Positions 1 to 64,000 of a stretch of 64,000 nucleotides of DNA are shown piece by piece. Location: contig NC_015315.1 of NCBI RefSeq assembly GCF_000193375.1, positions 1,372,622 to 1,436,621 of the forward strand. The letters are read 5' to 3'. The translations under genes and the position numbers were made by a program. Under the pieces are notes generated by a model. The model ran no database searches and was not told where the DNA came from. It saw only the letters and a list, made by a program, of their open reading frames with translations. Position 1 is the stretch's first letter, and the number at the start of each line of letters is the position of its first letter. This DNA is from Thermoproteus uzoniensis 768-20. Its GTDB lineage: Archaea; Thermoproteota; Thermoprotei; Thermoproteales; Thermoproteaceae.

Positions 1-109
1 AGCCCGTCTCGTCTATGGCCTTCAGAATATCATATATGCCAGGCCCTATTATCTGGTTGCCGTTCCACTCCACCCAGACTCTGTACTTAACCTTGACGTC
101 GTTAGGCAC
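1..109 (-). CDS. ModE-like winged-helix regulator, N-terminal fragment
   Basis: Only the first 36 codons lie in the window; the gene continues past the left edge. The start is GTG at 109, because an in-frame TAA lies two codons upstream. The peptide (PNDVKVKYRVWVEWNG, then GPGIYDILKAIDETG) resembles the start of ModE/LysR-type winged helix-turn-helix proteins, where a short strand is followed by a helix ending in an IDETGS-like segment. It is divergent from the molybdenum-cofactor gene moaC with about 70 bp between the start codons, which fits a molybdate- or tungstate-responsive regulator. That role is inference from a short fragment and its neighbour. Confidence 0.55.
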   Translation of the reverse strand, partial: MPNDVKVKYRVWVEWNGNQIIGPGIYDILKAIDETG

Positions 110-180
110 GGATTAAGGATAGCCGTTATTATTTACTTTTACAGTATGATTTTTCTACTGGAGAGGCAGCTGTAGATGTG

Positions 181-915
181 ATGGTCGACATCTCGGCGAA
201 GGGCGATGTGGGCAGATACGCCGTAGCTTCCGCCGAGGCCTCTACAAGCGACGCTGTAAGTTGCGTCGTAGCGGCCTCTCTCGCGACGAAACAGGCATAT
301 AGGTATGTGCCGCTTCTACACCCGGTACCTCTATCAGCCTCGGCGGAGTGTAGCGGAGGCGCCGTCAAGGCGAGGGCCTGGACTGTGTGGAAGACGGGCG
401 TGGAGATGGATGCGTTGTTCGGCGCCCTCGTGGGCGCCATAGCGGGCGGCGCTACCTACATCAAGAGATTACGCGTAGATACGAAGGTCAAGGGTGTAGA
501 ATACAGTCTGGAGGAGCCGAGAGGGGCCATAAAGGCCAACCGCCCGGATCTCGGCTATGTAGTTAAGGCACACGGTTATATACATCTAACCTCCACAAGA
601 CCTATAAAGGCCGGCTCTGTCGAGAAGGGCGACCCCATCTGCGCGGCGAGGACGATAGCCCCGCTCAACGCAAAGAGGCTATGCGAGCTTCTGCCTGTGG
701 AGTGCGTGAAGCTCGAATACGCCAACAGCAGTATAGAGATAGGAGACGACTCGGTGGCCGTCGAGGTGGTCTTAAAAGGCAGAGACGTCTCGCCGAGCTT
801 GGAGGCCCTGTTCGCCGCGGGCTCCGCGCTCTTGACAATCTGGGACATGTTGAAGAAATACGAAAAGGACGAAAACGGACAGTACCCCAACACCTACGTG
901 GAGCTAGGACTTTAG
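181..915 (+). CDS. moaC: Double-length MoaC (cyclic pyranopterin monophosphate synthase), tandem half-degenerate domains
   Basis: MoaC converts the 3',8-cyclo-GTP intermediate to cyclic pyranopterin monophosphate in molybdopterin synthesis. The product is 244 residues from ATG 181 (a GTG at 178 is an alternative), against about 150-160 for normal MoaC. Residues 1-105 match the start of MoaC (MVDISAK, LLHPVP, KTGVEMDA). Residues 125-244 match a second copy that ends like a normal archaeal MoaC (TIWDMLKKYEKD, GQYP). Aligned to E. coli MoaC, half one keeps D17, K21, H77 and E112 (here D3, K7, H47, E75) but has lost K51, D128 and K131. Half two keeps K51, E114, D128 and K131 (K149, E208, D222, K225) but has Cys and Ser in place of H77 and E112. 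The 3' end overlaps the convergent cdd gene by 12 nt. Confidence 0.85.
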   Translation: MVDISAKGDVGRYAVASAEASTSDAVSCVVAASLATKQAYRYVPLLHPVPLSASAECSGGAVKARAWTVWKTGVEMDALFGALVGAIAGGATYIKRLRVDTKVKGVEYSLEEPRGAIKANRPDLGYVVKAHGYIHLTSTRPIKAGSVEKGDPICAARTIAPLNAKRLCELLPVECVKLEYANSSIEIGDDSVAVEVVLKGRDVSPSLEALFAAGSALLTIWDMLKKYEKDENGQYPNTYVELGL

Positions 916-1296
916 CTTGTCGCCTCTAAACGGCGACGGGAAGAGATCCCTAAGATTCGCCGTAATCACCTTTCTCTTGTCGGCCGTCGCCATGATCACA
1001 AGAGCGTCGGGGTTGAACTCGGCTATGACTTGTCTACACGCCCCGCAGGGGGCCGCCGGCTCGTCCGAGTCGACAACCACCGCCACGGCCACTATATCCC
1101 TATCCCCCTCCGATACGGCCTTAAACACGGCCACCCTCTCAGCGCATACGGTCAGCCCGTAGCTGGCGTTCTCCACGTTGACGCCAGTGTAGATCTTGCC
1201 GCTTTTGGTCAACACGGCGGCGCCTACGCGGAACTTCGAATACGGCGCATACGCGTTTTTTAGGGCTTCCCGGGCCTTTTCCACGAGCTCCTCCAT
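904..1296 (-). CDS. cdd: Cytidine deaminase
   Basis: Cytosolic zinc enzyme of pyrimidine salvage that deaminates cytidine and deoxycytidine to uridine and deoxyuridine. At 130 residues it is the normal size for the homotetrameric short form. The zinc site is complete: CAER (C51, catalytic E53) and PCGACRQ (C84, C87). The substrate-binding segment VNVENASYG lies at 40-47. The ATG at 1296 is preceded by an AT-rich promoter stretch shared with the divergent gene at 1324. The 3' end overlaps moaC by 12 nt. The family assignment is secure. Confidence 0.95.
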   Translation of the reverse strand: MEELVEKAREALKNAYAPYSKFRVGAAVLTKSGKIYTGVNVENASYGLTVCAERVAVFKAVSEGDRDIVAVAVVVDSDEPAAPCGACRQVIAEFNPDALVIMATADKRKVITANLRDLFPSPFRGDKLKS

Positions 1297-1323
1297 AAAA
1301 ATATAAGGGGTAAAAGAGAGTTA

Positions 1324-2247
1324 GTGGCCGCAGAGGTAAGAGAGGCGATTGTAAAGACGGGGGCAGAGGTGGAGGACGGAGTATTGGCCACTATGCCTAG
1401 GAGTTTAAAATACACAGCGGCTCAGATAAGATCTATAATAGAATCATATAAAAGCTCAGATATATCTACTATTATTAATAATTTATCAAATATAAGAAAT
1501 ATTGAAGATGTGATACTATATATTACAATATTATCATATCTAGTAGGTAATAACATCAAGGGCAATGGGATGTTGGAAGCGTACTCCCGAGAGTTCGAGA
1601 AAATGGACAGCATATCAGCATCCAAGCTGAGACACCTTCTTACCAATGTATTGGGCGAGGAGGCTCCGATAAATATACATGTAAATAAAATTTTAAAGAT
1701 TATAGAATTTCTAAAACATAAAAAGGGGACATATCTCTGGATATTAAAAGAAAAACGATTAGATAGATTTGAGAAAGATGTGAGAGAATTTGTCTTCGAA
1801 AACAACGGTGGTTATTCTATCGATAGAGGAATTAAGTTATTTATAAGAATTTTTATAGATAAAAATACTATTCCTCTTGCATATAAAATAGCTTATAATA
1901 AAAATGAAGTTAGAAAATATAAAATACATGGGGATTTCTACACCACCCTTGTTGCCATGCGTAGCGGCTCCTTCGAGGACGTCGATTCGCCGACCGCCTC
2001 CAAGATAAAACAGAGAGTGGCGCGGGCCCTGATTTGCAGAAGCCGGAAGGAGCGTTGCGATCCGTTACGGATACGCCTCAAGTCAGTGCGGGGTCTGGTG
2101 AGGACGATCGCCTATCTGAGCGGCGATCCCATAGCGTTTGAGAGAGGCGCGTACCACATAGGCAAGAACTACTGCGCTAGGCTTAGATGCGAGGAATGCC
2201 CTATAAGGAACGTCTGCAAGAAATATATATTTATAGAAGTCAAGTAA
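1324..2247 (+). CDS. Unrecognised protein with C-terminal Fe-S-type cysteine cluster; AT-rich core
   Basis: I do not recognise this 307-residue protein with certainty. The C-terminus has C284-x4-C289-x2-C292-x5-C298, close to the C-x6-C-x2-C-x5-C [4Fe-4S] loop of endonuclease III-type DNA glycosylases, so an iron-sulfur DNA-repair-like or nucleic-acid-binding protein is possible. I see no clear helix-hairpin-helix with catalytic Lys and Asp. The gene starts with GTG, about 22 nt after an AAATATAAG TATA box. Bases 1428-1935 are very AT-rich, with many ATA, AAA and TTT codons, while both ends have the GC-rich codon use of the region. That contrast suggests an insertion, foreign origin or relaxed selection. 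Confidence 0.6.
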   Translation: MAAEVREAIVKTGAEVEDGVLATMPRSLKYTAAQIRSIIESYKSSDISTIINNLSNIRNIEDVILYITILSYLVGNNIKGNGMLEAYSREFEKMDSISASKLRHLLTNVLGEEAPINIHVNKILKIIEFLKHKKGTYLWILKEKRLDRFEKDVREFVFENNGGYSIDRGIKLFIRIFIDKNTIPLAYKIAYNKNEVRKYKIHGDFYTTLVAMRSGSFEDVDSPTASKIKQRVARALICRSRKERCDPLRIRLKSVRGLVRTIAYLSGDPIAFERGAYHIGKNYCARLRCEECPIRNVCKKYIFIEVK

Positions 2248-2248
2248 C

Positions 2249-3028
2249 ATGTTAAAGGGGAAGACGGCTATAGTGACTGCCGCCAGTAGAGGCATAGGGA
2301 GAGGGGTGGCCAGAGTCCTCGCGCGGGAGGGGGCCAACCTCGTCATAGCGTCTAGGGATCTAGAGAGGCTTTCGAGGACGGCGTCGGAGATAAGGTCAGA
2401 GTTCGGCGCCGAGGTCGTGCCCGTGCAGGCCGATTTAACTAAAAGGGCTGATGTGGCTAAGATTGTGGAGACGGCCGCGAGGAGTTTCGGCGGCGTGGAT
2501 ATACTGGTCTACAACACAGGTCCTCCCAAGCCGGGGACCTTCATGGAGCTCACCGAGGAGGACTGGGACTACGCGGTGAGGCTTCTGCTGATGAGCGCCG
2601 TCTGGCTGACCAAGGACGCGTTGCCATATATGATCGAGAAGAGGCAGGGCCGTATAATATACATAACATCGTTGACGTTGAAGAGGCCTCTGCCCAATCT
2701 GACGCTCTCCAACGTGATACGGCTCTCGATAGCCGGCCTTGTCAAGACACTGGCGTACCAATTGGCCCAGTACAACATACTCGTCAACGGAGTTCTCCAG
2801 GGCTATGTCGAGACCGAGAGGGTGTTAGAGGTGGCCAGGGACAGAGCCGTCCGTGAGGGCAAGCCTCTGGACGACGTGCTGAGGGCTATGGCGGGCGAGA
2901 TACCGCTGGGCCGTATGGCTAAGCCCGAGGAGATAGGGGAGCTCGTGGCGTTTTTAGCCTCGGAGAGGGCCAGCTACATAACGGGCTCTCTGATATCTAT
3001 AGATGGGGGGTACGTGCAGTGCATCTAG
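2249..3028 (+). CDS. Short-chain dehydrogenase/reductase lacking the usual Tyr-x3-Lys
   Basis: A 259-residue classical-length SDR, normally an NAD(P)-dependent oxidoreductase with a Rossmann fold. The cofactor loop TAASRGIG is at 10-17 and NTG at 89-91, and the C-terminus shows the FabG-like SYITGSLISIDGGY. The catalytic Ser is present (S141), but Tyr and Lys are replaced by S154 and R158 (segment LSNVIR). From memory, a FabG-like subgroup lacking the Tyr exists in archaea and bacteria, so this may be ancestral rather than decay. The substrate is unknown. It starts one base after the previous stop and overlaps the convergent glyA by 4 nt. Confidence 0.85.
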   Translation: MLKGKTAIVTAASRGIGRGVARVLAREGANLVIASRDLERLSRTASEIRSEFGAEVVPVQADLTKRADVAKIVETAARSFGGVDILVYNTGPPKPGTFMELTEEDWDYAVRLLLMSAVWLTKDALPYMIEKRQGRIIYITSLTLKRPLPNLTLSNVIRLSIAGLVKTLAYQLAQYNILVNGVLQGYVETERVLEVARDRAVREGKPLDDVLRAMAGEIPLGRMAKPEEIGELVAFLASERASYITGSLISIDGGYVQCI

Positions 3029-4326
3029 AGCGTCAGTCCCATGCTCCCCAACAGCCTCCTGGCCAGCTCTCCGTCTACGCCGTAGCCGTACTTCACCTCC
3101 AGGAACTGGCTCCTAAACTCGACGACCTTTCTACGTACTTGGCCGGGCTCTTTGCCGTCTATTAAGAGCTCCTTGAAGAAGCCCGCTATCTCGGCCATAT
3201 CCCCCTCGCGCATGCCCCATCTAGTGACTTCCTGAACTCCTAGCCTGATCCCGCTAGGCTTAACCGCGCTTTTATCCCAAGGCAACATGTTCTTGTTAAC
3301 TATTATATTGGCGTCCTCGAGCAACTTGGACACAGCCTCGCCGCCTCCCAGCTTCGAGACGTCCACGGCCACCTGGTGGGTTTGTGTGAACCCGAGATGC
3401 TCCGCCACCACGTCGAACCCATTAGCGTGCAGCGCCTCGGCGAGCGCTTTGGCGTTTCTGACTATCTGCTCCGCGTATTGGGCGCCGAACTGTCGCATCT
3501 CGGCCAGAGTGACGTAGGTGGCCGCGTACCTATGCATGTGGTAGTTCGACGTGAAGACAGGGAACACGCCGCGGGCGATCGACTCGTTGACCTCCCCCTC
3601 TAGGGCGCTGGCGATAAGCCCTCCTTGAGGTCCCGGGAAGGTCTTGTGCGTAGAGGAGGTGGTCACGTCGGCGCCCTCCCTCAGCGGGTTGGGGAACTTG
3701 CCCCCCACCACTAGGCCAAAGACGTGGGCTGAGTCGTGAAGCACGTAGGAGCTCACAGCGTGGGCGGCCTCGGATATCTCCTTTATCGGGTGGGGGAACA
3801 GGTAGAGGGAGCCCCCCAAGATCACTATATTGGGCCTATTCTCCTCTATTAGCCTACGCGCCTTGTCGACGTCTATGTTGAACGCATCGGGATCCCAAGG
3901 CAGTTCGAGAACCTTGAACTTCAACGCCTTGGGGCCGCCCACTTGGTTGTGGCTTATATGGCCGCCCGCCCTAGTCGGCAACGAGGCTATGGTGCCCCCC
4001 TCGGGCGCCAGGCCGTAGTACGTCGCCAGATTGGCTATGGTCCCCGAGATGGGCCTAACGTCGACGTACTTGGCGCCGAGGATCTCGGCGAAGCTCTTGG
4101 ATAGGGCCTCCTCGAGGAGATCCACGTATCTGGTCCCTCTATAGTACCGCCGGCCGACGGAGCCCTCGGCGTATCTACCCATGAGATCGTTGAGGTAGAC
4201 CAACTCGGCGAGGGGCGACATCACGTTCTCGGCGGCTATTAGGTTGATCGTCTGTCTCCGCCTCCACTCGTTGTGTTCCAGGAGCACGCCCAACATCTTC
4301 TGTACGTCCTCGGGATACTGCGCCAT
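3025..4326 (-). CDS. glyA: Serine hydroxymethyltransferase
   Basis: PLP enzyme that interconverts serine and glycine and transfers the one-carbon unit to a pterin cofactor (a methanopterin-like pterin is expected in crenarchaea, not checkable here). At 433 residues it has normal length. The PLP-lysine motif SSTHKTFPGPQGG gives K228, and HDSAH (D198-S199-A200-H201) binds the cofactor ring. ATG 4326 lies about 24 nt after the TATA-like CTATAAATAG, so the mRNA is probably leaderless. It converges on and overlaps the SDR gene by 4 nt. Confidence 0.95.
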   Translation of the reverse strand: MAQYPEDVQKMLGVLLEHNEWRRRQTINLIAAENVMSPLAELVYLNDLMGRYAEGSVGRRYYRGTRYVDLLEEALSKSFAEILGAKYVDVRPISGTIANLATYYGLAPEGGTIASLPTRAGGHISHNQVGGPKALKFKVLELPWDPDAFNIDVDKARRLIEENRPNIVILGGSLYLFPHPIKEISEAAHAVSSYVLHDSAHVFGLVVGGKFPNPLREGADVTTSSTHKTFPGPQGGLIASALEGEVNESIARGVFPVFTSNYHMHRYAATYVTLAEMRQFGAQYAEQIVRNAKALAEALHANGFDVVAEHLGFTQTHQVAVDVSKLGGGEAVSKLLEDANIIVNKNMLPWDKSAVKPSGIRLGVQEVTRWGMREGDMAEIAGFFKELLIDGKEPGQVRRKVVEFRSQFLEVKYGYGVDGELARRLLGSMGLTL

Positions 4327-4359
4327 AGGACTAAACCTCCCGCTATTTATAGATCTGCC

Positions 4360-5283
4360 CTACTCGCCCTGCTCCTCGTCCTCGCCAGGTAGCTTCATTA
4401 ACGAAATCCTCTTGGGCTTCTCCTCCTTGATCTCTTGCCTCAACTTATCGGCGTATTTGGAGGCCAAGGCGTCCACTATGGACATTATGTGTTTGACAGT
4501 GCCGTTGTCTAAGGTCAAGAACTCGTGCAATTTGCCCTCATCTAGATGTTTCGAGAGTAGCGGGTCCATGGGTATCTGGCCCAGGAAAGGCACGCCGGCC
4601 TTCTCGGCAATCCTCTTGCCGGCCCCCTCGCCGAATATGTAGTAGGTCTTGCCGTTGTCGGGGCAGACGAAGCAACACATGTTCTCCACTATGCCGGCGA
4701 CTGGTATCTGTACCTTCCTCGAGAAGTCTATAGCCTTGACGACTATACGGCGGGAGATCTCGGACGGTATGGTCACTATGATACTGCCATCTATCCCGCC
4801 TTGTAGGCTTTGGGCTATGGTCAACGGGGCATCGCCGGTGCCCGGCGGAAGGTCGACCATCAACACGTCGAGAGATCCCCAATCCACTTGCGAAATGAAG
4901 TCCCTCAACGCCTGGGTGACCAAGGCGCCTCTCCAGATAACCGCCGTGTCCTCGCTGGGCAACATGAAGTCTATTGAAACCACCTTGACGCCGAAGGGTC
5001 CCGACACGGGCACTATTTTCCCCGTCTTGGAGTCGACGTAGAGCGCGGAGTCCGTCACGCCCAACAGCTTAGGTATCGTCGGGCCGTATATATCGCCGTC
5101 TAATATGCCCACCCTATATCCCCGTAGCGCGAGGCCGAGCCCAACAGCCGCCGTGACCAAAGACTTCCCCACCCCGCCTTTGCCCGAGATGGTGACCAGC
5201 TTGACCTTCACGCTCTTCAAATAGTCGGCCAAAGAGCCCGGGGGCGCCGCCCCGCCGCGTATGTTCACTCTGATATTGCTCAT
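4360..5283 (-). CDS. Mrp/NBP35-type P-loop ATPase, Fe-S cluster carrier
   Basis: A 307-residue member of the Mrp/ApbC/NBP35 family, soluble dimeric ATPases that hold and transfer [4Fe-4S] clusters to apoproteins. The deviant Walker A GKGGVGKS is at 34-41, DGDIYGPTIPKLLG follows, the switch region is DLPPGTGD, and the bridging-cluster cysteines are in NMCCFVCPDNG. The C-terminal tail is Lys/Glu-rich (QEIKEEKPKR, then DEEQGE). The TATA-like ATATATAC lies about 26 nt upstream of ATG 5283. It is followed downstream by glyA on the same strand with a 33-nt gap. Confidence 0.92.
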   Translation of the reverse strand: MSNIRVNIRGGAAPPGSLADYLKSVKVKLVTISGKGGVGKSLVTAAVGLGLALRGYRVGILDGDIYGPTIPKLLGVTDSALYVDSKTGKIVPVSGPFGVKVVSIDFMLPSEDTAVIWRGALVTQALRDFISQVDWGSLDVLMVDLPPGTGDAPLTIAQSLQGGIDGSIIVTIPSEISRRIVVKAIDFSRKVQIPVAGIVENMCCFVCPDNGKTYYIFGEGAGKRIAEKAGVPFLGQIPMDPLLSKHLDEGKLHEFLTLDNGTVKHIMSIVDALASKYADKLRQEIKEEKPKRISLMKLPGEDEEQGE

Positions 5284-5331
5284 ATAGCTCCCTACCGAAG
5301 GTAAGTATATATCTATATTGCCGTCACGGTC

Positions 5332-5838
5332 CTAGAGCCTCGCCGCCACGTCCCTGAACTCGCGATACACGTCGCCGCCCGCTCGGGCCCATTTATTCAA
5401 TAAACCACACGCGACGACGAACTGCCCCATGCGGCTGTACACGTCAATACACCCCACCTCGTCGACCACCGCGACGGCTCCATCCATGCACACCACCTCG
5501 AGACCCAGGTCTCTCACTAGCGGCAGATCGGCCTCTAAAGGCTCCGCCCTCGACTGCAGTAGGTCCCCCATGCGTATAATCCGGCCATCGGTCTTGCAAG
5601 GTATTGGGAGGCTACAATAACCCCTAACGCGGTCGCCCAGCCCGTAAATAGCCAAGCCGACGGGCACATCCCCCGAGATCTTCGAACCCCTCTCGAAGTG
5701 GATACCCACGAGGACGAAACCGCCGAGCGAGACCGTGTAGATCTGCGAGATGCCTAGAATCCCGGAATAGTTTCGGTAGAGCCAGTCGGCGAATTCTCCC
5801 AGCTCGTTGCACATATAGATTTTAACCAGAATTTCCAT
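5332..5838 (-). CDS. Hypothetical protein, 168 residues
   Basis: I do not recognise the family. The frame is open for 168 codons from ATG 5838 with the codon use of its neighbours, and no overlapping frame looks more gene-like. The protein has a hydrophobic N-terminal region (MEILVKIYMC), a central Gly-rich part and five cysteines with no obvious metal-binding spacing. No signal peptide or membrane segment is evident. It precedes the Mrp ATPase gene on the same strand with a gap of about 50 nt, so co-transcription is possible. Confidence 0.65.
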   Translation of the reverse strand: MEILVKIYMCNELGEFADWLYRNYSGILGISQIYTVSLGGFVLVGIHFERGSKISGDVPVGLAIYGLGDRVRGYCSLPIPCKTDGRIIRMGDLLQSRAEPLEADLPLVRDLGLEVVCMDGAVAVVDEVGCIDVYSRMGQFVVACGLLNKWARAGGDVYREFRDVAARL

Positions 5839-5986
5839 TTTATCGGTAATGAGGTAGGCCCGTCATCGCGGATAGATGAAGAGAAATCTGGGTTCTGAGC
5901 AAAAGCCAGCGTCTCAAGACCTAGCGTCTTAAGGGCAGAACGCCTAGGGCGAAAATAATTAAAAGGAGTGGAGTGGCCCCGCCTCG

Positions 5987-6619
5987 ATGGGCGAGAGCGG
6001 TGAGAGCTACGAGTACCTAGTGCCGTTGGAGAGGTATCTGTCCTCGGGCATTAGGTTGGGTACCAAGATGTCCAATAAGTACTTGGAAAAGAGGGGCTTT
6101 ATCTACGCTGTGAGGCCCGACGGGCTTAGGATCTTCGACATAAGGAAGATCGACGAGAGGTTGAGGATAGCCGCCAAGTTCATAGCGAGGTACAGCCCCG
6201 ACAGGATATTGGTCCACACGACTAGGCCCTACGGCTTCAAGCCCATAGAGATGTTCTGTAAATATGTGGGCTGTAAATATATAGCCGGGAGGTTCACGCC
6301 CGGCATATTGACCAACCCCTATCTGCCCGAGTATATGGAGATAGACCTATTGGTGGTGGTGGATCCTAAGCTGGACTCGCAAGCGGTCAGAGAGGCAGCT
6401 ATCATGGGCATACCCGTGGTGGCTCTCGTCGATACCGACACGCCCCACGACTTCATCGACTTGATGATACCTTGCAACAACAAGGGGAGGCGTAGCCTCG
6501 CCCTTATATTCTGGATATTGGCCAGACAGGTCTTGAGGGAGAGAGGGGAGCTTAAACCCGACCAAGATCTGCCAGTCCCGCCTGAGGAGTTCGAGACCAA
6601 GCTCGTGGAAACTAGATAA
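5987..6619 (+). CDS. rps2: 30S ribosomal protein uS2
   Basis: Archaeal uS2 of the small ribosomal subunit, 210 residues, the usual length. Diagnostic segments are the N-terminal [12 protein letters not shown] and [15 protein letters not shown], and the later [20 protein letters not shown] and [23 protein letters not shown] 5987 follows an AATAATTAAAAG promoter element by about 29 nt. The downstream order uS2, MEMO, IPP isomerase resembles the conserved archaeal cluster that links this ribosomal protein with isoprenoid genes. Confidence 0.95.
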
Positions 6620-6639
6620 AGCGGTGACATACTCCCTTC

Positions 6640-7485
6640 ATGGCTAGAATTAGGAAGCCGGCCGTCGCCGGCTATTTCTACGAGGCGGATCGGGAGGCCC
6701 TTGTCGAGAGGATAAGGTGGAGCATATATCACGACTTAGGCCCCAAGACAGAGTCGTTGAGCCCGGAGGGGGCCAAGGCTCTGGGGGCCGTGGCGCCCCA
6801 CGCGGGCTATATCTATTCGGGCCCCGTGGCGGCCTGGGCGTACGCGGCGCTTAGGGGCTACGGGAGGCCCGATACTGTGGTGGTCATAGGGCCCAACCAC
6901 TACGGCGTGGGGGCGCCGGTCGCGATAATGAAATCGGGGATCTGGGAGACCCCTCTAGGCGCTCTAGAGATCGACGAGGAGGCGGCCGAGTTCTTGTCCT
7001 CGGAGTATAGATCTCTCGAGGACGACTTCTACGCCTTCTCAAAGGAGCACTCCATCGAGGTCCACATACCCTTCATCCAGTATTTCTTCGGCGACGTCAA
7101 GATCGTCCCAGTGGCCCTATGGCGCCAGACGCCCTCCACGGCCAAGGAGCTGGGAGCCGCCTTGGCCAAGATGGTGGCAAACTTCAAGAAGAGGATATAT
7201 ATAATAGCCAGCTCCGATCTTAACCACTACGAGCACCACGAGGTGACCGCCAAGAAGGACGAGTTGGCCATATCCAAGATAGTCGCGGGCGACGTCGAGG
7301 GCTTCTTCGACGTCATTTCTAGATACGACATCTCGGCGTGCGGCATAGGCCCCATAGGGGCTTTAATGAAGGCCGCAGCCGCGTTGGGGTTCAAGGCTAA
7401 GCTGTTGAAGCACGCCACCTCGGGAGACACCAGCGGGTACAGGGAGGAGACCGTCGGCTACGCCAGCGTGTTGTTCTACTCATGA
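6640..7485 (+). CDS. MEMO1 family protein (AmmeMemoRadiSam system protein B)
   Basis: A 281-residue MEMO-family protein related to extradiol dioxygenases and found across archaea. Conserved segments are [12 protein letters not shown] near the start, [14 protein letters not shown] (H54), [18 protein letters not shown] and [10 protein letters not shown], which supply the metal-binding histidines. The biochemical role is unsettled; in many genomes it is listed with AMMECR1 and a radical SAM protein. An AMMECR1-domain gene is present here at 25702, 18 kb away. It lies 20 nt after uS2 and overlaps the next gene by 4 nt (ATGA), indicating one operon. Confidence 0.92.
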
Positions 7486-8540
7486 TAGATAAGCGTAAGA
7501 ACGACCACATATTCTTGGCCGCTTCGCCCGAGTCACAAATCGGCGATAGTTGGCTGGACGAGGTGGTCCTAGTACATAGGGCCTTGCCGGAGCTCGACCT
7601 AGACGACGTGGATACGAGGACCACGTTTCTAGGCCGAGAGATATCAATGCCGTTCATAATAGGCGCCATGACGGGCGGGACCGAGCTCGCCGAGAAGATA
7701 AACGCCAGGCTCGCCAAAGCCGCCGAGGAGTTGGGGGTGCCCATGTATGTTGGCTCGCAACGTGTAGGCATAGTGAAGCCGGAGGCCAGGCGTAGCTTCG
7801 AGGTGGTCAAGGCCAACGCGCCGACGGTGCCCAAGATAGCCAATCTAGGCGCCCCTCAGATCTCCAGACTGCCCGACGACCAGCTACTGCGCTGGGCAGA
7901 GGAAGCCGTCAACATGATAGACGCGGCGGCTTTAGCGGTCCACTTGAACCCAGCCCAGGAGGTCTTCCAGCCGGAGGGCGAGCCCTATTTCAAGAACGTG
8001 CTGGATAGGTTGAGGTTTCTGAAGAGGTCTTTAAGGGTGCCGTTGATAGTCAAGGAGGTCGGCAACGGCATCTCCAAAGAGGTGGCGGGCCTCCTGAACG
8101 GGGTGGCGGATATAATCGACGTGGCCGGCGCGGGCGGCACCTCCTTCGTAGTCATAGAGGGTCTGAGGGCCAAGGAGGCGCGTCCTGAGCTCTACGAGCT
8201 GGCCCAGGAGTTCAAGGGCTGGGGCATCCCAACCGCCGCGGCCATATGCGAGGCCAAGGCCGCCTTCAAGGGCCCGGTGATAGCGTCCGGCGGCATAAGG
8301 AACGGGCTTGATGGGGCGAAGGCGTTGGGCCTCGGGGCCGACTACTTCTCGGCGTCTCAGCCTCTGCTTAAGGCGGCGTTGGACGACAAGGTGGCCCAAG
8401 CCATATCCAGAATGCTGAAGGAGCTCCGGATAGCCATGTTCTTGACGGGAGCCGCCAAGGTCCAAGATCTGAGGAAGGCGCCCAAGGTCTTCGGTCCCCG
8501 CTTGGAGTCTTGGCTGAGACAGCGCGGAGTTAGCTGTTGA
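7482..8540 (+). CDS. fni: Isopentenyl-diphosphate delta-isomerase, type 2 (FMN)
   Basis: Converts isopentenyl to dimethylallyl diphosphate with reduced FMN in the archaeal mevalonate pathway, supplying precursors for ether lipids. At 352 residues it has typical length. Motifs are KRKNDH near the start, [38 protein letters not shown] and the FMN-phosphate region [11 protein letters not shown] 7482 overlaps the MEMO stop by 4 nt. The prenyl synthase at 34018 uses its products. Confidence 0.95.
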
Positions 8541-8615
8541 CGCGACCTCGCCGTTTGAGATGATATGTAGCGCCCCATCAAGGGAGGTATTATAAACTGG
8601 CAGAGACGTATTCCT

Positions 8616-8939
8616 ATGGCTTGCCCCAAGTGCGGCAGTAGGGACGTAAGAATCTCGCCGTCCGGCAAATACGTCTGTAACTCGTGTGGGTACTCTTGGC
8701 AAATACCTATGGCGGATTTGGAATGGGCCCAGAGGATCTTCCGCGTGGAGAAGCTCTACGAGGAGTTCAAGGACGTGAGGCCTATAGACTGTGCCAGGAT
8801 GAAAGGCGAGATGGTCAAGAAAGGCGTGAGCGAGGACGACGCGGCCAAGATCGTGAGGAGGATAGCGAGGAGGGCCGCTCGCCTAACCAACGACAAAAGG
8901 GAGAAGGACGCGTTGGCGGCTATTATAGAAGGGTGTTAG
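8616..8939 (+). CDS. Small zinc-ribbon protein
   Basis: A 107-residue protein with an N-terminal zinc ribbon (C3-x2-C6 and C21-x2-C24) followed by a charged helical region. I do not recognise the family; ribbons of this kind occur in nucleic-acid-binding and transcription proteins. ATG 8616 lies about 24 nt after the TATA box TATTATAAAC, so it has its own promoter and a leaderless transcript, and is not simply part of the fni operon. It overlaps the convergent uL2 gene by 4 nt. Confidence 0.8.
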   Translation: MACPKCGSRDVRISPSGKYVCNSCGYSWQIPMADLEWAQRIFRVEKLYEEFKDVRPIDCARMKGEMVKKGVSEDDAAKIVRRIARRAARLTNDKREKDALAAIIEGC

Positions 8940-9670
8940 GCCCTCTGCTGGGCACGCGCCCTTCTGCAGCCGCGACCTGTACACCTCGACGCTATGAAGC
9001 CGACCTTTTGGCCAGGCGGCGCGGTTCTCGGAACTGGCGTGCCGCCCTTCGGGTGGCTACCGCCTCCGTGCGGATGGGCGTACGGGCTCATGGCCTTGCC
9101 CCTAACCAAGGGCCACTTCCAAGCCTTCGCCCTAGATCTATGGTACTTGGCTCCGGCCTTCAACATGGGCTTCTCTATTCTGCCGCCTCCGGCGACGATG
9201 CCAATGGAGGCTCTGGCGTCCGAGCTGACGTCAATCACGCGGCCGCTGGGCAACCTTATGGACGTCTTGCCTACCTCGACCTTGTGGGCGAGGACCACGG
9301 CGTAGGCGCCTCCCGATCTGGCGTACTTGCCGCCGTCGCCGTACATCTTCTCCACGTTGTATATCATAGTTCCCTCCGGTATTTTCCGCAGAGGGAGTAT
9401 ATTGCCCGGCTTCACCGAGGCGTCCTCGCCTATCTCTATCCTCTGCCCCACGTACATACCCTCGGCGGCGAAGTTGAGGAACTCGGTCCCGTCGGCCATC
9501 CTTATTTTGGCCACAGGCGCGTTGAGCCCCGGCTCGTGAAGCAGCTCGACGACATAGCCGTAGCCGGAGACGCCGCGCGGATACCTAACGGCGCCGTCCC
9601 TCCTCCAGCTGGGCGATCTGAACTGGCTACCTCCCCTCCCCCTCCTCTGCACCAATATACGTTTGCCCAC
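8936..9670 (-). CDS. rpl2: 50S ribosomal protein uL2
   Basis: Archaeal uL2, a core protein of the peptidyl-transferase region of the large subunit; 244 residues is normal. It begins MGKRILVQRRGRGGSQFRSP and carries the conserved VGKTSIRLPSGR and the C-terminal GNH-type loop region, here AHPHGGGSHPKGGTPVPR. The gene stands alone here, away from a large ribosomal-protein operon, which is usual for ribosomal genes scattered in Thermoproteales. Confidence 0.95.
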   Translation of the reverse strand: MGKRILVQRRGRGGSQFRSPSWRRDGAVRYPRGVSGYGYVVELLHEPGLNAPVAKIRMADGTEFLNFAAEGMYVGQRIEIGEDASVKPGNILPLRKIPEGTMIYNVEKMYGDGGKYARSGGAYAVVLAHKVEVGKTSIRLPSGRVIDVSSDARASIGIVAGGGRIEKPMLKAGAKYHRSRAKAWKWPLVRGKAMSPYAHPHGGGSHPKGGTPVPRTAPPGQKVGFIASRCTGRGCRRARAQQRA

Positions 9671-9717
9671 GGCCCGCGAAGCCTCAAGCTATATAAACAT
9701 TACCGGGGTAGGCGTCC

Positions 9718-10008
9718 GTGAACGTGTTGGAGGAGCAGGTGCTCAACGACCTAAGATCGAGGGGGTTCAAGATCGTCGAGAGGATAGAGGACGGGCTCTT
9801 CGTGGCCGAGAAAGGCGAGCGTTATCTGTTCTACGTAATGGTGGAGGGCGTAGAGAGGCCCTTGAGGCAACTCTATAGGGTTCTCAACATGGGCGAGACC
9901 CTGTCCACGCCGGTGGTGCTGGCTCTGGTCAGCAACGACGGCGTGGTCACCTACTACTCGGCACATAAATTAAGGTTGCCCCGCAACGTCCATGCTCAAG
10001 CTCCTTGA
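9718..10008 (+). CDS. Small protein resembling the EndA C-terminal domain (possible structural subunit of tRNA-splicing endonuclease)
   Basis: A 96-residue protein starting at GTG 9718. Its pattern (VLNDLRSRGFKIVER, a strand pair GLFVAEKGERYLFYVMVEG, then LRQLYRVLNMGETLSTPVVLA and GVVTYYSAHKL) follows the nuclease-like C-terminal domain of archaeal tRNA-splicing endonuclease. There a DLRxRGF helix, paired strands and a final LVLAIV-type strand are typical. The catalytic Tyr/His/Lys triad is not evident; the Lys position appears to be Thr or Ser. If related, it would be the non-catalytic beta subunit of the crenarchaeal alpha2beta2 enzyme, which cuts non-canonical introns like those at 35-37 kb. 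This is recalled-pattern inference. Confidence 0.45.
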   Translation: MNVLEEQVLNDLRSRGFKIVERIEDGLFVAEKGERYLFYVMVEGVERPLRQLYRVLNMGETLSTPVVLALVSNDGVVTYYSAHKLRLPRNVHAQAP

Positions 10009-10279
10009 GAGGTTAATCTCTATATCGAGGGAGAAGGGGGTGAAGATAGAGATCTCCTTCAGCAGATGCAGGGGGAGGTTGCTTATAGATAGGGAGGTAA
10101 AGGCGTTGGACGAGTACGGGAACGTGGTTCCTTGGAACCGCGCGTTCCCCGGCATAGCGATCCAGAACATACTAGACCAGTGCCGCGTGAGAAAGGTGGA
10201 GGCATTTAGAGGCCAGGAGAAGGTGGTCGAGGCGCCCGACGCCGAGTCTGCAATCCGCGAGCTCTCCTCGCTTAGGTAG
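9992..10279 (+). CDS. Hypothetical protein, 95 residues
   Basis: Unrecognised small basic/acidic mixed protein. ATG 9992 lies inside the end of the preceding gene (17-nt overlap in another frame), a pattern that indicates translational coupling. It has an amphipathic N-terminal helix (LKLLERLISISREKG) and then alternating strands, with no cysteine metal motif and no membrane segment. Codon use matches the neighbours. The pairing with the EndA-like gene suggests a shared operon but does not give a function. Confidence 0.6.
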   Translation: MLKLLERLISISREKGVKIEISFSRCRGRLLIDREVKALDEYGNVVPWNRAFPGIAIQNILDQCRVRKVEAFRGQEKVVEAPDAESAIRELSSLR

Positions 10280-10311
10280 ACCTCGAAAACACTTTAAATA
10301 AGGGCCGAGTA

Positions 10312-11661
10312 ATGCAGGTGTACACCAAGGTTGTAGCGACGTTGGGGCCGTCTACCGATGGACTGGCCGACTTGGGCCAGTTATTGGAGCTGGTGGACGG
10401 AGTTAGGATAAATATGTCGCACGCGACCGAGCGGGAGCTGGAGGCAAGGGTTAAGGCTGTGCGCCGCTTCGAGAAGGACAGAGGCAAGCCGATAGCGGTG
10501 ATCGCCGATCTGAGAGGGCCCAGCGTGAGGACGGGCCTCATGGAGCCGCTCCGGATAGCCGCGGGCGCGAAGATCGTCTTCAAGTTGGCCGACAAGAGTG
10601 ACGGGAGCTTCGTCCCGATACCCAGGCGCGAGTTCTTCGACGTTGTGGAGAGAGGCGACGAGATACTCATGTTGGACGGCAAGCTTGTCCTGAAGGCGAT
10701 AGCCGCCTCTGGGCAACTGGTAGAGGCCGAAGCCCTATCGTCAGGAGAGATAACCAGCAACAAGGCCGTGGTGGTCAAGGGCAAGGACTTCGACATACCC
10801 CTACCAGTTGAGGAGGACCTCGCGGCGCTCGCCGTATTGGCCCGATACAAGGAGGATATAGACTACGTGGCGTTGAGCTTGATAAAGAACGGCGCCGAGA
10901 TCTCGCTCATGAAGAAGATCGTCGAGGAGCATGGGCTCGTTGCAAGCGTTATGGCCAAGATAGAGACCAAGGGCGCCGTGGACCGTATAGACGAGATAAC
11001 CGACGCCGCCGACTACATAGTGGTGGCCAGAGGCGACCTCGCCCTGCACTACGGGCTTGAGTATATACCTAAGGTCCAGAGGACGTTGATAGAGAGGGCC
11101 TTAGCCAAGGGAAAGCCGGTGGCGGTGGCCACCCAGTTGCTAGACTCCATGCAGACAAACCCGACGCCCACCAGGGCGGAGGTCAACGACGTGTATGCCG
11201 CGGCGTCTCTCGGAGTCGACTCGCTCTGGCTCACCAACGAGACTGCCAGCGGAAGCTACCCCCTGGAGGCGGTCTCGTGGCTCAGGAAGGTCATATCGGT
11301 GGCAGAGGTGAGGCCGCTCGGAAGGCCCAGCCCCGCCAACGCGAGGGACAAATTCGCCGAGGCGGTCGCCGATATGGCCGCCGATCTCGGCGCAGACATA
11401 GCGGTCTACTCCATGACCGGCACGCTTGCAAAACGCGTGGCTAAGTTCAGACCACCCGTCAAGATATTCGCCGGAGTGAAGGAGGCGTCGGTGGCCAGAA
11501 AGCTGGCGCTTATATGGGGCGTCGAGCCGTTGTTGTTGCCGGCCCAGACCTACGAGGAGGGGCTAGAGAAGCTGATGGCCCGCTTCCCGGACAGAACGTT
11601 GGTGGCCACCTACGGTCTGAAGGGAGGCGTCCACACAATTAAAATAAACATCAAGGATTAG
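10312..11661 (+). CDS. pyk: Pyruvate kinase
   Basis: Glycolytic enzyme that transfers phosphate from PEP to ADP. At 449 residues the length is as expected for a crenarchaeal enzyme. Motifs are KVVATLGPST at the start, VDGVRINMSHA, IADLRGPSVRTG, the catalytic VMAKIETKGAVDRIDEI, VARGDLALHYG and TNETASGSYPLEAV. TTTAAATA at 10293-10300 is only about 16 nt before ATG 10312, so a start at GTG 10318 (two codons later) is closer to the expected leaderless position. Enolase, the preceding glycolytic step, lies 2.6 kb downstream. Confidence 0.95.
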   Translation: MQVYTKVVATLGPSTDGLADLGQLLELVDGVRINMSHATERELEARVKAVRRFEKDRGKPIAVIADLRGPSVRTGLMEPLRIAAGAKIVFKLADKSDGSFVPIPRREFFDVVERGDEILMLDGKLVLKAIAASGQLVEAEALSSGEITSNKAVVVKGKDFDIPLPVEEDLAALAVLARYKEDIDYVALSLIKNGAEISLMKKIVEEHGLVASVMAKIETKGAVDRIDEITDAADYIVVARGDLALHYGLEYIPKVQRTLIERALAKGKPVAVATQLLDSMQTNPTPTRAEVNDVYAAASLGVDSLWLTNETASGSYPLEAVSWLRKVISVAEVRPLGRPSPANARDKFAEAVADMAADLGADIAVYSMTGTLAKRVAKFRPPVKIFAGVKEASVARKLALIWGVEPLLLPAQTYEEGLEKLMARFPDRTLVATYGLKGGVHTIKINIKD

Positions 11662-11732
11662 ACGTGGGGAGATGCATCTAAGCTGACCGGTGAGGAGCTC
11701 ACGGTACGCCGACGTTTGCCCACTAGGGCGAT

Positions 11733-12245
11733 CTAACGAGCCTCGGACAGCCTCTTCCTGACCTCCCCCACGAACTTCCTAGTCCTCTCCACGAGCTCCT
11801 TGACGTCCCCCTCCACCTGCTCCAGACTGTAGTACCTGCTCAGAACCCCGCTCTCGTCGCCGTTGTACTGGACCTCGTGGAGGTTCAAGGCGATAGCTGT
11901 CAGCAAGACTACCTCGTCGCCGTAGACGCCCCTCAACGCGCGGGCCACCTCCCACATACGGCCGGTGGGCATCAACGCAATGAGCCAATCGACGAGCCCC
12001 ACCTCGTGTCCTTCGCGCGTCGAGATCTTTCCCCCGAACCTGGATCGCAAGGACTCTCTGGCGGAGGCCGCCGCGGCGGCTAGAGCTGCCTTCCAGGCTT
12101 GAAAGGCCTTACCTGCCGCATTTCTGTGTAGCCCCTCCTCCAGAAACCTCAGAGAGAGGTCAGCCTCCGCCAGAGCCTCCTCCAGCCTTATCTCGGCATA
12201 CCTCTTGAGATCCCTCCAAGGATGAATTATCTGCACACACGGCAC
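11733..12245 (-). CDS. PaREP1 family protein
   Basis: A 170-residue member of the PaREP1 family, a multicopy family first noted as repeats in Pyrobaculum aerophilum and common in Thermoproteales. Typical features are an alpha-helical N-terminal half (RLEEALAEADLSLRFLEEG, AAGKAFQAWKAALAA) and the family segment ALNLHEVQYNGDESGVLSRY. The function is unknown; the helical, HEPN-like look is only an impression. GTG 12245 follows a TATA-like TTTTATATCG. A decayed relative lies at 34872-35090. Confidence 0.85.
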   Translation of the reverse strand: MPCVQIIHPWRDLKRYAEIRLEEALAEADLSLRFLEEGLHRNAAGKAFQAWKAALAAAAASARESLRSRFGGKISTREGHEVGLVDWLIALMPTGRMWEVARALRGVYGDEVVLLTAIALNLHEVQYNGDESGVLSRYYSLEQVEGDVKELVERTRKFVGEVRKRLSEAR

Positions 12246-12408
12246 GGCCCAGATCGATATAAAATTGAATCGCCGGCGATTGGCAGAACGGGTTCGACGA
12301 CGGCGAGACGGCCGCTCTGCGAATCTCGCCTATCGTAAATCTATGTCAAGTTCGCCGATCTTATGAGTTCTGGAAGTTCTTTAAAGACGGCTTGTGTATA
12401 CACACGAG

Positions 12409-12818
12409 GTGTTTACGGTTAAGGCGAGGGTATGGGCCGTGGGCCGGATATCCGGCGCGGTGGAGGTGGACCTCCTAGTGGATACCGGCGCCACGTACAC
12501 GGTGTTGCCGGCCAGCCTGCTCGCTAGGCTCGGGTAGCTCCCCTCAAGACGGTTAGGCTCAGGCTGGCCGACGGCCGGGTCGTCGAGAGGGAGTTAGGCG
12601 AGGTGGGGATAGAGGTCGAAGGCCTTAGGGCGTCGGCCACCCCCGCGGTGCTCGGCGAGGAGGGCATATATCTGCTGAGCTCCGTCGCCATGGAGCAATT
12701 GGGCCTCGCCCCGGATCTCATCGAGAAGAGGCTTAAGCTTGTGGAGGCGCTCTTTATGTCAACGCCTTCTGTAGGTGTAGTAGGTCCTCTGGCCGAAGTC
12801 GTGGAGATCCACGCCTAG
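12409..12818 (+). pseudogene. Retropepsin-like (clan AA) aspartic protease, single-base frameshift
   Basis: Starting at GTG 12409, about 25 nt after TTCTTTAAAG, the frame encodes a clan AA aspartic protease with active-site motif LLVDTGATYTVLP. It then meets an in-frame TAG at 12535-12537, directly after a GGG run. Adding one G there restores LGVAPLKTVRLRLADGRVV and a continuous frame to a stop at 12816-12818, about 136 residues, the usual size of archaeal members. The last 60 nt overlap the 3' end of cysS on the other strand, so the C-terminal end may be extended. It is a one-base deletion, a programmed frameshift or a sequencing error in a G run. Confidence 0.75.
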
Positions 12819-14201
12819 GGCCGACAGCCTCTCCCTTATCTGATCCGCCAACTGGTACTGCCTTTCCTGCCTCAGCCTGGCCCTCGCCTCCACCAGCGCC
12901 TTGACAGCCTCCTGCACCTCCTTCGGCACCTCCCTCCTCTCCAACAAGCCCAACACGTCCGCCATCTCGACGTATTTGGAGAGCACGTCGAGGACGGCCT
13001 CCCGCGAGATCTTGTCTATTTTATGTAGTACGGTGGAGATTATGTAGCGCGCCGCGTCGTACAGCCTCTGGGCGGCCTCGTTGGTCGAGAAGTCGTCGTT
13101 GAGGGCCTCGTAGAACCCCTCCACGTATTTGTAGAAGGGCTCGACGACGGGCTCCGAGCCGCCCTCGCCGGCGTCTGCCACGGCCTGCCCCAACTCGTCG
13201 TAGGCCGTGTATAGGGTCTTGACCATGTCCTCGGCCCGGTCCAAGAGCTCGAAGCTGAACTCCATGGGCTTGCGGTAGTGGCTCATGGCGTAGGCCAGCC
13301 TCAGAGCCTCGCCGCTGTACTTAGAGAGGACCTCCCTCAAGGTGATTATGTTGCCGAGCGACTTCGACATCTTCTCGCCCCTAACGGTCAGATAGCCCAC
13401 GTGGATCCAGTACCGGGCGAAGTAGTCCACGCCGAACATGGCGCGGGCTATGGCTATCTCGTTCTCGTGGTGGGGGAATATGAGGTCGGCGCCGCCGCCG
13501 TGGAAGTCGAAGGGGACGCCCAGATGCTTCGTCGACATGACGACGCACTCCAAATGCCAGCCCGGCCTGCCGGGGCACCAAGGGGAGTCCCACCAGGGCT
13601 CGCCCGGCGACCAGCTCTTCCACAAGGCGAAGTCGAGAGGATTCCTCTTGCCCGGCTCCGGCTCGACTCTGGCCCCCGCAACCAGCTCCTCTATCCTCTG
13701 GCCGGAGAACTCGCCGTATCGCGGCACTTTGCCCACCTCGAAGTAGACCGAGCCGTCGGGCGCCACGTAGGCGAAGCCCTTGTCCACGAGGGCCTTTATC
13801 CATCCCAACATATCCTCCACGTTCTCCGTCACTCTGGGGTAGGCGTACGCCGGCTTGACGTAGAGCCTCCGCATGACGTCGAAGTACTCGGATATGTACC
13901 GCTCCGGCACCTCGCGCCACCGCTTGACGGAATCCGCGCCGAACTCCTCCCTAGCCCTATTTATTATCTTGTCGTCGATGTCGGTGAAGTTTACGACTAG
14001 CCTCACCTGGAGGCCCAAGCGCTCTAGATAGCGGCGGAACATGTCGAAGAACACGTAGACTCTGCCGTGCCCCACGTGCACCGAGTCGTAGGGGGTTATG
14101 CCGCAGACGTAGCCGGAGGCGATCCCAGGAGTCCTCACGGAGAACTGCTCCATTCTTTTAGTCGCAGTGTTGTATATCCTCAGAGGCAGGGTCTGCGACA
14201 C
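12759..14201 (-). CDS. cysS: Cysteinyl-tRNA synthetase
   Basis: Class I synthetase charging tRNA-Cys; 480 residues from GTG 14201. The open frame continues upstream to 15083, but that part lies antisense to enolase and is a shadow. The protein starts VSQTLPLRIYNTATKR, has zinc ligand C33 in YVCGITPYD, the HIGH-type HVGH at 42-45, the zinc site around WHLECVVMS and the GEKMSKSLGN loop. The TATA-like TTTATTTAAA is about 34 nt upstream, so a short leader is possible. The 3' end overlaps the retropepsin pseudogene. Confidence 0.94.
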   Translation of the reverse strand: MSQTLPLRIYNTATKRMEQFSVRTPGIASGYVCGITPYDSVHVGHGRVYVFFDMFRRYLERLGLQVRLVVNFTDIDDKIINRAREEFGADSVKRWREVPERYISEYFDVMRRLYVKPAYAYPRVTENVEDMLGWIKALVDKGFAYVAPDGSVYFEVGKVPRYGEFSGQRIEELVAGARVEPEPGKRNPLDFALWKSWSPGEPWWDSPWCPGRPGWHLECVVMSTKHLGVPFDFHGGGADLIFPHHENEIAIARAMFGVDYFARYWIHVGYLTVRGEKMSKSLGNIITLREVLSKYSGEALRLAYAMSHYRKPMEFSFELLDRAEDMVKTLYTAYDELGQAVADAGEGGSEPVVEPFYKYVEGFYEALNDDFSTNEAAQRLYDAARYIISTVLHKIDKISREAVLDVLSKYVEMADVLGLLERREVPKEVQEAVKALVEARARLRQERQYQLADQIRERLSALGVDLHDFGQRTYYTYRRR

Positions 14202-14277
14202 CCCGACATGAGGTGTAGGTGGTGCCGGCTTTTTAAATAAAGCGCCGCCACCTTTAAGTACGCCTCCAAACGTCCAC

Positions 14278-15525
14278 ATGGTCGACACAACGATAGAGGA
14301 GGTAGCCGCTAGGCGGGTCTTGACGGGCAGAGGCGACCTAACGGTGGAGGTCGAGGTGTACACTGCAGACGGCTTCGGGAGGGCGGCGGCCCCCGCCGGG
14401 GCCTCCAAGGGGAGACACGAGGTGGCCTTCCTGCCCGAGGGCGGCATCGACGAGGCCCTCGCGGCCTTTGAGAGGCTGGTAGCGCCGGAGCTGGCGGGCC
14501 TCGACGCGGCGGAGCAGTACGCGGTGGATGGGAAGCTGGAGGAGGTCGACGGCACTGGCCGTTTCGAGAAGATAGGCGGGGCCGTCGCGGTGGCCACGTC
14601 CATGGCGGCCGCAAGGGCGGCAGCCAACACGTTGGGCATACCGCTCTTCAGACATCTGGGAGGCGCCGCGGCGAGGACGATCCCGCTGCCTCTGGGCAAC
14701 GCAATAGGCGGAGGCAAACACAGCAGAGGCCTAGGCCCCGATCTGCAGGAGTTCCTCGTAATCCCGCTCAACCCGCCGGATGCGGCCGCCGCAGTGCTGG
14801 CCAACTTGGAGGTGCACAGAAGGGCCCTCAAGTACATAACCAAGGTGGATCCGCACTTCACTGGGGGCAAAAACGACGAGGGGGCCTGGACCCCCAGGGT
14901 CTCGGCAGAGACTGCGTTGAGGATACTGAAAGAGGCCGCCGCGGAGGTGTCCAAGGAGACGGGCGTGGAGATAGGGCTCGGCGTGGACGCGGCCGCGTCG
15001 AGCCTCTGGAACGGGGCCAAGTACGTATACCAGAACGAGGGCAAGGAGAGGACCCCGAGAGAGCAACTGGAGTACATGGCCAAGCTGTTGGACGAGTTCG
15101 GGCTGGTGTACCTCGAGGATCCCTTCCAGGAAGACGACTTCCAGTCCTTCGCTGAGCTGACCGATAGATATAGGGACAGGCTGATAGTCGGCGACGACCT
15201 CTACGTGACCAACGCGGCGAGGATAGAGGAGGGGGGCAAAATGAGGGCAACCACCGCCGTCTTGATCAAGCCAGACCAGACGGGGACTTTGACGAGGGCC
15301 GCCGAGGCCGTGAAGACGGCGCGGAGGTACGGCATGAAGGTGGTGGCCTCTCACAGATCGGGCGACACGGAGTACGACACGTTGGCCCACGTTGCGGTGG
15401 CCCTAGGCGCCGAGGTTATAAAGACGGGGATTGTCGGCGGCGAGAGGACGGCCAAGCTGAACGAGCTCATCAGGATAGGCGAATACCTAGGCAAGTGGGG
15501 CAGGATGGCGGCGATTAGGCCGTGA
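14278..15525 (+). CDS. eno: Enolase
   Basis: Dehydrates 2-phosphoglycerate to PEP; 415 residues, normal length. Motifs are GRGDLTVEVEVYTADG, APAGASKGRHE, FRHLGG, the metal-binding LEDPFQEDDF and GDDLYVTN, the catalytic LIKPDQTGTLT, and the end VASHRSGDTEY and GIVGGERTAKLNE. ATG 14278 is about 24 nt after CTTTAAGTA, giving a leaderless mRNA, divergent from cysS. The stop overlaps the GTG of the next gene by 4 nt, so a glycolytic enzyme and a surface glycoprotein appear to be co-transcribed. Confidence 0.95.
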   Translation: MVDTTIEEVAARRVLTGRGDLTVEVEVYTADGFGRAAAPAGASKGRHEVAFLPEGGIDEALAAFERLVAPELAGLDAAEQYAVDGKLEEVDGTGRFEKIGGAVAVATSMAAARAAANTLGIPLFRHLGGAAARTIPLPLGNAIGGGKHSRGLGPDLQEFLVIPLNPPDAAAAVLANLEVHRRALKYITKVDPHFTGGKNDEGAWTPRVSAETALRILKEAAAEVSKETGVEIGLGVDAAASSLWNGAKYVYQNEGKERTPREQLEYMAKLLDEFGLVYLEDPFQEDDFQSFAELTDRYRDRLIVGDDLYVTNAARIEEGGKMRATTAVLIKPDQTGTLTRAAEAVKTARRYGMKVVASHRSGDTEYDTLAHVAVALGAEVIKTGIVGGERTAKLNELIRIGEYLGKWGRMAAIRP

Positions 15526-17441
15526 GGAGCCTGATAATCGCGCTGGCGGCCGCCGCGGCGGTCGCGATAGCCCTCTACGCGCTGGCGCCCTACCTGACTG
15601 GCGCCGGGACCCCTCAAGCGAGCCAGACGGCGCCGCCGGCGGGCTCGACGACCTCGGCGGGGGCGAGCACGGCCGCCTCGACATCCACGTCCAGCGCCTC
15701 GGCGTCCTCCACCACATCGGAGACGGTTGCAAGCACTACGAGCCAGCCCGCCGCACAGACGTCGACTACAGCCACGTTGACGTCCGCGCCGACGTTCGCC
15801 GGTGCGCCGAGGCCGAACATAACTTTGGTGCTGGAGACGGCCGTGGTCAACACGACCAGGTTGCCCGCCAACGCGACCCTCATATTTAGGGCTGAGAACC
15901 GCGGCGAGGCGCCCGGCGTGGTGTACGTCAACGGGACCGCCGTGAGGCTGAGGCCCGGCGAGGCCGCCGAGCTTAACTTCACCGTGGCCGTGAGCCGCGC
16001 GGGGGCCAACTACGTGTTGCTGTACATAAACGGGACGCCGGCCGTGTATAGGTTCACTACGTTGTACTACACGCCGGTCTTCGCGGCGGAGCCCGTGACG
16101 GTGAGGACGTACAGACTGCCTGCGTTGGTCGTAGTGAACGTGACGGTTAGGAACGTGGGCAACTACACCGGCTACTTCAACGGAGTCGCGGTGCCGCCTG
16201 GAGGGAACGCCACGGCGCAGGTGGAAATAAACGCGACGGCGGCGGGGACGTACTGGGTAAAGGCAGACGGAGTGCCCGTGGAGGTACACGTGGTGTATCT
16301 GGCCACCGGCTACTCCGTGGCTATATGGTCGCCGACCGTCGAGGCGGCCCCCGGCGAGCCCGTGCCGGTGGGCTTCTTGATCAAGAACACGGGCAACGCC
16401 ACCGAGGCGCTTACGGTCAACGGAACGCTCTACGTGTTGAGGCCCGGCGAGAGCGTCTGGGCTAACTACACGGTCCCCGCCTACAGCCGCAGGCCCGTGG
16501 CGCTTATCGTCAACGGGACGACGTGGAGGTGGGCCCTCAACGTGAGCATCATAGCGGTGAATGCCCTTCTGAATATAGGCGGGGGCGTGTACAACCCCGC
16601 CCTCTCGCCCCAGATAGTCATATCATCGAGCCAAAGCGCCGTGCCCTACACGTGGATCATCTCCACCAACGCCACTGAGAGGGCCGTCGCTCTAGTGATC
16701 AACGGCACTGTGTATACCGTCCAGCCCGGGGGGCGGCTCCTCATCAACGGGACCTTGCAAGCGAGGCTCAACGACTGGAACACTGTGTCCGTCGTCGTAA
16801 ACGGCACGGCCTACTCTATACAGGTATACGTCGAGCTGAAGCCCCCCACGCTCTATGTGGCCCAGATAACCGGCTTGTCGTTCACAGATAGGAGGACGTA
16901 CATAGAGTACGCCAGCTGTAGCGGGACGCCCATAGGGTCGGTGCCATTCACGGCGACGGTCTACAGCATGAGCGGCTCCGTGACGTACTCGGGCAACACC
17001 ATAACCTTCTCGGGCTCAATAACTGTATACATAGATATATTGGGCAAGACCATCACGGCTAGCTACAGCGGTAGCTCGACAAACGGGGTGGGGCAGGTGA
17101 CGTCCACCATAGGCCACTACACCATAGCCGTGTCCTTCTCCGGCGGCACGGTAACCTCGGTGACCGTCAACGGCCAGCCGGTGAGCTGCGGCACGTCAAT
17201 TATACCTATACCCGCCTTCATGTACCAGAAGCCGCCCACCGGGACTATAGACGCCGTGTCCTTCGCGTCCCGGATAGCCGACCTATTCGCGAAGGGAGGT
17301 AGCGACGCGATAGTCGACGCATACTACAACGGCCGCTACGTCGTGCTCGTCGACGCCAGCGGTAATACGATGACCTACAGCGGAGGCGCCATAAACGGGC
17401 CGTTGCAGGTGTCGATATACGGACAGATATCCGTATCATAA
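15522..17441 (+). CDS. Secreted or membrane-anchored glycoprotein with Ig-like repeats
   Basis: A 639-residue predicted extracellular protein. Residues 2-27 form a hydrophobic signal or anchor segment (RSLIIALAAAAAVAIALYAL). About 65 residues of Thr/Ser/Ala/Pro-rich stalk follow, probably glycosylated, then at least four beta-sandwich units of about 85 residues. Each unit carries a variant of VxVRNVGNYTGYFNGVAV or LRPGEAAELNFTV, similar to CARDB/APHP domains. More than fifteen N-x-S/T sequons are visible. The C-terminal third (from about 450) is different, has two cysteines and no membrane anchor. GTG 15522 overlaps the enolase stop by 4 nt. It may be an accessory protein of the giant surface protein that follows; that is inference from context. 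Confidence 0.8.
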   Translation: MRSLIIALAAAAAVAIALYALAPYLTGAGTPQASQTAPPAGSTTSAGASTAASTSTSSASASSTTSETVASTTSQPAAQTSTTATLTSAPTFAGAPRPNITLVLETAVVNTTRLPANATLIFRAENRGEAPGVVYVNGTAVRLRPGEAAELNFTVAVSRAGANYVLLYINGTPAVYRFTTLYYTPVFAAEPVTVRTYRLPALVVVNVTVRNVGNYTGYFNGVAVPPGGNATAQVEINATAAGTYWVKADGVPVEVHVVYLATGYSVAIWSPTVEAAPGEPVPVGFLIKNTGNATEALTVNGTLYVLRPGESVWANYTVPAYSRRPVALIVNGTTWRWALNVSIIAVNALLNIGGGVYNPALSPQIVISSSQSAVPYTWIISTNATERAVALVINGTVYTVQPGGRLLINGTLQARLNDWNTVSVVVNGTAYSIQVYVELKPPTLYVAQITGLSFTDRRTYIEYASCSGTPIGSVPFTATVYSMSGSVTYSGNTITFSGSITVYIDILGKTITASYSGSSTNGVGQVTSTIGHYTIAVSFSGGTVTSVTVNGQPVSCGTSIIPIPAFMYQKPPTGTIDAVSFASRIADLFAKGGSDAIVDAYYNGRYVVLVDASGNTMTYSGGAINGPLQVSIYGQISVS

Positions 17442-17449
17442 TTTTGGAC

Positions 17450-17466
17450 GCGAAAAGTTTAAATAT
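17450..17466 (+). promoter_or_regulatory. Strong BRE/TATA promoter of the giant surface-protein gene
   Basis: GCGAAAAG (BRE-like purine run) followed by TTTAAATA at 17458-17465, whose centre is 24 nt before ATG 17485. This matches the archaeal consensus closely and predicts a leaderless transcript starting at the ATG. The CC1 gene has nearly the same element (CGAAAAGTTTATAAA), so both are probably highly expressed. Confidence 0.75.
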
Positions 17467-17484
17467 ACCCTCCACCACACGGTT

Positions 17485-20400
17485 ATGCATAACCCCAAGA
17501 CAACGGTATTCCTAATACTGGTAATCGGCCTAATAACAATAGGGATAGCCCACGCCCAAGGCTCGCAAGCGGGCGGCGGGCTCTACGCCCCCGGAGCGAC
17601 CATAACCTACAACATAACATGGCAGATAAACACGGAATGCCCGGCATGTCAAGCACTCTACGGGAAACACCCGTGGGCTCCAGCCGCCAACCTAACTAAC
17701 AGTTACTCCTGGGCCGCCGGCAAGCAGTTCACGCTGGTCATACGCGATCTGAATGAGACCACCTCCCTCACAAACATTGTCGTCAACGCCACGGCCAACA
17801 AGACGGGCTTCGTGACGTTCCAAGTCAAGGCCCCAGCCAGCCAAGTCAACATCTACACTAGGTGGGATATCGCTCTCCTAGTCAACTGGCACGGCTACTA
17901 CTTCCTGCTCTTCGAAGTCCCCAACTTCAAAGGCACATTCGCAGACTTAATGGGCAACTTCACGGGCCAATACTACACGATACTTCCTAACGGCACAGTC
18001 ATCAACAACTACTACTCGAGTTACCTTAACCTCACATTCCTTTGGCTGCACCAGTTCTATCTGGGCGTGTGGACCGCAGGCCAGCCCTACAACTTGACTC
18101 TGGTCGAGACGCTGTCAATAAACGGTACCCCTGTCTATACATGGACGTATAAGCCGCTGTCGAAACTGACAATACCTAACGGCACCGTCTTCGGGCCCAT
18201 TACTTACCTCGGCACTTACGTGACCTCGCTAGGCACGGCGGGCCAGAACGTAAGTAGCTATCTGTCGCCGTCCAGCGTCTCCTACACGTTCAAGGTGGTT
18301 ATGTCCATCTACAACCAGCAGACAGGGACGTACGTACAGCAGACATTGATAGAAAGCACTAACCACATCAACACATCGTATCCGGGCACGCCGCCAGCTC
18401 CGAACCAATTCTACGTCATCGCGACGTTGAACTACACAACTATGACCAACGCCTCCTCGGTCGACGCCACGTGCCAGCAGCTGGTCATATGGCCGTTGCC
18501 GCTCAGCACCTTGACTATCGGCATGCTCTACGACATAAAGGGCAACCCAATACTCAGCCCCGAGTACTTCACCTTTAAGATCCAGGAGAACATAGGCGGC
18601 TACCCGCTGACCATATCCCAGCAACAAGGCGGTTGGTCCACCGACATAACCGACGTCAGGTTCAGCTTCCTCCGCGCGCTCTGTGGCGGCGGGACCATAT
18701 CCAGCTTTTCTGACCTGGTCAACTGCTTCAACACCCTCACCCGCACGAAGCTGATAAATGCGGTCTATAGCATATACAAGCACCCGACCCTCGCCTGGAT
18801 AAGCGGCATCCGCATACTCACGGATCAGAGTGCTCAGCTGTCCTCGGTTAACCTCAGCCCCAGGCTGATAGTTGAATACTCATACCAAGCCATCCAGTAC
18901 ACTTCGTCCCAGCCGCAACCCACCAGCGGCTATATTGACGCCGTGGTTTTCCAAGCCCCGCTTAATGCAACCGGACTGGTTAATAAGACTGTTGACCTAA
19001 CAGTCGCTATACTGCCCGTGCAGATACCGCTGTGGTGGCGCAACGGCATGGCTCTGCCCAACGGTCAGCCCTTCAATAACCCCGCGTTGGCTCAAGGCCT
19101 CACCTTTGTGTTCCAGGGCACCACGGCGTATTTGAATGAGACCGGCCAATACGCAGTCGTGGCCGACCCGTGGAGCAGTAGCGCCACCGGCACCAACCAG
19201 TTCAACACATTATACCTGTGGGCTCTCCCGCCGTATGAGTACGTGCCCATAACTCCCGGCGTCTACGCCGATCTGCTCACTTTGTTCAACGCCAGCGGCT
19301 ATCTGCCCCTCCCGCCGCTGAACGCGATACTCGCTAAATCGGGCTCTACGTACTACATTAAGTACCTCAACTGGAGCCAAGCCGTTGCTCTAAGCAATCT
19401 CTTCAGCCAGTACGGCCTCTCCGTAGGCACGAACCAGTACACCTACAGCTTCAGAATATACGCCGGCTCTATACTGGTGGGCACTGCCAACGTCGTGGCG
19501 ACGTATCCGTTGGTGTACCCTAACGGCACCATGGTGGAAACCCAGAGCAACGTGGCCAATACGCTCTACGCCCAGTACGGCCCTAAGGCGTACCCAGACG
19601 CCTACACGGTACAGGCAGTCTACTACAACGCCACCGCCACCCCCGGCGTGTACGGCCTACAAGCCCAGAAGCTAGGGTTCTACAACCTCGAGCACGCTAT
19701 AAATATCGCGATCAACCTCAAGACGATGAACTTCCTGTTCAAGGACTTCTGCGGCAACGTGCCGTCTGTGGTCAACGGCACCATAAGCCTGACTGTCGTA
19801 TACGGCGGCCAGAACATAACTCTGTCCCAGCTGCCCGTGGCGGCCGAGGTCCCCGTCACCATACCCGCGGCGGTCGACCAGTGGGGCGCTCCGCTGACCA
19901 ATAAGGCGACTGCCTACGTTACGCTGAACTACTTCGGCTATAAGCTGTACGGCACCACCAACAACACGGCCTTGCCCACAAGCCCCGTGCCCATATCCGT
20001 GGCGCTGGCCAACGCCCCCTACTTCAAGCCCGTCGTGTATCTGCCCATAGCGCCGCAAGTCTTCCGCGTCATGGCCGCCGTCTGGACGGAGGAGGACCCA
20101 GTGGGCGGCCCCGCTAAGGAGGTGTATCTAGGCCCGCAGTACCCGTTGGTCGGCTTCGTGCTGGTGCCCACAAGCCTTGCGCCGGGCTATGTGGGTGTTA
20201 GGATGGGCGAGTCCATAAGCAACGCCTCGGGCTACGCCTACTTCGACGAGCTACCGCTGAACGTGACGTTCCGGATGACCGTCCGCACGATAATACCGCA
20301 GGTGGACATGTACTGGCCGTACACGGCGGCCCAGACGCTCTACGGCAACTCGTACGCCGACTACGCCCAGTGGCTGGGCCTCAACGCCACTAACTTCGTC

Positions 20401-23400
20401 TACACGTTGGGCACTAGAGATCGTATAGACGCCGGCATAGTCGCCAACAGCACCACCCTGAAGCTGACCACTTGGTGCGCCAAGCCGCAGACCTTTGAGG
20501 CTCAGGTGTACAACCCGGTGTTTAGGATATTCGACAAGACTGGCCAGCACCTGCTGTCCAGTCAGTTCATAGTGCCCGGCCCCTATCCCGGCGCTGCCCC
20601 GCCGATACTGGCCAACGTGACATTGGTGATAGCGGACGACCGCAGCCCGTACCTCTATGCATCTAGATGGTTCAACTTCACCGATGGGGACTTCAATGTC
20701 TTGACCGACTTCAGGCTTGTGGGCATGACCGGCATGCAGTCCATATGGCAGAGCATAGCCGCCAAGTATCTGAGCAAGGCGCAAGCCTTCGCCGGATGCA
20801 CCGCGCCGCCGACCGGCAACTTATCCGACGTGGCCAACGCCCTGGCGTATGCGGCTATGGCCAGCTGGCTCGCCAACTCCTCCACCAACCTCTACTCCGC
20901 AGTCTTTACGTTGTACTCTGCGCAACCCAACAACAGCAAGCTGTCCGTCTGCAGCCTGACGCCGACTACCGTCGGCACCTACGACATAGCCCACCTGTTC
21001 CTGCCCGGCATGAGGCTACACGTGAGGGTGTGGTATATGGGCTATTTGGTGTACGACGGTTATGTCACGCTAACCAAGCCCACCGTCGACATAAGGGCCA
21101 GCGTCGTGCCGCTTAACGTCACCGCCTTCACTAAGGACATGAGGTTGCCTGTCAACGCGTACATAGGCTTCACGCTGGCCAACGGCTACTTCGGCTTTGC
21201 GTTCAATAGCCCATACTCTGGCGTCAACTTCAGCGACACCTATATACTGTACTCGCTGGTCGAGCCGTACGGCTTCCAGCCTCTATGGTTGAGTTCTATA
21301 CTGACCAGCCTAACCGGCTACGGCACGCCTGCGCTGCACGATGACGCTGTCCAGTATAACTTCACTAGCAGATACGCCTACTACGGCGCTTATAAGACTG
21401 TCACCGCCGGCGCTGAGTTCGTCTACCTGCCCAACCTGTTCGTGTCGCGCAACCTGACCACGCCGGTATACCTCTACACTGTCAACGGCACCGGCTACGA
21501 GCACGCCGCCAGCTTCGACAGGTGGGTCAGCGTGAGCTACCCGCCGACTACCATACGCACTCACAACTACTTCGAGAGGAACACATTCCTAGATCTATTG
21601 ATGGGCGGCTATAATTTACCCGTGCCGGCGCCGTTCAGTAGCCCGTCGACCGGCGTGTACACGACCAGCTTCGCCATCTACATGTATAACCCGTACAACT
21701 CAACCAACCTACTCAACTATAAGACGTTGAGGCTGTATCTGCCTTGGGGCAACGGCACTAAGGCCATAGTGACCGTGAAGGCGGTCAACGCCAGTAACGG
21801 AGCCAGCTACACCGCTACGTTCAACCTATCGAACTACTCCAACTTGACGCAGAACTTGTTGGCGTACGACATAATTCTGCGCAACATAGCGCTGAACCTA
21901 GTGCCCGGAAACGCCACGGCCGAGATAGTATTCACCATCACCGTTAACTACACCGCCGGGCCTACCACCTCGCTGTACAGCGTTCCGACAGCCACGCTGA
22001 TAAACGGCCTCTACGCCTATGCGGCGTACGACAACACCACGGTGGCGACCGCCGCCGGCGCTAACGTCACTCTGCATTTCATAAACGTCATGTTGCCTGC
22101 CGACTCCAAGTACATACAGTGGGGCGGATTCGGCGCGCCCGTCACCTACATAGTGCCCGCTGGCCAGATTGCCCTGCTTCCCGAATACGCCGACGATGCG
22201 TACGTGTCGCTTGCCGGCTCCTACATAGCCAGGATATGGATAATAGCCGCCGGCTCTAAGGAGGCTCTCTGCACCTCCGGTCCCAACGTGCTGGGTCCGC
22301 TGACCGACAGCAAGGGCGCCTACATCACTGGCTACGACTTCTTCGGCAAGCGGTACCTCGTGGTGAACTACATACCCGCCTCGACTCCCGCCACCAAGTC
22401 GTCGGTGCCCGTCTACACCAACACCTACCTAGACGAGTTCTACGACGGCTCTGGCATGGTCGCCGGCCTCGGGTTCCCGATAGGCGGAACCAGCGCCTTC
22501 GCCATAGGCGCCTACCTCGGCAAGCCCGTCTGGGATGTCAGTGCGCTGTATGCCATGGGCGTGACCAGCCTGCAGTTGCCCACCACCGCGCTGGACTACC
22601 TGACTGTGTACAACAACGCCTCCTTCCCGATACTGGTATCCGGAGTGACCGTGTCGTGCGGCGGCTCCAGCTACACGATACCCATCAACGCCTCCACCGG
22701 CTACGTCTATGTGAATGTGTCCCAGCAGAAGTCGATACCGCTGAACGGCTACGGCTTCGGCAGATCCTACGCCGTGAACGCCTCGGGCCTCTGGAGCCTC
22801 GACGTCTACGCTCCGCAGTATGAGTACTCCGTCAAGGCCTACTACGGCGGCGTCGTCGACACGCTCAAGCACTTCATAAACGACATACCGATACAGGCGA
22901 ACAGGACTCTGTCGCCCACCATAAAGGCCGAGCTGATGAATGCCTACCAGCTCGCCCAGCAGGCGTTGAACAACTACACGTTGCTGGTGAAGCTGTTCAA
23001 CCTACAGCCGCTGAGCTCTACTTCCTACCCAGAAAAAGTGCTCTATGCCAGCTATGCCGATAGACCCAGGAACGGTTGGCAGTACACCTTCAATGTGGTG
23101 AGCGAGTCCGCGAAATACTGCACCGGATCGGTTGTCTACTACATAGCTAAATTGTTCAACGGCCTCTTCGCGATAGCTACCAACGTCTACAATGGTTCCG
23201 CCGTGATCTACTACGATAATAAATATGTTGTATTGCCTGTCAATAGCACCGTCTTGGCACAGCCACCTTCCGTGACCGTCCTGAATATAACCTATCTCAG
23301 TAGCGGCACGGTCGTCGTCTATCTATCTAACAGCACCACGCTGATCTACAACAACGTGTCCAAGGTCATATGGCCCGCCTACTTTGTCGAGGTTATATGG

Positions 23401-25656
23401 CCCCTTAACCTCGCCGGTAACTACTACCTAGCGGTCAGCTATAACTCAATAAGCATCCCCATCTGTAATTATAAGACTTCCACGACCGAGTGGACGGCCG
23501 GCACTTGGGGCACGTTGACCACCAACTCCAGCGACTACGACTTCAAGTACTTCTTCAACTTCCCCGAGCTACCGCTGAAGTACATACTGGACTGGAACGC
23601 CAGGCCGCTTGCTAACCAGACCGTGGTGCTGTTCGACAGGGCGACGCACCAGGTGTACGCAGTGATATTCACCACCAACACCGGCCAGCTGTTCTACGAC
23701 CTGCCCAACATCGGCGCCATGGGTCTGAGCAACGACATCTACGTGAGCTGGTTCGACGGCTATCCGTTGATGGTGCTGACCGGCGATCCGGCCTACCTAG
23801 TGTGGGTCTACCAGCAGGACGTAGGCAACGACGTGTACCAGCTGGGCAACGCCGCCACGTCGGCTGAGATAAGGACCTACGTGTATCCCGCTACGCTGAC
23901 CGTCAATGGCCCCAACGGCCAGCCGCTCGCTGGCGTGGTCGTGCAGGTGTTCGACGACGCTACTAAGGGCGCCATGTTCTACTTCATGAACACCACCAGT
24001 AGCGCCGGCTCCGTGACTGTCTACGACAAGCTGGTGTCCAGCTATCCGGGCGGCTTCCTGTCCCAGCTACCGTCGACGAACTTCGACTACAACATACTGT
24101 ATCCGTACAGCTCCGGCACCGCCGCCGCTCCCGCCGACGGCGCTGTCTGGGTCCCCGTAGCCACCGGCACCTTCTCGATACAGCGCGGCGCCACCGTGCC
24201 CAGTAGCGGCTACTCCATAACCTCCACCGTGACCTTCGCCACGCAGATACCGCTGTCCCAGCCCGTCGGCGTCAGCGGCACCTTCTACATGCAGACTCCC
24301 AGCGGCACTGTAGCCATACCGTTCAAGACAGTGACCGTATCCGGTACATCCTACATAGTGCCGTCTCAGCCTATACCCACCAGCGTGAGCTACCCGCTAC
24401 AGATGGAGATAGACACAGTGACAGTCAACGGAGTTCCGATAAAGCTCGCGACGCCGTTCAAGACAACGCTGACCACCACGTCTCTGCCGAGCTCTTTCGA
24501 CCTTGCATCACTCGGCCTGCTGGCGCAGGTCACTGTGCAGGCCCAGGACGGCTTCGGGAAGCTTAGGACCGACTGGCCGATCACCGTCTCGCTGAACGGC
24601 CAGACCGTGGCGACCGGCAACGGTGTTGTGACTGCCTACCTACCGTTGAGCCAGTACGCCGGCGCCTACAACGTGACCGTGGCTACTACGGTCAAGACTC
24701 CCAGCGGCTCAGTCGTGGTCAACACCACTACGCTGACCGTCAGCGGGCCGACCACCTACGTAGTCAGCGTGCCGTCCGGCGTGATATCTGCTAGCGTAGT
24801 CGACGCCTTCGGCACCGCCCTCAGTAGCTCGCCTGTGCAGATAACCAACGTCGCTACCGGCACCGGCTCCGTTACCGCCGAGGTGCTAGCCGGCACCTAC
24901 ACCGTATCCGCCCAGGCCTTCGGCTACACGTGGAGCAAGACGGTCACCGTCTCTAGAGGACAGACCGCGACCGTGCAGATAGTGGTGCCCACCGCCAAGA
25001 TCTCCGCCAGCGTAGTCGACCAGGCCATGGGCTCCGTCGGCCAGTGGCCCATACAGATAATAGGCCCCAGCGGCTCCGCGGTGGCCTCCGGCACCGGCTC
25101 AGTGACTGCCGAGGTCCTTGCCCAGGACAACACCGGCGCGCCGCTCCAGTACAACGTAGTGGCCGTGACGCCGTTCGGCACCTACTCCACCGGCTCGTTC
25201 ACGCTGTCGCCTGGTCAGACCGCCACCAAGACCATAACCGTCCCGACCGCTGTGCTGCAGATATCCGCCGTCGACGACAACGGCTATCCCATCAACAACA
25301 TGGTGTCGCAGGTAGACGTCTACTTCGCCAACGGCACTCTGTACAAGAGCTTCTCGTCCGCCCCTGTCAGCGTCGAGGTGTTGGCCGGCCAGCAGTACAC
25401 CATCAAGGTCACCGCCCAGCAGAACCACGTCGGCACTGCCCAGATAACTCCGCCCGCCGGCCAGACCGTCGCCATACGCGTCACTGTGCCCGGCACCGCC
25501 GGCATAACCATAGGCGGAGTTAGGATACCGATATCCGAGCTGGTGCTGTGGATAGTGCTGGTGATAGTCATAGTAATAATCGTCGCGATATTGCTAATGG
25601 AGTACAGCAACTGGAGGAGAAGGCGCTTGATGCAGATATTGGCCCCGCCGAAGTAG
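17485..25656 (+). CDS. Giant surface protein, probable S-layer protein with C-terminal membrane anchor
   Basis: A single open frame of 2,723 codons. Residues 1-24 are a signal peptide (hydrophobic VFLILVIGLITIGIAHA, cleavage near AQG). The exported part is rich in Thr, Ser, Asn, Tyr and Gly with dozens of N-x-S/T sequons. From about residue 2345 to 2670 there are four beta-sandwich repeats. A single membrane helix at about 2686-2705 (LVLWIVLVIVIVIIVAILL) is followed by a basic tail with RRRR, placing the C-terminus inside. Size, export signal, C-terminal anchor and strong promoter fit a stalked S-layer protein. I do not recognise a family for residues 25-2300, and a giant adhesin is the alternative. 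Confidence 0.8.
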   Translation: MHNPKTTVFLILVIGLITIGIAHAQGSQAGGGLYAPGATITYNITWQINTECPACQALYGKHPWAPAANLTNSYSWAAGKQFTLVIRDLNETTSLTNIVVNATANKTGFVTFQVKAPASQVNIYTRWDIALLVNWHGYYFLLFEVPNFKGTFADLMGNFTGQYYTILPNGTVINNYYSSYLNLTFLWLHQFYLGVWTAGQPYNLTLVETLSINGTPVYTWTYKPLSKLTIPNGTVFGPITYLGTYVTSLGTAGQNVSSYLSPSSVSYTFKVVMSIYNQQTGTYVQQTLIESTNHINTSYPGTPPAPNQFYVIATLNYTTMTNASSVDATCQQLVIWPLPLSTLTIGMLYDIKGNPILSPEYFTFKIQENIGGYPLTISQQQGGWSTDITDVRFSFLRALCGGGTISSFSDLVNCFNTLTRTKLINAVYSIYKHPTLAWISGIRILTDQSAQLSSVNLSPRLIVEYSYQAIQYTSSQPQPTSGYIDAVVFQAPLNATGLVNKTVDLTVAILPVQIPLWWRNGMALPNGQPFNNPALAQGLTFVFQGTTAYLNETGQYAVVADPWSSSATGTNQFNTLYLWALPPYEYVPITPGVYADLLTLFNASGYLPLPPLNAILAKSGSTYYIKYLNWSQAVALSNLFSQYGLSVGTNQYTYSFRIYAGSILVGTANVVATYPLVYPNGTMVETQSNVANTLYAQYGPKAYPDAYTVQAVYYNATATPGVYGLQAQKLGFYNLEHAINIAINLKTMNFLFKDFCGNVPSVVNGTISLTVVYGGQNITLSQLPVAAEVPVTIPAAVDQWGAPLTNKATAYVTLNYFGYKLYGTTNNTALPTSPVPISVALANAPYFKPVVYLPIAPQVFRVMAAVWTEEDPVGGPAKEVYLGPQYPLVGFVLVPTSLAPGYVGVRMGESISNASGYAYFDELPLNVTFRMTVRTIIPQVDMYWPYTAAQTLYGNSYADYAQWLGLNATNFVYTLGTRDRIDAGIVANSTTLKLTTWCAKPQTFEAQVYNPVFRIFDKTGQHLLSSQFIVPGPYPGAAPPILANVTLVIADDRSPYLYASRWFNFTDGDFNVLTDFRLVGMTGMQSIWQSIAAKYLSKAQAFAGCTAPPTGNLSDVANALAYAAMASWLANSSTNLYSAVFTLYSAQPNNSKLSVCSLTPTTVGTYDIAHLFLPGMRLHVRVWYMGYLVYDGYVTLTKPTVDIRASVVPLNVTAFTKDMRLPVNAYIGFTLANGYFGFAFNSPYSGVNFSDTYILYSLVEPYGFQPLWLSSILTSLTGYGTPALHDDAVQYNFTSRYAYYGAYKTVTAGAEFVYLPNLFVSRNLTTPVYLYTVNGTGYEHAASFDRWVSVSYPPTTIRTHNYFERNTFLDLLMGGYNLPVPAPFSSPSTGVYTTSFAIYMYNPYNSTNLLNYKTLRLYLPWGNGTKAIVTVKAVNASNGASYTATFNLSNYSNLTQNLLAYDIILRNIALNLVPGNATAEIVFTITVNYTAGPTTSLYSVPTATLINGLYAYAAYDNTTVATAAGANVTLHFINVMLPADSKYIQWGGFGAPVTYIVPAGQIALLPEYADDAYVSLAGSYIARIWIIAAGSKEALCTSGPNVLGPLTDSKGAYITGYDFFGKRYLVVNYIPASTPATKSSVPVYTNTYLDEFYDGSGMVAGLGFPIGGTSAFAIGAYLGKPVWDVSALYAMGVTSLQLPTTALDYLTVYNNASFPILVSGVTVSCGGSSYTIPINASTGYVYVNVSQQKSIPLNGYGFGRSYAVNASGLWSLDVYAPQYEYSVKAYYGGVVDTLKHFINDIPIQANRTLSPTIKAELMNAYQLAQQALNNYTLLVKLFNLQPLSSTSYPEKVLYASYADRPRNGWQYTFNVVSESAKYCTGSVVYYIAKLFNGLFAIATNVYNGSAVIYYDNKYVVLPVNSTVLAQPPSVTVLNITYLSSGTVVVYLSNSTTLIYNNVSKVIWPAYFVEVIWPLNLAGNYYLAVSYNSISIPICNYKTSTTEWTAGTWGTLTTNSSDYDFKYFFNFPELPLKYILDWNARPLANQTVVLFDRATHQVYAVIFTTNTGQLFYDLPNIGAMGLSNDIYVSWFDGYPLMVLTGDPAYLVWVYQQDVGNDVYQLGNAATSAEIRTYVYPATLTVNGPNGQPLAGVVVQVFDDATKGAMFYFMNTTSSAGSVTVYDKLVSSYPGGFLSQLPSTNFDYNILYPYSSGTAAAPADGAVWVPVATGTFSIQRGATVPSSGYSITSTVTFATQIPLSQPVGVSGTFYMQTPSGTVAIPFKTVTVSGTSYIVPSQPIPTSVSYPLQMEIDTVTVNGVPIKLATPFKTTLTTTSLPSSFDLASLGLLAQVTVQAQDGFGKLRTDWPITVSLNGQTVATGNGVVTAYLPLSQYAGAYNVTVATTVKTPSGSVVVNTTTLTVSGPTTYVVSVPSGVISASVVDAFGTALSSSPVQITNVATGTGSVTAEVLAGTYTVSAQAFGYTWSKTVTVSRGQTATVQIVVPTAKISASVVDQAMGSVGQWPIQIIGPSGSAVASGTGSVTAEVLAQDNTGAPLQYNVVAVTPFGTYSTGSFTLSPGQTATKTITVPTAVLQISAVDDNGYPINNMVSQVDVYFANGTLYKSFSSAPVSVEVLAGQQYTIKVTAQQNHVGTAQITPPAGQTVAIRVTVPGTAGITIGGVRIPISELVLWIVLVIVIVIIVAILLMEYSNWRRRRLMQILAPPK
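24520..25485 (+). repeat. Tandem beta-sandwich repeats in the surface protein
   Basis: Within the giant gene, units of about 75-90 residues recur. Each starts with a strand such as ISASVVDAFG, ISASVVDQAMG or LQISAVDDNGYP, contains GTGSVTAEVLA or PVSVEVLA, and closes with ITVPTA or IVVPTA. The DNA of the second and third units is also similar, for example the stretches near 24855 and 25088 coding for GTGSVTAEVLA. They resemble carboxypeptidase-regulatory or Big-type domains and would form a stalk just outside the membrane helix. Confidence 0.6.
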
Positions 25657-25701
25657 GCGTAATACCCAGCCACCTTTTTAAAACCCTCCCCTTTTTCTTA
25701 T

Positions 25702-26307
25702 ATGCTTTCTCTAGAGGAGGGAGCCCGCCTCATCTCACACATACGCTCCTCCATGCAACGGAAGATCAAGGGGCTTCCCCTCAAGACGTCGGACGAGGTC
25801 CTCTCCAGGTATAGACTCGGCGTCTTCGTGACGGTCGAGTTCTTAGTCCGCTCCAACGGCTGGGAGCGGCGCGAGGTCCGCGGCTCTCTCGGCGTCGTCC
25901 AGCCGGTCAAGGATCTGGCCCACGACTCGGCCAAGATAGCCGGGAAGCTGGTGCTCCAGATACCCCGCTTCTCAGAGATGGAGCTACGCAGGGCCGTGAT
26001 AGAGGCCACCCTTGTTGACGGGCTCCGGGAGGCCTCCCTCGAGTCCCTCACGTCCTTGAGGTGGGGCATAGAGGGCGTCTACGTCCCTCCCAACTTCGTC
26101 GTCCTCCCGCAGACAATGCTGGAGCGCAGGATATTGGGCGACGCCCTCCCGAGATACGTCATGAGCAACGTGGGCGTTCCGGAGAAGATTTACGTGTTCT
26201 CAACGCAGATATTCTACGAGCTTAGGCCCGAGGGGCAAGTCATCGAGAGGGAGCTCTGGCGCTCTCGTCTGATCCAGCAAACGCTAGGCTTAAATAGAGG
26301 CGCGTAG
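25702..26307 (+). CDS. AMMECR1-domain protein (AmmeMemoRadiSam system protein A type)
   Basis: A 201-residue AMMECR1-like protein. The family signature LRGCIGxxxP appears here as [22 protein letters not shown], with the usual central Cys replaced by Ser; a later segment is [25 protein letters not shown]1 proteins have unknown biochemistry and co-occur with MEMO, which is encoded at 6640. ATG 25702 follows a TTTTTAAAAC element by about 26 nt, giving an independent promoter after the surface-protein gene. Confidence 0.8.
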
Positions 26308-26315
26308 TTGAAAAC

Positions 26316-27134
26316 GTGTACGTAGAGTTGTTCGTCATATCGGGGAAGAGCCAGGAGCTCGAGGAGTCTCTCAAGAAGGCCATCGAGGAGATTAGGTCGA
26401 AGGTGGAGAGGAGGGATCGGGTCAGGCTCGCCACGGTCAAGATAAGGCAAGACGCGGCGGATCAAGTGGTCAAGATGCTGGATCAGCCAGTCGAGAGAGT
26501 GCCGCCGCACTTCCGCTCTCTCGTCTCTATACTCAAGAGGTACAACATAACGGCCTTCCCCGCAGTCGTCATAGACGGCCAGAAAATACTGGAGGGGACC
26601 GAGGACGTGTCGAAGGCCCTAAACGCAGTCTACAAGAAGGCCGGCGAGGAGTTCGGCATACAGCTAGGCCCACAGGCGGCCCCTCCGCCTCCGCCGCCCC
26701 CATCGCCACCTCCGCCGCCTGCGCCCTCGGCTCCTACCCAGCCCGTACAGCCCGTCGTGGCGCCGCCTCCTCAACCGCCGCCGGTCTCCGAGATAAAGCC
26801 GTTGGAGGAGGCCCTGAAACAAACACAACAGCCTCCGCCGCCTCCCTCGGCTCCAGTTGCTCAGTTGCCTCCACAACCTGTGCAGTTGCCGCCTCCTCCC
26901 CAGCCTCCTCCCGCCCCACAACCCGTGCAACCGCCGCCGCAAGCGCCTCCTCCGCCCGTTTTGCCGCCGCCTCCGAGGCCCGCCGCTTTGAAGGTGTCCG
27001 TCCGCATAATGCCCGGCCGTCCGGACGACTGCAGGGAGTGCGCGTACTACGGCGAGGCCACGTCGCGTTGCTACCTCTTCAGCGTAGCCGTGTCCGATCC
27101 CGCGAGGCCTCCGTGCAAGAATGTTGGAGGTTGA
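26316..27134 (+). CDS. Thioredoxin-fold protein with long Pro-rich linker and C-terminal cysteine motif
   Basis: A 272-residue protein from GTG 26316, about 24 nt after CTTAAATA. Residues 1-110 look like a thioredoxin fold (LFVISGKS, then YNITAFPAVVIDGQKILEG with the cis-Pro), but there is no CxxC, so redox activity is unlikely. Residues 120-228 are almost entirely Pro with Ala, Gln and Val. The C-terminal 40 residues have C-x2-C-x7-C-x14-C (CREC through PPCK), a possible metal or Fe-S site. No signal peptide is evident. The next gene starts 14 nt before its stop. The function is unknown. Confidence 0.75.
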   Translation: MYVELFVISGKSQELEESLKKAIEEIRSKVERRDRVRLATVKIRQDAADQVVKMLDQPVERVPPHFRSLVSILKRYNITAFPAVVIDGQKILEGTEDVSKALNAVYKKAGEEFGIQLGPQAAPPPPPPPSPPPPPAPSAPTQPVQPVVAPPPQPPPVSEIKPLEEALKQTQQPPPPPSAPVAQLPPQPVQLPPPPQPPPAPQPVQPPPQAPPPPVLPPPPRPAALKVSVRIMPGRPDDCRECAYYGEATSRCYLFSVAVSDPARPPCKNVGG

Positions 27135-27651
27135 GCAGAAGTACCGCGCCGACCTCGGCAAGGTCAGGGAGGAGCTTTTAAAGCTCGGCGCCTCTCTCGT
27201 AGAGGCCAAGGAGGAGGTCGACGTCTATTTCCAGCATCCCTGTAGGGATTTCGCCGAGACCGACGAGGCGCTTAGGGTGAGGCGCTCCGGCTCCGACGTG
27301 GAGGTGTCATACAAGGGCCCCCGCATGCGGTCTAACGCCAAGGCGCGGCTGGAGCTGACGGCCTCGGCCGAGGGCGACGTGGAGGCCGTGCTGGAGGCCC
27401 TCGGGTTTAAGAAAGTGGCGGTCATAAAGAAGAGGCGCGAGTACTACTCCTACGGCCCCCTCACGGTATCTCTAGACGACGTGGAGGGGCTCGGCCAGTT
27501 CGTGGAGATAGAGGCCGTCGCCTCCTCCGAGAGGTCTGTGGGGGAAGCCGAGGCGGAGATATCCGCTCTAGCCGAGAGGCTGGGCTTGAGGGAGAGGGTC
27601 GACGCCACGTATCTGGAGCTGTACCTAAGTATTTTTAAGGGAGGAGTATAG
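27121..27651 (+). CDS. CYTH-domain protein (class IV adenylate cyclase/ThTPase-like)
   Basis: A 176-residue CYTH protein, a triphosphate-tunnel fold binding nucleotide or polyphosphate with divalent metal. The hallmark ExExK is at 3-7 (EVEQK); further tunnel residues are in LRVRRSG, VEVSYKGPR, ARLE, KKRREYY, SLDDVEGLGQFVEIE. In archaea the members are annotated as CyaB or thiamine-triphosphatase-like; the actual substrate cannot be told from sequence. ATG 27121 lies inside the end of the previous gene, and the DNA ligase gene follows after 3 nt. Confidence 0.9.
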   Translation: MLEVEQKYRADLGKVREELLKLGASLVEAKEEVDVYFQHPCRDFAETDEALRVRRSGSDVEVSYKGPRMRSNAKARLELTASAEGDVEAVLEALGFKKVAVIKKRREYYSYGPLTVSLDDVEGLGQFVEIEAVASSERSVGEAEAEISALAERLGLRERVDATYLELYLSIFKGGV

Positions 27652-27654
27652 TAC

Positions 27655-29439
27655 GTGGAGTTCTCGGAGCTGGCCAAGGTGCTCGCCTCGATAGAGTCGA
27701 CTACTCAGAGGACCACAATGGTGCGGCTTCTGGTGGGACTATTCAAGAAGCTGGAGCCGGCCGAGATAGACAAGGCGATATATATCATATTGGGCGATCT
27801 GAGGCCTCCTTGGGAGGGCCTGGAGCTCGGCGTCGGCGAGAAGCTGTGCATAAGGGCCATCGCGCGGGCCTCGGGCGCCAAGGCCGACGAGATAGAGGAG
27901 CTTTACAAGAAGACGGGCGACATGGGGGAGGCGGCGAGGAGGGCCCTCTCCAGACGACAGGCCCAGACGTTGCTCGCCTTCGCGGGGGGCAGAAAGGCCG
28001 GCCTATCCATATCGCAGGTCTACGACACGCTTTTTAAGGTGGCCAAGGCCTCCGGCGAGGGGTCGCAGGACCTAAAGATATCCCTTCTCTCGTCGCTCTT
28101 TTCCCAGCTCTCGCCTGACGAGGCCAAGTACGTGGCCCGCTTTGTCGTGGGCCGCTTGAGGCTGGGCGTGGCCGACATGACGGTGATAGACGCCTTGGCG
28201 GAGGCCTTCGGCGTGCCGGAAGAAGCCTTGGAGAGGGCTTACAACGTAAGGCCGGATCTGGGCTTCCTCGGCAAGTTGGTGGCCGAGAGGGGGGCGGCGG
28301 GGCTTGCGGAGGTGAGGATAACGCCCGGCGTGCCGGTTATGCCCATGTTGGCCCAGCGCCTCAGCACGTCGAGGGAGATCTTGGCCAAGCTGGGGGGCGC
28401 CGCCATATGCGAGTACAAGTACGACGGGGAGAGGGCCCAGATACACGTATCGCCCGACGGCGTGGCCATATACAGCAGGAGGCTCGAGAACATAACCCAC
28501 GCCTATCCCGACGTCGTGGAGTCCGTGAGGAAGTCCGTGTCGGCCAGAGAGGCCGTGCTCGAGGGCGAGATCGTGGCGGTGGATCCCGACACGGGCGACC
28601 TGTTGCCGTTCCAAGAGCTCATGCACCGCAAGAGGAAGCACGAGGTGGAGGAGGCCGTCAAGGAATACCCGGCTAAGCTCAACCTCTTCGACCTGCTCTA
28701 CCTAGACGGCGAGGACCTCACGGACAAGCCGCTTATGTACAGGAGGCTTAAGCTGTCGGAGATAGTCGAGGAGGGGGAGGACGTTGTCATAGCCAAATGG
28801 GCCCTCTTCGACGACGAGGAGAAAGTCGACGTGTTCTTCCACGAGGCCATATCGATGGGCATGGAGGGGCTGGTCTGCAAGAGCCCCACCTCCGTCTACG
28901 AGATGGGGGCCAGAGGCTGGAACTGGATAAAATACAAGAGGGATTACCGCAGCGAGATGAGCGACACGGTGGACCTCGTCGTCGTGGGGGCCTTCTACGG
29001 GAGGGGCAAGAGGGCGGGCCTCTACGGCGCCTTCCTCACAGCCGCCTACGACCCCAAGACGGACACGTTCTACACAGTTTGCAAGGTGGGGAGCGGGTTC
29101 ACAGACGCCGATTTGAAGAAGATGTACCAAATGCTGGAGCCCTACAAGATAGACCACAGACACCCGAGGGTCTCGTCCAGGATGGAGCCCGACGTCTGGT
29201 TCACGCCCGGCGTAGTCCTTGAAATCATAGGGGCGGAGATCACGCTGTCGCCGCTGCACACTTGTTGCCTAGGCGCCGTGAGGCCCGACGTCGGCTTGGC
29301 GATACGCTTCCCCAGATTCACAGGCAGATACAGGACGGACAAATCGCCGGAAGAGGCGACGACCGTCGACGAGCTCCTGGAGATGTACAAGAGCCAGAAG
29401 AAGGTCAAGGTGGAGCAGGGCCCGGAGGCGGCGCCTTAA
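27655..29439 (+). CDS. lig: ATP-dependent DNA ligase
   Basis: Replicative and repair ligase joining nicks; 594 residues, the standard archaeal length. The N-terminal DNA-binding domain is followed by the nucleotidyl motif [12 protein letters not shown] with catalytic K255, then [48 protein letters not shown], and the C-terminal OB domain ending at motif VI region [24 protein letters not shown]. It starts at GTG 27655, three nt after the CYTH stop, so the two genes are probably co-expressed. Confidence 0.96.
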
Positions 29440-29449
29440 ACCTAGCCCC

Positions 29450-29953
29450 TCAGCTCTTGAGCGCCCTCTCGAGAGTCCACCTAAACGCCCTTATTATGTC
29501 CCTACGCCTGTTCTCGTCGCCGTAGTTCTTAACCACGATGGCCTTGACGGCACCGCTCTCCTCCTGCACCTCGTATTCGAGGGCCGCCTCCTTCTTGCCC
29601 TGCCTCACGGCGTCCTCGTCCTCCTCCCTATACCTCTCCAAGAGCTTCTCGACGAAGAACCTCTTGAGGAGGCCCTCGAGCTTGACGGGCGTCTTGGGCC
29701 TCAAGACCAGCTCGTTCTCGTATATCTCGGCCACGCCGAGCTCCTCCCCGTCCTTGGACTTAAGGGTCTGGATCTCCAGGGGCTTTCTGGCCGCCTCGCG
29801 CCTCTCCTTCTCCTCGGCCGCCGTCGTGAATGACCTCTTGCCGATCACCTCGTCCAGAGCCGCGAGCACTTTCCTGTAGAGCTCGAGCTCCCTCTCCATC
29901 TGGGCTATCTTCTCCTCTATGGCCTTCCTCAGCTGGAGAAGGTCCTCGACCAC
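29450..29953 (-). CDS. Conserved-looking coiled-coil protein, function unknown
   Basis: A 167-residue charged protein. Residues 1-45 form a coiled coil (LLQLRKAIEEKIAQMERELELYRK split by heptads). A strand-rich middle follows (LGVAEIYENELVLRPKTPV), then a C-terminal helical region ending RAFRWTLERALKS. I do not recognise the family; it looks like a soluble nucleic-acid-associated or scaffold protein, but this is only an impression. It starts with GTG 29953, about 24 nt after ATTTATTTTAC, and shares a very short divergent promoter region with the PfkB gene. Confidence 0.65.
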   Translation of the reverse strand: MVEDLLQLRKAIEEKIAQMERELELYRKVLAALDEVIGKRSFTTAAEEKERREAARKPLEIQTLKSKDGEELGVAEIYENELVLRPKTPVKLEGLLKRFFVEKLLERYREEDEDAVRQGKKEAALEYEVQEESGAVKAIVVKNYGDENRRRDIIRAFRWTLERALKS

Positions 29954-29981
29954 AATAGATAATATAGGGGTAAAATAAATT

Positions 29982-30908
29982 GTGGCCTTGGTCGCGTCTA
30001 TAGGGAATTTGAACTACGACATATATATAAAAACGCCGGAGCTGCCCGGCTTAGACCAGTCAGTGGACGCCGTGGATATATACACCGGAGGGGGCGGCTC
30101 GGCGGCGAACTTCGCCGTGGCGATAACCAGGATGAGGCATAGGGCGAGGTTCATAGGCTCCGTCGGCGACGACGTGTTGGGGGACATGATACTGAGAGAG
30201 CTCGCCGGCGAGGGGGTCGACGTGTCCTTCGTCAAGAGGATTAAGGGAGTTAGGTCGGGGGTCGTGGTCGTCTTGGTCCAGCCCGACGGCGTGAAGCGGA
30301 TGATAGCGTACAGAGGGGCCAACATGGGCCTGTCCCCCGACGACATAAACGAGGAGTCGCTGGGCGGCGTCGACCACGTCCATATAGCGAGCGGGCGCGT
30401 GGAGCTCATACTCAAGGCGAAGGAGGTCGCCAAGAGGCTCGGCAAGACGGTCTCGGTCGACGGGGGCACAGCGCTGGCGAGGAAGGGCTTGGAGATAGCC
30501 TCGAAGGCCCTCTCGGGCGTCGACGTGGTGTTGATGAACCAGGTGGAGGCCAAGATGTTGGCCAGCTCGGCCGACCACAGAGCGGCCGTCGACGTCATAG
30601 CCAAGAGCATAAACGCGAAGGAGGTCGTGATAACGCTCGGCGATAGGGGCGCCATGGCCGTCAGCGACGGCGAGTTCATCTACGTAGACGCGTTCAAGCT
30701 ACAGCCTGTCGACACTACGGGCGCCGGCGATACCTTCGCCGCCGCCTACATAGCCGCTAGGCTGGCCGGGCTCTCGCTCTACGAGAGGCTCCTCTTCGCC
30801 AACGCCGCGGCCTCCATCAAGGTCACGAGGCCCGGCGCGCGGTCCTCGCCCAAGTTCGAGGAGGTGGCCGAGTTCCTCAAGTCTCTGGGCTACAGGATCG
30901 CGGATTAA
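29982..30908 (+). CDS. PfkB-family sugar or nucleoside kinase
   Basis: A 308-residue ribokinase-fold enzyme that phosphorylates a sugar or nucleoside with ATP or ADP. The N-terminal GGSAANFAVAITRM and GSVGDDVLGDMI segments bind the substrate, and DTTGAGDTFAAAY near residues 243-255 holds the anion hole and catalytic Asp. Candidates include ribokinase, nucleoside kinase and KDG kinase; nothing in the neighbours decides. GTG 29982 is about 23 nt after an AATATAGG element, giving a leaderless mRNA. Confidence 0.9.
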   Translation: MALVASIGNLNYDIYIKTPELPGLDQSVDAVDIYTGGGGSAANFAVAITRMRHRARFIGSVGDDVLGDMILRELAGEGVDVSFVKRIKGVRSGVVVVLVQPDGVKRMIAYRGANMGLSPDDINEESLGGVDHVHIASGRVELILKAKEVAKRLGKTVSVDGGTALARKGLEIASKALSGVDVVLMNQVEAKMLASSADHRAAVDVIAKSINAKEVVITLGDRGAMAVSDGEFIYVDAFKLQPVDTTGAGDTFAAAYIAARLAGLSLYERLLFANAAASIKVTRPGARSSPKFEEVAEFLKSLGYRIAD

Positions 30909-30936
30909 ATTTTAATAGAGGGGTAAGCTATATACT

Positions 30937-31275
30937 GTGTCCGGCACGAGGGAACTATGTCTGGGGCCTAGATGCGCCTTCGGCCCCAACGGCTCCTCCC
31001 TCTTCAGATGCGGCAAGAAGGCGTTGAAGCCCATGATAAGGGGCAACAAAATAGTGTTCTGGTGCACTTGGCTCAACGACGAGTGTATAGGCGCGAGGTG
31101 CCAGTACGCCTACTGCGAGGCGCGCGCGTTGACGCCGGACGGGCTCTGCACCATAAAGACAAAGGGGGCCGAGGAGAAGCGGGCCGACTTAGTGGTCGAG
31201 GCCAAGAAGATGGACAAGGAGGTCAAGAAGATCGAGCAACATCTGAAGAAGTACGGGCTGAGGGACTACCTTTGA
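30937..31275 (+). CDS. Cysteine-rich small protein
   Basis: A 112-residue protein with eight cysteines in the first 70 residues (CLGPRC, RCGKK, WCTW, ECIGARCQYAYC, DGLC), followed by a highly charged helix KKMDKEVKKIEQHLKKYG. The pattern suggests one or two zinc or Fe-S sites plus a coiled-coil tail. I do not recognise the family. GTG 30937 is about 25 nt after AATTTTAATAG. Its stop overlaps the TTG start of the next gene. A similar Cys-rich head plus coiled coil recurs in the gene at 31965. Confidence 0.75.
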   Translation: MSGTRELCLGPRCAFGPNGSSLFRCGKKALKPMIRGNKIVFWCTWLNDECIGARCQYAYCEARALTPDGLCTIKTKGAEEKRADLVVEAKKMDKEVKKIEQHLKKYGLRDYL

Positions 31276-31946
31276 AGGCCTTCCTCCTAGCCGCCGGCCT
31301 GGGCACCAGGCTGAGGCCTTTGACGTACTTCGCGCCTAAGCCCCTCGTCGCGCTCGGCGGCAAGGCCATCATAGACTACGCGCTGGGGTGGCTGAGGGCG
31401 AACGGGGTGAGGGAGATATACGTGGTGGGCCACTACATGCAGGAGGTGTTGAGGTCCTACCTCCGCGAGCGGCACCCCGACGTGGTCTTCGTCCCGTCGA
31501 GGAGGCTGTTGGGGACCGCCGGGCAGCTCTACTACGCCAGGGACTACATGGACGACGGGCCCGCATTGGTCGCGCCGGGCGACGTCATCACGGATCTCGA
31601 CGTTAGGGCCGCCGCCGAGTTCCACGCGAGGTCCTCCGTCGACCTCACGGTGGTGGGGCGCGAGGTCGAGACCGCTGTGAGGTTCGGCGTGTTGGAGACG
31701 GCGGAGGGGCGGCTGGCGGCGTGGAGGGAGAAGCCGAAGTTTAGACACGTCGTGTCGACGGGGATATACGTGGCCGAGGGCTCCGTGTTGCGCAAGCTCG
31801 AGGAGAGGTACCTCGACTTCGACGAGTTCGCCCGCTCCCTAATACCCCGCGTGGCCGTCTACGTGTCCAGGGCCGAGTTCGTCGACGTGGGCACCCTCCA
31901 GGACCTCGCCGAGGCTAAGAGGGCGCTGAGCGTAATAAATATATAA
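31272..31946 (+). CDS. Sugar-phosphate nucleotidyltransferase-like protein
   Basis: A 224-residue nucleotidyltransferase (GT-A fold). The signature LAAGLGTRLRPLTYFAPKPLVALGG is at the start, then VVGHYMQEVL, VSTGIYV and VDVGTLQDLAEAKR at the end. It is shorter than full mannose-1-phosphate guanylyltransferases because it lacks the left-handed beta-helix domain. Substrate undetermined. The open frame extends upstream to 30972, but the family start is TTG 31272, overlapping the previous stop (TTGA). Confidence 0.9.
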   Translation: MKAFLLAAGLGTRLRPLTYFAPKPLVALGGKAIIDYALGWLRANGVREIYVVGHYMQEVLRSYLRERHPDVVFVPSRRLLGTAGQLYYARDYMDDGPALVAPGDVITDLDVRAAAEFHARSSVDLTVVGREVETAVRFGVLETAEGRLAAWREKPKFRHVVSTGIYVAEGSVLRKLEERYLDFDEFARSLIPRVAVYVSRAEFVDVGTLQDLAEAKRALSVINI

Positions 31947-31964
31947 CTCTATACAATAAGCGCC

Positions 31965-32690
31965 ATGAGCGTTTGTCCTGCTCTTAGGAGAAGCGAGGGC
32001 GGCTTCGTCTGCGGCTATACCGGGAAGCCAGTGAACCCCTTCGACTGGTACTGTATAGGCAACTACGCCGAATGTCCCGTCTACGTTAGGTACAAGGCGC
32101 AACAGCCGGCCCAACAACAGGCACAGCCGCAAGAACAGGCGCAGGTGGTGCAGCTGGCCCAGGTAGCCGCCGTCGAGAGGGCCGAGGCCGACTTCGACAA
32201 GGCCATAAAGCCCGTCGTCGACAACGTCGTGATGAAGTACGACGAGCTTTTGAAGAAGCTCGACGAGTCTTGGCGCAACTACGAGTCCTCCGTCCTGAGC
32301 TATAAGAGGCAGTGGGAGGTCGAGAAGCTGGTCCTGCGGAGGTCCCTAGACCTCCTCAACGCGTCGATAGCCAACTACGAGAGGGCCTTGAAGGAGCTCG
32401 AGCTGAAGAGGGACCTAATACCTGAGGACCAGTACAACAAGACGAGGCAGGAGATAGAGGAGAAGCTGAACGGGCTGAAGGCCCTTCTGGAGGACGTGGA
32501 GAGGAGGTACAGCTCCATAGAGGAGGTCCTCGGGCAACACTTCAAACGCGTGTTGTCGACCTCGACAAACGCCGAGGTCATAAACCTCCGGGTCTCCCTC
32601 GGCAAGCTCGACGAGTTGCTTAAGGAGGGCAAAATATCCAAGGAGGCGTACGAGAGGCTTAAAAAAGAGCTGGAGGGGGTGTTGCCATGA
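31965..32690 (+). CDS. Cys-cluster plus coiled-coil protein (paralogue of the next gene)
   Basis: A 241-residue protein in three parts. Residues 1-40 carry four cysteines (CPALRR, VCGYTG, WYCIGNYAECP), a likely zinc site. Residues 44-70 are Gln/Ala/Pro-rich. The rest is a long coiled coil ending in a short SHOCT-like module (LDELLKEGKISKEAYERLKKEL). The coiled-coil part aligns with the next gene: LKRDLIPEDQYNKTRQEIEEK corresponds there to [19 protein letters not shown]. Function unknown. The TATA-like AATAAATATA lies inside the end of the previous gene, about 24 nt before ATG 31965. Confidence 0.75.
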   Translation: MSVCPALRRSEGGFVCGYTGKPVNPFDWYCIGNYAECPVYVRYKAQQPAQQQAQPQEQAQVVQLAQVAAVERAEADFDKAIKPVVDNVVMKYDELLKKLDESWRNYESSVLSYKRQWEVEKLVLRRSLDLLNASIANYERALKELELKRDLIPEDQYNKTRQEIEEKLNGLKALLEDVERRYSSIEEVLGQHFKRVLSTSTNAEVINLRVSLGKLDELLKEGKISKEAYERLKKELEGVLP

Positions 32691-33235
32691 GCGTCGACGT
32701 GGCCTACGTGGCGGTCGGCGAGCTGGATAAACTGCTCGCGCAGTACGAGGAGAAGCTGAGAGGCGTTGAGGACACCTGGAGGGCGTTCGTCGAGGCGTCG
32801 CAGGCGCTTAAGGGCTCTTGGGACAGCGACCTCGCCAGGGTCAAGATCAGGCTGGAGCAGATAGAGGGCGTCGTCGCGGAGCTGACGAGAGAGCTCGAGG
32901 TCTTGTCAGCTAAGCGCGAGCTGGGCCTGATATCGGAGGAGGACTTCGCCAAACTCGCCGAGGAGTCCAGGAAGAAGATAGCAGAGCTGGAGGAGAAGGC
33001 AAAGGCCCTTAGGGACAGGACCGACCAGATAGACGCGAGGATCAGATACGCCTGGGCCCGCTCTCTGACCAAGGACAAGCTGTCCAAAATAGATCTGGTC
33101 GCCCTCGAGAAGAAGGTGGAGGACGCCTACTCGGCCGGAGCTATAGGGGAGGACGTCTACGCCAAGCTCAAGCTGGAGATAGAGGTCATGAAAGCCGTCT
33201 GGGAGATGTTGAATATACTGGAGCCTACTCGATAA
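32687..33235 (+). CDS. Coiled-coil protein, paralogue of the preceding gene
   Basis: A 182-residue all-helical charged protein whose ATG overlaps the preceding stop by 4 nt, so the two are translationally coupled. It repeats the helical plan of its neighbour ([19 protein letters not shown], then the [21 protein letters not shown] hairpin, then [17 protein letters not shown]) without the Cys head and Gln-rich linker. It may form a heteromer with it. Filament- or membrane-remodelling proteins can look like this, but no specific family can be claimed. The 3' end overlaps ribH by 11 nt. Confidence 0.75.
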
Positions 33236-33677
33236 AGACAGTAGAGCCGGAGTATCTGGCCTCCCTCAACGCACGCCTCCTCCTCGCCATCTTCACAGCC
33301 GCCTCCACGGCCCTCCGCGCGTACTCCTCTACCCTCTCGAGGGCCTGCATTCTATTCGCGCCGGGCCCGATCACGCCGAGGGCAACCGGCTTCCCGCTGT
33401 CGACCGAGATGTCGAGTATCTTGCGCGCCGCTTGGTTCGCCACCAGCTCGTCGTGTTTCGTGGCGCCTTGTATGACCGCGCCCAGGACGGCCACCGCGTC
33501 GACCTCCTCCTTCTTCACCACGTCGGCCAGAAGGGCCGGCACGTCGAAGACGCCCGGCGCCTTGACCACGTAGGTCACCTCGGCCCCCAAGAACTTGGCG
33601 TGGTCTAGAGCCTTCTGCAACATGAGCTGGGTCACGTCGTAGTTGAACTCGGCCACCACTATCGCGAGCCTCACCAT
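33225..33677 (-). CDS. ribH: 6,7-dimethyl-8-ribityllumazine synthase
   Basis: Penultimate enzyme of riboflavin synthesis, condensing the ribityl-pyrimidinedione with dihydroxybutanone phosphate; it forms pentamers or 60-mers. 150 residues is normal. Motifs are [12 protein letters not shown], the substrate loop [33 protein letters not shown] with the catalytic His, and VALGVIGPG. The C-terminus is longer and more basic than in bacterial forms. ATG 33677 lies about 25 nt after TGTATTAAAAC. It converges on the coiled-coil gene with an 11-nt overlap. Confidence 0.95.
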
Positions 33678-33800
33678 GTCCCGGCGAACGCCCCAGTTTT
33701 AATACAATTCGCCTGCCGCATTAGGCGAAAATATAAACCGGGAGGGGCCGGGATAAAAAGAGCCGCGGAAAAATATAAAAACTGGGAGCAGTGTATAAAT

Positions 33801-33992
33801 ATGCCGGAGGGCGTAAAGAATAAAGTATACCAATTCCTTGCGCAGAACCCCGGCAAGGAGTTCACGGCGGAGGAGGTGGCCAAGGCCATAGGGGTCGACA
33901 GAGTGGCCGTCGTGAAGGCCCAGTTGACTAGGCTGAAGAGGGAGGGCAAGGTCGAGGAGACCGTCGACCACAGATATAAACTTAAACAATAA
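33801..33992 (+). CDS. Small winged-helix DNA-binding protein
   Basis: A 63-residue basic protein consisting of one winged-helix domain: VKNKVYQFLAQNPGKEFTAEEVAKAIG, recognition helix RVAVVKAQLTRLKREGKV, then a wing ending HRYKLKQ. Such single-domain proteins act as transcription factors or abundant DNA-binding proteins in Thermoproteales; the target is unknown. The region upstream has AAAAATATAAAA and GTGTATAAAT; the former is about 25-30 nt before ATG 33801 and fits a promoter. Confidence 0.8.
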   Translation: MPEGVKNKVYQFLAQNPGKEFTAEEVAKAIGVDRVAVVKAQLTRLKREGKVEETVDHRYKLKQ

Positions 33993-34017
33993 AAAGGGAA
34001 CTCCTTTTTATTTTCAC

Positions 34018-34794
34018 GTGGAGATACCGCCCGAGGTCCTCGACGCTTTGGGCAGAGTGAGGGAGGATATGGGACGTATAGGCGAGTCGGTCCAGAACCC
34101 CTCTCTGAGGGCCGCGATAAGGTACTACATAGAGACGCCGGGCAAAATGATTAGGCCGCTCCTCCTACTGCTCTTCACCTACGTGCTGGATCCCGAAAGG
34201 CTGAAGGACGAGAGGATAATCAACGCCGCCGCGTTGCTGGAGGTCCTCCACATAGTGTCCCTTCTACAAGACGACGTAGTCGACAAGCACGACGCGAGGA
34301 GAGGCGTCGAGACGCCCCGCGCCATCTACGGCGACGGGATGGCCATAGTGGCCAGCGACTGGCTAATAGCAGAGGCCATAGAGAGGGCCGTGTCCATAAG
34401 CGCCGACGCGGTCAAATATCTCGCAGGCGTGGCCAAGAGGCTCGCGGAGGGGCAGGCCCTAGACATAGAGGGGCTGAGGAAGGAGGCCGCGGAGCTCAAG
34501 ACGGCGCCGTTAATAGAGGCCGCCTTCGTGATGCCCACCATGATATTGAGCAGAAGAGACCTCCTCAGACCGGCGGCGGCTCTCGGGAGGCTCCTCGGAG
34601 TCCTATACCAGTACTCGGACGACATGGCAGACGAAGGGGCGAAGAGGGAGATGACGCCACTTGTCGATGAGATAAGAAGCTCCATGAAATCCCTAAGGAG
34701 GCTACTCGGGGAGAAGATAGTGCCGCTAGAGAGGTTCGTGGAGGCCGTGATAGCTAAAGCCCTAGAGGGCACCTTGACCACTGCCAAGCTATAA
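34018..34794 (+). CDS. Polyprenyl diphosphate synthase (short form)
   Basis: Isoprenoid chain elongation enzyme, presumably making geranylgeranyl or farnesylgeranyl diphosphate for archaeal lipids. Both Asp-rich motifs are present: QDDVVDKHDARRG near residue 84 and QYSDDMADEG near 200; GKMIRPLLLLL and AELKTAPLIEAAF also match. At 258 residues it is about 70 shorter than most GGPP synthases, mainly in the C-terminal helices. GTG 34018 begins 25 nt after the previous stop. Confidence 0.88.
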   Translation: MEIPPEVLDALGRVREDMGRIGESVQNPSLRAAIRYYIETPGKMIRPLLLLLFTYVLDPERLKDERIINAAALLEVLHIVSLLQDDVVDKHDARRGVETPRAIYGDGMAIVASDWLIAEAIERAVSISADAVKYLAGVAKRLAEGQALDIEGLRKEAAELKTAPLIEAAFVMPTMILSRRDLLRPAAALGRLLGVLYQYSDDMADEGAKREMTPLVDEIRSSMKSLRRLLGEKIVPLERFVEAVIAKALEGTLTTAKL

Positions 34795-34871
34795 CGGCCC
34801 GCGCCCAGTGGGGCTGGCGCCCCGAGGACGTCCTCGGAAATCCCCCGCTAATGCTCCACCTTCGCGACCCC

Positions 34872-35090
34872 TCAGCTCCCTCTCGCAGATAACTGCGCCA
34901 GCGATCCCTTCCCTCTGCCGCCAGATAGGCCCTTCACGGCCTGGAGCGCCCCGCTGGCGGCGCCTCCATACACCCCGCTCTTCAGAAAGTCTTCCGAGAG
35001 CTCGGCTTCGCATAGGGCCTCCTTCAGTATCTGCGGCACTTCTCCAGATCTCTTCAAGCCAGCTACGCCGCTACCAAGCCGGTCCAACAT
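34872..35090 (-). pseudogene. Decayed PaREP1-family remnant
   Basis: The reverse strand encodes a 72-codon frame whose middle (ILKEALCEAELSEDFLKSG, then AASGALQAVKGL) matches the N-terminal helical half of the intact PaREP1 protein at 11733-12245 (LEEALAEADLSLRFLEEG, AAGKAFQAWKAAL). The frame then runs into low-complexity sequence and stops, so the C-terminal NLHEVQYNG part is gone. The rest of 34795-35213 holds no other gene I can support, apart from the tRNA promoter near 35185. Confidence 0.6.
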
Positions 35091-35213
35091 GACGCGTCCG
35101 TGCCGATCCGGCAGATCGGGCCGGCCGCGAGGCCGCGTCAGTAGCTCCGGCGCCGACTGAAGGCAAGCTGGCAGATGCGGGCAAACTTTTTAAGCCGAAC
35201 CAAGATACGCTAC

Positions 35214-35317
35214 CGGGCCGTAGTCTAGCCTGGTAGGACGCACGGCTCGGTACGGCGAGGCGCGGCCCAGCCGTGAGCAAGCCCGTGTGATCCCGGGTTC
35301 AAATCCCGGCGGCCCCA
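35214..35317 (+). tRNA. tRNA-Pro(CGG) with one 30-nt intron
   Basis: Cloverleaf: acceptor strands CGGGCCG/CGGCCCC, D-stem GTC/GAC, anticodon stem CACGG/CCGTG, T-arm CCGGG-TTCAAAT-CCCGG, discriminator A; CCA is not encoded. The anticodon loop is interrupted by 35251-35280. Folding gives a bulge-helix-bulge with central helix GCTC/GAGC, 5' bulge GGT and 3' bulge AAG, so splicing yields loop CTCGGGC with anticodon CGG and an intron between positions 36 and 37. Position 1 is C opposite C72, an unexpected mismatch; the Pro(GGG) gene nearby has G1. A TTTTTAAG promoter element lies about 24 nt upstream. Confidence 0.85.
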
Positions 35318-35448
35318 TCCCTCTACTTCCTTAGACGTAGCCGCGATCGGCACGGCCTATTCCGTTGTTTGATACCGTATTGGCGATGAGGCGCCGGCTC
35401 GACGACGTTGTGAGCAAAGCTTAAAAATATAGGAGAAATAAGTAAAGA

Positions 35449-35524
35449 GGGCCCGTAGCGCAGCCTGGATCAGCGCGGCGGCCTGCGGAGCCGTAGGTCG
35501 CGGGTTCAAATCCCGCCGGGCCCG
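35449..35524 (+). tRNA. tRNA-Arg(GCG), intronless
   Basis: Complete cloverleaf: acceptor GGGCCCG/CGGGCCC, D-stem GCGC/GCGC, anticodon stem GCGGC/GCCGT, loop CTGCGGA with anticodon GCG, T-arm GCGGG-TTCAAAT-CCCGC, discriminator G. No intron and no encoded CCA. A promoter TTAAAAATAT lies about 25 nt upstream. Confidence 0.95.
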
Positions 35525-36342
35525 CTAGTTCTGCATGGCCGGATGCCCTACGCGAGGCTCTTTCGCCGAGGCAATGTACTCGGTCGCGGGGAGACGCCTT
35601 TCGTCGCCGAGCAGATCCCCCATCGGCCCGAAAGACAGGCAAGGCGGTTAGTGGCGTCGTAGGGGGCAGACATTTATCATTGTCGTAATGCCATTCGGCT
35701 CGTATCCCAAACCTCTACGTTGCCTTAACCGCAGGATCTGTACGGCTATCTATTAAGGCGCGACGTCGGACGCATCGGCGGAGGGGCGCGGCGTGTTCTA
35801 CTGCGCCTCTAAGACGCTCCTTGAGAAGTCCCGCCTGCCTAGGGCTTGAAGTACGGCGTGAGGACTAAAGCCGCGGCCGTCATAATTACGGCGGCGGTGG
35901 CGAAGCCCCCTCCACCGAAAGCGAGACCAAGGGATACACCAGGAGGGCCCCGCCAGCCTGCCCGCCTCCACCATGAGGCCGTCGGTGGCGAATATGGCCA
36001 TTAGATCGCCCCTCCATCTAATTATGCGAGGCGCGCCGCGGCCTCCACAACTCAGGCGGCGCGCGGCATCGTCCGCGGGCGTGCGGCCGGCCTCCGTAGG
36101 CACGCCGCCTGTTCTGGCATGTGCTATCCCCCATATGGGCCGGCTCTGCGATCTCTATAGACGCGTCCAACACGGCGGCCTCCCTCTCCGCGAGCCGCGG
36201 AACATCTTCCAGCCGAGAGCGTCAGCACTATATAACCCCGGCTCTGTCGGTTGCTGGGGGACCTGCTCGGCGGATCTCTCCCCCTTCATCTTCGTAGGGC
36301 CGGCTAGTTCTCGCGGTATGTATCGCCTTTACGATAAAACTA
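35525..36342. other. Gene-poor stretch with decayed coding remnants
   Basis: About 820 bases without an intact gene. On the reverse strand from about 36200 to the stop at 35839 there are pieces in shifted frames that look like a former membrane transporter: AAVLDASIEIAEPAHMG, then ALLVYPLVSLSV, then after a frameshift FATAAVIMTAAALVLTPYF. This resembles the last part of an MFS-type protein, but the pieces are short and the call is tentative. I see nothing supportable in 35525-35838 or 36200-36342. Confidence 0.4.
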
Positions 36343-36345
36343 TGG

Positions 36346-36455
36346 TGGGGCCGCCGGGATTTCTGGGCGGGATCTCCCTGAACCCGGGCTCACCGGCGCT
36401 CCGACGACGGGGCTCGGCCCCAGGCCGGCATCCTACCAAGCTAGACTACGGCCCC
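36346..36455 (-). tRNA. tRNA-Pro(GGG) with two introns
   Basis: Reverse-strand cloverleaf: acceptor GGGGCCG/CGGCCCC, D-stem GTC/GAT, anticodon stem CCGGC/GCCGG, T-stem CCGGG/CCCGG, discriminator A, followed by encoded CCA (36343-36345). Intron 1 (36399-36417, 19 nt) sits at the canonical 37/38 site, leaving loop CTGGGGC. Intron 2 (36363-36379, 17 nt) interrupts the T-loop between 56 and 57. There the bulge-helix-bulge is GGGT/GCCC with bulges TCA and AGA, and splicing restores TTCAAAT. A TTTTTTAG-type promoter lies upstream near 36480. Confidence 0.9.
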
Positions 36456-36726
36456 ATAGCCTAGGACGAAAGCTCCGCTAAAAAAGCTTTACCCCAGCTC
36501 TCAGCCAGATCCTCCTCTGGCCCAGCCCGCCCACGGCACACCTCCCCGTATGCCTCGACAAACGCAGTCCGCCGGCCTCCTCGCTGGCGGGCGGTTTCGC
36601 GTCCGGAGAATACGCGGCGGCTCAAGCTTCGTATGCCCGGCTTCCTCCCCGCCCAGGCCGACCCGTTGCGTATGCCGTGTTGCGGGAGGCTAAAAAATTA
36701 ATATTCGGCTATCTTATGCCGTTGGG

Positions 36727-36838
36727 GCCCCGGTAGCTCAGCCCGGTTGGAGCGCCCAGGAGCTAAGCTCCGCGTCTGCCTCGTAAGCGGGAGGTCCCGG
36801 GTTCGAAAGGGTCGTCCCCGAATGTCCCGGCCGGGGCT
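36727..36838 (+). tRNA. tRNA-Thr(CGT) with two non-canonical introns
   Basis: Acceptor GCCCCGG/CCGGGGC, D-stem GCTC/GAGC, discriminator T (usual for archaeal tRNA-Thr), encoded CCA at 36839-36841. Intron 1 is 36758-36777 (20 nt), between positions 29 and 30 in the anticodon stem. Removing it gives a perfect CCCGC/GCGGG stem around CTCGTAA (anticodon CGT); its bulge-helix-bulge has central helix GCGC/GCGT and hairpin GGAGC-TAA-GCTCC. Intron 2 is 36808-36824 (17 nt), at 59/60 in the T-loop, with central helix TTCG/CGAA and bulges AAA and TGT; splicing gives TTCGAAT. Confidence 0.92.
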
Positions 36839-36841
36839 CCA

Positions 36842-37200
36842 TCGCTCTGGCCTCGAATCTGGCGTCATTTGCCTATAGCTCTAGGCGCTGTCCCGGAGAT
36901 ACTGAGCTTGGCTACTGGCTGAGGAGTGCGCGCTGGGCTGTCCAGAGCTACTGACGCCCCTCACCTTGCCCCTCTCGAGGACGTAGAGACACCGCTGGAG
37001 CCGTCCCCGGTTGCCCCCGTGAGCTGGCTTTGGGTCAAGGCGCCGTGCATCCCAAGATAGCCAGGGGCCGCGCCCTCAGAGGACGGTCCTCTGCGTCAGC
37101 TCTTTTAGCCCTCGTCATGGGCGCGCCGAGGTTCCGACAAAAATCCTACATGGCGCCGGGAGGCCTCTCGCAGACTGCGGGCTCGGGCGGGGCAATCCAT
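36842..37200. other. Stretch without an identifiable gene
   Basis: About 360 bases between tRNA-Thr and the promoter of the oxidoreductase gene. The reverse strand has a short frame reading GNRGRLQRCLYVLERGKVRG near 36960-37030 that could be a coding remnant, but nothing similar follows in frame. No tRNA, repeat or strong promoter is visible apart from CATATATAGG near 37200, which serves the next gene. Confidence 0.4.
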
Positions 37201-37227
37201 ATATAGGTCGGCTCGGGGGCGCCTCAT

Positions 37228-38172
37228 ATGCTGAAAGTGGCCGTGATCGGCGTCGGGGGTTGGGGGAAGAATCACGTGAGGGTTTTCAAGTTGCTCTCGG
37301 CGGAGGGCCTAGTGGACGAGCTCTACGCCGTGGATATCGACGAGGGCAGGCTTAGGTGGGCCGAGAAGGTCTACGGGGCCAGGCCGTTGCGGTCTATAGA
37401 CGAGGCGGTGAAGGCGGATGTGGACGCCGCGGTGGTCGCCACGCCGACTAAGATGCATAGGGATCACGCGTCCGTCCTCCTCTCGGCGGGCGTGTCCCTT
37501 TTAGTCGAGAAGCCATTCACGGAGAACTACCTGCAGGCGGTGGAGCTCCTCGACAGGGCGAGGGGGGTCGTCGTGACGACGGGCTACGTGCTCCGCTTCC
37601 ACCCCGCCGTTAAGTATCTGAGAGATAGGCTGGGCGATCTGGGCCGCGTGGTGTCCATATACGGGAGGCGCACCTCGCCCAGGCCCCAACGGCCTGGAGA
37701 CGTCGGCGTCATAAAGGACTTGACAATACACGACTTCGACCTCGCCCTCTACGCGATCGGCAGTAGGGCCTCCTCGGTGTCGGCCTACGGCCTCGTGGAG
37801 GACGGGCAGGTGATCCACGCGCAAGTATTTGCTAGGGGCGACAAGTTCTCGTCTTTTTACGAGTCGAGCTGGACCCCCTCCTACAAGTTCAGGAGGTTCG
37901 AGGTGGTGGGCACCGAGGGCACGGCCGTGATAGACTTCTCCACCGACGCGCTCACCTTCTTTGGGCGGGAAGGCGTCTGGAGCCCGAGGCTGTCGGGTGA
38001 GGAGCCCCTGCTGGCCCAAGACAGGGAGTTCTTGAAGGCCGTGGCGGGCCGCGGCGGCTATGTCGTCCCCGCCGAGGATATAGTCTACACCTTGAAGCTC
38101 TGCGACGCCGCCGAGGTCTCCATAAAGCGAGGCCGCGAAGTATACTTGGACGAGCTGGAGGGTCTTATCTAG
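37228..38172 (+). CDS. Gfo/Idh/MocA-family oxidoreductase
   Basis: A 314-residue NAD(P)-dependent sugar oxidoreductase. The Rossmann start is VAVIGVGGWGKNHVRVF, the family motif EKP is in SLLVEKPFTENY, then VLRFHPAVKYLRD and the HDFD segment (TIHDFDLALYAIG) near the substrate site. Related enzymes oxidise inositols or UDP-sugars such as UDP-N-acetylglucosamine, so a role in surface-glycan sugars is possible but not shown. ATG 37228 lies about 26 nt after CATATATAGG. Confidence 0.9.
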   Translation: MLKVAVIGVGGWGKNHVRVFKLLSAEGLVDELYAVDIDEGRLRWAEKVYGARPLRSIDEAVKADVDAAVVATPTKMHRDHASVLLSAGVSLLVEKPFTENYLQAVELLDRARGVVVTTGYVLRFHPAVKYLRDRLGDLGRVVSIYGRRTSPRPQRPGDVGVIKDLTIHDFDLALYAIGSRASSVSAYGLVEDGQVIHAQVFARGDKFSSFYESSWTPSYKFRRFEVVGTEGTAVIDFSTDALTFFGREGVWSPRLSGEEPLLAQDREFLKAVAGRGGYVVPAEDIVYTLKLCDAAEVSIKRGREVYLDELEGLI

Positions 38173-38203
38173 AGCTCTAATTAACGTCTGGGCCCCACAG
38201 ACC

Positions 38204-38728
38204 ATGTTGGGGGAGGAACTGCCCCTGGAGGACTTGCCGCTCGGCTCGCGCGAGCTCGACCTTGCCATGTCCCACGTCCTGGCGGGGAGGCTCGTCTACG
38301 TGTCCGGGGGGCGGGGGAAGACTCCTCTGCTGAGGGCCCTCTCGCTCTCGTTGTACAAGGCGGGCTTCAATCCCCTCTACCTCAAGCTGGAGTGGGCGCG
38401 CTACGGCTGGGGCGCCGCTGAGTACGTCGAGAGGTACTACGAGCGCCACTTCAAGCTGGTGGGGTTCCCGGCGCCTAGGGACTACGACGTCGTCTTGATA
38501 GACGACGGGGAGCTCCTGGCGTACTACCCCAACCTCTACGCCAGGCTGTTGCGCGACGTGGAGGGCAAGGTGAGGGCCGTGGCGGCGCGCGCAGACTCGC
38601 TGGACGCCCTGGAGCGCGTGTTTGGGAGCGGCGTCGTGGTGGATCTCGGCGAGGGCTCGGGGAGCAGGCCCAAACTGCCTCTGGGCCTTACGTCCTTGGG
38701 GCGTAGGGTGGAGATAGAGATCATCTAG
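38204..38728 (+). CDS. Small P-loop-like protein, function unknown
   Basis: A 174-residue protein with a Walker A-like segment VSGGRGKTPLLRAL near residues 33-46 and a Walker B-like DVVLIDDGELLAYY near 96-108. The P-loop is short compared with GxxxxGKT, so nucleotide binding is likely but unproven. No sensor motif or membrane segment is recognised. It lies 31 nt after the oxidoreductase gene and abuts the convergent gene that ends at 38729. Confidence 0.7.
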   Translation: MLGEELPLEDLPLGSRELDLAMSHVLAGRLVYVSGGRGKTPLLRALSLSLYKAGFNPLYLKLEWARYGWGAAEYVERYYERHFKLVGFPAPRDYDVVLIDDGELLAYYPNLYARLLRDVEGKVRAVAARADSLDALERVFGSGVVVDLGEGSGSRPKLPLGLTSLGRRVEIEII

Positions 38729-39187
38729 CTAGACGAAGGCGGCGTATCTGATCAACGCCGGGAGCGGGCTCCTCCTGACTATCACAATGTCCTTGTAGCT
38801 CTGTTTGTCGAACACGGCCACCCTCACGAGGTCCTTGATGCCGTTGACGTGTATGTTGACCACGTGGCCGCCCTCAACGTCCTCCACGTTTCCGTCTATT
38901 TGGTTCGACGCTAAGTCGGGGAGGAGAACCTTCTTGGACTCCTTGAACATATCGGCGTCCAGCCGGACGGCCCACATCTTCTCCACGACGACCCTCCCGT
39001 ACTTCATGTCGGATATCATGTTCTCCAGCTTCCTGGCGTCGTAGTCCAGCACAGTCGAGAGGTAGAGGACCTCGTTTCTGGCGAAGAACTTGTGGGCGGG
39101 GACCTCGAAGGACACTATCTCCTTGCCCTCGACCACTTCTCTGAACATGCGGCTCATCCTTATGTACTCGATCGGTAGAGTCGACAC
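38729..39187 (-). CDS. Hypothetical protein, 152 residues
   Basis: Unrecognised soluble protein, probably conserved in crenarchaea judging from its regular alpha/beta pattern (FREVVEGKEIVSFEVPAHKF, LENMISDMKYGRVVVEKMW, IKDLVRVAVFDKQSYKDIVIV). No cysteines, metal motif or membrane segment. ATG 39187 is followed upstream by a TTTTTAAAG-like promoter element near 39210 on the reverse strand. Codon use is normal. Confidence 0.65.
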   Translation of the reverse strand: MSTLPIEYIRMSRMFREVVEGKEIVSFEVPAHKFFARNEVLYLSTVLDYDARKLENMISDMKYGRVVVEKMWAVRLDADMFKESKKVLLPDLASNQIDGNVEDVEGGHVVNIHVNGIKDLVRVAVFDKQSYKDIVIVRRSPLPALIRYAAFV

Positions 39188-39217
39188 GGCCTACCTATCG
39201 AGGAGGCTTTAAAAAGC

Positions 39218-39715
39218 TCATGCTGCTAGGGGGAACAACAAGCCGACGGCGAGGCCTACAGCCGCCGACGCTCCTATCATCACGAGCCACTCGCCGAACT
39301 CCTCCGGCGTCTTGGCCAAGCCTATCGACGCAGCCAGGACCAAGACGCCGAGGGCGTACAGCCCGAACACGGCCTTGATAGACGCCGGTATCAGCACCGA
39401 GGAGGCGCCGGCGAGAGACGAGGCGAACATGAACAAGGCCGAGCGCAACGAGCGGGCGAGGGCGCGTCTGTGCACCAAGCTCCTCAGAATCCTGCCCGTC
39501 GACCTCAACGATATCTTGTACTCTATATCCCTCAACGACGCCCTCTGGTGCGAGTACTCGGCGACGAAGCTAGTCAAGCCGTTTATCGTAGCCACGACGA
39601 CCGCTATGGACGCGGCCTCCTGGAGGCCTATGGAGTGGCCGCGGATGAGGGCGCCGGACGTCAGCCCTATGGCGGTGATCATCCCGTCGAGGAGCCCCAG
39701 GACCGCGTACCTCAT
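39218..39715 (-). CDS. VIT1/CCC1-like membrane protein
   Basis: A 165-residue membrane protein. The N-terminal segment RYAVLGLLDGMITAIGLTSG matches the first helix of the VIT/CCC1 iron-manganese transporter family, where a DG motif follows a Gly-rich helix. About five hydrophobic segments are visible, with a charged cytosolic loop (QRASLRDIEYK) in the usual place. It is shorter than most family members. Its start overlaps the DUF211 stop by 4 nt, indicating one operon. Confidence 0.75.
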   Translation of the reverse strand: MRYAVLGLLDGMITAIGLTSGALIRGHSIGLQEAASIAVVVATINGLTSFVAEYSHQRASLRDIEYKISLRSTGRILRSLVHRRALARSLRSALFMFASSLAGASSVLIPASIKAVFGLYALGVLVLAASIGLAKTPEEFGEWLVMIGASAAVGLAVGLLFPLAA

Positions 39716-40005
39716 CTATCGCCTTCCTCCGTCGTGCGGGGGATGTACTCGCCCACGACGACCTCGTCCAGGGAGTGCACGACGCCGCCGACCTTCTCTA
39801 TGGCCTCTTGCACCTCCCTCACGTCTATGCCCTCGCCCTCCACGATTATCATCAAGCCCAGCACGTCGACGTCCACGTCGTCCACCGTGACTCTGACGGC
39901 CTTGACGCCGCGCGCCTCGTACAGCGACTTGGCCACATCCACTATAGAGATGTCCTTTGTGGGTATAGCGGCGTCGATGACTATGCGCCTGACAGGCAAA
40001 TCCAC
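39712..40005 (-). CDS. DUF211 family protein
   Basis: A 97-residue archaeal DUF211 protein, ferredoxin-like fold: RRIVIDAAIPTKDISIVDVAK, GVKAVRVTVDDVDVDVLG, MIIVEGEGIDVREVQEAIE, VVHSLDEVVVGE. The family forms oligomers and has no known function. It overlaps the VIT-like gene by 4 nt, so a link to metal handling at the membrane is a reasonable guess. It ends 4 nt after cbf5 in the same direction. Confidence 0.85.
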   Translation of the reverse strand: MDLPVRRIVIDAAIPTKDISIVDVAKSLYEARGVKAVRVTVDDVDVDVLGLMIIVEGEGIDVREVQEAIEKVGGVVHSLDEVVVGEYIPRTTEEGDR

Positions 40006-40008
40006 GGC

Positions 40009-41013
40009 CTATCCAGTTTTTTCATTTAAACGTTTTTTCTCCCTCCACGTGGCGGGGTACGTGCCGGGCTTCATGAGGACTCTGTCGGTCCTCGCGACGA
40101 GCCCTCTCTCCATGTTCTTGAGATCGTCGCTGGACACCAGCGCTCTGCCCACGCCGACGAGCTCGCCTTTAAGGGTGAAGTAGGCCACCAGATCGCCCTT
40201 GTTGAAGGGCGTCTCGAACTTGACCACCCCGGGCGCCGCGAGGGGGGCCCCGTGGCATATGGCGTCGACGGCCCCGTCCTTGATCCAGATCTTGGCCAAA
40301 CCTCTGGCTATCTCCTCGATGGGCTTGAGGACCTGCCTCAAGGCGGTGTCGTCGCCGTAGTTCCTCCAGACGTAAACCGCGTCGGCCACGTCTTGTAGCG
40401 TCACGGCCTCCCTCTCGTCGAAGCACGCGACGGCTACTCTTCTCAGCTCCCTCATGTTGGCGCTCACGCCGAGCACCTCGCCGATGTCGTGTATCAACTT
40501 CCTGGCGTAGGTGCCGGCCTCCACGTGCATCCTCAACACGGCGTACCTCCCGTCCAGCTCCAGAAGCTCGAGCGAGTACACGCGCCTCGTGCGCAGTTGT
40601 CTCTTCACGGCGGATCTCAGAGGAGGCCTCTGGTAGATCTCGCCGGTGAAGCGCGCCAGGACTGACTTGAGCCTCTCCTCGTCCACATCGCCGTGGAATT
40701 TGGCCACCGCCACGTAGACCTTGTCGGCTCTCGACAGCGCCATCAAGACCTTGGTCCCCTCGGCCACGGCCACCGGCAATACGCCGGAGACATTGGGGTC
40801 GAGAGTGCCCGAGTGCCCCGCGACATCTACGCCGAGTATTTTCTTGAGCCAGGCGACGGCCTCGTGGCTCGAGGGCCCGCGCGGCTTGTCCAAAATCACT
40901 AGGGAGTATCTTATGTGCTCCTCGACGGGCCTATCTCCGGGGCTTTTCCCCCACCGGGGGTCGGTCTGCTCGTTAGGCGCCTTTATGTAGATATCTCTAG
41001 AACAAAGAGACAC
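40009..41013 (-). CDS. cbf5: Cbf5/TruB-type pseudouridine synthase
   Basis: Catalytic subunit of the archaeal H/ACA ribonucleoprotein, modifying rRNA and also U55 of tRNA. 334 residues. Motifs are [15 protein letters not shown], the catalytic loop [31 protein letters not shown], and a C-terminal PUA domain ([28 protein letters not shown]). The start is GTG 41013, one base after the eL14 stop; eL14-cbf5 is a conserved archaeal gene pair. The protein has a short N-terminal extension before the TruB domain. Confidence 0.95.
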
Positions 41014-41014
41014 A

Positions 41015-41320
41015 TCAAAGCTCCGACACCACGCCTTCGAACTTCGGCTTGACCCGCTCCTTCATATACTGGGCCAAGCCCGCGGCCTCCACCGCCTTGA
41101 GGACCTCTTCGTCGCTGGCCCCGCGCTTTATATCGATCTTCTTGTCGGTGGGCTCTATGTGGTTGACGTTGACCCTCCTCCTCTTAACCCCTGTGAGGCT
41201 TTTCGGGCCCGTTATGACGACGTAGTTGTCGTCCACGATATCCACGACGACAGCCTTCCTGCCCGCCTCCCTTCCCAAGACCTTGACCACAACTCTCCCA
41301 ATTTCGATTACCTTAGGCAT
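41015..41320 (-). CDS. rpl14e: 50S ribosomal protein eL14
   Basis: Archaeal eL14, about 101 residues: [53 protein letters not shown]. The open frame reaches ATG 41335, but family proteins begin MPKVIE, and the TATA box TTTAAAAATA (about 41345-41354) is about 29 nt before ATG 41320 and only 14 nt before 41335. I therefore place the start at 41320. It is transcribed together with cbf5. Confidence 0.93.
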
Positions 41321-41359
41321 GTGAGATTCCCTCATAAGACCTATTTTTAAATTTACGGA

Positions 41360-41411
41360 CCGAGCTTAGGTTGAAGCCGGCGCGAAGCCAGCCTCGACGC
41401 CTCGTGCTCGG
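41360..41411. other. Possible structured RNA element
   Basis: CCGAGC (41360-41365) pairs with GCTCGG (41406-41411) and encloses two GAAGCC copies around a GC-rich helix, directly upstream of the eL14 promoter. TATATAAC near 41421 could drive a reverse-strand transcript. It may be a small structured RNA or only GC-rich intergenic sequence. I find no C/D boxes or an H/ACA end. Confidence 0.2.
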
Positions 41412-41436
41412 ATCCCGCGGTATATAACATGTATCG

Positions 41437-41462
41437 GAAAAGGGGCGAAAGGAAAAAAGGAA
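41437..41462 (-). terminator. Pyrimidine-rich terminator of the microgene
   Basis: On the reverse strand, after the microgene stop, the sequence CCTTTTTTCCTTTCGCCCC gives T-runs typical of archaeal intrinsic termination. No stem-loop is needed or seen. Confidence 0.4.
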
Positions 41463-41486
41463 GGCTCATTTAGGTTGTAACAGGGC

Positions 41487-41537
41487 TTACTTCTTCTGTT
41501 GCTGTTGCTCCTTCTTCTCCTCTTTCTTCTTCGGCAT
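41487..41537 (-). CDS. 16-codon Lys/Glu/Gln microgene with its own promoter
   Basis: The reverse strand encodes MPKKKEEKKEQQQQKK and a TAA. ATG 41537 is 25 nt from the centre of a good TATA box (TTTAAA near 41559-41564, in CTTTAAATCT), the leaderless spacing used by most genes here, and T-rich termination sequence follows. The peptide is extremely charged and its composition is unlike random GC-rich sequence. Its start resembles basic ribosomal proteins such as eS25, so it could be a truncated remnant or a real small basic protein. Not recognised. Confidence 0.5.
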   Translation of the reverse strand: MPKKKEEKKEQQQQKK

Positions 41538-41852
41538 GGCGGTTCGTATTTTCTTAGATTTAAAGTTTTCTCTAAATAATTAGAAAGGCTATTTTATGTA
41601 AGTAGCGAGAGATTGCAAATCTAAAAACTTGATTATTATGCTCTAAGAAATTAAAGGGATCATGGCGTATGCAAATAAGATCTTGATATTGGCTTATTTA
41701 CTTGTATAAATATTCTATTTGTTAAAGATCTATAATCAGTTCGTCGTAACGCCGCATCTCTGCCTATTCTTTTGCTTATAAGACAAGAGGGTTCTAAAAA
41801 TTGATACCTAGATTCTGGGAGTTAATATTTAAACACAGTCGGGGGCCTCCAA
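41538..41852. other. AT-rich intergenic region
   Basis: About 315 bases, strongly AT-rich compared with the chromosome around it. It contains the divergent promoters of the microgene (TTTAAA near 41560, reverse strand) and of the YkgJ gene (ATATTTAAAC near 41826). I see no ORF, tRNA or C/D-box RNA in between. Several TAT/ATA-rich runs could serve as protein-binding or melting regions. Confidence 0.4.
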
Positions 41853-42272
41853 GTGCCTTTCGAGTGTCCGATAGGCTGTCCGGCCGACTGTTGCTATTTC
41901 GACTCCGAGGAGCAGATGCCCACTGTCTTTCACGAGGAGGTGTTGAGGCTAAAGGAGGAGGCGTCGCGAAGAGGCGTCGAGCTATCGTTTAGAGAGCTGG
42001 GCGAGTTCAACGGCGTGAAGATATATAGATGGATCGTGAGGGGGTGGTGTCCGTTTTTCGACAAAAAATCCAGAAAATGTACTATACATGATAAGAAGCC
42101 TTTAGCATGTAAAATGTTTCCATTAATATTGGATTTAAATACAGGCAATATATATCTTTCCGAAAATTGTATATGGGTTAAACAAAACGGGCCTCGGCCT
42201 CTCGACGACTTTCCCCACGAGAAGAACGCGCTCATGAAAGTCGTCGTCCGGCTGAAGCTGGCTAGACCATGA
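41853..42272 (+). CDS. YkgJ-family cysteine-cluster protein
   Basis: A 139-residue protein of the YkgJ (Fe-S/zinc cluster) family. The N-terminal CPIGCPADCC and the block GWCPFFDKKSRKCTIHDKKPLACKMFP carry the diagnostic cysteines (C-x3-C-x3-CC, then CPFF, CTIH, C-x2-FP). Members are thought to hold metal clusters; the function is unknown. GTG 41853 follows ATATTTAAAC by about 24 nt. The middle (42050-42180) is AT-rich. It is the first gene of a three-gene operon with 4-nt overlaps. Confidence 0.9.
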   Translation: MPFECPIGCPADCCYFDSEEQMPTVFHEEVLRLKEEASRRGVELSFRELGEFNGVKIYRWIVRGWCPFFDKKSRKCTIHDKKPLACKMFPLILDLNTGNIYLSENCIWVKQNGPRPLDDFPHEKNALMKVVVRLKLARP

Positions 42273-43195
42273 TAGAGTTCGTAGTCAGGGGGGAGGAGCT
42301 CGGCGACCTAACGGCCCTCGGGATCTCGTACGGCCTCTCCATAACTTTCAGGAGGGCTCTCGCCGTAGGCCGCTTCGATAAGGAGTGGATAGCCGCCATA
42401 TTGGAGACCGGAGTCTGGGGGGCATTGCTCCTATCGCCCTGCCCCGACGGGTTGCCTTGTTTCCGGGATCTCGAAGAGGCGGTGAGGTTCTCCGAGTTGA
42501 GGCAGATACCGGTGGGCTACGACGGCGAGGAGCCCGCGGCGGCGCCCTACAGAGTCTCCACATTCAACAAGAACTATCTGAAGCCCAGACGCTGGATCCG
42601 TTGCAGGGAGATCTCCAGAGACAAGGCGTACCTCCCGCTGTTCGCCTGCCTATACAACCTCCTCAAGTTGCGCGTCGATGTGCCCATTGTGGTGTCGGAC
42701 ATATGCCTAGAGTTCGGCGACGCCGAGAGGCCCGACTTCCAAGTGCTCCCGACCTACATATCGCCGCGGACTCTGGCCGACGTGGTAGACGTGTCGGTCC
42801 AGCCTATACCGTCCTCGGCCATAGCTAGGGGAATCCTGTTGGGGGGATATAAGGCGGGCCCGGTCGTGGCCATATCTAGAGGCGCTGACGGCGCCGCGGT
42901 CGAGCTCGGGGGCTATCTGGTCGACCTAGACGCGTCCGGGAACCCCTGCGAGCTTTTCTCTAGGGGTGTTGTGGGGTATTCCCCGTCCCTATTTTCGGGA
43001 AGATACGTAGTGGATCCCGACCTCTGCGATAGATGCGGCGACTGTTTTATCACTAACTGCGACGCGTTGAGGCAGGGCGAACGCGGAGTGCCCGAGCTAT
43101 TGAGCTCCTGCGTGGGCTGCGGCGCGTGCGCCTTGATGTGCACCAGGGGGGCTATAAGGAGGGAGGGGGACTTCCTCAAGGTGTTCCTGAGATGA
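42269..43195 (+). CDS. Protein with C-terminal double [4Fe-4S] ferredoxin domain
   Basis: A 308-residue protein. The last 65 residues hold an 8-Cys ferredoxin module: CDRCGDCFITNC and CVGCGACALMC followed by TRGAI, for two [4Fe-4S] clusters. The first 240 residues (GISYGLSITFRRALAVG, PSSAIARGILLGGYKAGPVV) are not recognised, although the layout recalls a fused oxidoreductase subunit. It overlaps YkgJ and DUF99 genes by 4 nt each, so the three products are made together. Confidence 0.75.
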   Translation: MIEFVVRGEELGDLTALGISYGLSITFRRALAVGRFDKEWIAAILETGVWGALLLSPCPDGLPCFRDLEEAVRFSELRQIPVGYDGEEPAAAPYRVSTFNKNYLKPRRWIRCREISRDKAYLPLFACLYNLLKLRVDVPIVVSDICLEFGDAERPDFQVLPTYISPRTLADVVDVSVQPIPSSAIARGILLGGYKAGPVVAISRGADGAAVELGGYLVDLDASGNPCELFSRGVVGYSPSLFSGRYVVDPDLCDRCGDCFITNCDALRQGERGVPELLSSCVGCGACALMCTRGAIRREGDFLKVFLR

Positions 43196-43779
43196 GCTGG
43201 CTCCAGAAAAACTTCAGGGTTATAGGCATAGCCGAGAGCTTCAGGCTTGGGGAGGGCCGCTCGATTTACGCCGGAGTCCTCATGCGTAGGGACGGCTACA
43301 TAGAGGCGGTGGCCTACGGCGAGGCCACGCTGGGGGGCGTCGACGGGACCGCCGCGGCTCTGACCGTGGTGGAGAGGCTTAGGAGGCCGGACATACATAT
43401 GGTCATGTTAGACGGATGTATAGTCTCTTTCTATAACTGGATAGACGGCGAGGCGATATGGATGAATACCGGCCTCCCCACGGCGTGTTATGTATTCGAG
43501 AAGCCTGAAGGCGACGTCGAGGCGGCCGTCAAGAAGCTCTTCCCCGACGGGCCCTCTAGGTGGGAGCGCATATCGAGGCTCGGCCGGCCTGTGGAATTCG
43601 CCTATCCCGACGGGGGGCGGCTCTACGTGAGGTCGTGGGGGCTCCCGCCCGGCGACGCCTACCGCGCAGCCCTTTTGACGAGGAGGTACGGCAAGAGGCC
43701 TGAGCCGCTGAGGGTGGCCAGGCTTTTGGCCAGCGCGATGAGAGAAACGTTAAGAAGAAAGGGGCTTACAGCCGTCTAG
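43192..43779 (+). CDS. DUF99 family protein (endonuclease V-like fold)
   Basis: A 195-residue DUF99 protein: FRVIGIAESFRLG near the start, then VDGTAAALTVVERLRRPDIHMVMLDGC, NTGLPTACYVFEKP, SRWERISRLGRPVEF, LYVRSWGLPPGDA and the C-terminal EPLRVARLLASAM. The family is distantly related to endonuclease V, but the usual IDD is here IAE, so metal catalysis is uncertain. The start is ATG 43192 (ATGA overlap with the ferredoxin gene) rather than the upstream in-frame 43126. Confidence 0.85.
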   Translation: MSWLQKNFRVIGIAESFRLGEGRSIYAGVLMRRDGYIEAVAYGEATLGGVDGTAAALTVVERLRRPDIHMVMLDGCIVSFYNWIDGEAIWMNTGLPTACYVFEKPEGDVEAAVKKLFPDGPSRWERISRLGRPVEFAYPDGGRLYVRSWGLPPGDAYRAALLTRRYGKRPEPLRVARLLASAMRETLRRKGLTAV

Positions 43780-43935
43780 TAGAACAGCCATATTATTGAA
43801 AATCTTGTTGAGGTTTTCGCTTTTCTGTACTTCCTCGATCATATTGTATAAAATTGTTAAAGAAAAAACCGTATTTTCTCTTTTTATATAATATCCATCT
43901 TATATGGTATATAATATCCAGCATTCTATTTTGCA

Positions 43936-43951
43936 CGAAAAGTTTATAAAT
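43936..43951 (+). promoter_or_regulatory. BRE/TATA promoter of the CC1 gene
   Basis: CGAAAAG followed by TTTATAAATA, nearly identical to the surface-protein promoter at 17450. The TATA centre is about 24 nt before ATG 43970, so the mRNA should be leaderless and abundant. Confidence 0.7.
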
Positions 43952-43969
43952 ATCTATTTTTGTAATGCC

Positions 43970-44137
43970 ATGCCGCAGAAGCTGAAGTTCTACGATATTA
44001 AGGCGAAGCAGGCGTTTGAGACTGATAAGTACGAAACTGTGGAGAAGAACACAGCCAGAGGCCCCATGATATTCGCAGTAGCCACATCGCCCTACACCGG
44101 CATAAAAGTCTGGCGCCTCATCGGCAAGAAGAAATAA
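43970..44137 (+). CDS. cc1: Crenarchaeal chromatin protein CC1
   Basis: A 55-residue basic DNA-binding protein. The sequence MPQKLKFYDIKAKQAFETDK, then TARGPMIFAVATSPYTGIKV and the basic end LIGKKK, matches CC1, the small nucleoid protein described from Thermoproteus tenax that coats double- and single-stranded DNA. The open frame runs upstream to 43904, but the promoter spacing and the family start place the ATG at 43970. It is flanked by AT-rich DNA and by the uS7 gene. It is a strong marker for Thermoproteales. Confidence 0.93.
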   Translation: MPQKLKFYDIKAKQAFETDKYETVEKNTARGPMIFAVATSPYTGIKVWRLIGKKK

Positions 44138-44153
44138 CAAGCCAAAAACCCCC

Positions 44154-44176
44154 AATTTTTCCCGTTCCTTCCTTTA
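44154..44176 (+). terminator. T-rich terminator after CC1
   Basis: AATTTTT followed by CCCGTTCCTTCCTTT, directly after the CC1 stop and before the uS7 promoter TTTAAATATA. It is a T/C-rich run of the kind used for archaeal termination. Confidence 0.4.
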
Positions 44177-44207
44177 AGGTTTAAATATAGCCACAATCTC
44201 CGTCCCA

Positions 44208-44885
44208 ATGTCTTCGCCGTCTATATTCGGCGAGCAGTTGCCTAAGGGGGCTAAGGTGGAGTACGTCGAGGATGTCCCTATAGTGGAGGAATGCCCCCGC
44301 GATATAAGGACCTACAACGACGGCCAGATCTTGCTCTTCGGCAAATGGCCCTACGATGACGTCGTTGTGAGGGATCCGGGCTTGAGGAGGTACATATGCC
44401 TAAAGCCTGTGTATCTGCCGCACACGGAGGGGCGATTCCAGAATAGGCGTTTTGGGAAGACCCAGATCCCCATCGTCGAGAGGCTCATAAACCTCATGAT
44501 GAGGCCGGGGCGAAACGCCGGCAAGAAACACAAGGCGTATAATATAGTCAAGAGGGCGTTCGAGATAATACACTACAAAACAGGCAAGAACCCGCTCCAA
44601 GTATACATAGACGCTATAATAAACGCGGCCCCGCGCGAGGAGATCACGCGTATAATAATGGGCGGCATCGCCTACTCGGTCTCGGTGGACGTATCCCCGC
44701 AACGCAGACTTGATTTGGCCATACACTGGATGGCCGAAGGCTCGCGTGCCTGTTCGTTCAACAACGCCAGGCCTATAGAGGAGTGCCTAGCCGACGAGAT
44801 AATAGCGGCGGCCTCGAACGATCCCAGAAGCTTCGCGATTAGGCGCAAGGACGAGCTGGAGCGTCTGGCGGCGGCCTCCAGATAA
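44208..44885 (+). CDS. rps7: 30S ribosomal protein uS7
   Basis: Head-domain protein of the small subunit that contacts the decoding region. 225 residues, archaeal length. Matching segments are [38 protein letters not shown], the [18 protein letters not shown] helix and the end [23 protein letters not shown] 44208 lies about 24 nt after TTTAAATATA. It is separate from the elongation-factor operon where bacteria place it. Confidence 0.95.
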
Positions 44886-44935
44886 TACCGCACGCCGGAG
44901 ATCTCGATTTATTAATAGACTTCCTATGAGATTAC

Positions 44936-45922
44936 ATGTCGCTGGGCGAGCTCTTCTGGTTTGAGAAGTACCGTCCTCGTTCTTTCGAGGAGGTTGTGGA
45001 TTTGGAGGAGGTTAAGGCTAGGCTTAAGGAATTTGTCAAGGCGGGCAATATGCCGCATCTCCTCTTCTACGGGCCTCCGGGCACTGGCAAGACGACGATG
45101 GCCTTAGTCCTCGCAAGAGAGCTGTACGGAGACGCTTGGCGGGAGAACACGCTGGAGCTAAACGCCTCGGACGAGAGAGGGATAAACGTAATTAGGGAGA
45201 GAGTGAAGGAATTCGCCAGAACAGCCCCCGTGGGCAAAGCCCCCTTCAAGCTCGTGATACTAGACGAAGCCGACAACATGACATCGGACGCACAACAAGC
45301 CCTCAGGAGAATAATGGAGATGTACGCAAACACCACAAGATTCATACTACTAGCAAACTACGTGTCGAGAATTATAGACCCGATAATTTCGAGATGCGCC
45401 GTCTTTAGATTCCCCCCTATGCCCAAGGAATTGATGGCCAAGAGGCTCGCATATATAGCCAAGCAGGAGGGCATCACGGTCACCGAGGACGGGATAGACG
45501 CCATATACGAGATCTCTCAGGGCGACATGAGGAGGGCCATAAACCTCCTCCAGATGGCCGCGGCTGCAAGCCGATCTGTCGACAAGGAGAGCGTAGCCGC
45601 TGTGGCTTCTGCGGCCCGCCCAAGCGAGATCCTCGACGTCTTCAACACGGCCCTCTCGGGCGATGTGGAGAAGGCCAGGGAGAAGTTGCGGGACTTGATG
45701 TACATGAAGGGCATCGCCGGAGTCGATTTCTTAAGAGCACTGCAGAGGGAGTTGCCGCGGATTCAGCTGGACGACGAGACCAAGGTCGCCGTGGCGGAGC
45801 TGTTATCCGACGTGGACTACAGGCTGGCCGAGGGCTCCGACGAGGAGCTACAACTAACATACATGCTAGTCAAGCTAGCCGCCATAGGCTCTAAGGGCAA
45901 GGCTACGGCGAAGAAGCGGTAA
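44936..45922 (+). CDS. rfcS: Replication factor C small subunit
   Basis: AAA+ subunit of the clamp loader that opens PCNA onto primed DNA. 328 residues. [14 protein letters not shown] at the start, Walker [12 protein letters not shown] at 45-54, Walker [11 protein letters not shown], the arginine finger region [12 protein letters not shown] with the SRC motif. The complex is normally four small plus one large subunit. ATG 44936 is about 25 nt after TTTATTAATAG. The stop overlaps the rfcL ATG by one base (TAATG). Confidence 0.96.
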
Positions 45923-47190
45923 TGTTGCCTTGGGTCGAGAAGTACCGCCCGCGCACGTTCAAGGAAGTCGTAGATCAGGAGGAGGCGAAATACGCCCTCG
46001 CCTCGTGGGTATGCGCGAGGTTTAGGGCCCCGGAACAGTTCTGCAAGGCCTGGGCCAAGAACAAGGACAAGAAGATATCCGAGGCCAAGGCCGTTCTGTT
46101 GGCCGGGCCGCCCGGCATAGGGAAGACCACGCTGGTCCACGCCCTGGCCAACGAAATAAACTACGAGCTGGTGGAGCTCAACGCGAGCGATGTCAGGACC
46201 GCCGAGAGGATAAGGGAGGTGGTGGGCCGGGGGCTCAGGGAGGGTTCCTTGTTCGGGTACGCCGGGAGGCTCATCCTCTTCGACGAGGTGGACGGGCTCA
46301 ACCCCAAGGAGGACTTAGGCGGGCTCAACTCCATAATAGACTTGATAGAGACGGCGAGGGTGCCCATAGTGATGACCGCCAACAACCCGTGGGACCAAAG
46401 GCTTCGGCCGCTTAGGGACGTAAGCCTTGTGGTGAGCCTGAGGAGGCTCGCCGAGGACGACGTAGTCGAGGTGTTGAGGAGGATATGCGATTCGGAGAAA
46501 ATAAAGTGCGAGGAGGACGCCCTACGCGCGCTGGCCCGCTCGTCTGACGGCGACCTCAGAGCGGCAATAAACGACCTCCAGCTCTTCGCCGGCGGTAAGA
46601 AGACGCTGACCGTCGACGACATAAAGAGAGTCGGCGAGAGGAACCCACAGCTCTCTATGTTCGAGGTCCTCGACAGGGTTTTCAGAGCCAATTGGTTCGA
46701 CGACGCGAGAGCCATATCCTTCATGCCGTCCTTCGACTGGGAGCAGTTCTTCGCCTGGGCCTCGGAGAACGTCCCCCGGGTCTACAAGGACCCCTCGGCG
46801 GCCGCCGCGGCCATGGACAGGCTGAGCAAGGCCGACATAATATTGGCCAGGATCAGGAAGACCGGCGAGTGGGAGCTCATGCCGTACATGACGGAGATTA
46901 TGCTGGCGGGCATAGCGCTCGTCCCGGGGAAGCCGAGGCTACCTAGATTCTTCAAGTACCAATTCCCCCAGCGCATCTTGATGCTGGCCCGCTCCAAGGA
47001 GGCCCGGAGGAGGCGGGAGCTGGTCGTCCAGTACCTGTCGCAGGAGCTCCACCTATCCGCTAGCTACGTCTCATCGGAGTTGCTTAACGTCCTATCTTTT
47101 CTATCTAAGAAGAATGAGAAAATCCTAGAAAATATAAGTAGACACCTATCTATATCGACGACAGATATAAAAACTCTACTCAGTAGCTAG
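45922..47190 (+). CDS. rfcL: Replication factor C large subunit
   Basis: Large clamp-loader subunit, 422 residues. WVEKYRPRTFKEVVDQEEAK, Walker A LLAGPPGIGKTTL at 60-71, LFDEVDGL, and a C-terminal helical region. I see no obvious PCNA-interacting peptide at the extreme C-terminus (ending DIKTLLSS), unlike many archaeal RfcL proteins. It is translationally coupled to rfcS and overlaps the convergent wHTH gene by 15 nt. Confidence 0.95.
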   Translation: MLPWVEKYRPRTFKEVVDQEEAKYALASWVCARFRAPEQFCKAWAKNKDKKISEAKAVLLAGPPGIGKTTLVHALANEINYELVELNASDVRTAERIREVVGRGLREGSLFGYAGRLILFDEVDGLNPKEDLGGLNSIIDLIETARVPIVMTANNPWDQRLRPLRDVSLVVSLRRLAEDDVVEVLRRICDSEKIKCEEDALRALARSSDGDLRAAINDLQLFAGGKKTLTVDDIKRVGERNPQLSMFEVLDRVFRANWFDDARAISFMPSFDWEQFFAWASENVPRVYKDPSAAAAAMDRLSKADIILARIRKTGEWELMPYMTEIMLAGIALVPGKPRLPRFFKYQFPQRILMLARSKEARRRRELVVQYLSQELHLSASYVSSELLNVLSFLSKKNEKILENISRHLSISTTDIKTLLSS

Positions 47191-47439
47191 CTCCGCGAGT
47201 ATCTTGGCCAGTTGCAGGATCTTGGGCTCCTTCCTTAGGGAGACCAGCCGTATGCGACCTATCCTGTGCTCCTCCACTATGCCCGCCTCCTTCAAGACCT
47301 TCAAGTGCTCCTCCAGCAAGCTGTAGTTTATGCCGAGCCTCCTGGCCAAATCGGTCGTGTTTATCTCGGATAAGTTGTACAGCTCTCGGATTATCCTCAC
47401 GCGCGATTTGGCGCCCAGCACAAAGTCTATGTCCATCAC
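47176..47439 (-). CDS. Winged helix-turn-helix regulator (ArsR-like)
   Basis: An 87-residue wHTH protein: DFVLGAKSRVRIIRELYNL, TTDLARRLGINYSLLEEHLKVLKEAGIV, and a wing HRIGRIRLVSLRK. No metal-sensing cysteines. Its ATG overlaps the stop of cdc6 (4 nt), so it is co-transcribed with the initiator gene and may regulate it or take part in replication control. Target unknown. Confidence 0.88.
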   Translation of the reverse strand: MMDIDFVLGAKSRVRIIRELYNLSEINTTDLARRLGINYSLLEEHLKVLKEAGIVEEHRIGRIRLVSLRKEPKILQLAKILAELATE

Positions 47440-48593
47440 CGTAGCTCCTCGATCGCCATAGACGTTATGGCTTTCTCCAGCGCGTCTAGCGGCTCAGTGC
47501 CTATCGAGATGAGCGTAGTCCTGCCGCGCAGTCCCTCACCCTTTTTGTTGAGCCGAGTCTCGACTATGCCCTTGTTCCTGAGCTCCCCTAGATAGGCCCA
47601 GAGCTGGCTGTGCGTCCTCGGCTTCTGCCCGAACTCCTCGCACACCACCTTGTACATCTCTTCCACCTCGCCGAACGTGACGTAGGGCTTTCCGCCCCTC
47701 AACGCCCTCACTATGGCCAACAACAACAACTTCGCGTGTAGCGGAAGGCCCTTCAAGATATCCGACGAGATCCCCACCAGCACCTCCTTGCTGGCCCGCC
47801 TGACGTGTTCAGGCGTAATTCTGCTCACGCCGTCGCTCTCGGCGTTGTTGGCGGCCCTGTAGAGTATGTCGAGCGCCACCCTGGCGTCGCCCTTGTTCTC
47901 GGCCCCCTCCTCGGCGCCAGTGATGTCAGCTATCATGTCCAGGATATCCTCGTCGTAGGATCCCGGCGCCAGCGCTATCTCAGCCCTCTGCCTCAATATG
48001 TCGAAGATCTGATCTCTGGTGTAGGGCGGGAACCTCACTATGGGCTTGCCCAAGATCCCGCGGGTGGAGGGATCCAGCGCGTCTATGAAGTCGGGCGTGT
48101 GGCTGACCAAGATAAGCCCGAATCTGTGGGTGCCCAGCTTGTCCGTCTCGAGGCCCATCCTGATAAAGATCGAGATGGCGTCGGGCGCCAGATTAAACAC
48201 GTCGTCGAGGGCCACTATGGCGAAGAGGTCCTTGTCCCTCATCTGCTCCAAAAACACGTTGACGAGCTCGTCCCTGCTGAGACCCCTCTTGGGCACCACT
48301 ATTCCTAGCTGTTGCGCCAAGCTGCTCACTATGGCGGTGAAGGTTCTGTTGATGAAGCAGGAGACGTAGGCGAACTTGACCGGCGGCTTCACTGAGCCTC
48401 CGAAGGATCTCAGAGTGACGGTCTTGCCGCTCCCCTGTCTGCCCACCAGAACCGCTCTGGGATAGAACGAGCCCGGGCTATCGAGGAAACTGCGCATATA
48501 TGCGGATAGTTGTTTCAACTGCTCCTCTCTGTGCGGAAGCGCCGGCGGTATGAAATCGGGGCTGAACGCGTCGCCCCTGACTATGATCCTCAT
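47436..48593 (-). CDS. cdc6: Orc1/Cdc6 replication initiator
   Basis: AAA+ initiator that binds origins and loads MCM. 385 residues. Walker A VGRQGSGKTVT at 50-60, Walker B IVALDDVFNL, sensor and lid regions (GILGKPIVRFPPYTRDQI, ARVALDILYRAANNAE), and a C-terminal winged helix (HSQLWAYLGELRNKGIVETR). ATG 48593 is about 27 nt after TTTTTATTAATCC. Archaeal initiator genes often lie next to the origin; the AT-rich region immediately upstream is a candidate. Confidence 0.95.
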   Translation of the reverse strand: MRIIVRGDAFSPDFIPPALPHREEQLKQLSAYMRSFLDSPGSFYPRAVLVGRQGSGKTVTLRSFGGSVKPPVKFAYVSCFINRTFTAIVSSLAQQLGIVVPKRGLSRDELVNVFLEQMRDKDLFAIVALDDVFNLAPDAISIFIRMGLETDKLGTHRFGLILVSHTPDFIDALDPSTRGILGKPIVRFPPYTRDQIFDILRQRAEIALAPGSYDEDILDMIADITGAEEGAENKGDARVALDILYRAANNAESDGVSRITPEHVRRASKEVLVGISSDILKGLPLHAKLLLLAIVRALRGGKPYVTFGEVEEMYKVVCEEFGQKPRTHSQLWAYLGELRNKGIVETRLNKKGEGLRGRTTLISIGTEPLDALEKAITSMAIEELR

Positions 48594-48790
48594 TAATCTG
48601 AGCTACTTCCGGGATTAATAAAAATTTCAGACAACTACTCTCTTAATAAAACTACTAAACTAAAAGTTTTTGTGACCTCCTATCTTGCGCCCCAGAGACG
48701 GTTTTATTGCGCCAACTGCGTGTTGAGCCCCAGGAACCCGCGCGCCTCTAGAGGCGGGTTGCGAGGCGTCGCGGCGGTCGAGCGGAGAAG
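48594..48790. other. Candidate replication origin region upstream of cdc6
   Basis: The DNA next to the cdc6 start is AT-rich (48600-48675: ATTAATAAAAATTTC, then two AACTACT copies at about 48636 and 48650 around TTAATAAAA). A GC-rich part follows, with a perfect 14-bp palindrome CGCCTCTAGAGGCG at 48743-48756. An AT-rich melting region with repeats beside the initiator gene is the usual archaeal layout. I cannot identify a textbook origin recognition box, so this is a candidate only. Confidence 0.35.
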
Positions 48791-48820
48791 GTATTTATAG
48801 AGCTGAGTGTTGGCCGGGCC

Positions 48821-48868
48821 GTGAATATGAGGTCGGAGTACCCGACGAAGGCATATGGCCGCCGCTAA
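48821..48868 (+). other. Possible leaderless upstream ORF overlapping cgi121
   Basis: The TATA box TATTTATA (48792-48799) predicts transcription starting at about 48822, where GTG 48821 opens a 15-codon frame MNMRSEYPTKAYGRR ending at TAA 48866-48868. The main gene's ATG (48855) lies inside it in another frame, and no in-frame start for the main gene exists between. Translation of the short ORF could couple to or control the main gene. Confidence 0.35.
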
Positions 48869-49292
48869 GTATGGCACGATCTGCGGCCCCGACGCTTGCT
48901 TCGCCTCACTCCTTTTTAGGTCGGACAAGCCGTTGGACAGAGATACGCTCGCCTCGATCGGACGCCGCGCGTTGGTCGTCGCCGTGAGGCCCGACGCCGT
49001 CAAGGACTGGAGGTACCTACTTCAGGCGATGGCCTACGCGTACGCCTATAAAAGGCCGGCGCGGGACTGGCGCATATCGGCCCTAATGTACCTAACAGCC
49101 AGCGATAGTATAGGCGACGCGCTCGCCGCGGCATCGCCTATAGGGAGCAAGGAGTACGTCGTTGCCGTATACGGAGAGCCTGGCGAGGTGGCGGAGGAGC
49201 TGGCCGAGTTGCCACAAGGAGAGCCTTTCTACCCCGAGGGCGACTACGATCCCTGGCTCATAACGCGCTACGCCTTGAAGAGACTGACATGA
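48855..49292 (+). CDS. cgi121: Cgi121, subunit of the KEOPS complex
   Basis: A 145-residue protein matching Cgi121, which binds Bud32 and the tRNA CCA end in the KEOPS complex that makes t6A37. The typical Cgi121 core is ISALMYLTASDSIGDALAAASP (family pattern: LLYxSGSRQIxEAIE), preceded by the PDAVKDWRYLLQAMAYAY helix and followed by the YVVAVYG strand. The start is ATG 48855. It overlaps the NfeD-like gene by 4 nt. The other KEOPS genes are not in the window. Confidence 0.8.
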   Translation: MAAAKYGTICGPDACFASLLFRSDKPLDRDTLASIGRRALVVAVRPDAVKDWRYLLQAMAYAYAYKRPARDWRISALMYLTASDSIGDALAAASPIGSKEYVVAVYGEPGEVAEELAELPQGEPFYPEGDYDPWLITRYALKRLT

Positions 49293-49642
49293 TACACTCC
49301 ACAATCCTACTACTAGTGCTGGCGATCTTGCTGGTCGTGCTCGGCATTTTCGGAGTTATACCGTCGGCGCTGGCCGCGGCTCTCGCCTCTATATTCATAG
49401 CGATATACCTCTGGGCCCTATATACGAGGATAAAGTTTAAGCCGCCTCCGCCTAAGCCGCCCGTGCCCCTTAATGAAAAGGCGACGGTCGTGGAGGGGCT
49501 TAAGCCAGAGGGCGTGGTCAAAGTCGGGGGAGTATACTGGAGGGCTCTATGCGACGGTTGCGAGGCCAAGGCAGGCGAGGCCGTCGTCGTGGTCGGCTAT
49601 AGGGACGGAGTCCTGGTCGTGAGGAGGTGTTCTACGCAATAG
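49289..49642 (+). CDS. NfeD-like small membrane protein
   Basis: A 117-residue protein with two N-terminal membrane helices (residues about 4-24 and 26-46, STILLLVLAILLVVLGIFG and the next). A Pro-rich linker and an OB-fold soluble domain (KATVVEGLKPEGVVKVGGVYWRA split over 65-85, then GEAVVVVGYRDGVLVVRR) follow. This is the layout of the NfeD C-terminal domain, linked to membrane-protease partners. No protease gene is adjacent. It overlaps both neighbours (4 nt upstream, 16 nt downstream). Confidence 0.82.
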   Translation: MIHSTILLLVLAILLVVLGIFGVIPSALAAALASIFIAIYLWALYTRIKFKPPPPKPPVPLNEKATVVEGLKPEGVVKVGGVYWRALCDGCEAKAGEAVVVVGYRDGVLVVRRCSTQ

Positions 49643-50124
49643 CGTTAGCCATAGCGCTCGTGATATCGCTCCACATGTTGTGGCCCCATCTAGCCGGCAG
49701 AGGGGCCGGCTACGGCACGTCCAGCCTGAAGGCGGCCAAGAAGTCGCTGGAGCTCGTCGACGTTAAGGGCAAGCGGTTCTACGAGCTCGGTTGCGGATAC
49801 GGGGCCGTGTTAGTGCTCGCGTCTAGGGCTGGGGCCGAGGTGGTGGGAGTCGAGATAGATCCGATCAGAGCGTTGATATGTAAGCTCAGATGCCCGAGAT
49901 GCCGCATCATGTGGGGCGACATGTTTAAGATACCGCTGGGAGACGCCGACGTCGTGTATATATTCCAATGGCCTTCCGTAAACGAGAGGCTCGCGGCCAA
50001 GTTCAACAAAGAGCTTAGAAAAGACGCCTTGGTAATCTCCTACTACTGGGAGGTTCCAGATATGGAGCTTGTGGCTAAGGACGACGAAAACAAAATATAC
50101 ATATATAGACCTAAAACTTTATAA
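49627..50124 (+). CDS. Membrane-anchored SAM-dependent methyltransferase-like protein
   Basis: A 165-residue protein from GTG 49627. Residues 1-20 are a membrane helix; the rest is a small class I methyltransferase domain with motif I FYELGCGYGAVLVLAS, acidic EIDP at the end of strand 2, and GDMFKIPLGDADVVYIF. It is short, lacking a substrate-recognition insert. Substrate unknown. Overlap with the NfeD gene suggests a membrane-linked job. The 3' end overlaps the convergent gene by 14 nt. Confidence 0.82.
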   Translation: MFYAIALAIALVISLHMLWPHLAGRGAGYGTSSLKAAKKSLELVDVKGKRFYELGCGYGAVLVLASRAGAEVVGVEIDPIRALICKLRCPRCRIMWGDMFKIPLGDADVVYIFQWPSVNERLAAKFNKELRKDALVISYYWEVPDMELVAKDDENKIYIYRPKTL

Positions 50125-50404
50125 ATATATACTTGCCGACCCTCCTCGCCCTGGAATAGCCCTGGGAAGGCGCCGAGTCCGAAACCCCGTCGTAGAGCTC
50201 CACCCGTTTTATCATCGCCTTGAAATACTTCATGGATAGGCATCTATCCAGCACGGACTTGTCGCTGAACTTGGCGTAGAACACCCCAGGGCTTATGGGC
50301 TCGCAGACGACGGCCGTATCCCCCTGCCCGTACAGACAGTCGCAAAGATCCCGCGCGATCGCGGCCTCCTTCCCGCCTATAGTGGTGGCCAAGATCACGG
50401 CCAC
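50111..50404 (-). CDS. Hypothetical protein, 97 residues
   Basis: Unrecognised small protein. It begins MAVILATTIGGKEAAIARDL, has three or four cysteines without metal spacing, and ends in a basic segment (SRARRVGKYIFIKF). The N-terminal pattern recalls THUMP-type RNA-binding proteins, where a GxE helix follows the first strand, but the match is weak. ATG 50404 is close to the divergent trp promoter. Confidence 0.55.
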   Translation of the reverse strand: MAVILATTIGGKEAAIARDLCDCLYGQGDTAVVCEPISPGVFYAKFSDKSVLDRCLSMKYFKAMIKRVELYDGVSDSAPSQGYSRARRVGKYIFIKF

Positions 50405-50437
50405 GATAGCTTTAAATTCACGGGTTTTTAGCGGCTA

Positions 50438-50455
50438 ATGGCGTCGGGGTGGTAA
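50438..50455 (+). promoter_or_regulatory. Possible five-codon Trp leader ORF overlapping trpE
   Basis: The TATA box TTTAAATT (50411-50418) predicts transcription from about 50438-50441. ATG 50438 opens MASGW then TAA (50453-50455), a minigene whose last sense codon is Trp. The trpE GTG (50449) lies inside it, in another frame. A leaderless ribosome waiting at the Trp codon would cover the trpE start, suggesting translational control by tryptophan. One missing G in the GGGG run would instead fuse the two frames, so a sequencing error is the alternative. Confidence 0.35.
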
Positions 50456-51708
50456 AGACTCCGCTCTCGGAACTGCCCAGCCCGAAATCCTTGGCGCGGC
50501 GCTTGTATAGATCCGGCGAGAGCTTCGTGTCGCTTCTGGAGTCGGGTCCCGGCTTCCCCGACAGAGCCAGATACACCATAGTGGCGTGGGGAGTGAAGAG
50601 GTATGTGTCGGTCCTATCCAACTCCTACGAGGAGTTGCAGAGGATGTACAGAGGTCTGGAGCCCTCGGGAGGGCCCTTCGGAGGCGAGATGGCGATAGGC
50701 TTCGTCTCGTACGACGCTGTTGTGGAGATAGAGCCGACGTTGGCCAAGTACGTCAGCGCGGACAAGGACTTCCCCAGGGCGCTTTTCGTCGTCCCCGAAA
50801 ACGTGGTGATCTACGACAATCTGCTCAAGAGGGCCTACGTGGTCGGCAAGTTGCCTGCATACGCCGAGGCCGAGCCGGAGAGGCGGCCGAACATGGGCAG
50901 AGTCCTCTACAAGACGGACGACGCGTTCTACAAGGCCGCGGTCTCGGAGGCCTTGAGGCGTATAAGGGACGGGGAGATATTCCAAGTCGTGTTGTCGAGG
51001 CGCGAGGTGTTCGAGATCTCCGGAGACTTGTTCTCGATCTACGAGAGGCTGACCTCCATCAACCCATCGCCCTACATGTTCTTCTTCAAATTCGGCGACA
51101 TTGCGCTGATAGGCACCTCGCCCGAGTTGTTAGTGAAGGTCGAGGGCGACGTGGTGGAGACGCACCCGATAGCCGGCACCAGGCCTAGGGGGGCCGACGA
51201 TAGGGAGGATCTGAGGCTCGAGGACGAGATGCTCTCCGACGAGAAGGAGCTCGCCGAACACATGATGTTGGTGGACCTGGCCCGCAACGACGTGGGCAGG
51301 ATCAGCAGATTCGGCACCGTGAAGGTCCAGGAGCTGATGGCGGTTGAGAAGTACAGCCACGTCCAGCACATAGTCTCTAGAGTAGCCGGAGTCCTCGACC
51401 CGCGCTACAACGTGGTGGACGCGATCTGGGCGCTACATCCTGCCGGCACGGTGTCGGGTGCCCCCAAGGTCAGGGCCATGGAAATAATAGGCGAGCTGGA
51501 GGACATGCCCAGAGGCCCGTACGCAGGCGGCTTCGGCCTCTTGACGCCGAGAGGCGGAGAGCTGGCGATAATAATAAGGACGTTGATCATAAAGGGCGAC
51601 GTCGCCAGGATACAGGCAGGCGCGGGGGTCGTCTACGACTCGACCCCCGATAGGGAGTATAGGGAGACCGAGTACAAGCTGGCCCATCTGAGGGCGGTAT
51701 GGACCTGA
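50449..51708 (+). CDS. trpE: Anthranilate synthase component I
   Basis: Makes anthranilate from chorismate, first step of tryptophan synthesis. 419 residues from GTG 50449. Tryptophan-site region [21 protein letters not shown] split near the start, then the chorismate-enzyme core: [85 protein letters not shown]. It overlaps trpG by 10 nt. Confidence 0.96.
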
Positions 51709-52277
51709 CGCTCATAATAGACAACTACGACTCGTTCACCTACAACATAGTCCAGTACGTAGGGGAGCTGGGCTCGCGGCCTCTGGTGGTCAGAAACGAC
51801 GAGATAACGCCGTCAGCCGTCGAGCGGATAAGGCCTGACAGAATCATAATCTCGCCGGGGCCCGGGCATCCCGAGAACCCCCGCGACGTGGGCATCTCGA
51901 GGGAGGTGGTGAGGCTCTTCGCGCCGAGGGTGCCCATATTGGGCATATGTCTAGGCCACCAGATAATAGGGTCGGTCTTCGGGGCGAAGATAAGGCACGC
52001 CAGGACCATAAAACACGGCAAGACAAGCTACATCAAGCACATGGGCGGTCCGCTGTACGCGGGAGTGCCCGAGGTGTTCAAGGGCATGAGGTACCACAGC
52101 CTTGTGGTGGACGAGGTGCCGGGATCGCTCGTCGTGGAGGCCGTGGCGCTGGACGACGGGGAGCTTATGGGACTGCGCCACGCCGAGTATAACGTATTCG
52201 GCGTTCAATTCCACCCAGAGTCTATTGGCACCGAGTACGGCAAGAGAATTCTCAAGAACTTCCTGGACAGGATATGA
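51699..52277 (+). CDS. trpG: Anthranilate synthase component II (glutamine amidotransferase)
   Basis: Supplies ammonia from glutamine to TrpE. 192 residues, class I amidotransferase: [25 protein letters not shown], the nucleophile in [11 protein letters not shown], and the His-Glu pair in [14 protein letters not shown] 51699 lies inside the end of trpE, and the stop overlaps trpC by 4 nt, so E, G and C form one operon. Confidence 0.96.
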
Positions 52278-52996
52278 ACTTCTTGGAAGAGGTCCGCAAA
52301 TCGCTGAAGTACAGAGCCGAGAGGCCGCCGCCTAGGGAGGTCCCCCTCGTGGACTTCAGAAAGGCTCTGGGGGATTTCGGCATAATAGCGGAGTACAAGA
52401 GGGCGTCGCCGAGCGGCGTAATAAGGGCCGACCTGCCGCCGTGGAGGTATTTCGAGGAGCTGGCCCAGTACGTAGACGCCTTTTCCGTCCTCACTGAGCC
52501 GTTCTGGTTCATGGGAGATCTCCGCTTCGTCCCGCTTGCGAAGAGATTTAAGCCGGTTCTGGCAAAGGACTTCGTCCTGGACAAGAGACAGATAGACGTG
52601 TTTTTCGGCTACGGCGCAGACGCCGTGTTGATAATATCAGAGTTCGCCCTAGATAAGACCGTGGAGCTCGCAGAATACGCGAAGAGGATCGGGATGACGC
52701 CGCTAGTCGAGGTAGGCGACGCGAAGACCGCGCTGGAGGTGCTCGAATACGGCGACTACCTCCTGGGCATAAACTCCCGCGATCTGAGGACGTTGGATCT
52801 GTCGTTCGAGAGGGCCCTGAACGTGGCGGAGGCCGTGGCTGGCAAGGCGGACTTCATAATAGAGAGCGGCATCAACAAGCCCGGCCAAGTCGAGATGGCT
52901 TGCAGGAAGGGGGCTAGGGGGGTCTTGATCGGCACCGCCTTGATGAGGGAGCCGGGTCTCGCAAAGGAGTTGAGAGAGGCCGTGAAAAAATGCTAG
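52274..52996 (+). CDS. trpC: Indole-3-glycerol phosphate synthase
   Basis: TIM-barrel enzyme that closes the indole ring. 240 residues. Matching segments are [14 protein letters not shown] with the catalytic Lys, [60 protein letters not shown] and [12 protein letters not shown]. The other trp genes (D, F, B, A) are not in the window. The stop overlaps the convergent gene by 4 nt. Confidence 0.96.
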
Positions 52997-53445
52997 ATCG
53001 CCTTGAGGATCTCCTCCAGCCTCTGCCTCAGCTCTGCAAGCGTCTTCTTGCAGTCGGCTAGTTGCGACTGTAGCTCCGCCGCCTTTTCGCTGGGGACGAA
53101 CCACTCAACCACAGGCTCGCCGAACGACAGCTTGCCTCCGTCTACTCTGGCCTCCACGGTTATCCTGATTATGTCGAGCTTCCCCACGCCCATCTTTATC
53201 AGCTTGTCGTAGATGGACTTGTTAAGCTCGGCGACGGCTCTCAAGATCTCCTCCTGCTTAACCATGTTCTTGAAGGCCGCGAAGGCGGCGCGCCTCAGCT
53301 TGTCCGCGTATCTGGCCGCTATGATTACGCCGGTCCTTATCTCCACCACGTTGCCGCCTTTTACTAAGACGCCGCCGTACAGCGCTGACTGCTCCTCAGC
53401 CTTCTCCAAATCCCTTTCTACGTTTTCAATAGGTCTCCAGCTCAT
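52993..53445 (-). CDS. DUF2258-like protein
   Basis: A 150-residue protein with a strand-rich core (YGGVLVKGGNVVEIRTGVII, RITVEARVDGGKLSFGEPVVEWF), a central helical segment with AARYADKLRRAAFAAFKNM and a C-terminal coiled coil (LQSQLADCKKTLAELRQRLEE). This layout matches my memory of crenarchaeal DUF2258 proteins; the function is unknown. ATG 53445 lies about 23 nt after AAAATATATTAACG. Confidence 0.7.
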   Translation of the reverse strand: MSWRPIENVERDLEKAEEQSALYGGVLVKGGNVVEIRTGVIIAARYADKLRRAAFAAFKNMVKQEEILRAVAELNKSIYDKLIKMGVGKLDIIRITVEARVDGGKLSFGEPVVEWFVPSEKAAELQSQLADCKKTLAELRQRLEEILKAI

Positions 53446-53508
53446 GTAGATAATCTATTCGTTAATATATTTTACTTAAACGTTAAAAAGAGCTAGGTTG
53501 TTGAGGTC

Positions 53509-53811
53509 ATGGCGAAGATGGTGGCCAGCCTATCGGTCACTCCTCTCGGCACGGGGTCCACGCATCTATCCGCCTACGTTAGGGCAGCTACAGAGGTCCT
53601 GAAGGAAATGGGGGTGAAGTACAGAACAGGCGCCGGCTTCACCGACATAGAGCTCGACGACTACTCGACGCTGGCGGAGATACTCAAGAGGGTTGAGGAC
53701 AAGCTGGCCTCCATGGGCGTCAAGCGCGTGGACTTCATCATAAAGATAGACAGGAGGATGGACGAGGAGCTCACCATAGAGGGAAAGATATCGAAAGTGG
53801 AAAGGCGCTAG
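53509..53811 (+). CDS. MTH1187/YkoF-type thiamine-binding protein
   Basis: A 100-residue member of the MTH1187 family, ferredoxin-like fold tetramers that bind thiamine or a related ligand: VASLSVTPLGTGSTHLSAYVR, GVKYRTGAGFTDIE, RVDFIIKIDRRMD. The ATG at 53509 has a GAGGTC just upstream and TTAAAAAG about 20 nt upstream. Its 3' end overlaps cobS by 41 nt on the other strand, an unusually long convergent overlap here. Confidence 0.88.
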   Translation: MAKMVASLSVTPLGTGSTHLSAYVRAATEVLKEMGVKYRTGAGFTDIELDDYSTLAEILKRVEDKLASMGVKRVDFIIKIDRRMDEELTIEGKISKVERR

Positions 53812-54490
53812 TCGCCGCGATGAAGGCGACTCTGCTGAGCTCGAGCAGATAGCCGAGCACGTCGCCGTTGGCGCCGCCCAGATGTTTATACGCTATATAG
53901 TAGGCCGCCGCCGACAGCGCCAGCGCCAGTGAGGAGGAGGGATACGCCATTAAGGCCAAGGCGAGCGCAGGCGTTGCGAAGAGCCACTTCCTCCTCACGG
54001 CGTTCACGAAGGCGGAGCCCAGCCCCTCCTTGAAGGGCTTGGAAAAGGCCGCAAGGACGACGACGAGCGACTTCGAGAAGATCTCGCCGAAGATCAACTG
54101 CCACGGACTCCTTAGATAGTTGACCGCCAGCGCTACCGCGGCGACGACGGCGAAGATCCCGGCGGTCCCTCTACGGGGATCCTCCAGCGCGGCCCTAGCC
54201 CTCTCCCTATCCCTCACCATCAAGGCGTCGGCGGTGTCGGCAAGTCCGTCGAGGTGGTTGAGCCCCGTCAGCAGAAGCAGGAGGAGGTAGGCCGGGAGCG
54301 GCCCCAGATAGATTAAGGCCAGCGCGGACAAGCCGCCCAGGATAGGCGCCACGACGTAAGGCAACGCCCAGGCGCAGGAGAAGTCGAGCTCGGCCTTGAC
54401 GGGCAGTACTGTGAAGAACCCGATCAACGCCCTTACGCACCGCCCGGCTCCCTCCCCGCCTTTAGGTCGGCAGGGCGCTACGCGCCGCAT
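53771..54490 (-). CDS. cobS: Adenosylcobinamide-GDP ribazoletransferase (cobalamin synthase)
   Basis: Integral membrane enzyme joining adenosylcobinamide-GDP with alpha-ribazole (phosphate), last committed step of the nucleotide-loop pathway. 239 residues with about six membrane helices. Diagnostic segments are FFTVLPVKAELDF, LLLTGLNHLDGLADTADALMV (the Asp-rich HLDGLADTAD active site) and AAYYIAYKHLGGANGDVLGYLLE. The first 20 residues are Cys/Pro/Gly-rich and unusual, so the true start may be a TTG about 20 codons downstream. Overlaps cobD by 13 nt. Confidence 0.93.
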   Translation of the reverse strand: MRRVAPCRPKGGEGAGRCVRALIGFFTVLPVKAELDFSCAWALPYVVAPILGGLSALALIYLGPLPAYLLLLLLTGLNHLDGLADTADALMVRDRERARAALEDPRRGTAGIFAVVAAVALAVNYLRSPWQLIFGEIFSKSLVVVLAAFSKPFKEGLGSAFVNAVRRKWLFATPALALALMAYPSSSLALALSAAAYYIAYKHLGGANGDVLGYLLELSRVAFIAATSAFPLSISFPLW

Positions 54491-55392
54491 AATGCCCTGA
54501 TCAGCAAGTCGTCCTCCTCCCTCCTCTTTATCGAGACGCGGGAGTAGCCCGGCATGCCCAAGTCGTCGAGAGGCCTCACCTTGACCTTGTCAGTCCACCC
54601 CCTCACTATGAAGAAGTGGAGGCGCGACTTGACCACCTCGACGCACCGCGAAAGGGCCTCCTGCACCCTAGGCCCCTCGGCGGCGACGTACTCACGCGTG
54701 GCCTCTCTGTGCCTCTTCAGCGCCTCTGCGCCTATGTTGTATATCGCGTAGTCCGCCAACGAGTTGACCCGCCACGGCGACTTGACGTCCGGCCTCACCC
54801 GCCCCAACGCCGCCCCCAGTCTGAGGCCTGGCGCCGCCAAGATCTTCCCGTAGGACTTCACTACGGGCACGTCCGGCGCCGCCGACTCCTCGCGGACGAA
54901 GTCCAGGAAAGATTCGTCCACCAACAGACGCGCGCCGCGCGCCTCCAGAGCTCTGCCGAGCTCGAGGACCTCGTCGCGCCCCATCACCGAGCCGGTGGGG
55001 TTGTTCGGGTTGCACAGCAACAACAGATCCCCCGAGGCGGCCCTCCCCACCAGCGAGCTCAAGTCGCCTCTCACGACCTCGAGGCCCAGCAAGCCGGCTA
55101 TACGTACGTAGTCGCTGTACGTCGGCCAGGGGAGCAACAGCCTTTTGGGCCTCAACGCCGCTATCATGGCAGTCAAGGCCTCCGTGGCTCCGTTGAAGAG
55201 GACGACCTCTATCCCCTCGTACTGCGCAAGCACCTCCTCGGCTAGATTCGCCGGAAACCTCAGATAGACCCCTCTCTCCGCCGCCTCGGCCACCAGCTCG
55301 GGGAGGCCCGGCGGAGGGCCTATGGGGTTTAGGTTGTCGCTGAAGTCCAAAACCGCCGGTTCGGCCCAAGAAGTGCCTCCGTGCACTCGCAA
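54478..55392 (-). CDS. cobD: L-threonine-O-3-phosphate decarboxylase (CobD-type, PLP)
   Basis: HisC-like PLP enzyme, 304 residues. HGGTSWAEPAVLDFSDNLNPIGPPPG at the start (split across residues 4-29) is typical of CobD, which makes (R)-1-amino-2-propanol phosphate for the cobamide side chain. PLP-contact segments are NGATEALTAMI, CNPNNPTGSVM, LVDESFLDF and SYGKILAAPGLRLG with the Schiff-base Lys. It lies in the cobamide cluster between cobS and a flavoprotein gene. A histidinol-phosphate aminotransferase role is less likely in this context. Confidence 0.85.
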   Translation of the reverse strand: MRVHGGTSWAEPAVLDFSDNLNPIGPPPGLPELVAEAAERGVYLRFPANLAEEVLAQYEGIEVVLFNGATEALTAMIAALRPKRLLLPWPTYSDYVRIAGLLGLEVVRGDLSSLVGRAASGDLLLLCNPNNPTGSVMGRDEVLELGRALEARGARLLVDESFLDFVREESAAPDVPVVKSYGKILAAPGLRLGAALGRVRPDVKSPWRVNSLADYAIYNIGAEALKRHREATREYVAAEGPRVQEALSRCVEVVKSRLHFFIVRGWTDKVKVRPLDDLGMPGYSRVSIKRREEDDLLIRALCGA

Positions 55393-55416
55393 ATAGGCTC
55401 AAGTAAAAAATTTCCT

Positions 55417-56586
55417 TTAGCTGTACCCGAATAGGTTGGCTAGGTAGCTCTGCTCCCAGTTGTCCTTGGCGAGTGTGTAGTCCCTCTTCGGCTCGGGGTC
55501 CTTGCTCGGCTTCGGCGGCTGGCTCGTGAAGTCTAGGCCGAACCTAACCGACAAGCTCTCCAGCCTTCCCTCGGGATTGCCCACGTAGGCCCATCCGACG
55601 AACGCGTATTGGACCGACGCCCTGTAGGAGGACCCCTCCATCTCCAGTATCTTGTTGGCGGCGAACAGCGCGCTCTCAAACGCTATTTCCTGGTTCTTGG
55701 GGAACGGAAGGCCGGCGGCGTCGCCCACGGCCAACACGTCGTCGTATTTGGGGTGTCTGAGGTCTTGCGGGCTCCTCACGTCGATCCACGTCTTGCCCAA
55801 GCCCGCCTCCTCGACGAACTTAGGCGCTCTGTTTGGCTCGAGCATCGCGAGCACGTCGTATTTATAACGCTCGCCGGACTTCGTGACGACTTCCCTCTCG
55901 CCTATCTCGACGATCTCTTGGTTCGTCACGAGCTCTATCCCCTGCCGCGAATATATCTGGGAGACCACGTCGGCGATCACCGGCGGTTGCGTCTTGTCGT
56001 TGGCGTCTATGTGGACTATCTTGAACTTGTCCCGCACGCCTCTGTGCCGCAGGACCGAGTCTATGAGCAGCGCCGTCTCGGTAGGGGCAGGGGCGCAACG
56101 GTACGGGGCCTTGGGGGCGTACACGACTATCGTGCCCCTCTCGGCGCTCCAGATCTTGCTCCTGAGCAGATGGACGCGGCCTGGGTCGTAGACGTTCAGC
56201 ACGTTGTGCCTATACTTGTCGTAGCCTGTTATGCCGGAGCCGTCCAGCACCACGCCGGGCGCAAGGACTAGGTAGTCGTAGGCGAGCTCGCCGACTCCGC
56301 CGCTCGACGTGTAGCCGCCCACATATCTGACCTTCCTGTTGGCGGGGTCGATGGAGAACGCCGTGCCGACAACGACCTTGACGCCCTTCCTGATCGCCTC
56401 CTCGTAACCCCTCACTATTCTGTCCAGCGTCTGTTCCTTGGTAAGCAGTAGAGGTCTGCTCGGCCCCGAGAAGTAGTGCGGGCTCTGCGTGACGACGGTC
56501 ACCTCGGCGTTGATTTTCCCCGATATCAACGTGTTGGCGACGGCCATTCCCCCGATACCTCCCCCAACTATTACCACTTTCTTCAT
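55417..56586 (-). CDS. SQR-like FAD-dependent pyridine-nucleotide-disulfide-family oxidoreductase with a single cysteine
   Basis: 389 residues from ATG 56586, which is 25-27 nt after TTTAAAAATG; an upstream in-frame ATG at 56625 is less likely. FAD motif [29 protein letters not shown], and [16 protein letters not shown] match sulfide:quinone oxidoreductase and flavocytochrome c flavoproteins. SQR needs two or three redox cysteines, but here the only Cys is in [13 protein letters not shown]. It sits inside the cobamide cluster, so a role as corrinoid reductase is conceivable, but that is inference; sulfide oxidation is unlikely by the classical mechanism. Confidence 0.8.
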
Positions 56587-56700
56587 GAAATCGGATCTGA
56601 TTTTCATTTTTAAATTTTGATCCATAATAATAAATATTATAGCAATTAATATTGATACTATTTTTATTAATATTTATATTTATATTATTTTATTCTAACT

Positions 56701-57258
56701 CTATTTATTTAGTATCTCGTATATTAAAAAGGAAGTCTCGGAGCCTATCTCAGTCGCCGCGCCGGCGTAGTGCGCATCTCCCGGCGGCGCCGCGACGAGC
56801 ACGGCATCCGACGTTGTGCCCAACGACGGCCTCCCGCCGCAGAGACCGCGGGCTGTCAACGTCGCCGCCTTGGCCTCGGCCGCCGTCCTGTAGAGGTCGA
56901 GAAGGCCTCTTCTGGAGAGAGGCACCCGAGACACGACGAGTATGTTCACCGTATGCTCCTCCCTGCTGTGCGTAGCGCCGATGCACGCCGGGTTGGCCAG
57001 GCCCACCGTCGCGTAGAGCTCCACGAGCCGGCCCTCGGCGCGCCTCATCTTCGATATGTCCGCCGCCGTGAAGAACACGGCCGCCCTGCCGACGAGGCCC
57101 AAGCTCTCCAGCAACGTCGACGCGTAGAGGTCGAAGTCCGCTATATACCTGTCCACCTGTTTGAAGACGACGTACCTCACCTTCTCGAAATCGCCGCCGA
57201 GGACCACGTTGCCTAAGGCGAGCAGATCGCGGCCTAGGTCCAACACGAATAGGGTCAA
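56701..57258 (-). CDS. cbiZ: Adenosylcobinamide amidohydrolase
   Basis: Salvage enzyme that cleaves adenosylcobinamide to adenosylcobyric acid, allowing archaea to use incomplete or foreign corrinoids. 185 residues. Segments VELYATVGLANPACIGA and GTTSDAVLVAAPPG match CbiZ. It starts with TTG 57258, overlapping the cobT stop (TTGA). Between it and the flavoprotein gene lies an AT-rich 115-bp gap with TATA-like runs. Confidence 0.88.
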   Translation of the reverse strand: MTLFVLDLGRDLLALGNVVLGGDFEKVRYVVFKQVDRYIADFDLYASTLLESLGLVGRAAVFFTAADISKMRRAEGRLVELYATVGLANPACIGATHSREEHTVNILVVSRVPLSRRGLLDLYRTAAEAKAATLTARGLCGGRPSLGTTSDAVLVAAPPGDAHYAGAATEIGSETSFLIYEILNK

Positions 57259-58241
57259 GACCCGACGAGCCTCTCGTACTCCTGTTCGACCATCTCGAGC
57301 ACCGGCAGGCCGCGGAGGGAGGCGAGGTACAGCGCGCCGCCCATGGCCACACCCTCCTTGACGTATCCCCGATCGTAGTATCTGAGCCCCGGAAAACGGG
57401 ACGAGGAGAACGACGCCCTGGTCACCTTGATGTTGGCTACGCCGACTGCCTTCGCGAGGCCGAAGAAGTCGGCCGATCTATCGTCGGCGATCCACCCCGT
57501 GGTCGCCACGGTCACCTTGCCCAGATCGCCGCCGAGGGCTTTAATGATGGCGGCCGCGGCGAGCATCTGGGTGCCGCCGGCCAACACCGGCGCGCCTCCT
57601 GCGTCCAACACGCCGAGGGCGATGGCGGCGACGCCGACGTGGACGGGGTCGCCCAGCTCGGCCAACGCCTTTATCGGGTCGTCCAGCCGCCCGGCCCTTG
57701 CGAGTCCCTCCTTGACTACCGCCGTCTTGAGATCCTTGGGATTGTCGGGGCCGGCCGACGAGGTCTTGCCCCAAGCGTCATACCCCAACGCGACCAGTAT
57801 CGCCATAGCCGTAGTGGTGCCGCCCGGTATGGACTCCCCTATGAAGACGTCGCCGGCCTTAGCCAGCTCTCGGCCGAGGATCCTGCCGTTCTCCAGTATG
57901 TTCTCCACCGCCGTCTCGGAGAGGGCGGGCCCCTTCCTGAAATCCCCGCCCGGCTCCCCGCCCAGATCTATGTAGGGCACCTTCGGCCTCACTCTGCCTC
58001 CCGCGAAGGCCACCAGCTTCGGCATATTGCGGGTCAAAGCCCTCGTCACTACGGCGGGAGTCGGTATGCCGTCTGGCGTCACCGGTATGCCGGGTATGCT
58101 CTTGGGCCGCCCCGTCAAGAGGTACTCCACGTCTGCGGCGGGCGTGTAGTGGGTGAGCTCGGGCGAAGCCCCGGCTATAGTTATGCCGGGTATTAGCGAG
58201 ATGTCCGTCGTCCCCACAACGACGACTATTATGGGGTTCAT
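57255..58241 (-). CDS. cobT: Archaeal CobT-type nicotinate-nucleotide phosphoribosyltransferase
   Basis: Activates the lower-ligand base to alpha-ribazole phosphate. 328 residues, of the archaeal variant family. Matching segments are GTTDISLIPGITIAGASPELTHYTP (split), GIPVTPDGIPTPAVVTRAL, GESIPGGTTTAMAILVALGYD and GGTQMLAAAAIIKALGG. ATG 58241 is about 25 nt after ATAATAAATG. Overlaps cbiZ by 4 nt. Confidence 0.9.
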   Translation of the reverse strand: MNPIIVVVVGTTDISLIPGITIAGASPELTHYTPAADVEYLLTGRPKSIPGIPVTPDGIPTPAVVTRALTRNMPKLVAFAGGRVRPKVPYIDLGGEPGGDFRKGPALSETAVENILENGRILGRELAKAGDVFIGESIPGGTTTAMAILVALGYDAWGKTSSAGPDNPKDLKTAVVKEGLARAGRLDDPIKALAELGDPVHVGVAAIALGVLDAGGAPVLAGGTQMLAAAAIIKALGGDLGKVTVATTGWIADDRSADFFGLAKAVGVANIKVTRASFSSSRFPGLRYYDRGYVKEGVAMGGALYLASLRGLPVLEMVEQEYERLVGS

Positions 58242-58270
58242 AATAGGGATAAAAGACCCATTTATTATGT

Positions 58271-58732
58271 TTACCAGTCCAGGCCCCTGACGCCGATAAT
58301 TCCCCTCGAGTAGTAGTGCTTGACCGACTTGACCTCAGATATCAGATCCGCCGCCATGAGCTCGGCGTAGTTGTAGTTCCCAGTCACCACGACGTGGGCC
58401 CCCAAGCCGAGAAGCCTCTTGAAGTCCTCAGACCTCAAGAAGCCCTGCCTAACGGCGTAGTTGAACTCGTCCAGGATGACCAAGTCGTAGCTGGGGGCTA
58501 CCGCCAGGGCCTCCTCGAGGAGATCCCTAGGCGTCTTGTGGTCCTCCAGATACAGCGCCTTGACCCCCAGCCTCCTCAACGCCTTGTACTCGCCCACGTA
58601 GTCGTCGAGATACCTCGGCGTCTTCATGGTAAACACCGCCAAGATCCTCATGTCGTGCCCCCAAGCCCTCAATAGAAGGCCCAACGCGGCCGTCGTCTTG
58701 CCCTTCCCGTCGCCAGTGTAGGCGAGGATCAT
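58271..58732 (-). CDS. cobO: ATP:corrinoid adenosyltransferase (CobO/BtuR type)
   Basis: Adds the upper adenosyl ligand to Co(I)-corrinoids. 153 residues. P-loop YTGDGKGKTTAALGL at 5-19, VFTMKTPRYLDDYVGEY, VILDEFNYAVRQGFL and HVVVTGNYNY. ATG 58732 is about 25 nt after TATATAAATAG, so this gene has its own promoter in addition to any read-through from the gene upstream. Confidence 0.93.
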   Translation of the reverse strand: MILAYTGDGKGKTTAALGLLLRAWGHDMRILAVFTMKTPRYLDDYVGEYKALRRLGVKALYLEDHKTPRDLLEEALAVAPSYDLVILDEFNYAVRQGFLRSEDFKRLLGLGAHVVVTGNYNYAELMAADLISEVKSVKHYYSRGIIGVRGLDW

Positions 58733-58759
58733 GCGCCCTCCGCTTCCTATTTATATAGG

Positions 58760-59653
58760 CTAAATGGGATCGCACTTGAGCGGCCTCACGCGGGCTAAAA
58801 AGCCGATATCGGCCTCGACGTGGTCCAGCTCCGATACGTGGACGCCGTTGTAGTAGTGGCGGGTGGCCCTAACGCCGAGCTTGACGCCGCGGGAGGCGGC
58901 CGACAGCACGGCCAACTTGGACACCTCGTTGCCGTCGCCGTCCCTCACGTCGATGCGGGAGTAGTCAAGGGGGACCACAGGCGCCGGTAGCCCGCGCTCC
59001 GCCAACGCGCTAAGGCGGTGGTGTCCGTCCAGCACAGTGCAAGTCCAGGCGTCGACGGCTATCGGCCTCACCATGCCGCCCAACGCAGGCACGGACTCCA
59101 CGTCTTCATGGGGCAGAAGGGAGCCGGGATCGACGAATACGGGGTATGTGGGGCCGGTACAGCCGGCTAGGGCCATCCAGCCCTCCCTAGTATCCACGTC
59201 GACTAGATCAGGCATACTCACGTCGACCCACCTAGCGGTGTCGCCGCTAGGTAGCCAGGTAAGGCCCACGTAGCCCCCCGCGCCTACCGCCGTGGACATG
59301 ACAGGCTTGGAGATCAGCCTCGCGACGTGGTTAGGCGTCAGGAAAGGCAGATCGCAGGCAGCCACCACGGCGGGCGCGTATGGGAGGAGCTCGGAGAAGT
59401 CCAGCTCGTATCCCCGGCCCTCGGTATACACCACCTCCATCCCCCACAGCCTGGCCAGCCACGCCACGGGCCCGTGCGACCTCGTCGTGGCCACCACCAG
59501 GCGGGAGGAGAAGGGCTGTAGCGCGGCGGCTACCCTCAACATCATGGGGACGCCGCAGACCGGCCTCAAGCACTTGAAGGGGTCGCCGAACCTGGCGCCT
59601 CTGCCGCCGGCCAGTATCACGCCGGTTACGCCGCCGCCCACCGCCTCTCCCAT
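58760..59653 (-). CDS. CobY nucleotidyltransferase fused to a SerK-like free amino-acid kinase domain
   Basis: 297 residues in two domains. Residues 1-170 match CobY, which transfers GMP to adenosylcobinamide-phosphate: VTGVILAGGRGARFG, TEGRGYELDFSELL, VVAACDLPFLT. Residues 175-297 match the ParB/Srx-fold serine kinase SerK: LLPHEDVESVP (PHE with the catalytic Glu), VLDGHHRLSAL (DGHHR), VVPLDYSRIDV and RATRHYYNGV (TRH). Each of these motifs occurs in the same order in SerK. In the cobamide cluster the natural prediction is an L-threonine kinase making the substrate of CobD. First codons may start at GTG 59641. Confidence 0.85.
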   Translation of the reverse strand: MGEAVGGGVTGVILAGGRGARFGDPFKCLRPVCGVPMMLRVAAALQPFSSRLVVATTRSHGPVAWLARLWGMEVVYTEGRGYELDFSELLPYAPAVVAACDLPFLTPNHVARLISKPVMSTAVGAGGYVGLTWLPSGDTARWVDVSMPDLVDVDTREGWMALAGCTGPTYPVFVDPGSLLPHEDVESVPALGGMVRPIAVDAWTCTVLDGHHRLSALAERGLPAPVVPLDYSRIDVRDGDGNEVSKLAVLSAASRGVKLGVRATRHYYNGVHVSELDHVEADIGFLARVRPLKCDPI

Positions 59654-59776
59654 CGGCTGTTATTTATCTCTGACGGCGGCGTCGAGGGGAAGCCGCTCCG
59701 TCAATGTGGCCGCAACCCAAGGCTCTCTATGTAAGATAGCATGTAGTCGACTTTAATGAAAAAGAAAAGGGGGGAT

Positions 59777-61228
59777 TTAGAACCCGATGGCCGACAGCGC
59801 GAAGAATATTGCGAAGAGTATGGCTATAGCGACGATTCCTGGCTTCAGATCGGAGAACCTGCCGGTGGCGAGCTTCATAAGGAGATAGAATATAAAGCCG
59901 AGCCCTATCCCGGCGGTTATGCTGAACGTGAACGGTATCCCTATCATCGTCAGGAAGGCGGGGACTGTCTCAGTGTAGTCGTCCATTATGGCGAGTCTTC
60001 CGGCCAGGCTGAGGAACAGCAGACCGACCAGCACCAACACGCCGCCGGTCGCGAAGCCGGGGACTATCGTGAAGACGGGGGCGAGCGCCACCGACGCGAA
60101 GAATAGCAGTGATACCACCAACGCGGTCAGGCCCGTGCGGCCGCCCTGCTCTATGCCTGTGGCGCTCTCGACGTATATTACGGTCGTCGATGTGCCGAAA
60201 AACGGCGCTACTATTGAGGCGAGCGAGTCGGTGATCAGCGCCCTGTTTATGTTCACTATCTTCCCGTCCTTGACGAGGCCTGCCCTCATGGCCAAGCCCG
60301 TTATGGTGCCGAGGCCGTCGAAGAAGTCGACGAGGAATAGGGAGAACGCTATGGGGAAGCCGAGGCCGAAGAGCGCGAAGTAGAGGTAGAAAGAGCGGGG
60401 CAGATCGTTGGCTATAGAGGTCGTGAGAGACGGCGTGAGGGCCCACGACGGCGGCGGCCTCACCAGCCCCAACGCGGCCCCGACTATGGTTGTGGCGATG
60501 ATCGCTATGAGGAACGCGCCCGGCGTCCTCTTAGAGAGAAGCGCGGCGGCCACGAGCGCGCTCGCTATGCCTAGGTAGAGGCCTAGGGTCGAGAAGGCCG
60601 ACCAGTTTATCGATATGGGGGTCCCCGTCCCGGCGGTGACGAGGCCCATGTCGGCCATTCCGATCAGCGATATGAAGAGGCCTATGCCGATAGACGTGCC
60701 GATCCTGATGGACTCGGGCACCGAGTTTATTATGAACTCCCTAATGCCGCCTACAGAGAATATGAGGAATAGAACTCCGTTGAAGAACACGGAGACGAGG
60801 GCTAGATAGATCGCCAGAAGCGGCGCCTCGGAGGCGGGCGCCAGTTGCTTGGACAGCAAGGCGGCTGTGAACGCGGGGATTACCGTGAAGCCTATAAACG
60901 CGTTTTCGCCCATGCCGGGAGCCAACGCGAAGGGCAGGCGGGCGTATAAGGCCATGACCAGGGTCGCAAAGCCCGCCGCAAGCGCGGTGGCTATGGTGAA
61001 CCCAAGCCTCACGCTCTCGATAAGAGGCCCGTACGTCGGCGAGGCGGCCAGCTGGTCGACGGGCACGTGTAGCGCGTTGCTGAGGGCCAGCTCGAAGCCT
61101 CCCGTCAATATGCTCGGGTTTACGAACAGTATGTACGCCATGGCAAGAAACGTCGTTAGGCCGGCTATGACCTCCCTCCTGACAGTGGACCCGCGCTCCG
61201 AGATCTGGAAGAAGCTGTCTAGGTTCAT
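59777..61228 (-). CDS. NCS2/AzgA-type purine permease
   Basis: An integral membrane transporter, 483 residues from ATG 61228 (61237 is an in-frame alternative, but 61228 is closer to the leaderless distance from TTTAAATAA). It begins NLDSFFQISERGSTVRREVI, then GLTTFLAMAYILFVNPSILTGG (split), APGMGENAFIGFTVI, GLFISLIGMADMGLV, FFGTSTTVIYVESATGIEQGGRTGLTALV (split) and about 12-14 helices. AzgA relatives take up adenine, guanine or hypoxanthine. The exact purine is undetermined. Confidence 0.93.
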   Translation of the reverse strand: MNLDSFFQISERGSTVRREVIAGLTTFLAMAYILFVNPSILTGGFELALSNALHVPVDQLAASPTYGPLIESVRLGFTIATALAAGFATLVMALYARLPFALAPGMGENAFIGFTVIPAFTAALLSKQLAPASEAPLLAIYLALVSVFFNGVLFLIFSVGGIREFIINSVPESIRIGTSIGIGLFISLIGMADMGLVTAGTGTPISINWSAFSTLGLYLGIASALVAAALLSKRTPGAFLIAIIATTIVGAALGLVRPPPSWALTPSLTTSIANDLPRSFYLYFALFGLGFPIAFSLFLVDFFDGLGTITGLAMRAGLVKDGKIVNINRALITDSLASIVAPFFGTSTTVIYVESATGIEQGGRTGLTALVVSLLFFASVALAPVFTIVPGFATGGVLVLVGLLFLSLAGRLAIMDDYTETVPAFLTMIGIPFTFSITAGIGLGFIFYLLMKLATGRFSDLKPGIVAIAILFAIFFALSAIGF

Positions 61229-61320
61229 GGCGGGCATGATAAGTGATTATTTAAACTTGTCTCCGAAAAATAAACGGCCATCTACGGAGTTTTTTAAGCA
61301 AACAATTAATCGGCTACCCC

Positions 61321-61341
61321 AGTGAGCGATCACCGATCACT
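61321..61341. promoter_or_regulatory. Imperfect palindrome, possible operator
   Basis: AGTGA and TCACT flank a core with two CGATCAC repeats (61327-61333 and 61334-61340 region) between the purine permease and EamA transporter promoters. It lies about 90 nt upstream of the permease TATA box. A dimeric regulator could bind; no partner is known. Confidence 0.3.
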
Positions 61342-61390
61342 TGGCATGACTATCCTCATCGTATATATACCGGGACCGCGCTATATATCC

Positions 61391-61471
61391 ATGTCTCTGG
61401 CGTCGCACCTACCGCGGATCCCTCAGGCGGCGGACGCGCGGCGAGGGCCCACGGCTCCGGCGTCTGTGTGA
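61391..61471 (+). other. Possible leaderless upstream ORF overlapping the EamA gene
   Basis: TATATATA (61361-61369) predicts transcription from about 61391, where ATG opens a 26-codon frame (MSLASHLPRIPQAADARR, then GPTAPASV) ending at TGA 61469-61471. That stop overlaps the GTG 61468 start of the transporter. The arrangement parallels those before trpE and cgi121. It may be a short coupling ORF or a fortuitous frame. Confidence 0.35.
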
Positions 61472-62361
61472 GGATGGACCGCGATCTGTTGTTGCTGCCG
61501 GTGGCCATAGTCGCCATATCGAGCGCGTCGATACTTATCAGGCTGACCGAGGCGGATCCCGTGGCGATAACTTTCTGGCGCCTCGCCATAGCGACAGCCA
61601 TAACTATCGCCGTCGCCGAGGCCTCCGGGAGGGGGGTGAAGGTGGGCGGGTGGTGGCCGGCCGCCGCGGCGGCGGGCGCCCTGCTCGCGATCCACTTCAC
61701 GACCTGGATAGCCTCCCTCTTCTACACGACCATAGCCATAAGCACGACCTTGGTGAATCTACATCCGCTGGTCATGTTGGCCATAAGCAAATACGGCCTC
61801 TCCGAGAGGGTCAGCAGAAGGACCGCGATAGGCGTCGCCTCGTCGGTGGCCGGCAGCCTCCTCATGTTCTCGGCCGCGGCTGGCCTCGGCGGGGCCAACC
61901 TCCTCGGGGCGTTCCTCGCCTTTATCGGGGCGTTGGCCTTCGCAGGCTACCTCGCTGTGGGCCGGCTCGTGAGGGCTAGGGCCGATACTCTGAGCTACAC
62001 GGCGGTCGCCTACGGCTTCGCGGCCCTATTCGCGCTCGCGGCGTCGTTGGGGCTGGGCGCCAAGCTCTTCGGGTACTCCCCGGACGTGTACGCGCTCTTC
62101 GCGGCGATCGCGGTAGTGCCCATGTTGTTAGGCCACAGTATATTCAACTACTTATTGGGCAGATATAGGGCCATCACGGTCGCAGTAAGCGCCCTCGGGG
62201 AGCCGGTCGGCGCCACCCTCCTGGCGATGCCCATATTCGGCCAAATACCGCAGCCCAACGTGGTCCTCGGCATGGCCTTGATACTCGCCGGCGTCGTGGT
62301 GGTGTCCCTCGAGGAGGCTCAGCCCAAGAACCCTCTAGCCCGCGCCTCCGCCAGCACGTAG
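61468..62361 (+). CDS. EamA/DMT-family transporter
   Basis: 297 residues (GTG 61468 or ATG 61474) with ten hydrophobic segments in two similar halves, the layout of drug/metabolite transporters. LLPVAIVAISSASILIRLTE opens the first half, ending FWRLAIATAIT; the second half has LGHSIFNYLLGRYRAITVAV and LGEPVGATLLAM, the typical EamA end. Substrate unknown. The 3' end overlaps the convergent PEP carboxylase gene by 43 nt. Confidence 0.88.
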   Translation: MRMDRDLLLLPVAIVAISSASILIRLTEADPVAITFWRLAIATAITIAVAEASGRGVKVGGWWPAAAAAGALLAIHFTTWIASLFYTTIAISTTLVNLHPLVMLAISKYGLSERVSRRTAIGVASSVAGSLLMFSAAAGLGGANLLGAFLAFIGALAFAGYLAVGRLVRARADTLSYTAVAYGFAALFALAASLGLGAKLFGYSPDVYALFAAIAVVPMLLGHSIFNYLLGRYRAITVAVSALGEPVGATLLAMPIFGQIPQPNVVLGMALILAGVVVVSLEEAQPKNPLARASAST

Positions 62362-63695
62362 GACTGAGACGGGACAAACGGCGGAAGCCCCTCGGCGCGT
62401 TCGGCCCTTATGCCCAACACGTCCAGAGCCTCGTCCACCTCGTCCACTATACGGCGGCCCAAGAGCGACTCGGCCCTCCTCCTGTCGTAGAACTGCGCGT
62501 CGTATTCGAGCTCTCTGAGATACGCCGGTAGCGCCCTCAAGAGCTTGTCCAGCTCTCCGCGTCTGTGGAGCGTCGTCACGTAGGGCGCGTCCAGGAGGGT
62601 CGGAGGCAGGCCGGCGGCGTACCAAGCCGCAGTATAGACTATCGCGCGGGGCACGTTCACGACGCCGCCGTTGGATATTATAGATCTGCCGTAGACGCGC
62701 CACGAAACTCTGTCCCGCGTCGAGGGGATCAAGGAGGCGAGCTCGGCGATCTTGTCGGCGTATTTTGAGACGAGCTGTCTGTAGGACTCGGAGGCCTCCC
62801 TGACTACAAGCGAGGCCCAAGTAGCATCTAGCGAGGCGTCGGGGCCGCGGCCGGCCGCCGCGAGCAGAGTCTCTCTGACGGATAGGTACCGCTGATACGG
62901 CACGTCGTAGCGCACCGCCGACTGCACCGTGGCCGTCCAGAAGCCCGAGTACTGGTCGGCCTCGACGGAGGCGAGAGCCGGGTTGTTCAGACCTCCTCTA
63001 AACGGCGGGGAGCCCATGCCGAGGATCGGCGCTATCTCGTGGTCCAGCTCTGAGTTCAGCCTGCCTATCTCGGCGAGGGCTACGCGGAGCGCCAGAGCTG
63101 AGGCTATGTGGCCGTTCACGACGGCCGAGTCGCTCTTGCCCAGGAAGACCCTCACCTGCTCTAGGAATACGCCGCGTCTGATATACTCCTGGATGATCAC
63201 CTTGACGAACTCCGCTATTCTGAGATGCTTAGCCGCGTCCTCGACCAGAGGCACCAGCTGTATCTCCGCCTTGCCCGAGTAGGCGGCGGCTTTCCTGGCC
63301 AGCATATCTGTGGCGAGCCTGACGTCCTCGGGGCTCTCCGACATGGGGAGGACTATCCAACGCACCCCGTGCACGCCGGCCTCCTTGAGGGCCCTTAGAT
63401 CCGCCAGCACCGCGGCCTCCATGGCCAACATGCTCCTCTCGAAGTCCTCGAGCGAAGGGTTGGGTATACGGGGCGTTACGAAGAAGCGCTCTCCGAGGGG
63501 TATCCCCGACTTGAGGGCCCTCAACACTATATCTCTAGGCTGTATATACGGCGTCCCCTTCCCCTCGAAATCCGACATAACCTCGTCGCAGCCGTAGATG
63601 GCGTAGGCCGCCACGGCCTCCTCAACCTCCTCCTCGGCGGTTATCTTTATTGTGGAGTCTGGATGTTGCGTGCACATGAGGCGCGGCAGATACAT
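62319..63695 (-). CDS. ppcA: Archaeal-type phosphoenolpyruvate carboxylase
   Basis: Fixes bicarbonate onto PEP to give oxaloacetate; in crenarchaea it serves anaplerosis and autotrophic carbon fixation. 458 residues, about half the length of bacterial enzymes, as usual for the archaeal family. Segments are LMCTQHPDSTIKITAEEEVE, DEVMSDFEGKGTPYIQP, RWIVLPMSESPED, VRVFLGKSDSAVVNGH and MGSPPFRGGLNNP. ATG 63695 is about 24 nt after CGATATATAG. Confidence 0.95.
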   Translation of the reverse strand: MYLPRLMCTQHPDSTIKITAEEEVEEAVAAYAIYGCDEVMSDFEGKGTPYIQPRDIVLRALKSGIPLGERFFVTPRIPNPSLEDFERSMLAMEAAVLADLRALKEAGVHGVRWIVLPMSESPEDVRLATDMLARKAAAYSGKAEIQLVPLVEDAAKHLRIAEFVKVIIQEYIRRGVFLEQVRVFLGKSDSAVVNGHIASALALRVALAEIGRLNSELDHEIAPILGMGSPPFRGGLNNPALASVEADQYSGFWTATVQSAVRYDVPYQRYLSVRETLLAAAGRGPDASLDATWASLVVREASESYRQLVSKYADKIAELASLIPSTRDRVSWRVYGRSIISNGGVVNVPRAIVYTAAWYAAGLPPTLLDAPYVTTLHRRGELDKLLRALPAYLRELEYDAQFYDRRRAESLLGRRIVDEVDEALDVLGIRAERAEGLPPFVPSQSYVLAEARARGFLG

Positions 63696-63738
63696 TGGAG
63701 GCTTGAGGCGCCCGCTATATATCGATTAGCGCAGAGAA

Positions 63739-63752
63739 TAACTACGTAGTTA
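63739..63752. promoter_or_regulatory. Perfect 14-bp palindrome upstream of ppcA
   Basis: TAACTACGTAGTTA lies about 20 nt upstream of the ppcA TATA box (CGATATATAG), where archaeal regulators commonly bind. It could control ppcA. The rest of 63753-63887 has a TATA-like GGTATATAG near 63795 but no supportable gene. Confidence 0.4.
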
Positions 63753-63887
63753 GGGACTGGCTGAAACCTAGTCGCAGAGATTGCGTATTGTTAGGTATAT
63801 AGTACTAGATAGTCGGGTAATCATTTGAAGATGTGGCGTGGGGCCTACGCCGGCTCACTGAGATAGTTGATCGACGGCGGGCCCCCA

Positions 63888-64000
63888 CTAGCCGCTCTGG
63901 GGCTGAGGGGTCAGCTTGGCTTGGGGGAAACGCCTCCATATCTCGTCGACGAGGAACTGCCTCACCTTGGCCACCAAGTTCCTCGCCTCGTCGCAGTTCC
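63888..64000 (-). CDS. Unknown protein, C-terminal fragment
   Basis: The last 37 codons of a reverse-strand gene run off the right edge. The fragment reads NCDEARNLVAKVRQFLVDE, then IWRRFPQAKLTPQPQSG and TAG at 63888-63890. It is helical with a hydrophilic tail. Too short to assign. Confidence 0.5.
   Translation of the reverse strand, partial: NCDEARNLVAKVRQFLVDEIWRRFPQAKLTPQPQSG

Follow-up and report, generated by a model that had tools for sequence, protein, structure and literature searches.

A candidate L-threonine kinase domain of minimal SerK fold joined to CobY in the cobamide gene clusters of Thermoproteus and Pyrobaculum

A CobY-type protein with a second domain

Where does L-threonine phosphate come from in archaea that have cobamide genes and no PduX? 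The cobamide pathway has a gap here, which in the literature searched is filled for archaea by one protein only, the CobD of M. mazei. The question is raised again by a gene in the window analyzed here (the whole stretch of 64,000 nucleotides) from the single-contig genome (1,936,063 bp) of Thermoproteus uzoniensis 768-20, in which a CobY-type guanylyltransferase is joined to a kinase-like domain. The gene belongs to a seven-gene cluster on the minus strand, with intergenic distances of -13 to 75 bp, that reads as follows:

58760..59653, minus strand: CobY-kinase fusion gene, 297 aa, ATG start, at the head of the cluster
58271..58732, minus strand: CobA/BtuR-type corrinoid adenosyltransferase (Pfam PF02572, 1.3e-32)
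57255..58241, minus strand: archaeal CobT-type phosphoribosyltransferase (TIGR00303, 1.1e-95, above cut-off)
56701..57258, minus strand: CbiZ adenosylcobinamide amidohydrolase (Pfam PF01955, 6.3e-32)
55417..56625, minus strand: FAD/NAD-dependent oxidoreductase-like gene, named by sequence appearance
54478..55392, minus strand: CobD-like L-threonine-phosphate decarboxylase, 304 aa (TIGR01140, 155 bits; best family, under the 290.55 cut-off)
53771..54490, minus strand: CobS cobamide-phosphate synthase (Pfam PF02654, 2e-37; TIGR00317 above cut-off)

The oxidoreductase-like gene, which adjoins cob genes in 6/6 Thermoproteus genomes, could be involved in the supply of cob(I) for the adenosyltransferase. 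Elsewhere in the window, on the plus strand, an ORF of 2723 aa (17485-25656) has a size like that of the T. tenax candidate S-layer protein TTX_1887 (2663 aa) (PMC3189178).

Two features define the N-terminal half of the fusion protein:

59159..59629, minus strand: N-terminal CobY/MobA-type nucleotidyltransferase domain, residues 9-165 (Pfam NTP_transf_3, Foldseek, gene context)
59585..59614, minus strand: LAGGRGARFG nucleotide-binding signature, residues 14-23 (invariant residues in orthologues)

The first-pass annotation had read the protein as a CobY guanylyltransferase joined to a kinase-like domain, with CobD among its neighbors. The position of the CobD-like gene in the same cluster agrees with this, and the identity of the CobY half is backed by a Pfam NTP_transf_3 match over residues 11-116 (E value of 8.6e-17), by its fold, and by the surrounding cob genes. 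In a Foldseek search with the full-length AlphaFold2 model (pLDDT 92, pTM 0.91), the second-ranked match was M. jannaschii CobY (3rsb), matching the N-terminal half, and no entry of the list had a higher target-normalised TM-score (TMt 0.68). Within the aligned fusion orthologues, A15, G16, G17, G19, R21, and K27 of this half are invariant. The best NCBIfam names for the fusion were MobA-like, all far under cut-off, and the CobY model NF045495, which was built from methanogens, gave 15.6 bits (E value of 0.0083) versus a cut-off of 250. The closest named record, from a Thermoproteus sp., has 85% protein identity to the fusion.

The C-terminal domain and its standalone relatives

Beyond the CobY half, the protein continues with a short domain and a variable tail, on which the following features were located:

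58763..59152, minus strand: SerK-like mini-kinase domain followed by a variable tail, together residues 168-297, of which 168-275 are conserved (profile, hhalign, AlphaFold2, Foldseek)
59105..59113, minus strand: PHE motif, residues 181-183, with Glu183 at the position of Tk-SerK Glu30 (invariant in fusions)
59015..59029, minus strand: DGHHR motif, residues 209-213 (Tk-SerK 69-73), invariant
58961..58969, minus strand: LDY motif, residues 229-231, Tyr231 invariant (orthologue alignment)
58856..58864, minus strand: TRH motif, residues 264-266 (Tk-SerK 223-225), T264 and H266 invariant (orthologue alignment)
58832..58840, minus strand: H-V-S motif, residues 272-274, common to part of the standalone relatives described below (orthologue alignment)

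The assignment of this part to a SerK-type kinase, made at first from the letters alone, has now been reached by profile and by structure comparison as well. When the domain sequences of 13 orthologues were combined into a profile and compared with all PDB sequences, four SerK chains were the only significant matches (E values of 1e-7 to 1.5e-6, with 5x0b at 1.1e-7), and their DGHHR...DY and KTTRH are colinear with the fused domain. The AlphaFold2 model of the domain alone (pLDDT 95.7) retrieved SerK and SbnI at Foldseek ranks 1 to 9 (prob 1.00, TMq of 0.61 to 0.69), and ParB/Noc folds first appeared at rank 10, with an E value of 0.1 or worse. Scanned alone, the C-terminal domain of the window matched no Pfam family. 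Against the NCBIfam SerK model it scored 11 bits (E value of 0.17) versus an equivalog cut-off of 380 bits, and the same model matched 11/13 orthologues, with a best E value of 2.5e-5. Two other candidates were rejected: a DNA-binding or nuclease role of ParB type, as every SerK/SbnI entry outranked the ParB structures and Pfam ParB_N detected 0/13 fused domains, and a chance motif match, which is ruled out by the SerK-only profile match, the nine best folds, and the hhalign result given below.

Conservation was evaluated in an alignment of the 13 intact orthologues, where H182 and E183 of PHE, D209 to R213, Y231, T264, H266, H272, and S274 are invariant. Loss of the catalytic Glu or of DGHHR, which had been named beforehand as evidence against the proposal, occurs in none of them. 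The ordered motifs PHE, DGHHR, LDY, and TRH listed in the first-pass annotation are all at their places in the window protein, but LDY and TRH do not extend to the whole family: LDY is replaced by MAY in one Thermoproteus protein and TRH by TWH in Pyrobaculum, while the KT of KTTRH becomes RA in most Thermoproteus. The invariant H-x-S (272-274) is an addition to that list. Mean identity between Thermoproteus and Pyrobaculum was 43% in the kinase domain, 48% in the CobY half, and 16% in the tail, and, because the average in the kinase domain is only 43%, the conservation of its motifs is selective. Glu30 of Tk-SerK, aligned with E183 of the fusion, is Ala or Gln in the SerK complex structures, according to PDB sequences and entry titles. 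As far as sequence and structure prediction go, the domain behind the CobY half has a minimal SerK fold with its catalytic residues intact, and it would be active as a kinase.

The same profile detected many standalone relatives of the short domain across the phylum, 140 to 200 aa in length (here, mini-SerKs). An hhalign comparison of the fused domain with them gave 99.9% and an E value of 3.9e-32 over 112 columns, and the mini-SerK profile in turn matched SerK at 7e-26 and SbnI at 2e-13. HE, DGHHR, Y, and H are invariant in the mini-SerKs, as in the fused domain. In a tree without a fixed root, the fused domains form one clade outside the mini-SerKs and SerK (support of 95/89). They also differ in structure: the helix after PHE, present in SerK and retained in the mini-SerKs, is missing from the fused domains, and none of these has the segment in which SerK carries Trp102, a position that most mini-SerKs keep. 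Trp102 has a role in the serine site of SerK; its absence was not counted toward threonine. Judged from the sequences, the absence of helix and segment may mean a different acceptor in the fused domain, without singling out threonine.

The mini-SerKs have a context of their own. In ten loci (L070, L074, L079, L083, L085, L086, L087, L088, L089, and L104, the enzyme type being judged from sequence), the mini-SerK gene is found 1 to 60 bp from the gene of a cysteine synthase-type PLP enzyme, with both on the same strand in 9/10; the neighbor in L079 resembles canonical CysK by the same judgement. At L073, a mini-SerK and a cysteine synthase domain (E value of 4.6e-52) are even parts of one protein. 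O-Phosphoserine would be the substrate of such partners, and the L073 protein is predicted to provide a serine-to-cysteine route in one polypeptide. The occurrence of mini-SerKs beside or fused to cysteine synthases gives independent support to the view that the single-domain form, lacking the remainder of SerK, goes with phospho-amino-acid pathways. No standalone mini-SerK was found near cob genes, where they had been expected beforehand, and many are in genomes without CobS; therefore, the short domain per se is no cobamide marker. The mini-SerK set describes a stand-alone domain of ~130 aa that occurs widely among archaea and has ties to cysteine synthesis.

Several side observations belong to these relatives. 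Some of the cysteine synthase-type neighbors carry an N-terminal stretch resembling a decayed mini-SerK. The L073 gene (6607-8370, minus strand, genome G331) encodes 587 aa, with a mini-SerK, an apparent degenerate second copy, and the cysteine synthase-type PLP domain, and frames of similar length are also open in G337 and G360. Domain-only relatives with the DGHH pattern (L160-L206) were seen in Marine Group II/Poseidoniales and other genomes. Two SerK-like proteins of ~200 aa with an insert (L095 and L096, family f31) come from genomes with CobS and have, by eye, a glycosyltransferase-like and an endonuclease-like gene as neighbors.

Distribution and the source of L-threonine phosphate

The fusion was present in 14 genomes of two genera, Thermoproteus and Pyrobaculum. 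A scan of contigs with two conserved peptide patterns, in which near-identical records may be left out, located it in these genera, in one Thermoproteaceae MAG, and nowhere else. CobS was found in 14/14 fusion genomes versus 0/5 family members without the fusion (Fisher p of 9e-5, a descriptive value that ignores kinship among genomes), CbiB in 13/14 versus 0/5, and CbiZ in 13/14 of those with the fusion. In all 11 genomes with both genes on one contig, CobD was at most 9 kb from the fusion, and in one of them (G036) the two are divergently adjacent. Genome G043, without CobS and CbiB, has the fusion gene in broken frames and with an altered DGHHR site; part of the breakage could be assembly error in this 80% complete draft. 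The CobY half alone could be the cause of the co-occurrence with CobS; for this reason, and because the genomes are related, the pattern cannot count as independent support of the kinase half.

The window genome (G000) was also searched for other enzymes that might be involved. No SerK was detected elsewhere in it at an E value of 1e-3 with the NCBIfam model, and CobU had no Pfam match there and none above cut-off in the order. PduX has the GHMP kinase fold, and the genome has five GHMP kinases (galactokinase-like, shikimate, homoserine, mevalonate, and pantoate kinase), all of them closer to other families, so that no PduX-like kinase was found, as judged by GHMP kinase family fit. Such a kinase elsewhere in the genome had been named beforehand as evidence against the proposal, and by this measure there is none beyond the window either. 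Membership of the fused domain itself in the PduX family was rejected, as it matches SerK only and not the GHMP fold. CobD uses L-threonine phosphate, and with neither SerK, CobU, nor a PduX-like GHMP kinase in the genome, this compound needs a source. A kinase domain whose fold acts on free hydroxyamino acids, and which forms one protein with a nucleotide-loop enzyme and has CobD encoded close by, fits that gap.

We therefore favor, with moderate confidence and from context, the reading of the first-pass annotation, in which the fused domain phosphorylates free L-threonine for cobamide synthesis. Under this reading, the C-terminal domain would transfer phosphate to the hydroxyl of L-threonine from a donor that is presumed likewise, with Glu183 as the putative general base and with DGHHR, Tyr231, Thr264, and His266 holding nucleotide and phosphate. 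The L-threonine phosphate would then be decarboxylated by CobD to aminopropanol phosphate, which CbiB would join to adenosylcobyric acid. Onto the adenosylcobinamide phosphate so formed, the CobY half of the fusion would put GMP from GTP. We would place just above even the claim that the domain is yet another kind of cobamide L-threonine kinase, unrelated to the others, in which a minimal SerK fold has switched from serine to threonine and become part of CobY. Against threonine, the residue evidence selects it over neither serine nor adenosylcobinamide, and the two fused activities would be non-consecutive steps of the pathway. An adenosylcobinamide kinase, serine phosphate for a norcobamide, and a kinase-decarboxylase CobD like that of M. 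mazei are readings added here to those of the first-pass annotation.

One alternative is serine, the substrate of the characterised members of the fold, among which an S. marinus enzyme reportedly phosphorylates serine. The domain might make O-phosphoserine for use in cysteine synthesis or by a CobD-like serine phosphate decarboxylase, which would lead to ethanolamine phosphate and from it to a norcobamide. The ties of the mini-SerKs to cysteine synthases would agree with this, as would the CobD of the fusion-bearing family, which scores lower on the threonine phosphate decarboxylase model TIGR01140 than that of the sister family f3; Tk-SerK, moreover, rejects threonine (PMC5120207), a point that also counts against our preferred substrate. 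However, the fusion sits in a cob cluster and is lost together with CobS, no cysteine-synthesis gene was found beside it, and the Trp102 position kept by most mini-SerKs is gone, for which reasons we consider a serine kinase improbable.

The order of the two reactions is where adenosylcobinamide enters. Bacterial CobU combines adenosylcobinamide kinase and guanylyltransferase activities, and fusions are classically explained by consecutive reactions. By analogy, the C-terminal domain could phosphorylate adenosylcobinamide at its aminopropanol hydroxyl, before guanylylation of the product by the CobY domain; the missing helix and Trp102 segment might open the site to so large a substrate, and CobU is absent above cut-off from the whole order. 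Nevertheless, CbiZ, which belongs to the archaeal salvage route bypassing this kinase, is encoded in this very cluster and in nearly all fusion genomes, and CobD plus CbiB yield adenosylcobinamide phosphate directly, so that the threonine phosphate gap would remain. We give this alternative little weight.

A different difficulty for threonine comes from family f3 (genera g5, g7, and g8; e.g., G002, G015, and G018), whose genomes have CobD, CbiB, CobS, and a standalone CobY and mostly no SerK-like gene. There must therefore be another source of L-threonine phosphate in the same order. In some f3 genomes, the standalone CobY is beside a second MobA-like gene. One such source could be CobD itself, as PMC9986279 cites M. 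mazei CobD (MM2060) as a reported kinase and decarboxylase (Tavares 2018/2019). If this held in Thermoproteus too, the fused domain would be a nucleotide-binding regulatory or structural element, in keeping with the many roles in which ParB-fold domains bind NTPs (PMC12704722). The window CobD, though, is at 304 aa too short to include the C-terminal extension of the M. mazei protein, and a pure sensor would have no need to conserve Glu183, whose counterpart is mutated in the SerK complexes. This explanation seems unlikely to us.

Phosphorylation of L-threonine by the fused domain, if true, would place both the first and a late step of nucleotide-loop assembly in a single archaeal protein, and the domain would be, to our knowledge, the first SerK-fold kinase acting on a non-serine substrate. 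For the L-threonine kinase of a whole archaeal family, the fusion offers a concrete candidate, in which E183 is the one residue to mutate. No description of a CobY-kinase fusion was found in the literature searched, a search that covered few subscription papers, and the fusion is likely new to the literature. The Pfam model PF02195 (ParB_N), on which a 2025 survey of the ParB-CTPase fold relied, misses the fused domain, and the main text of that survey mentions neither cobalamin nor nucleotidyltransferase (PMC12704722).

Comparison with known systems

The closest characterized counterpart is Tk-SerK (TK0378; 5x0b/5x0e/5x0j), an ADP-dependent free serine kinase that shares with the fused domain the fold, E30, and the order of DGHHR, DY, and T-x-H. 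The fused domain is much shorter (~110 aa versus 242 aa), as the SerK region inserted between DY and KTTRH is absent from it, and it is joined to CobY in a cobamide gene context. SbnI, the staphylococcal free serine kinase, has the same fold and is among the nine best structure matches, but it belongs to a siderophore pathway, is ~254 aa long, and has no CobY domain. For the N-terminal half, M. jannaschii CobY (3rsb), the GTP:adenosylcobinamide-phosphate guanylyltransferase, has the fold, nucleotide-binding signature, and pathway context in common with the fusion and differs from it in having no kinase domain. CobU/CobP, like the fusion, are single proteins that unite a kinase with a guanylyltransferase for nucleotide-loop assembly, and they are not homologous to it. 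PduX and BluE, which are bacterial threonine kinases (PMC6249242; PMC7242693), catalyze the same reaction that is proposed for the fused domain (ATP + L-threonine to L-threonine phosphate for CobD) with an unrelated fold.
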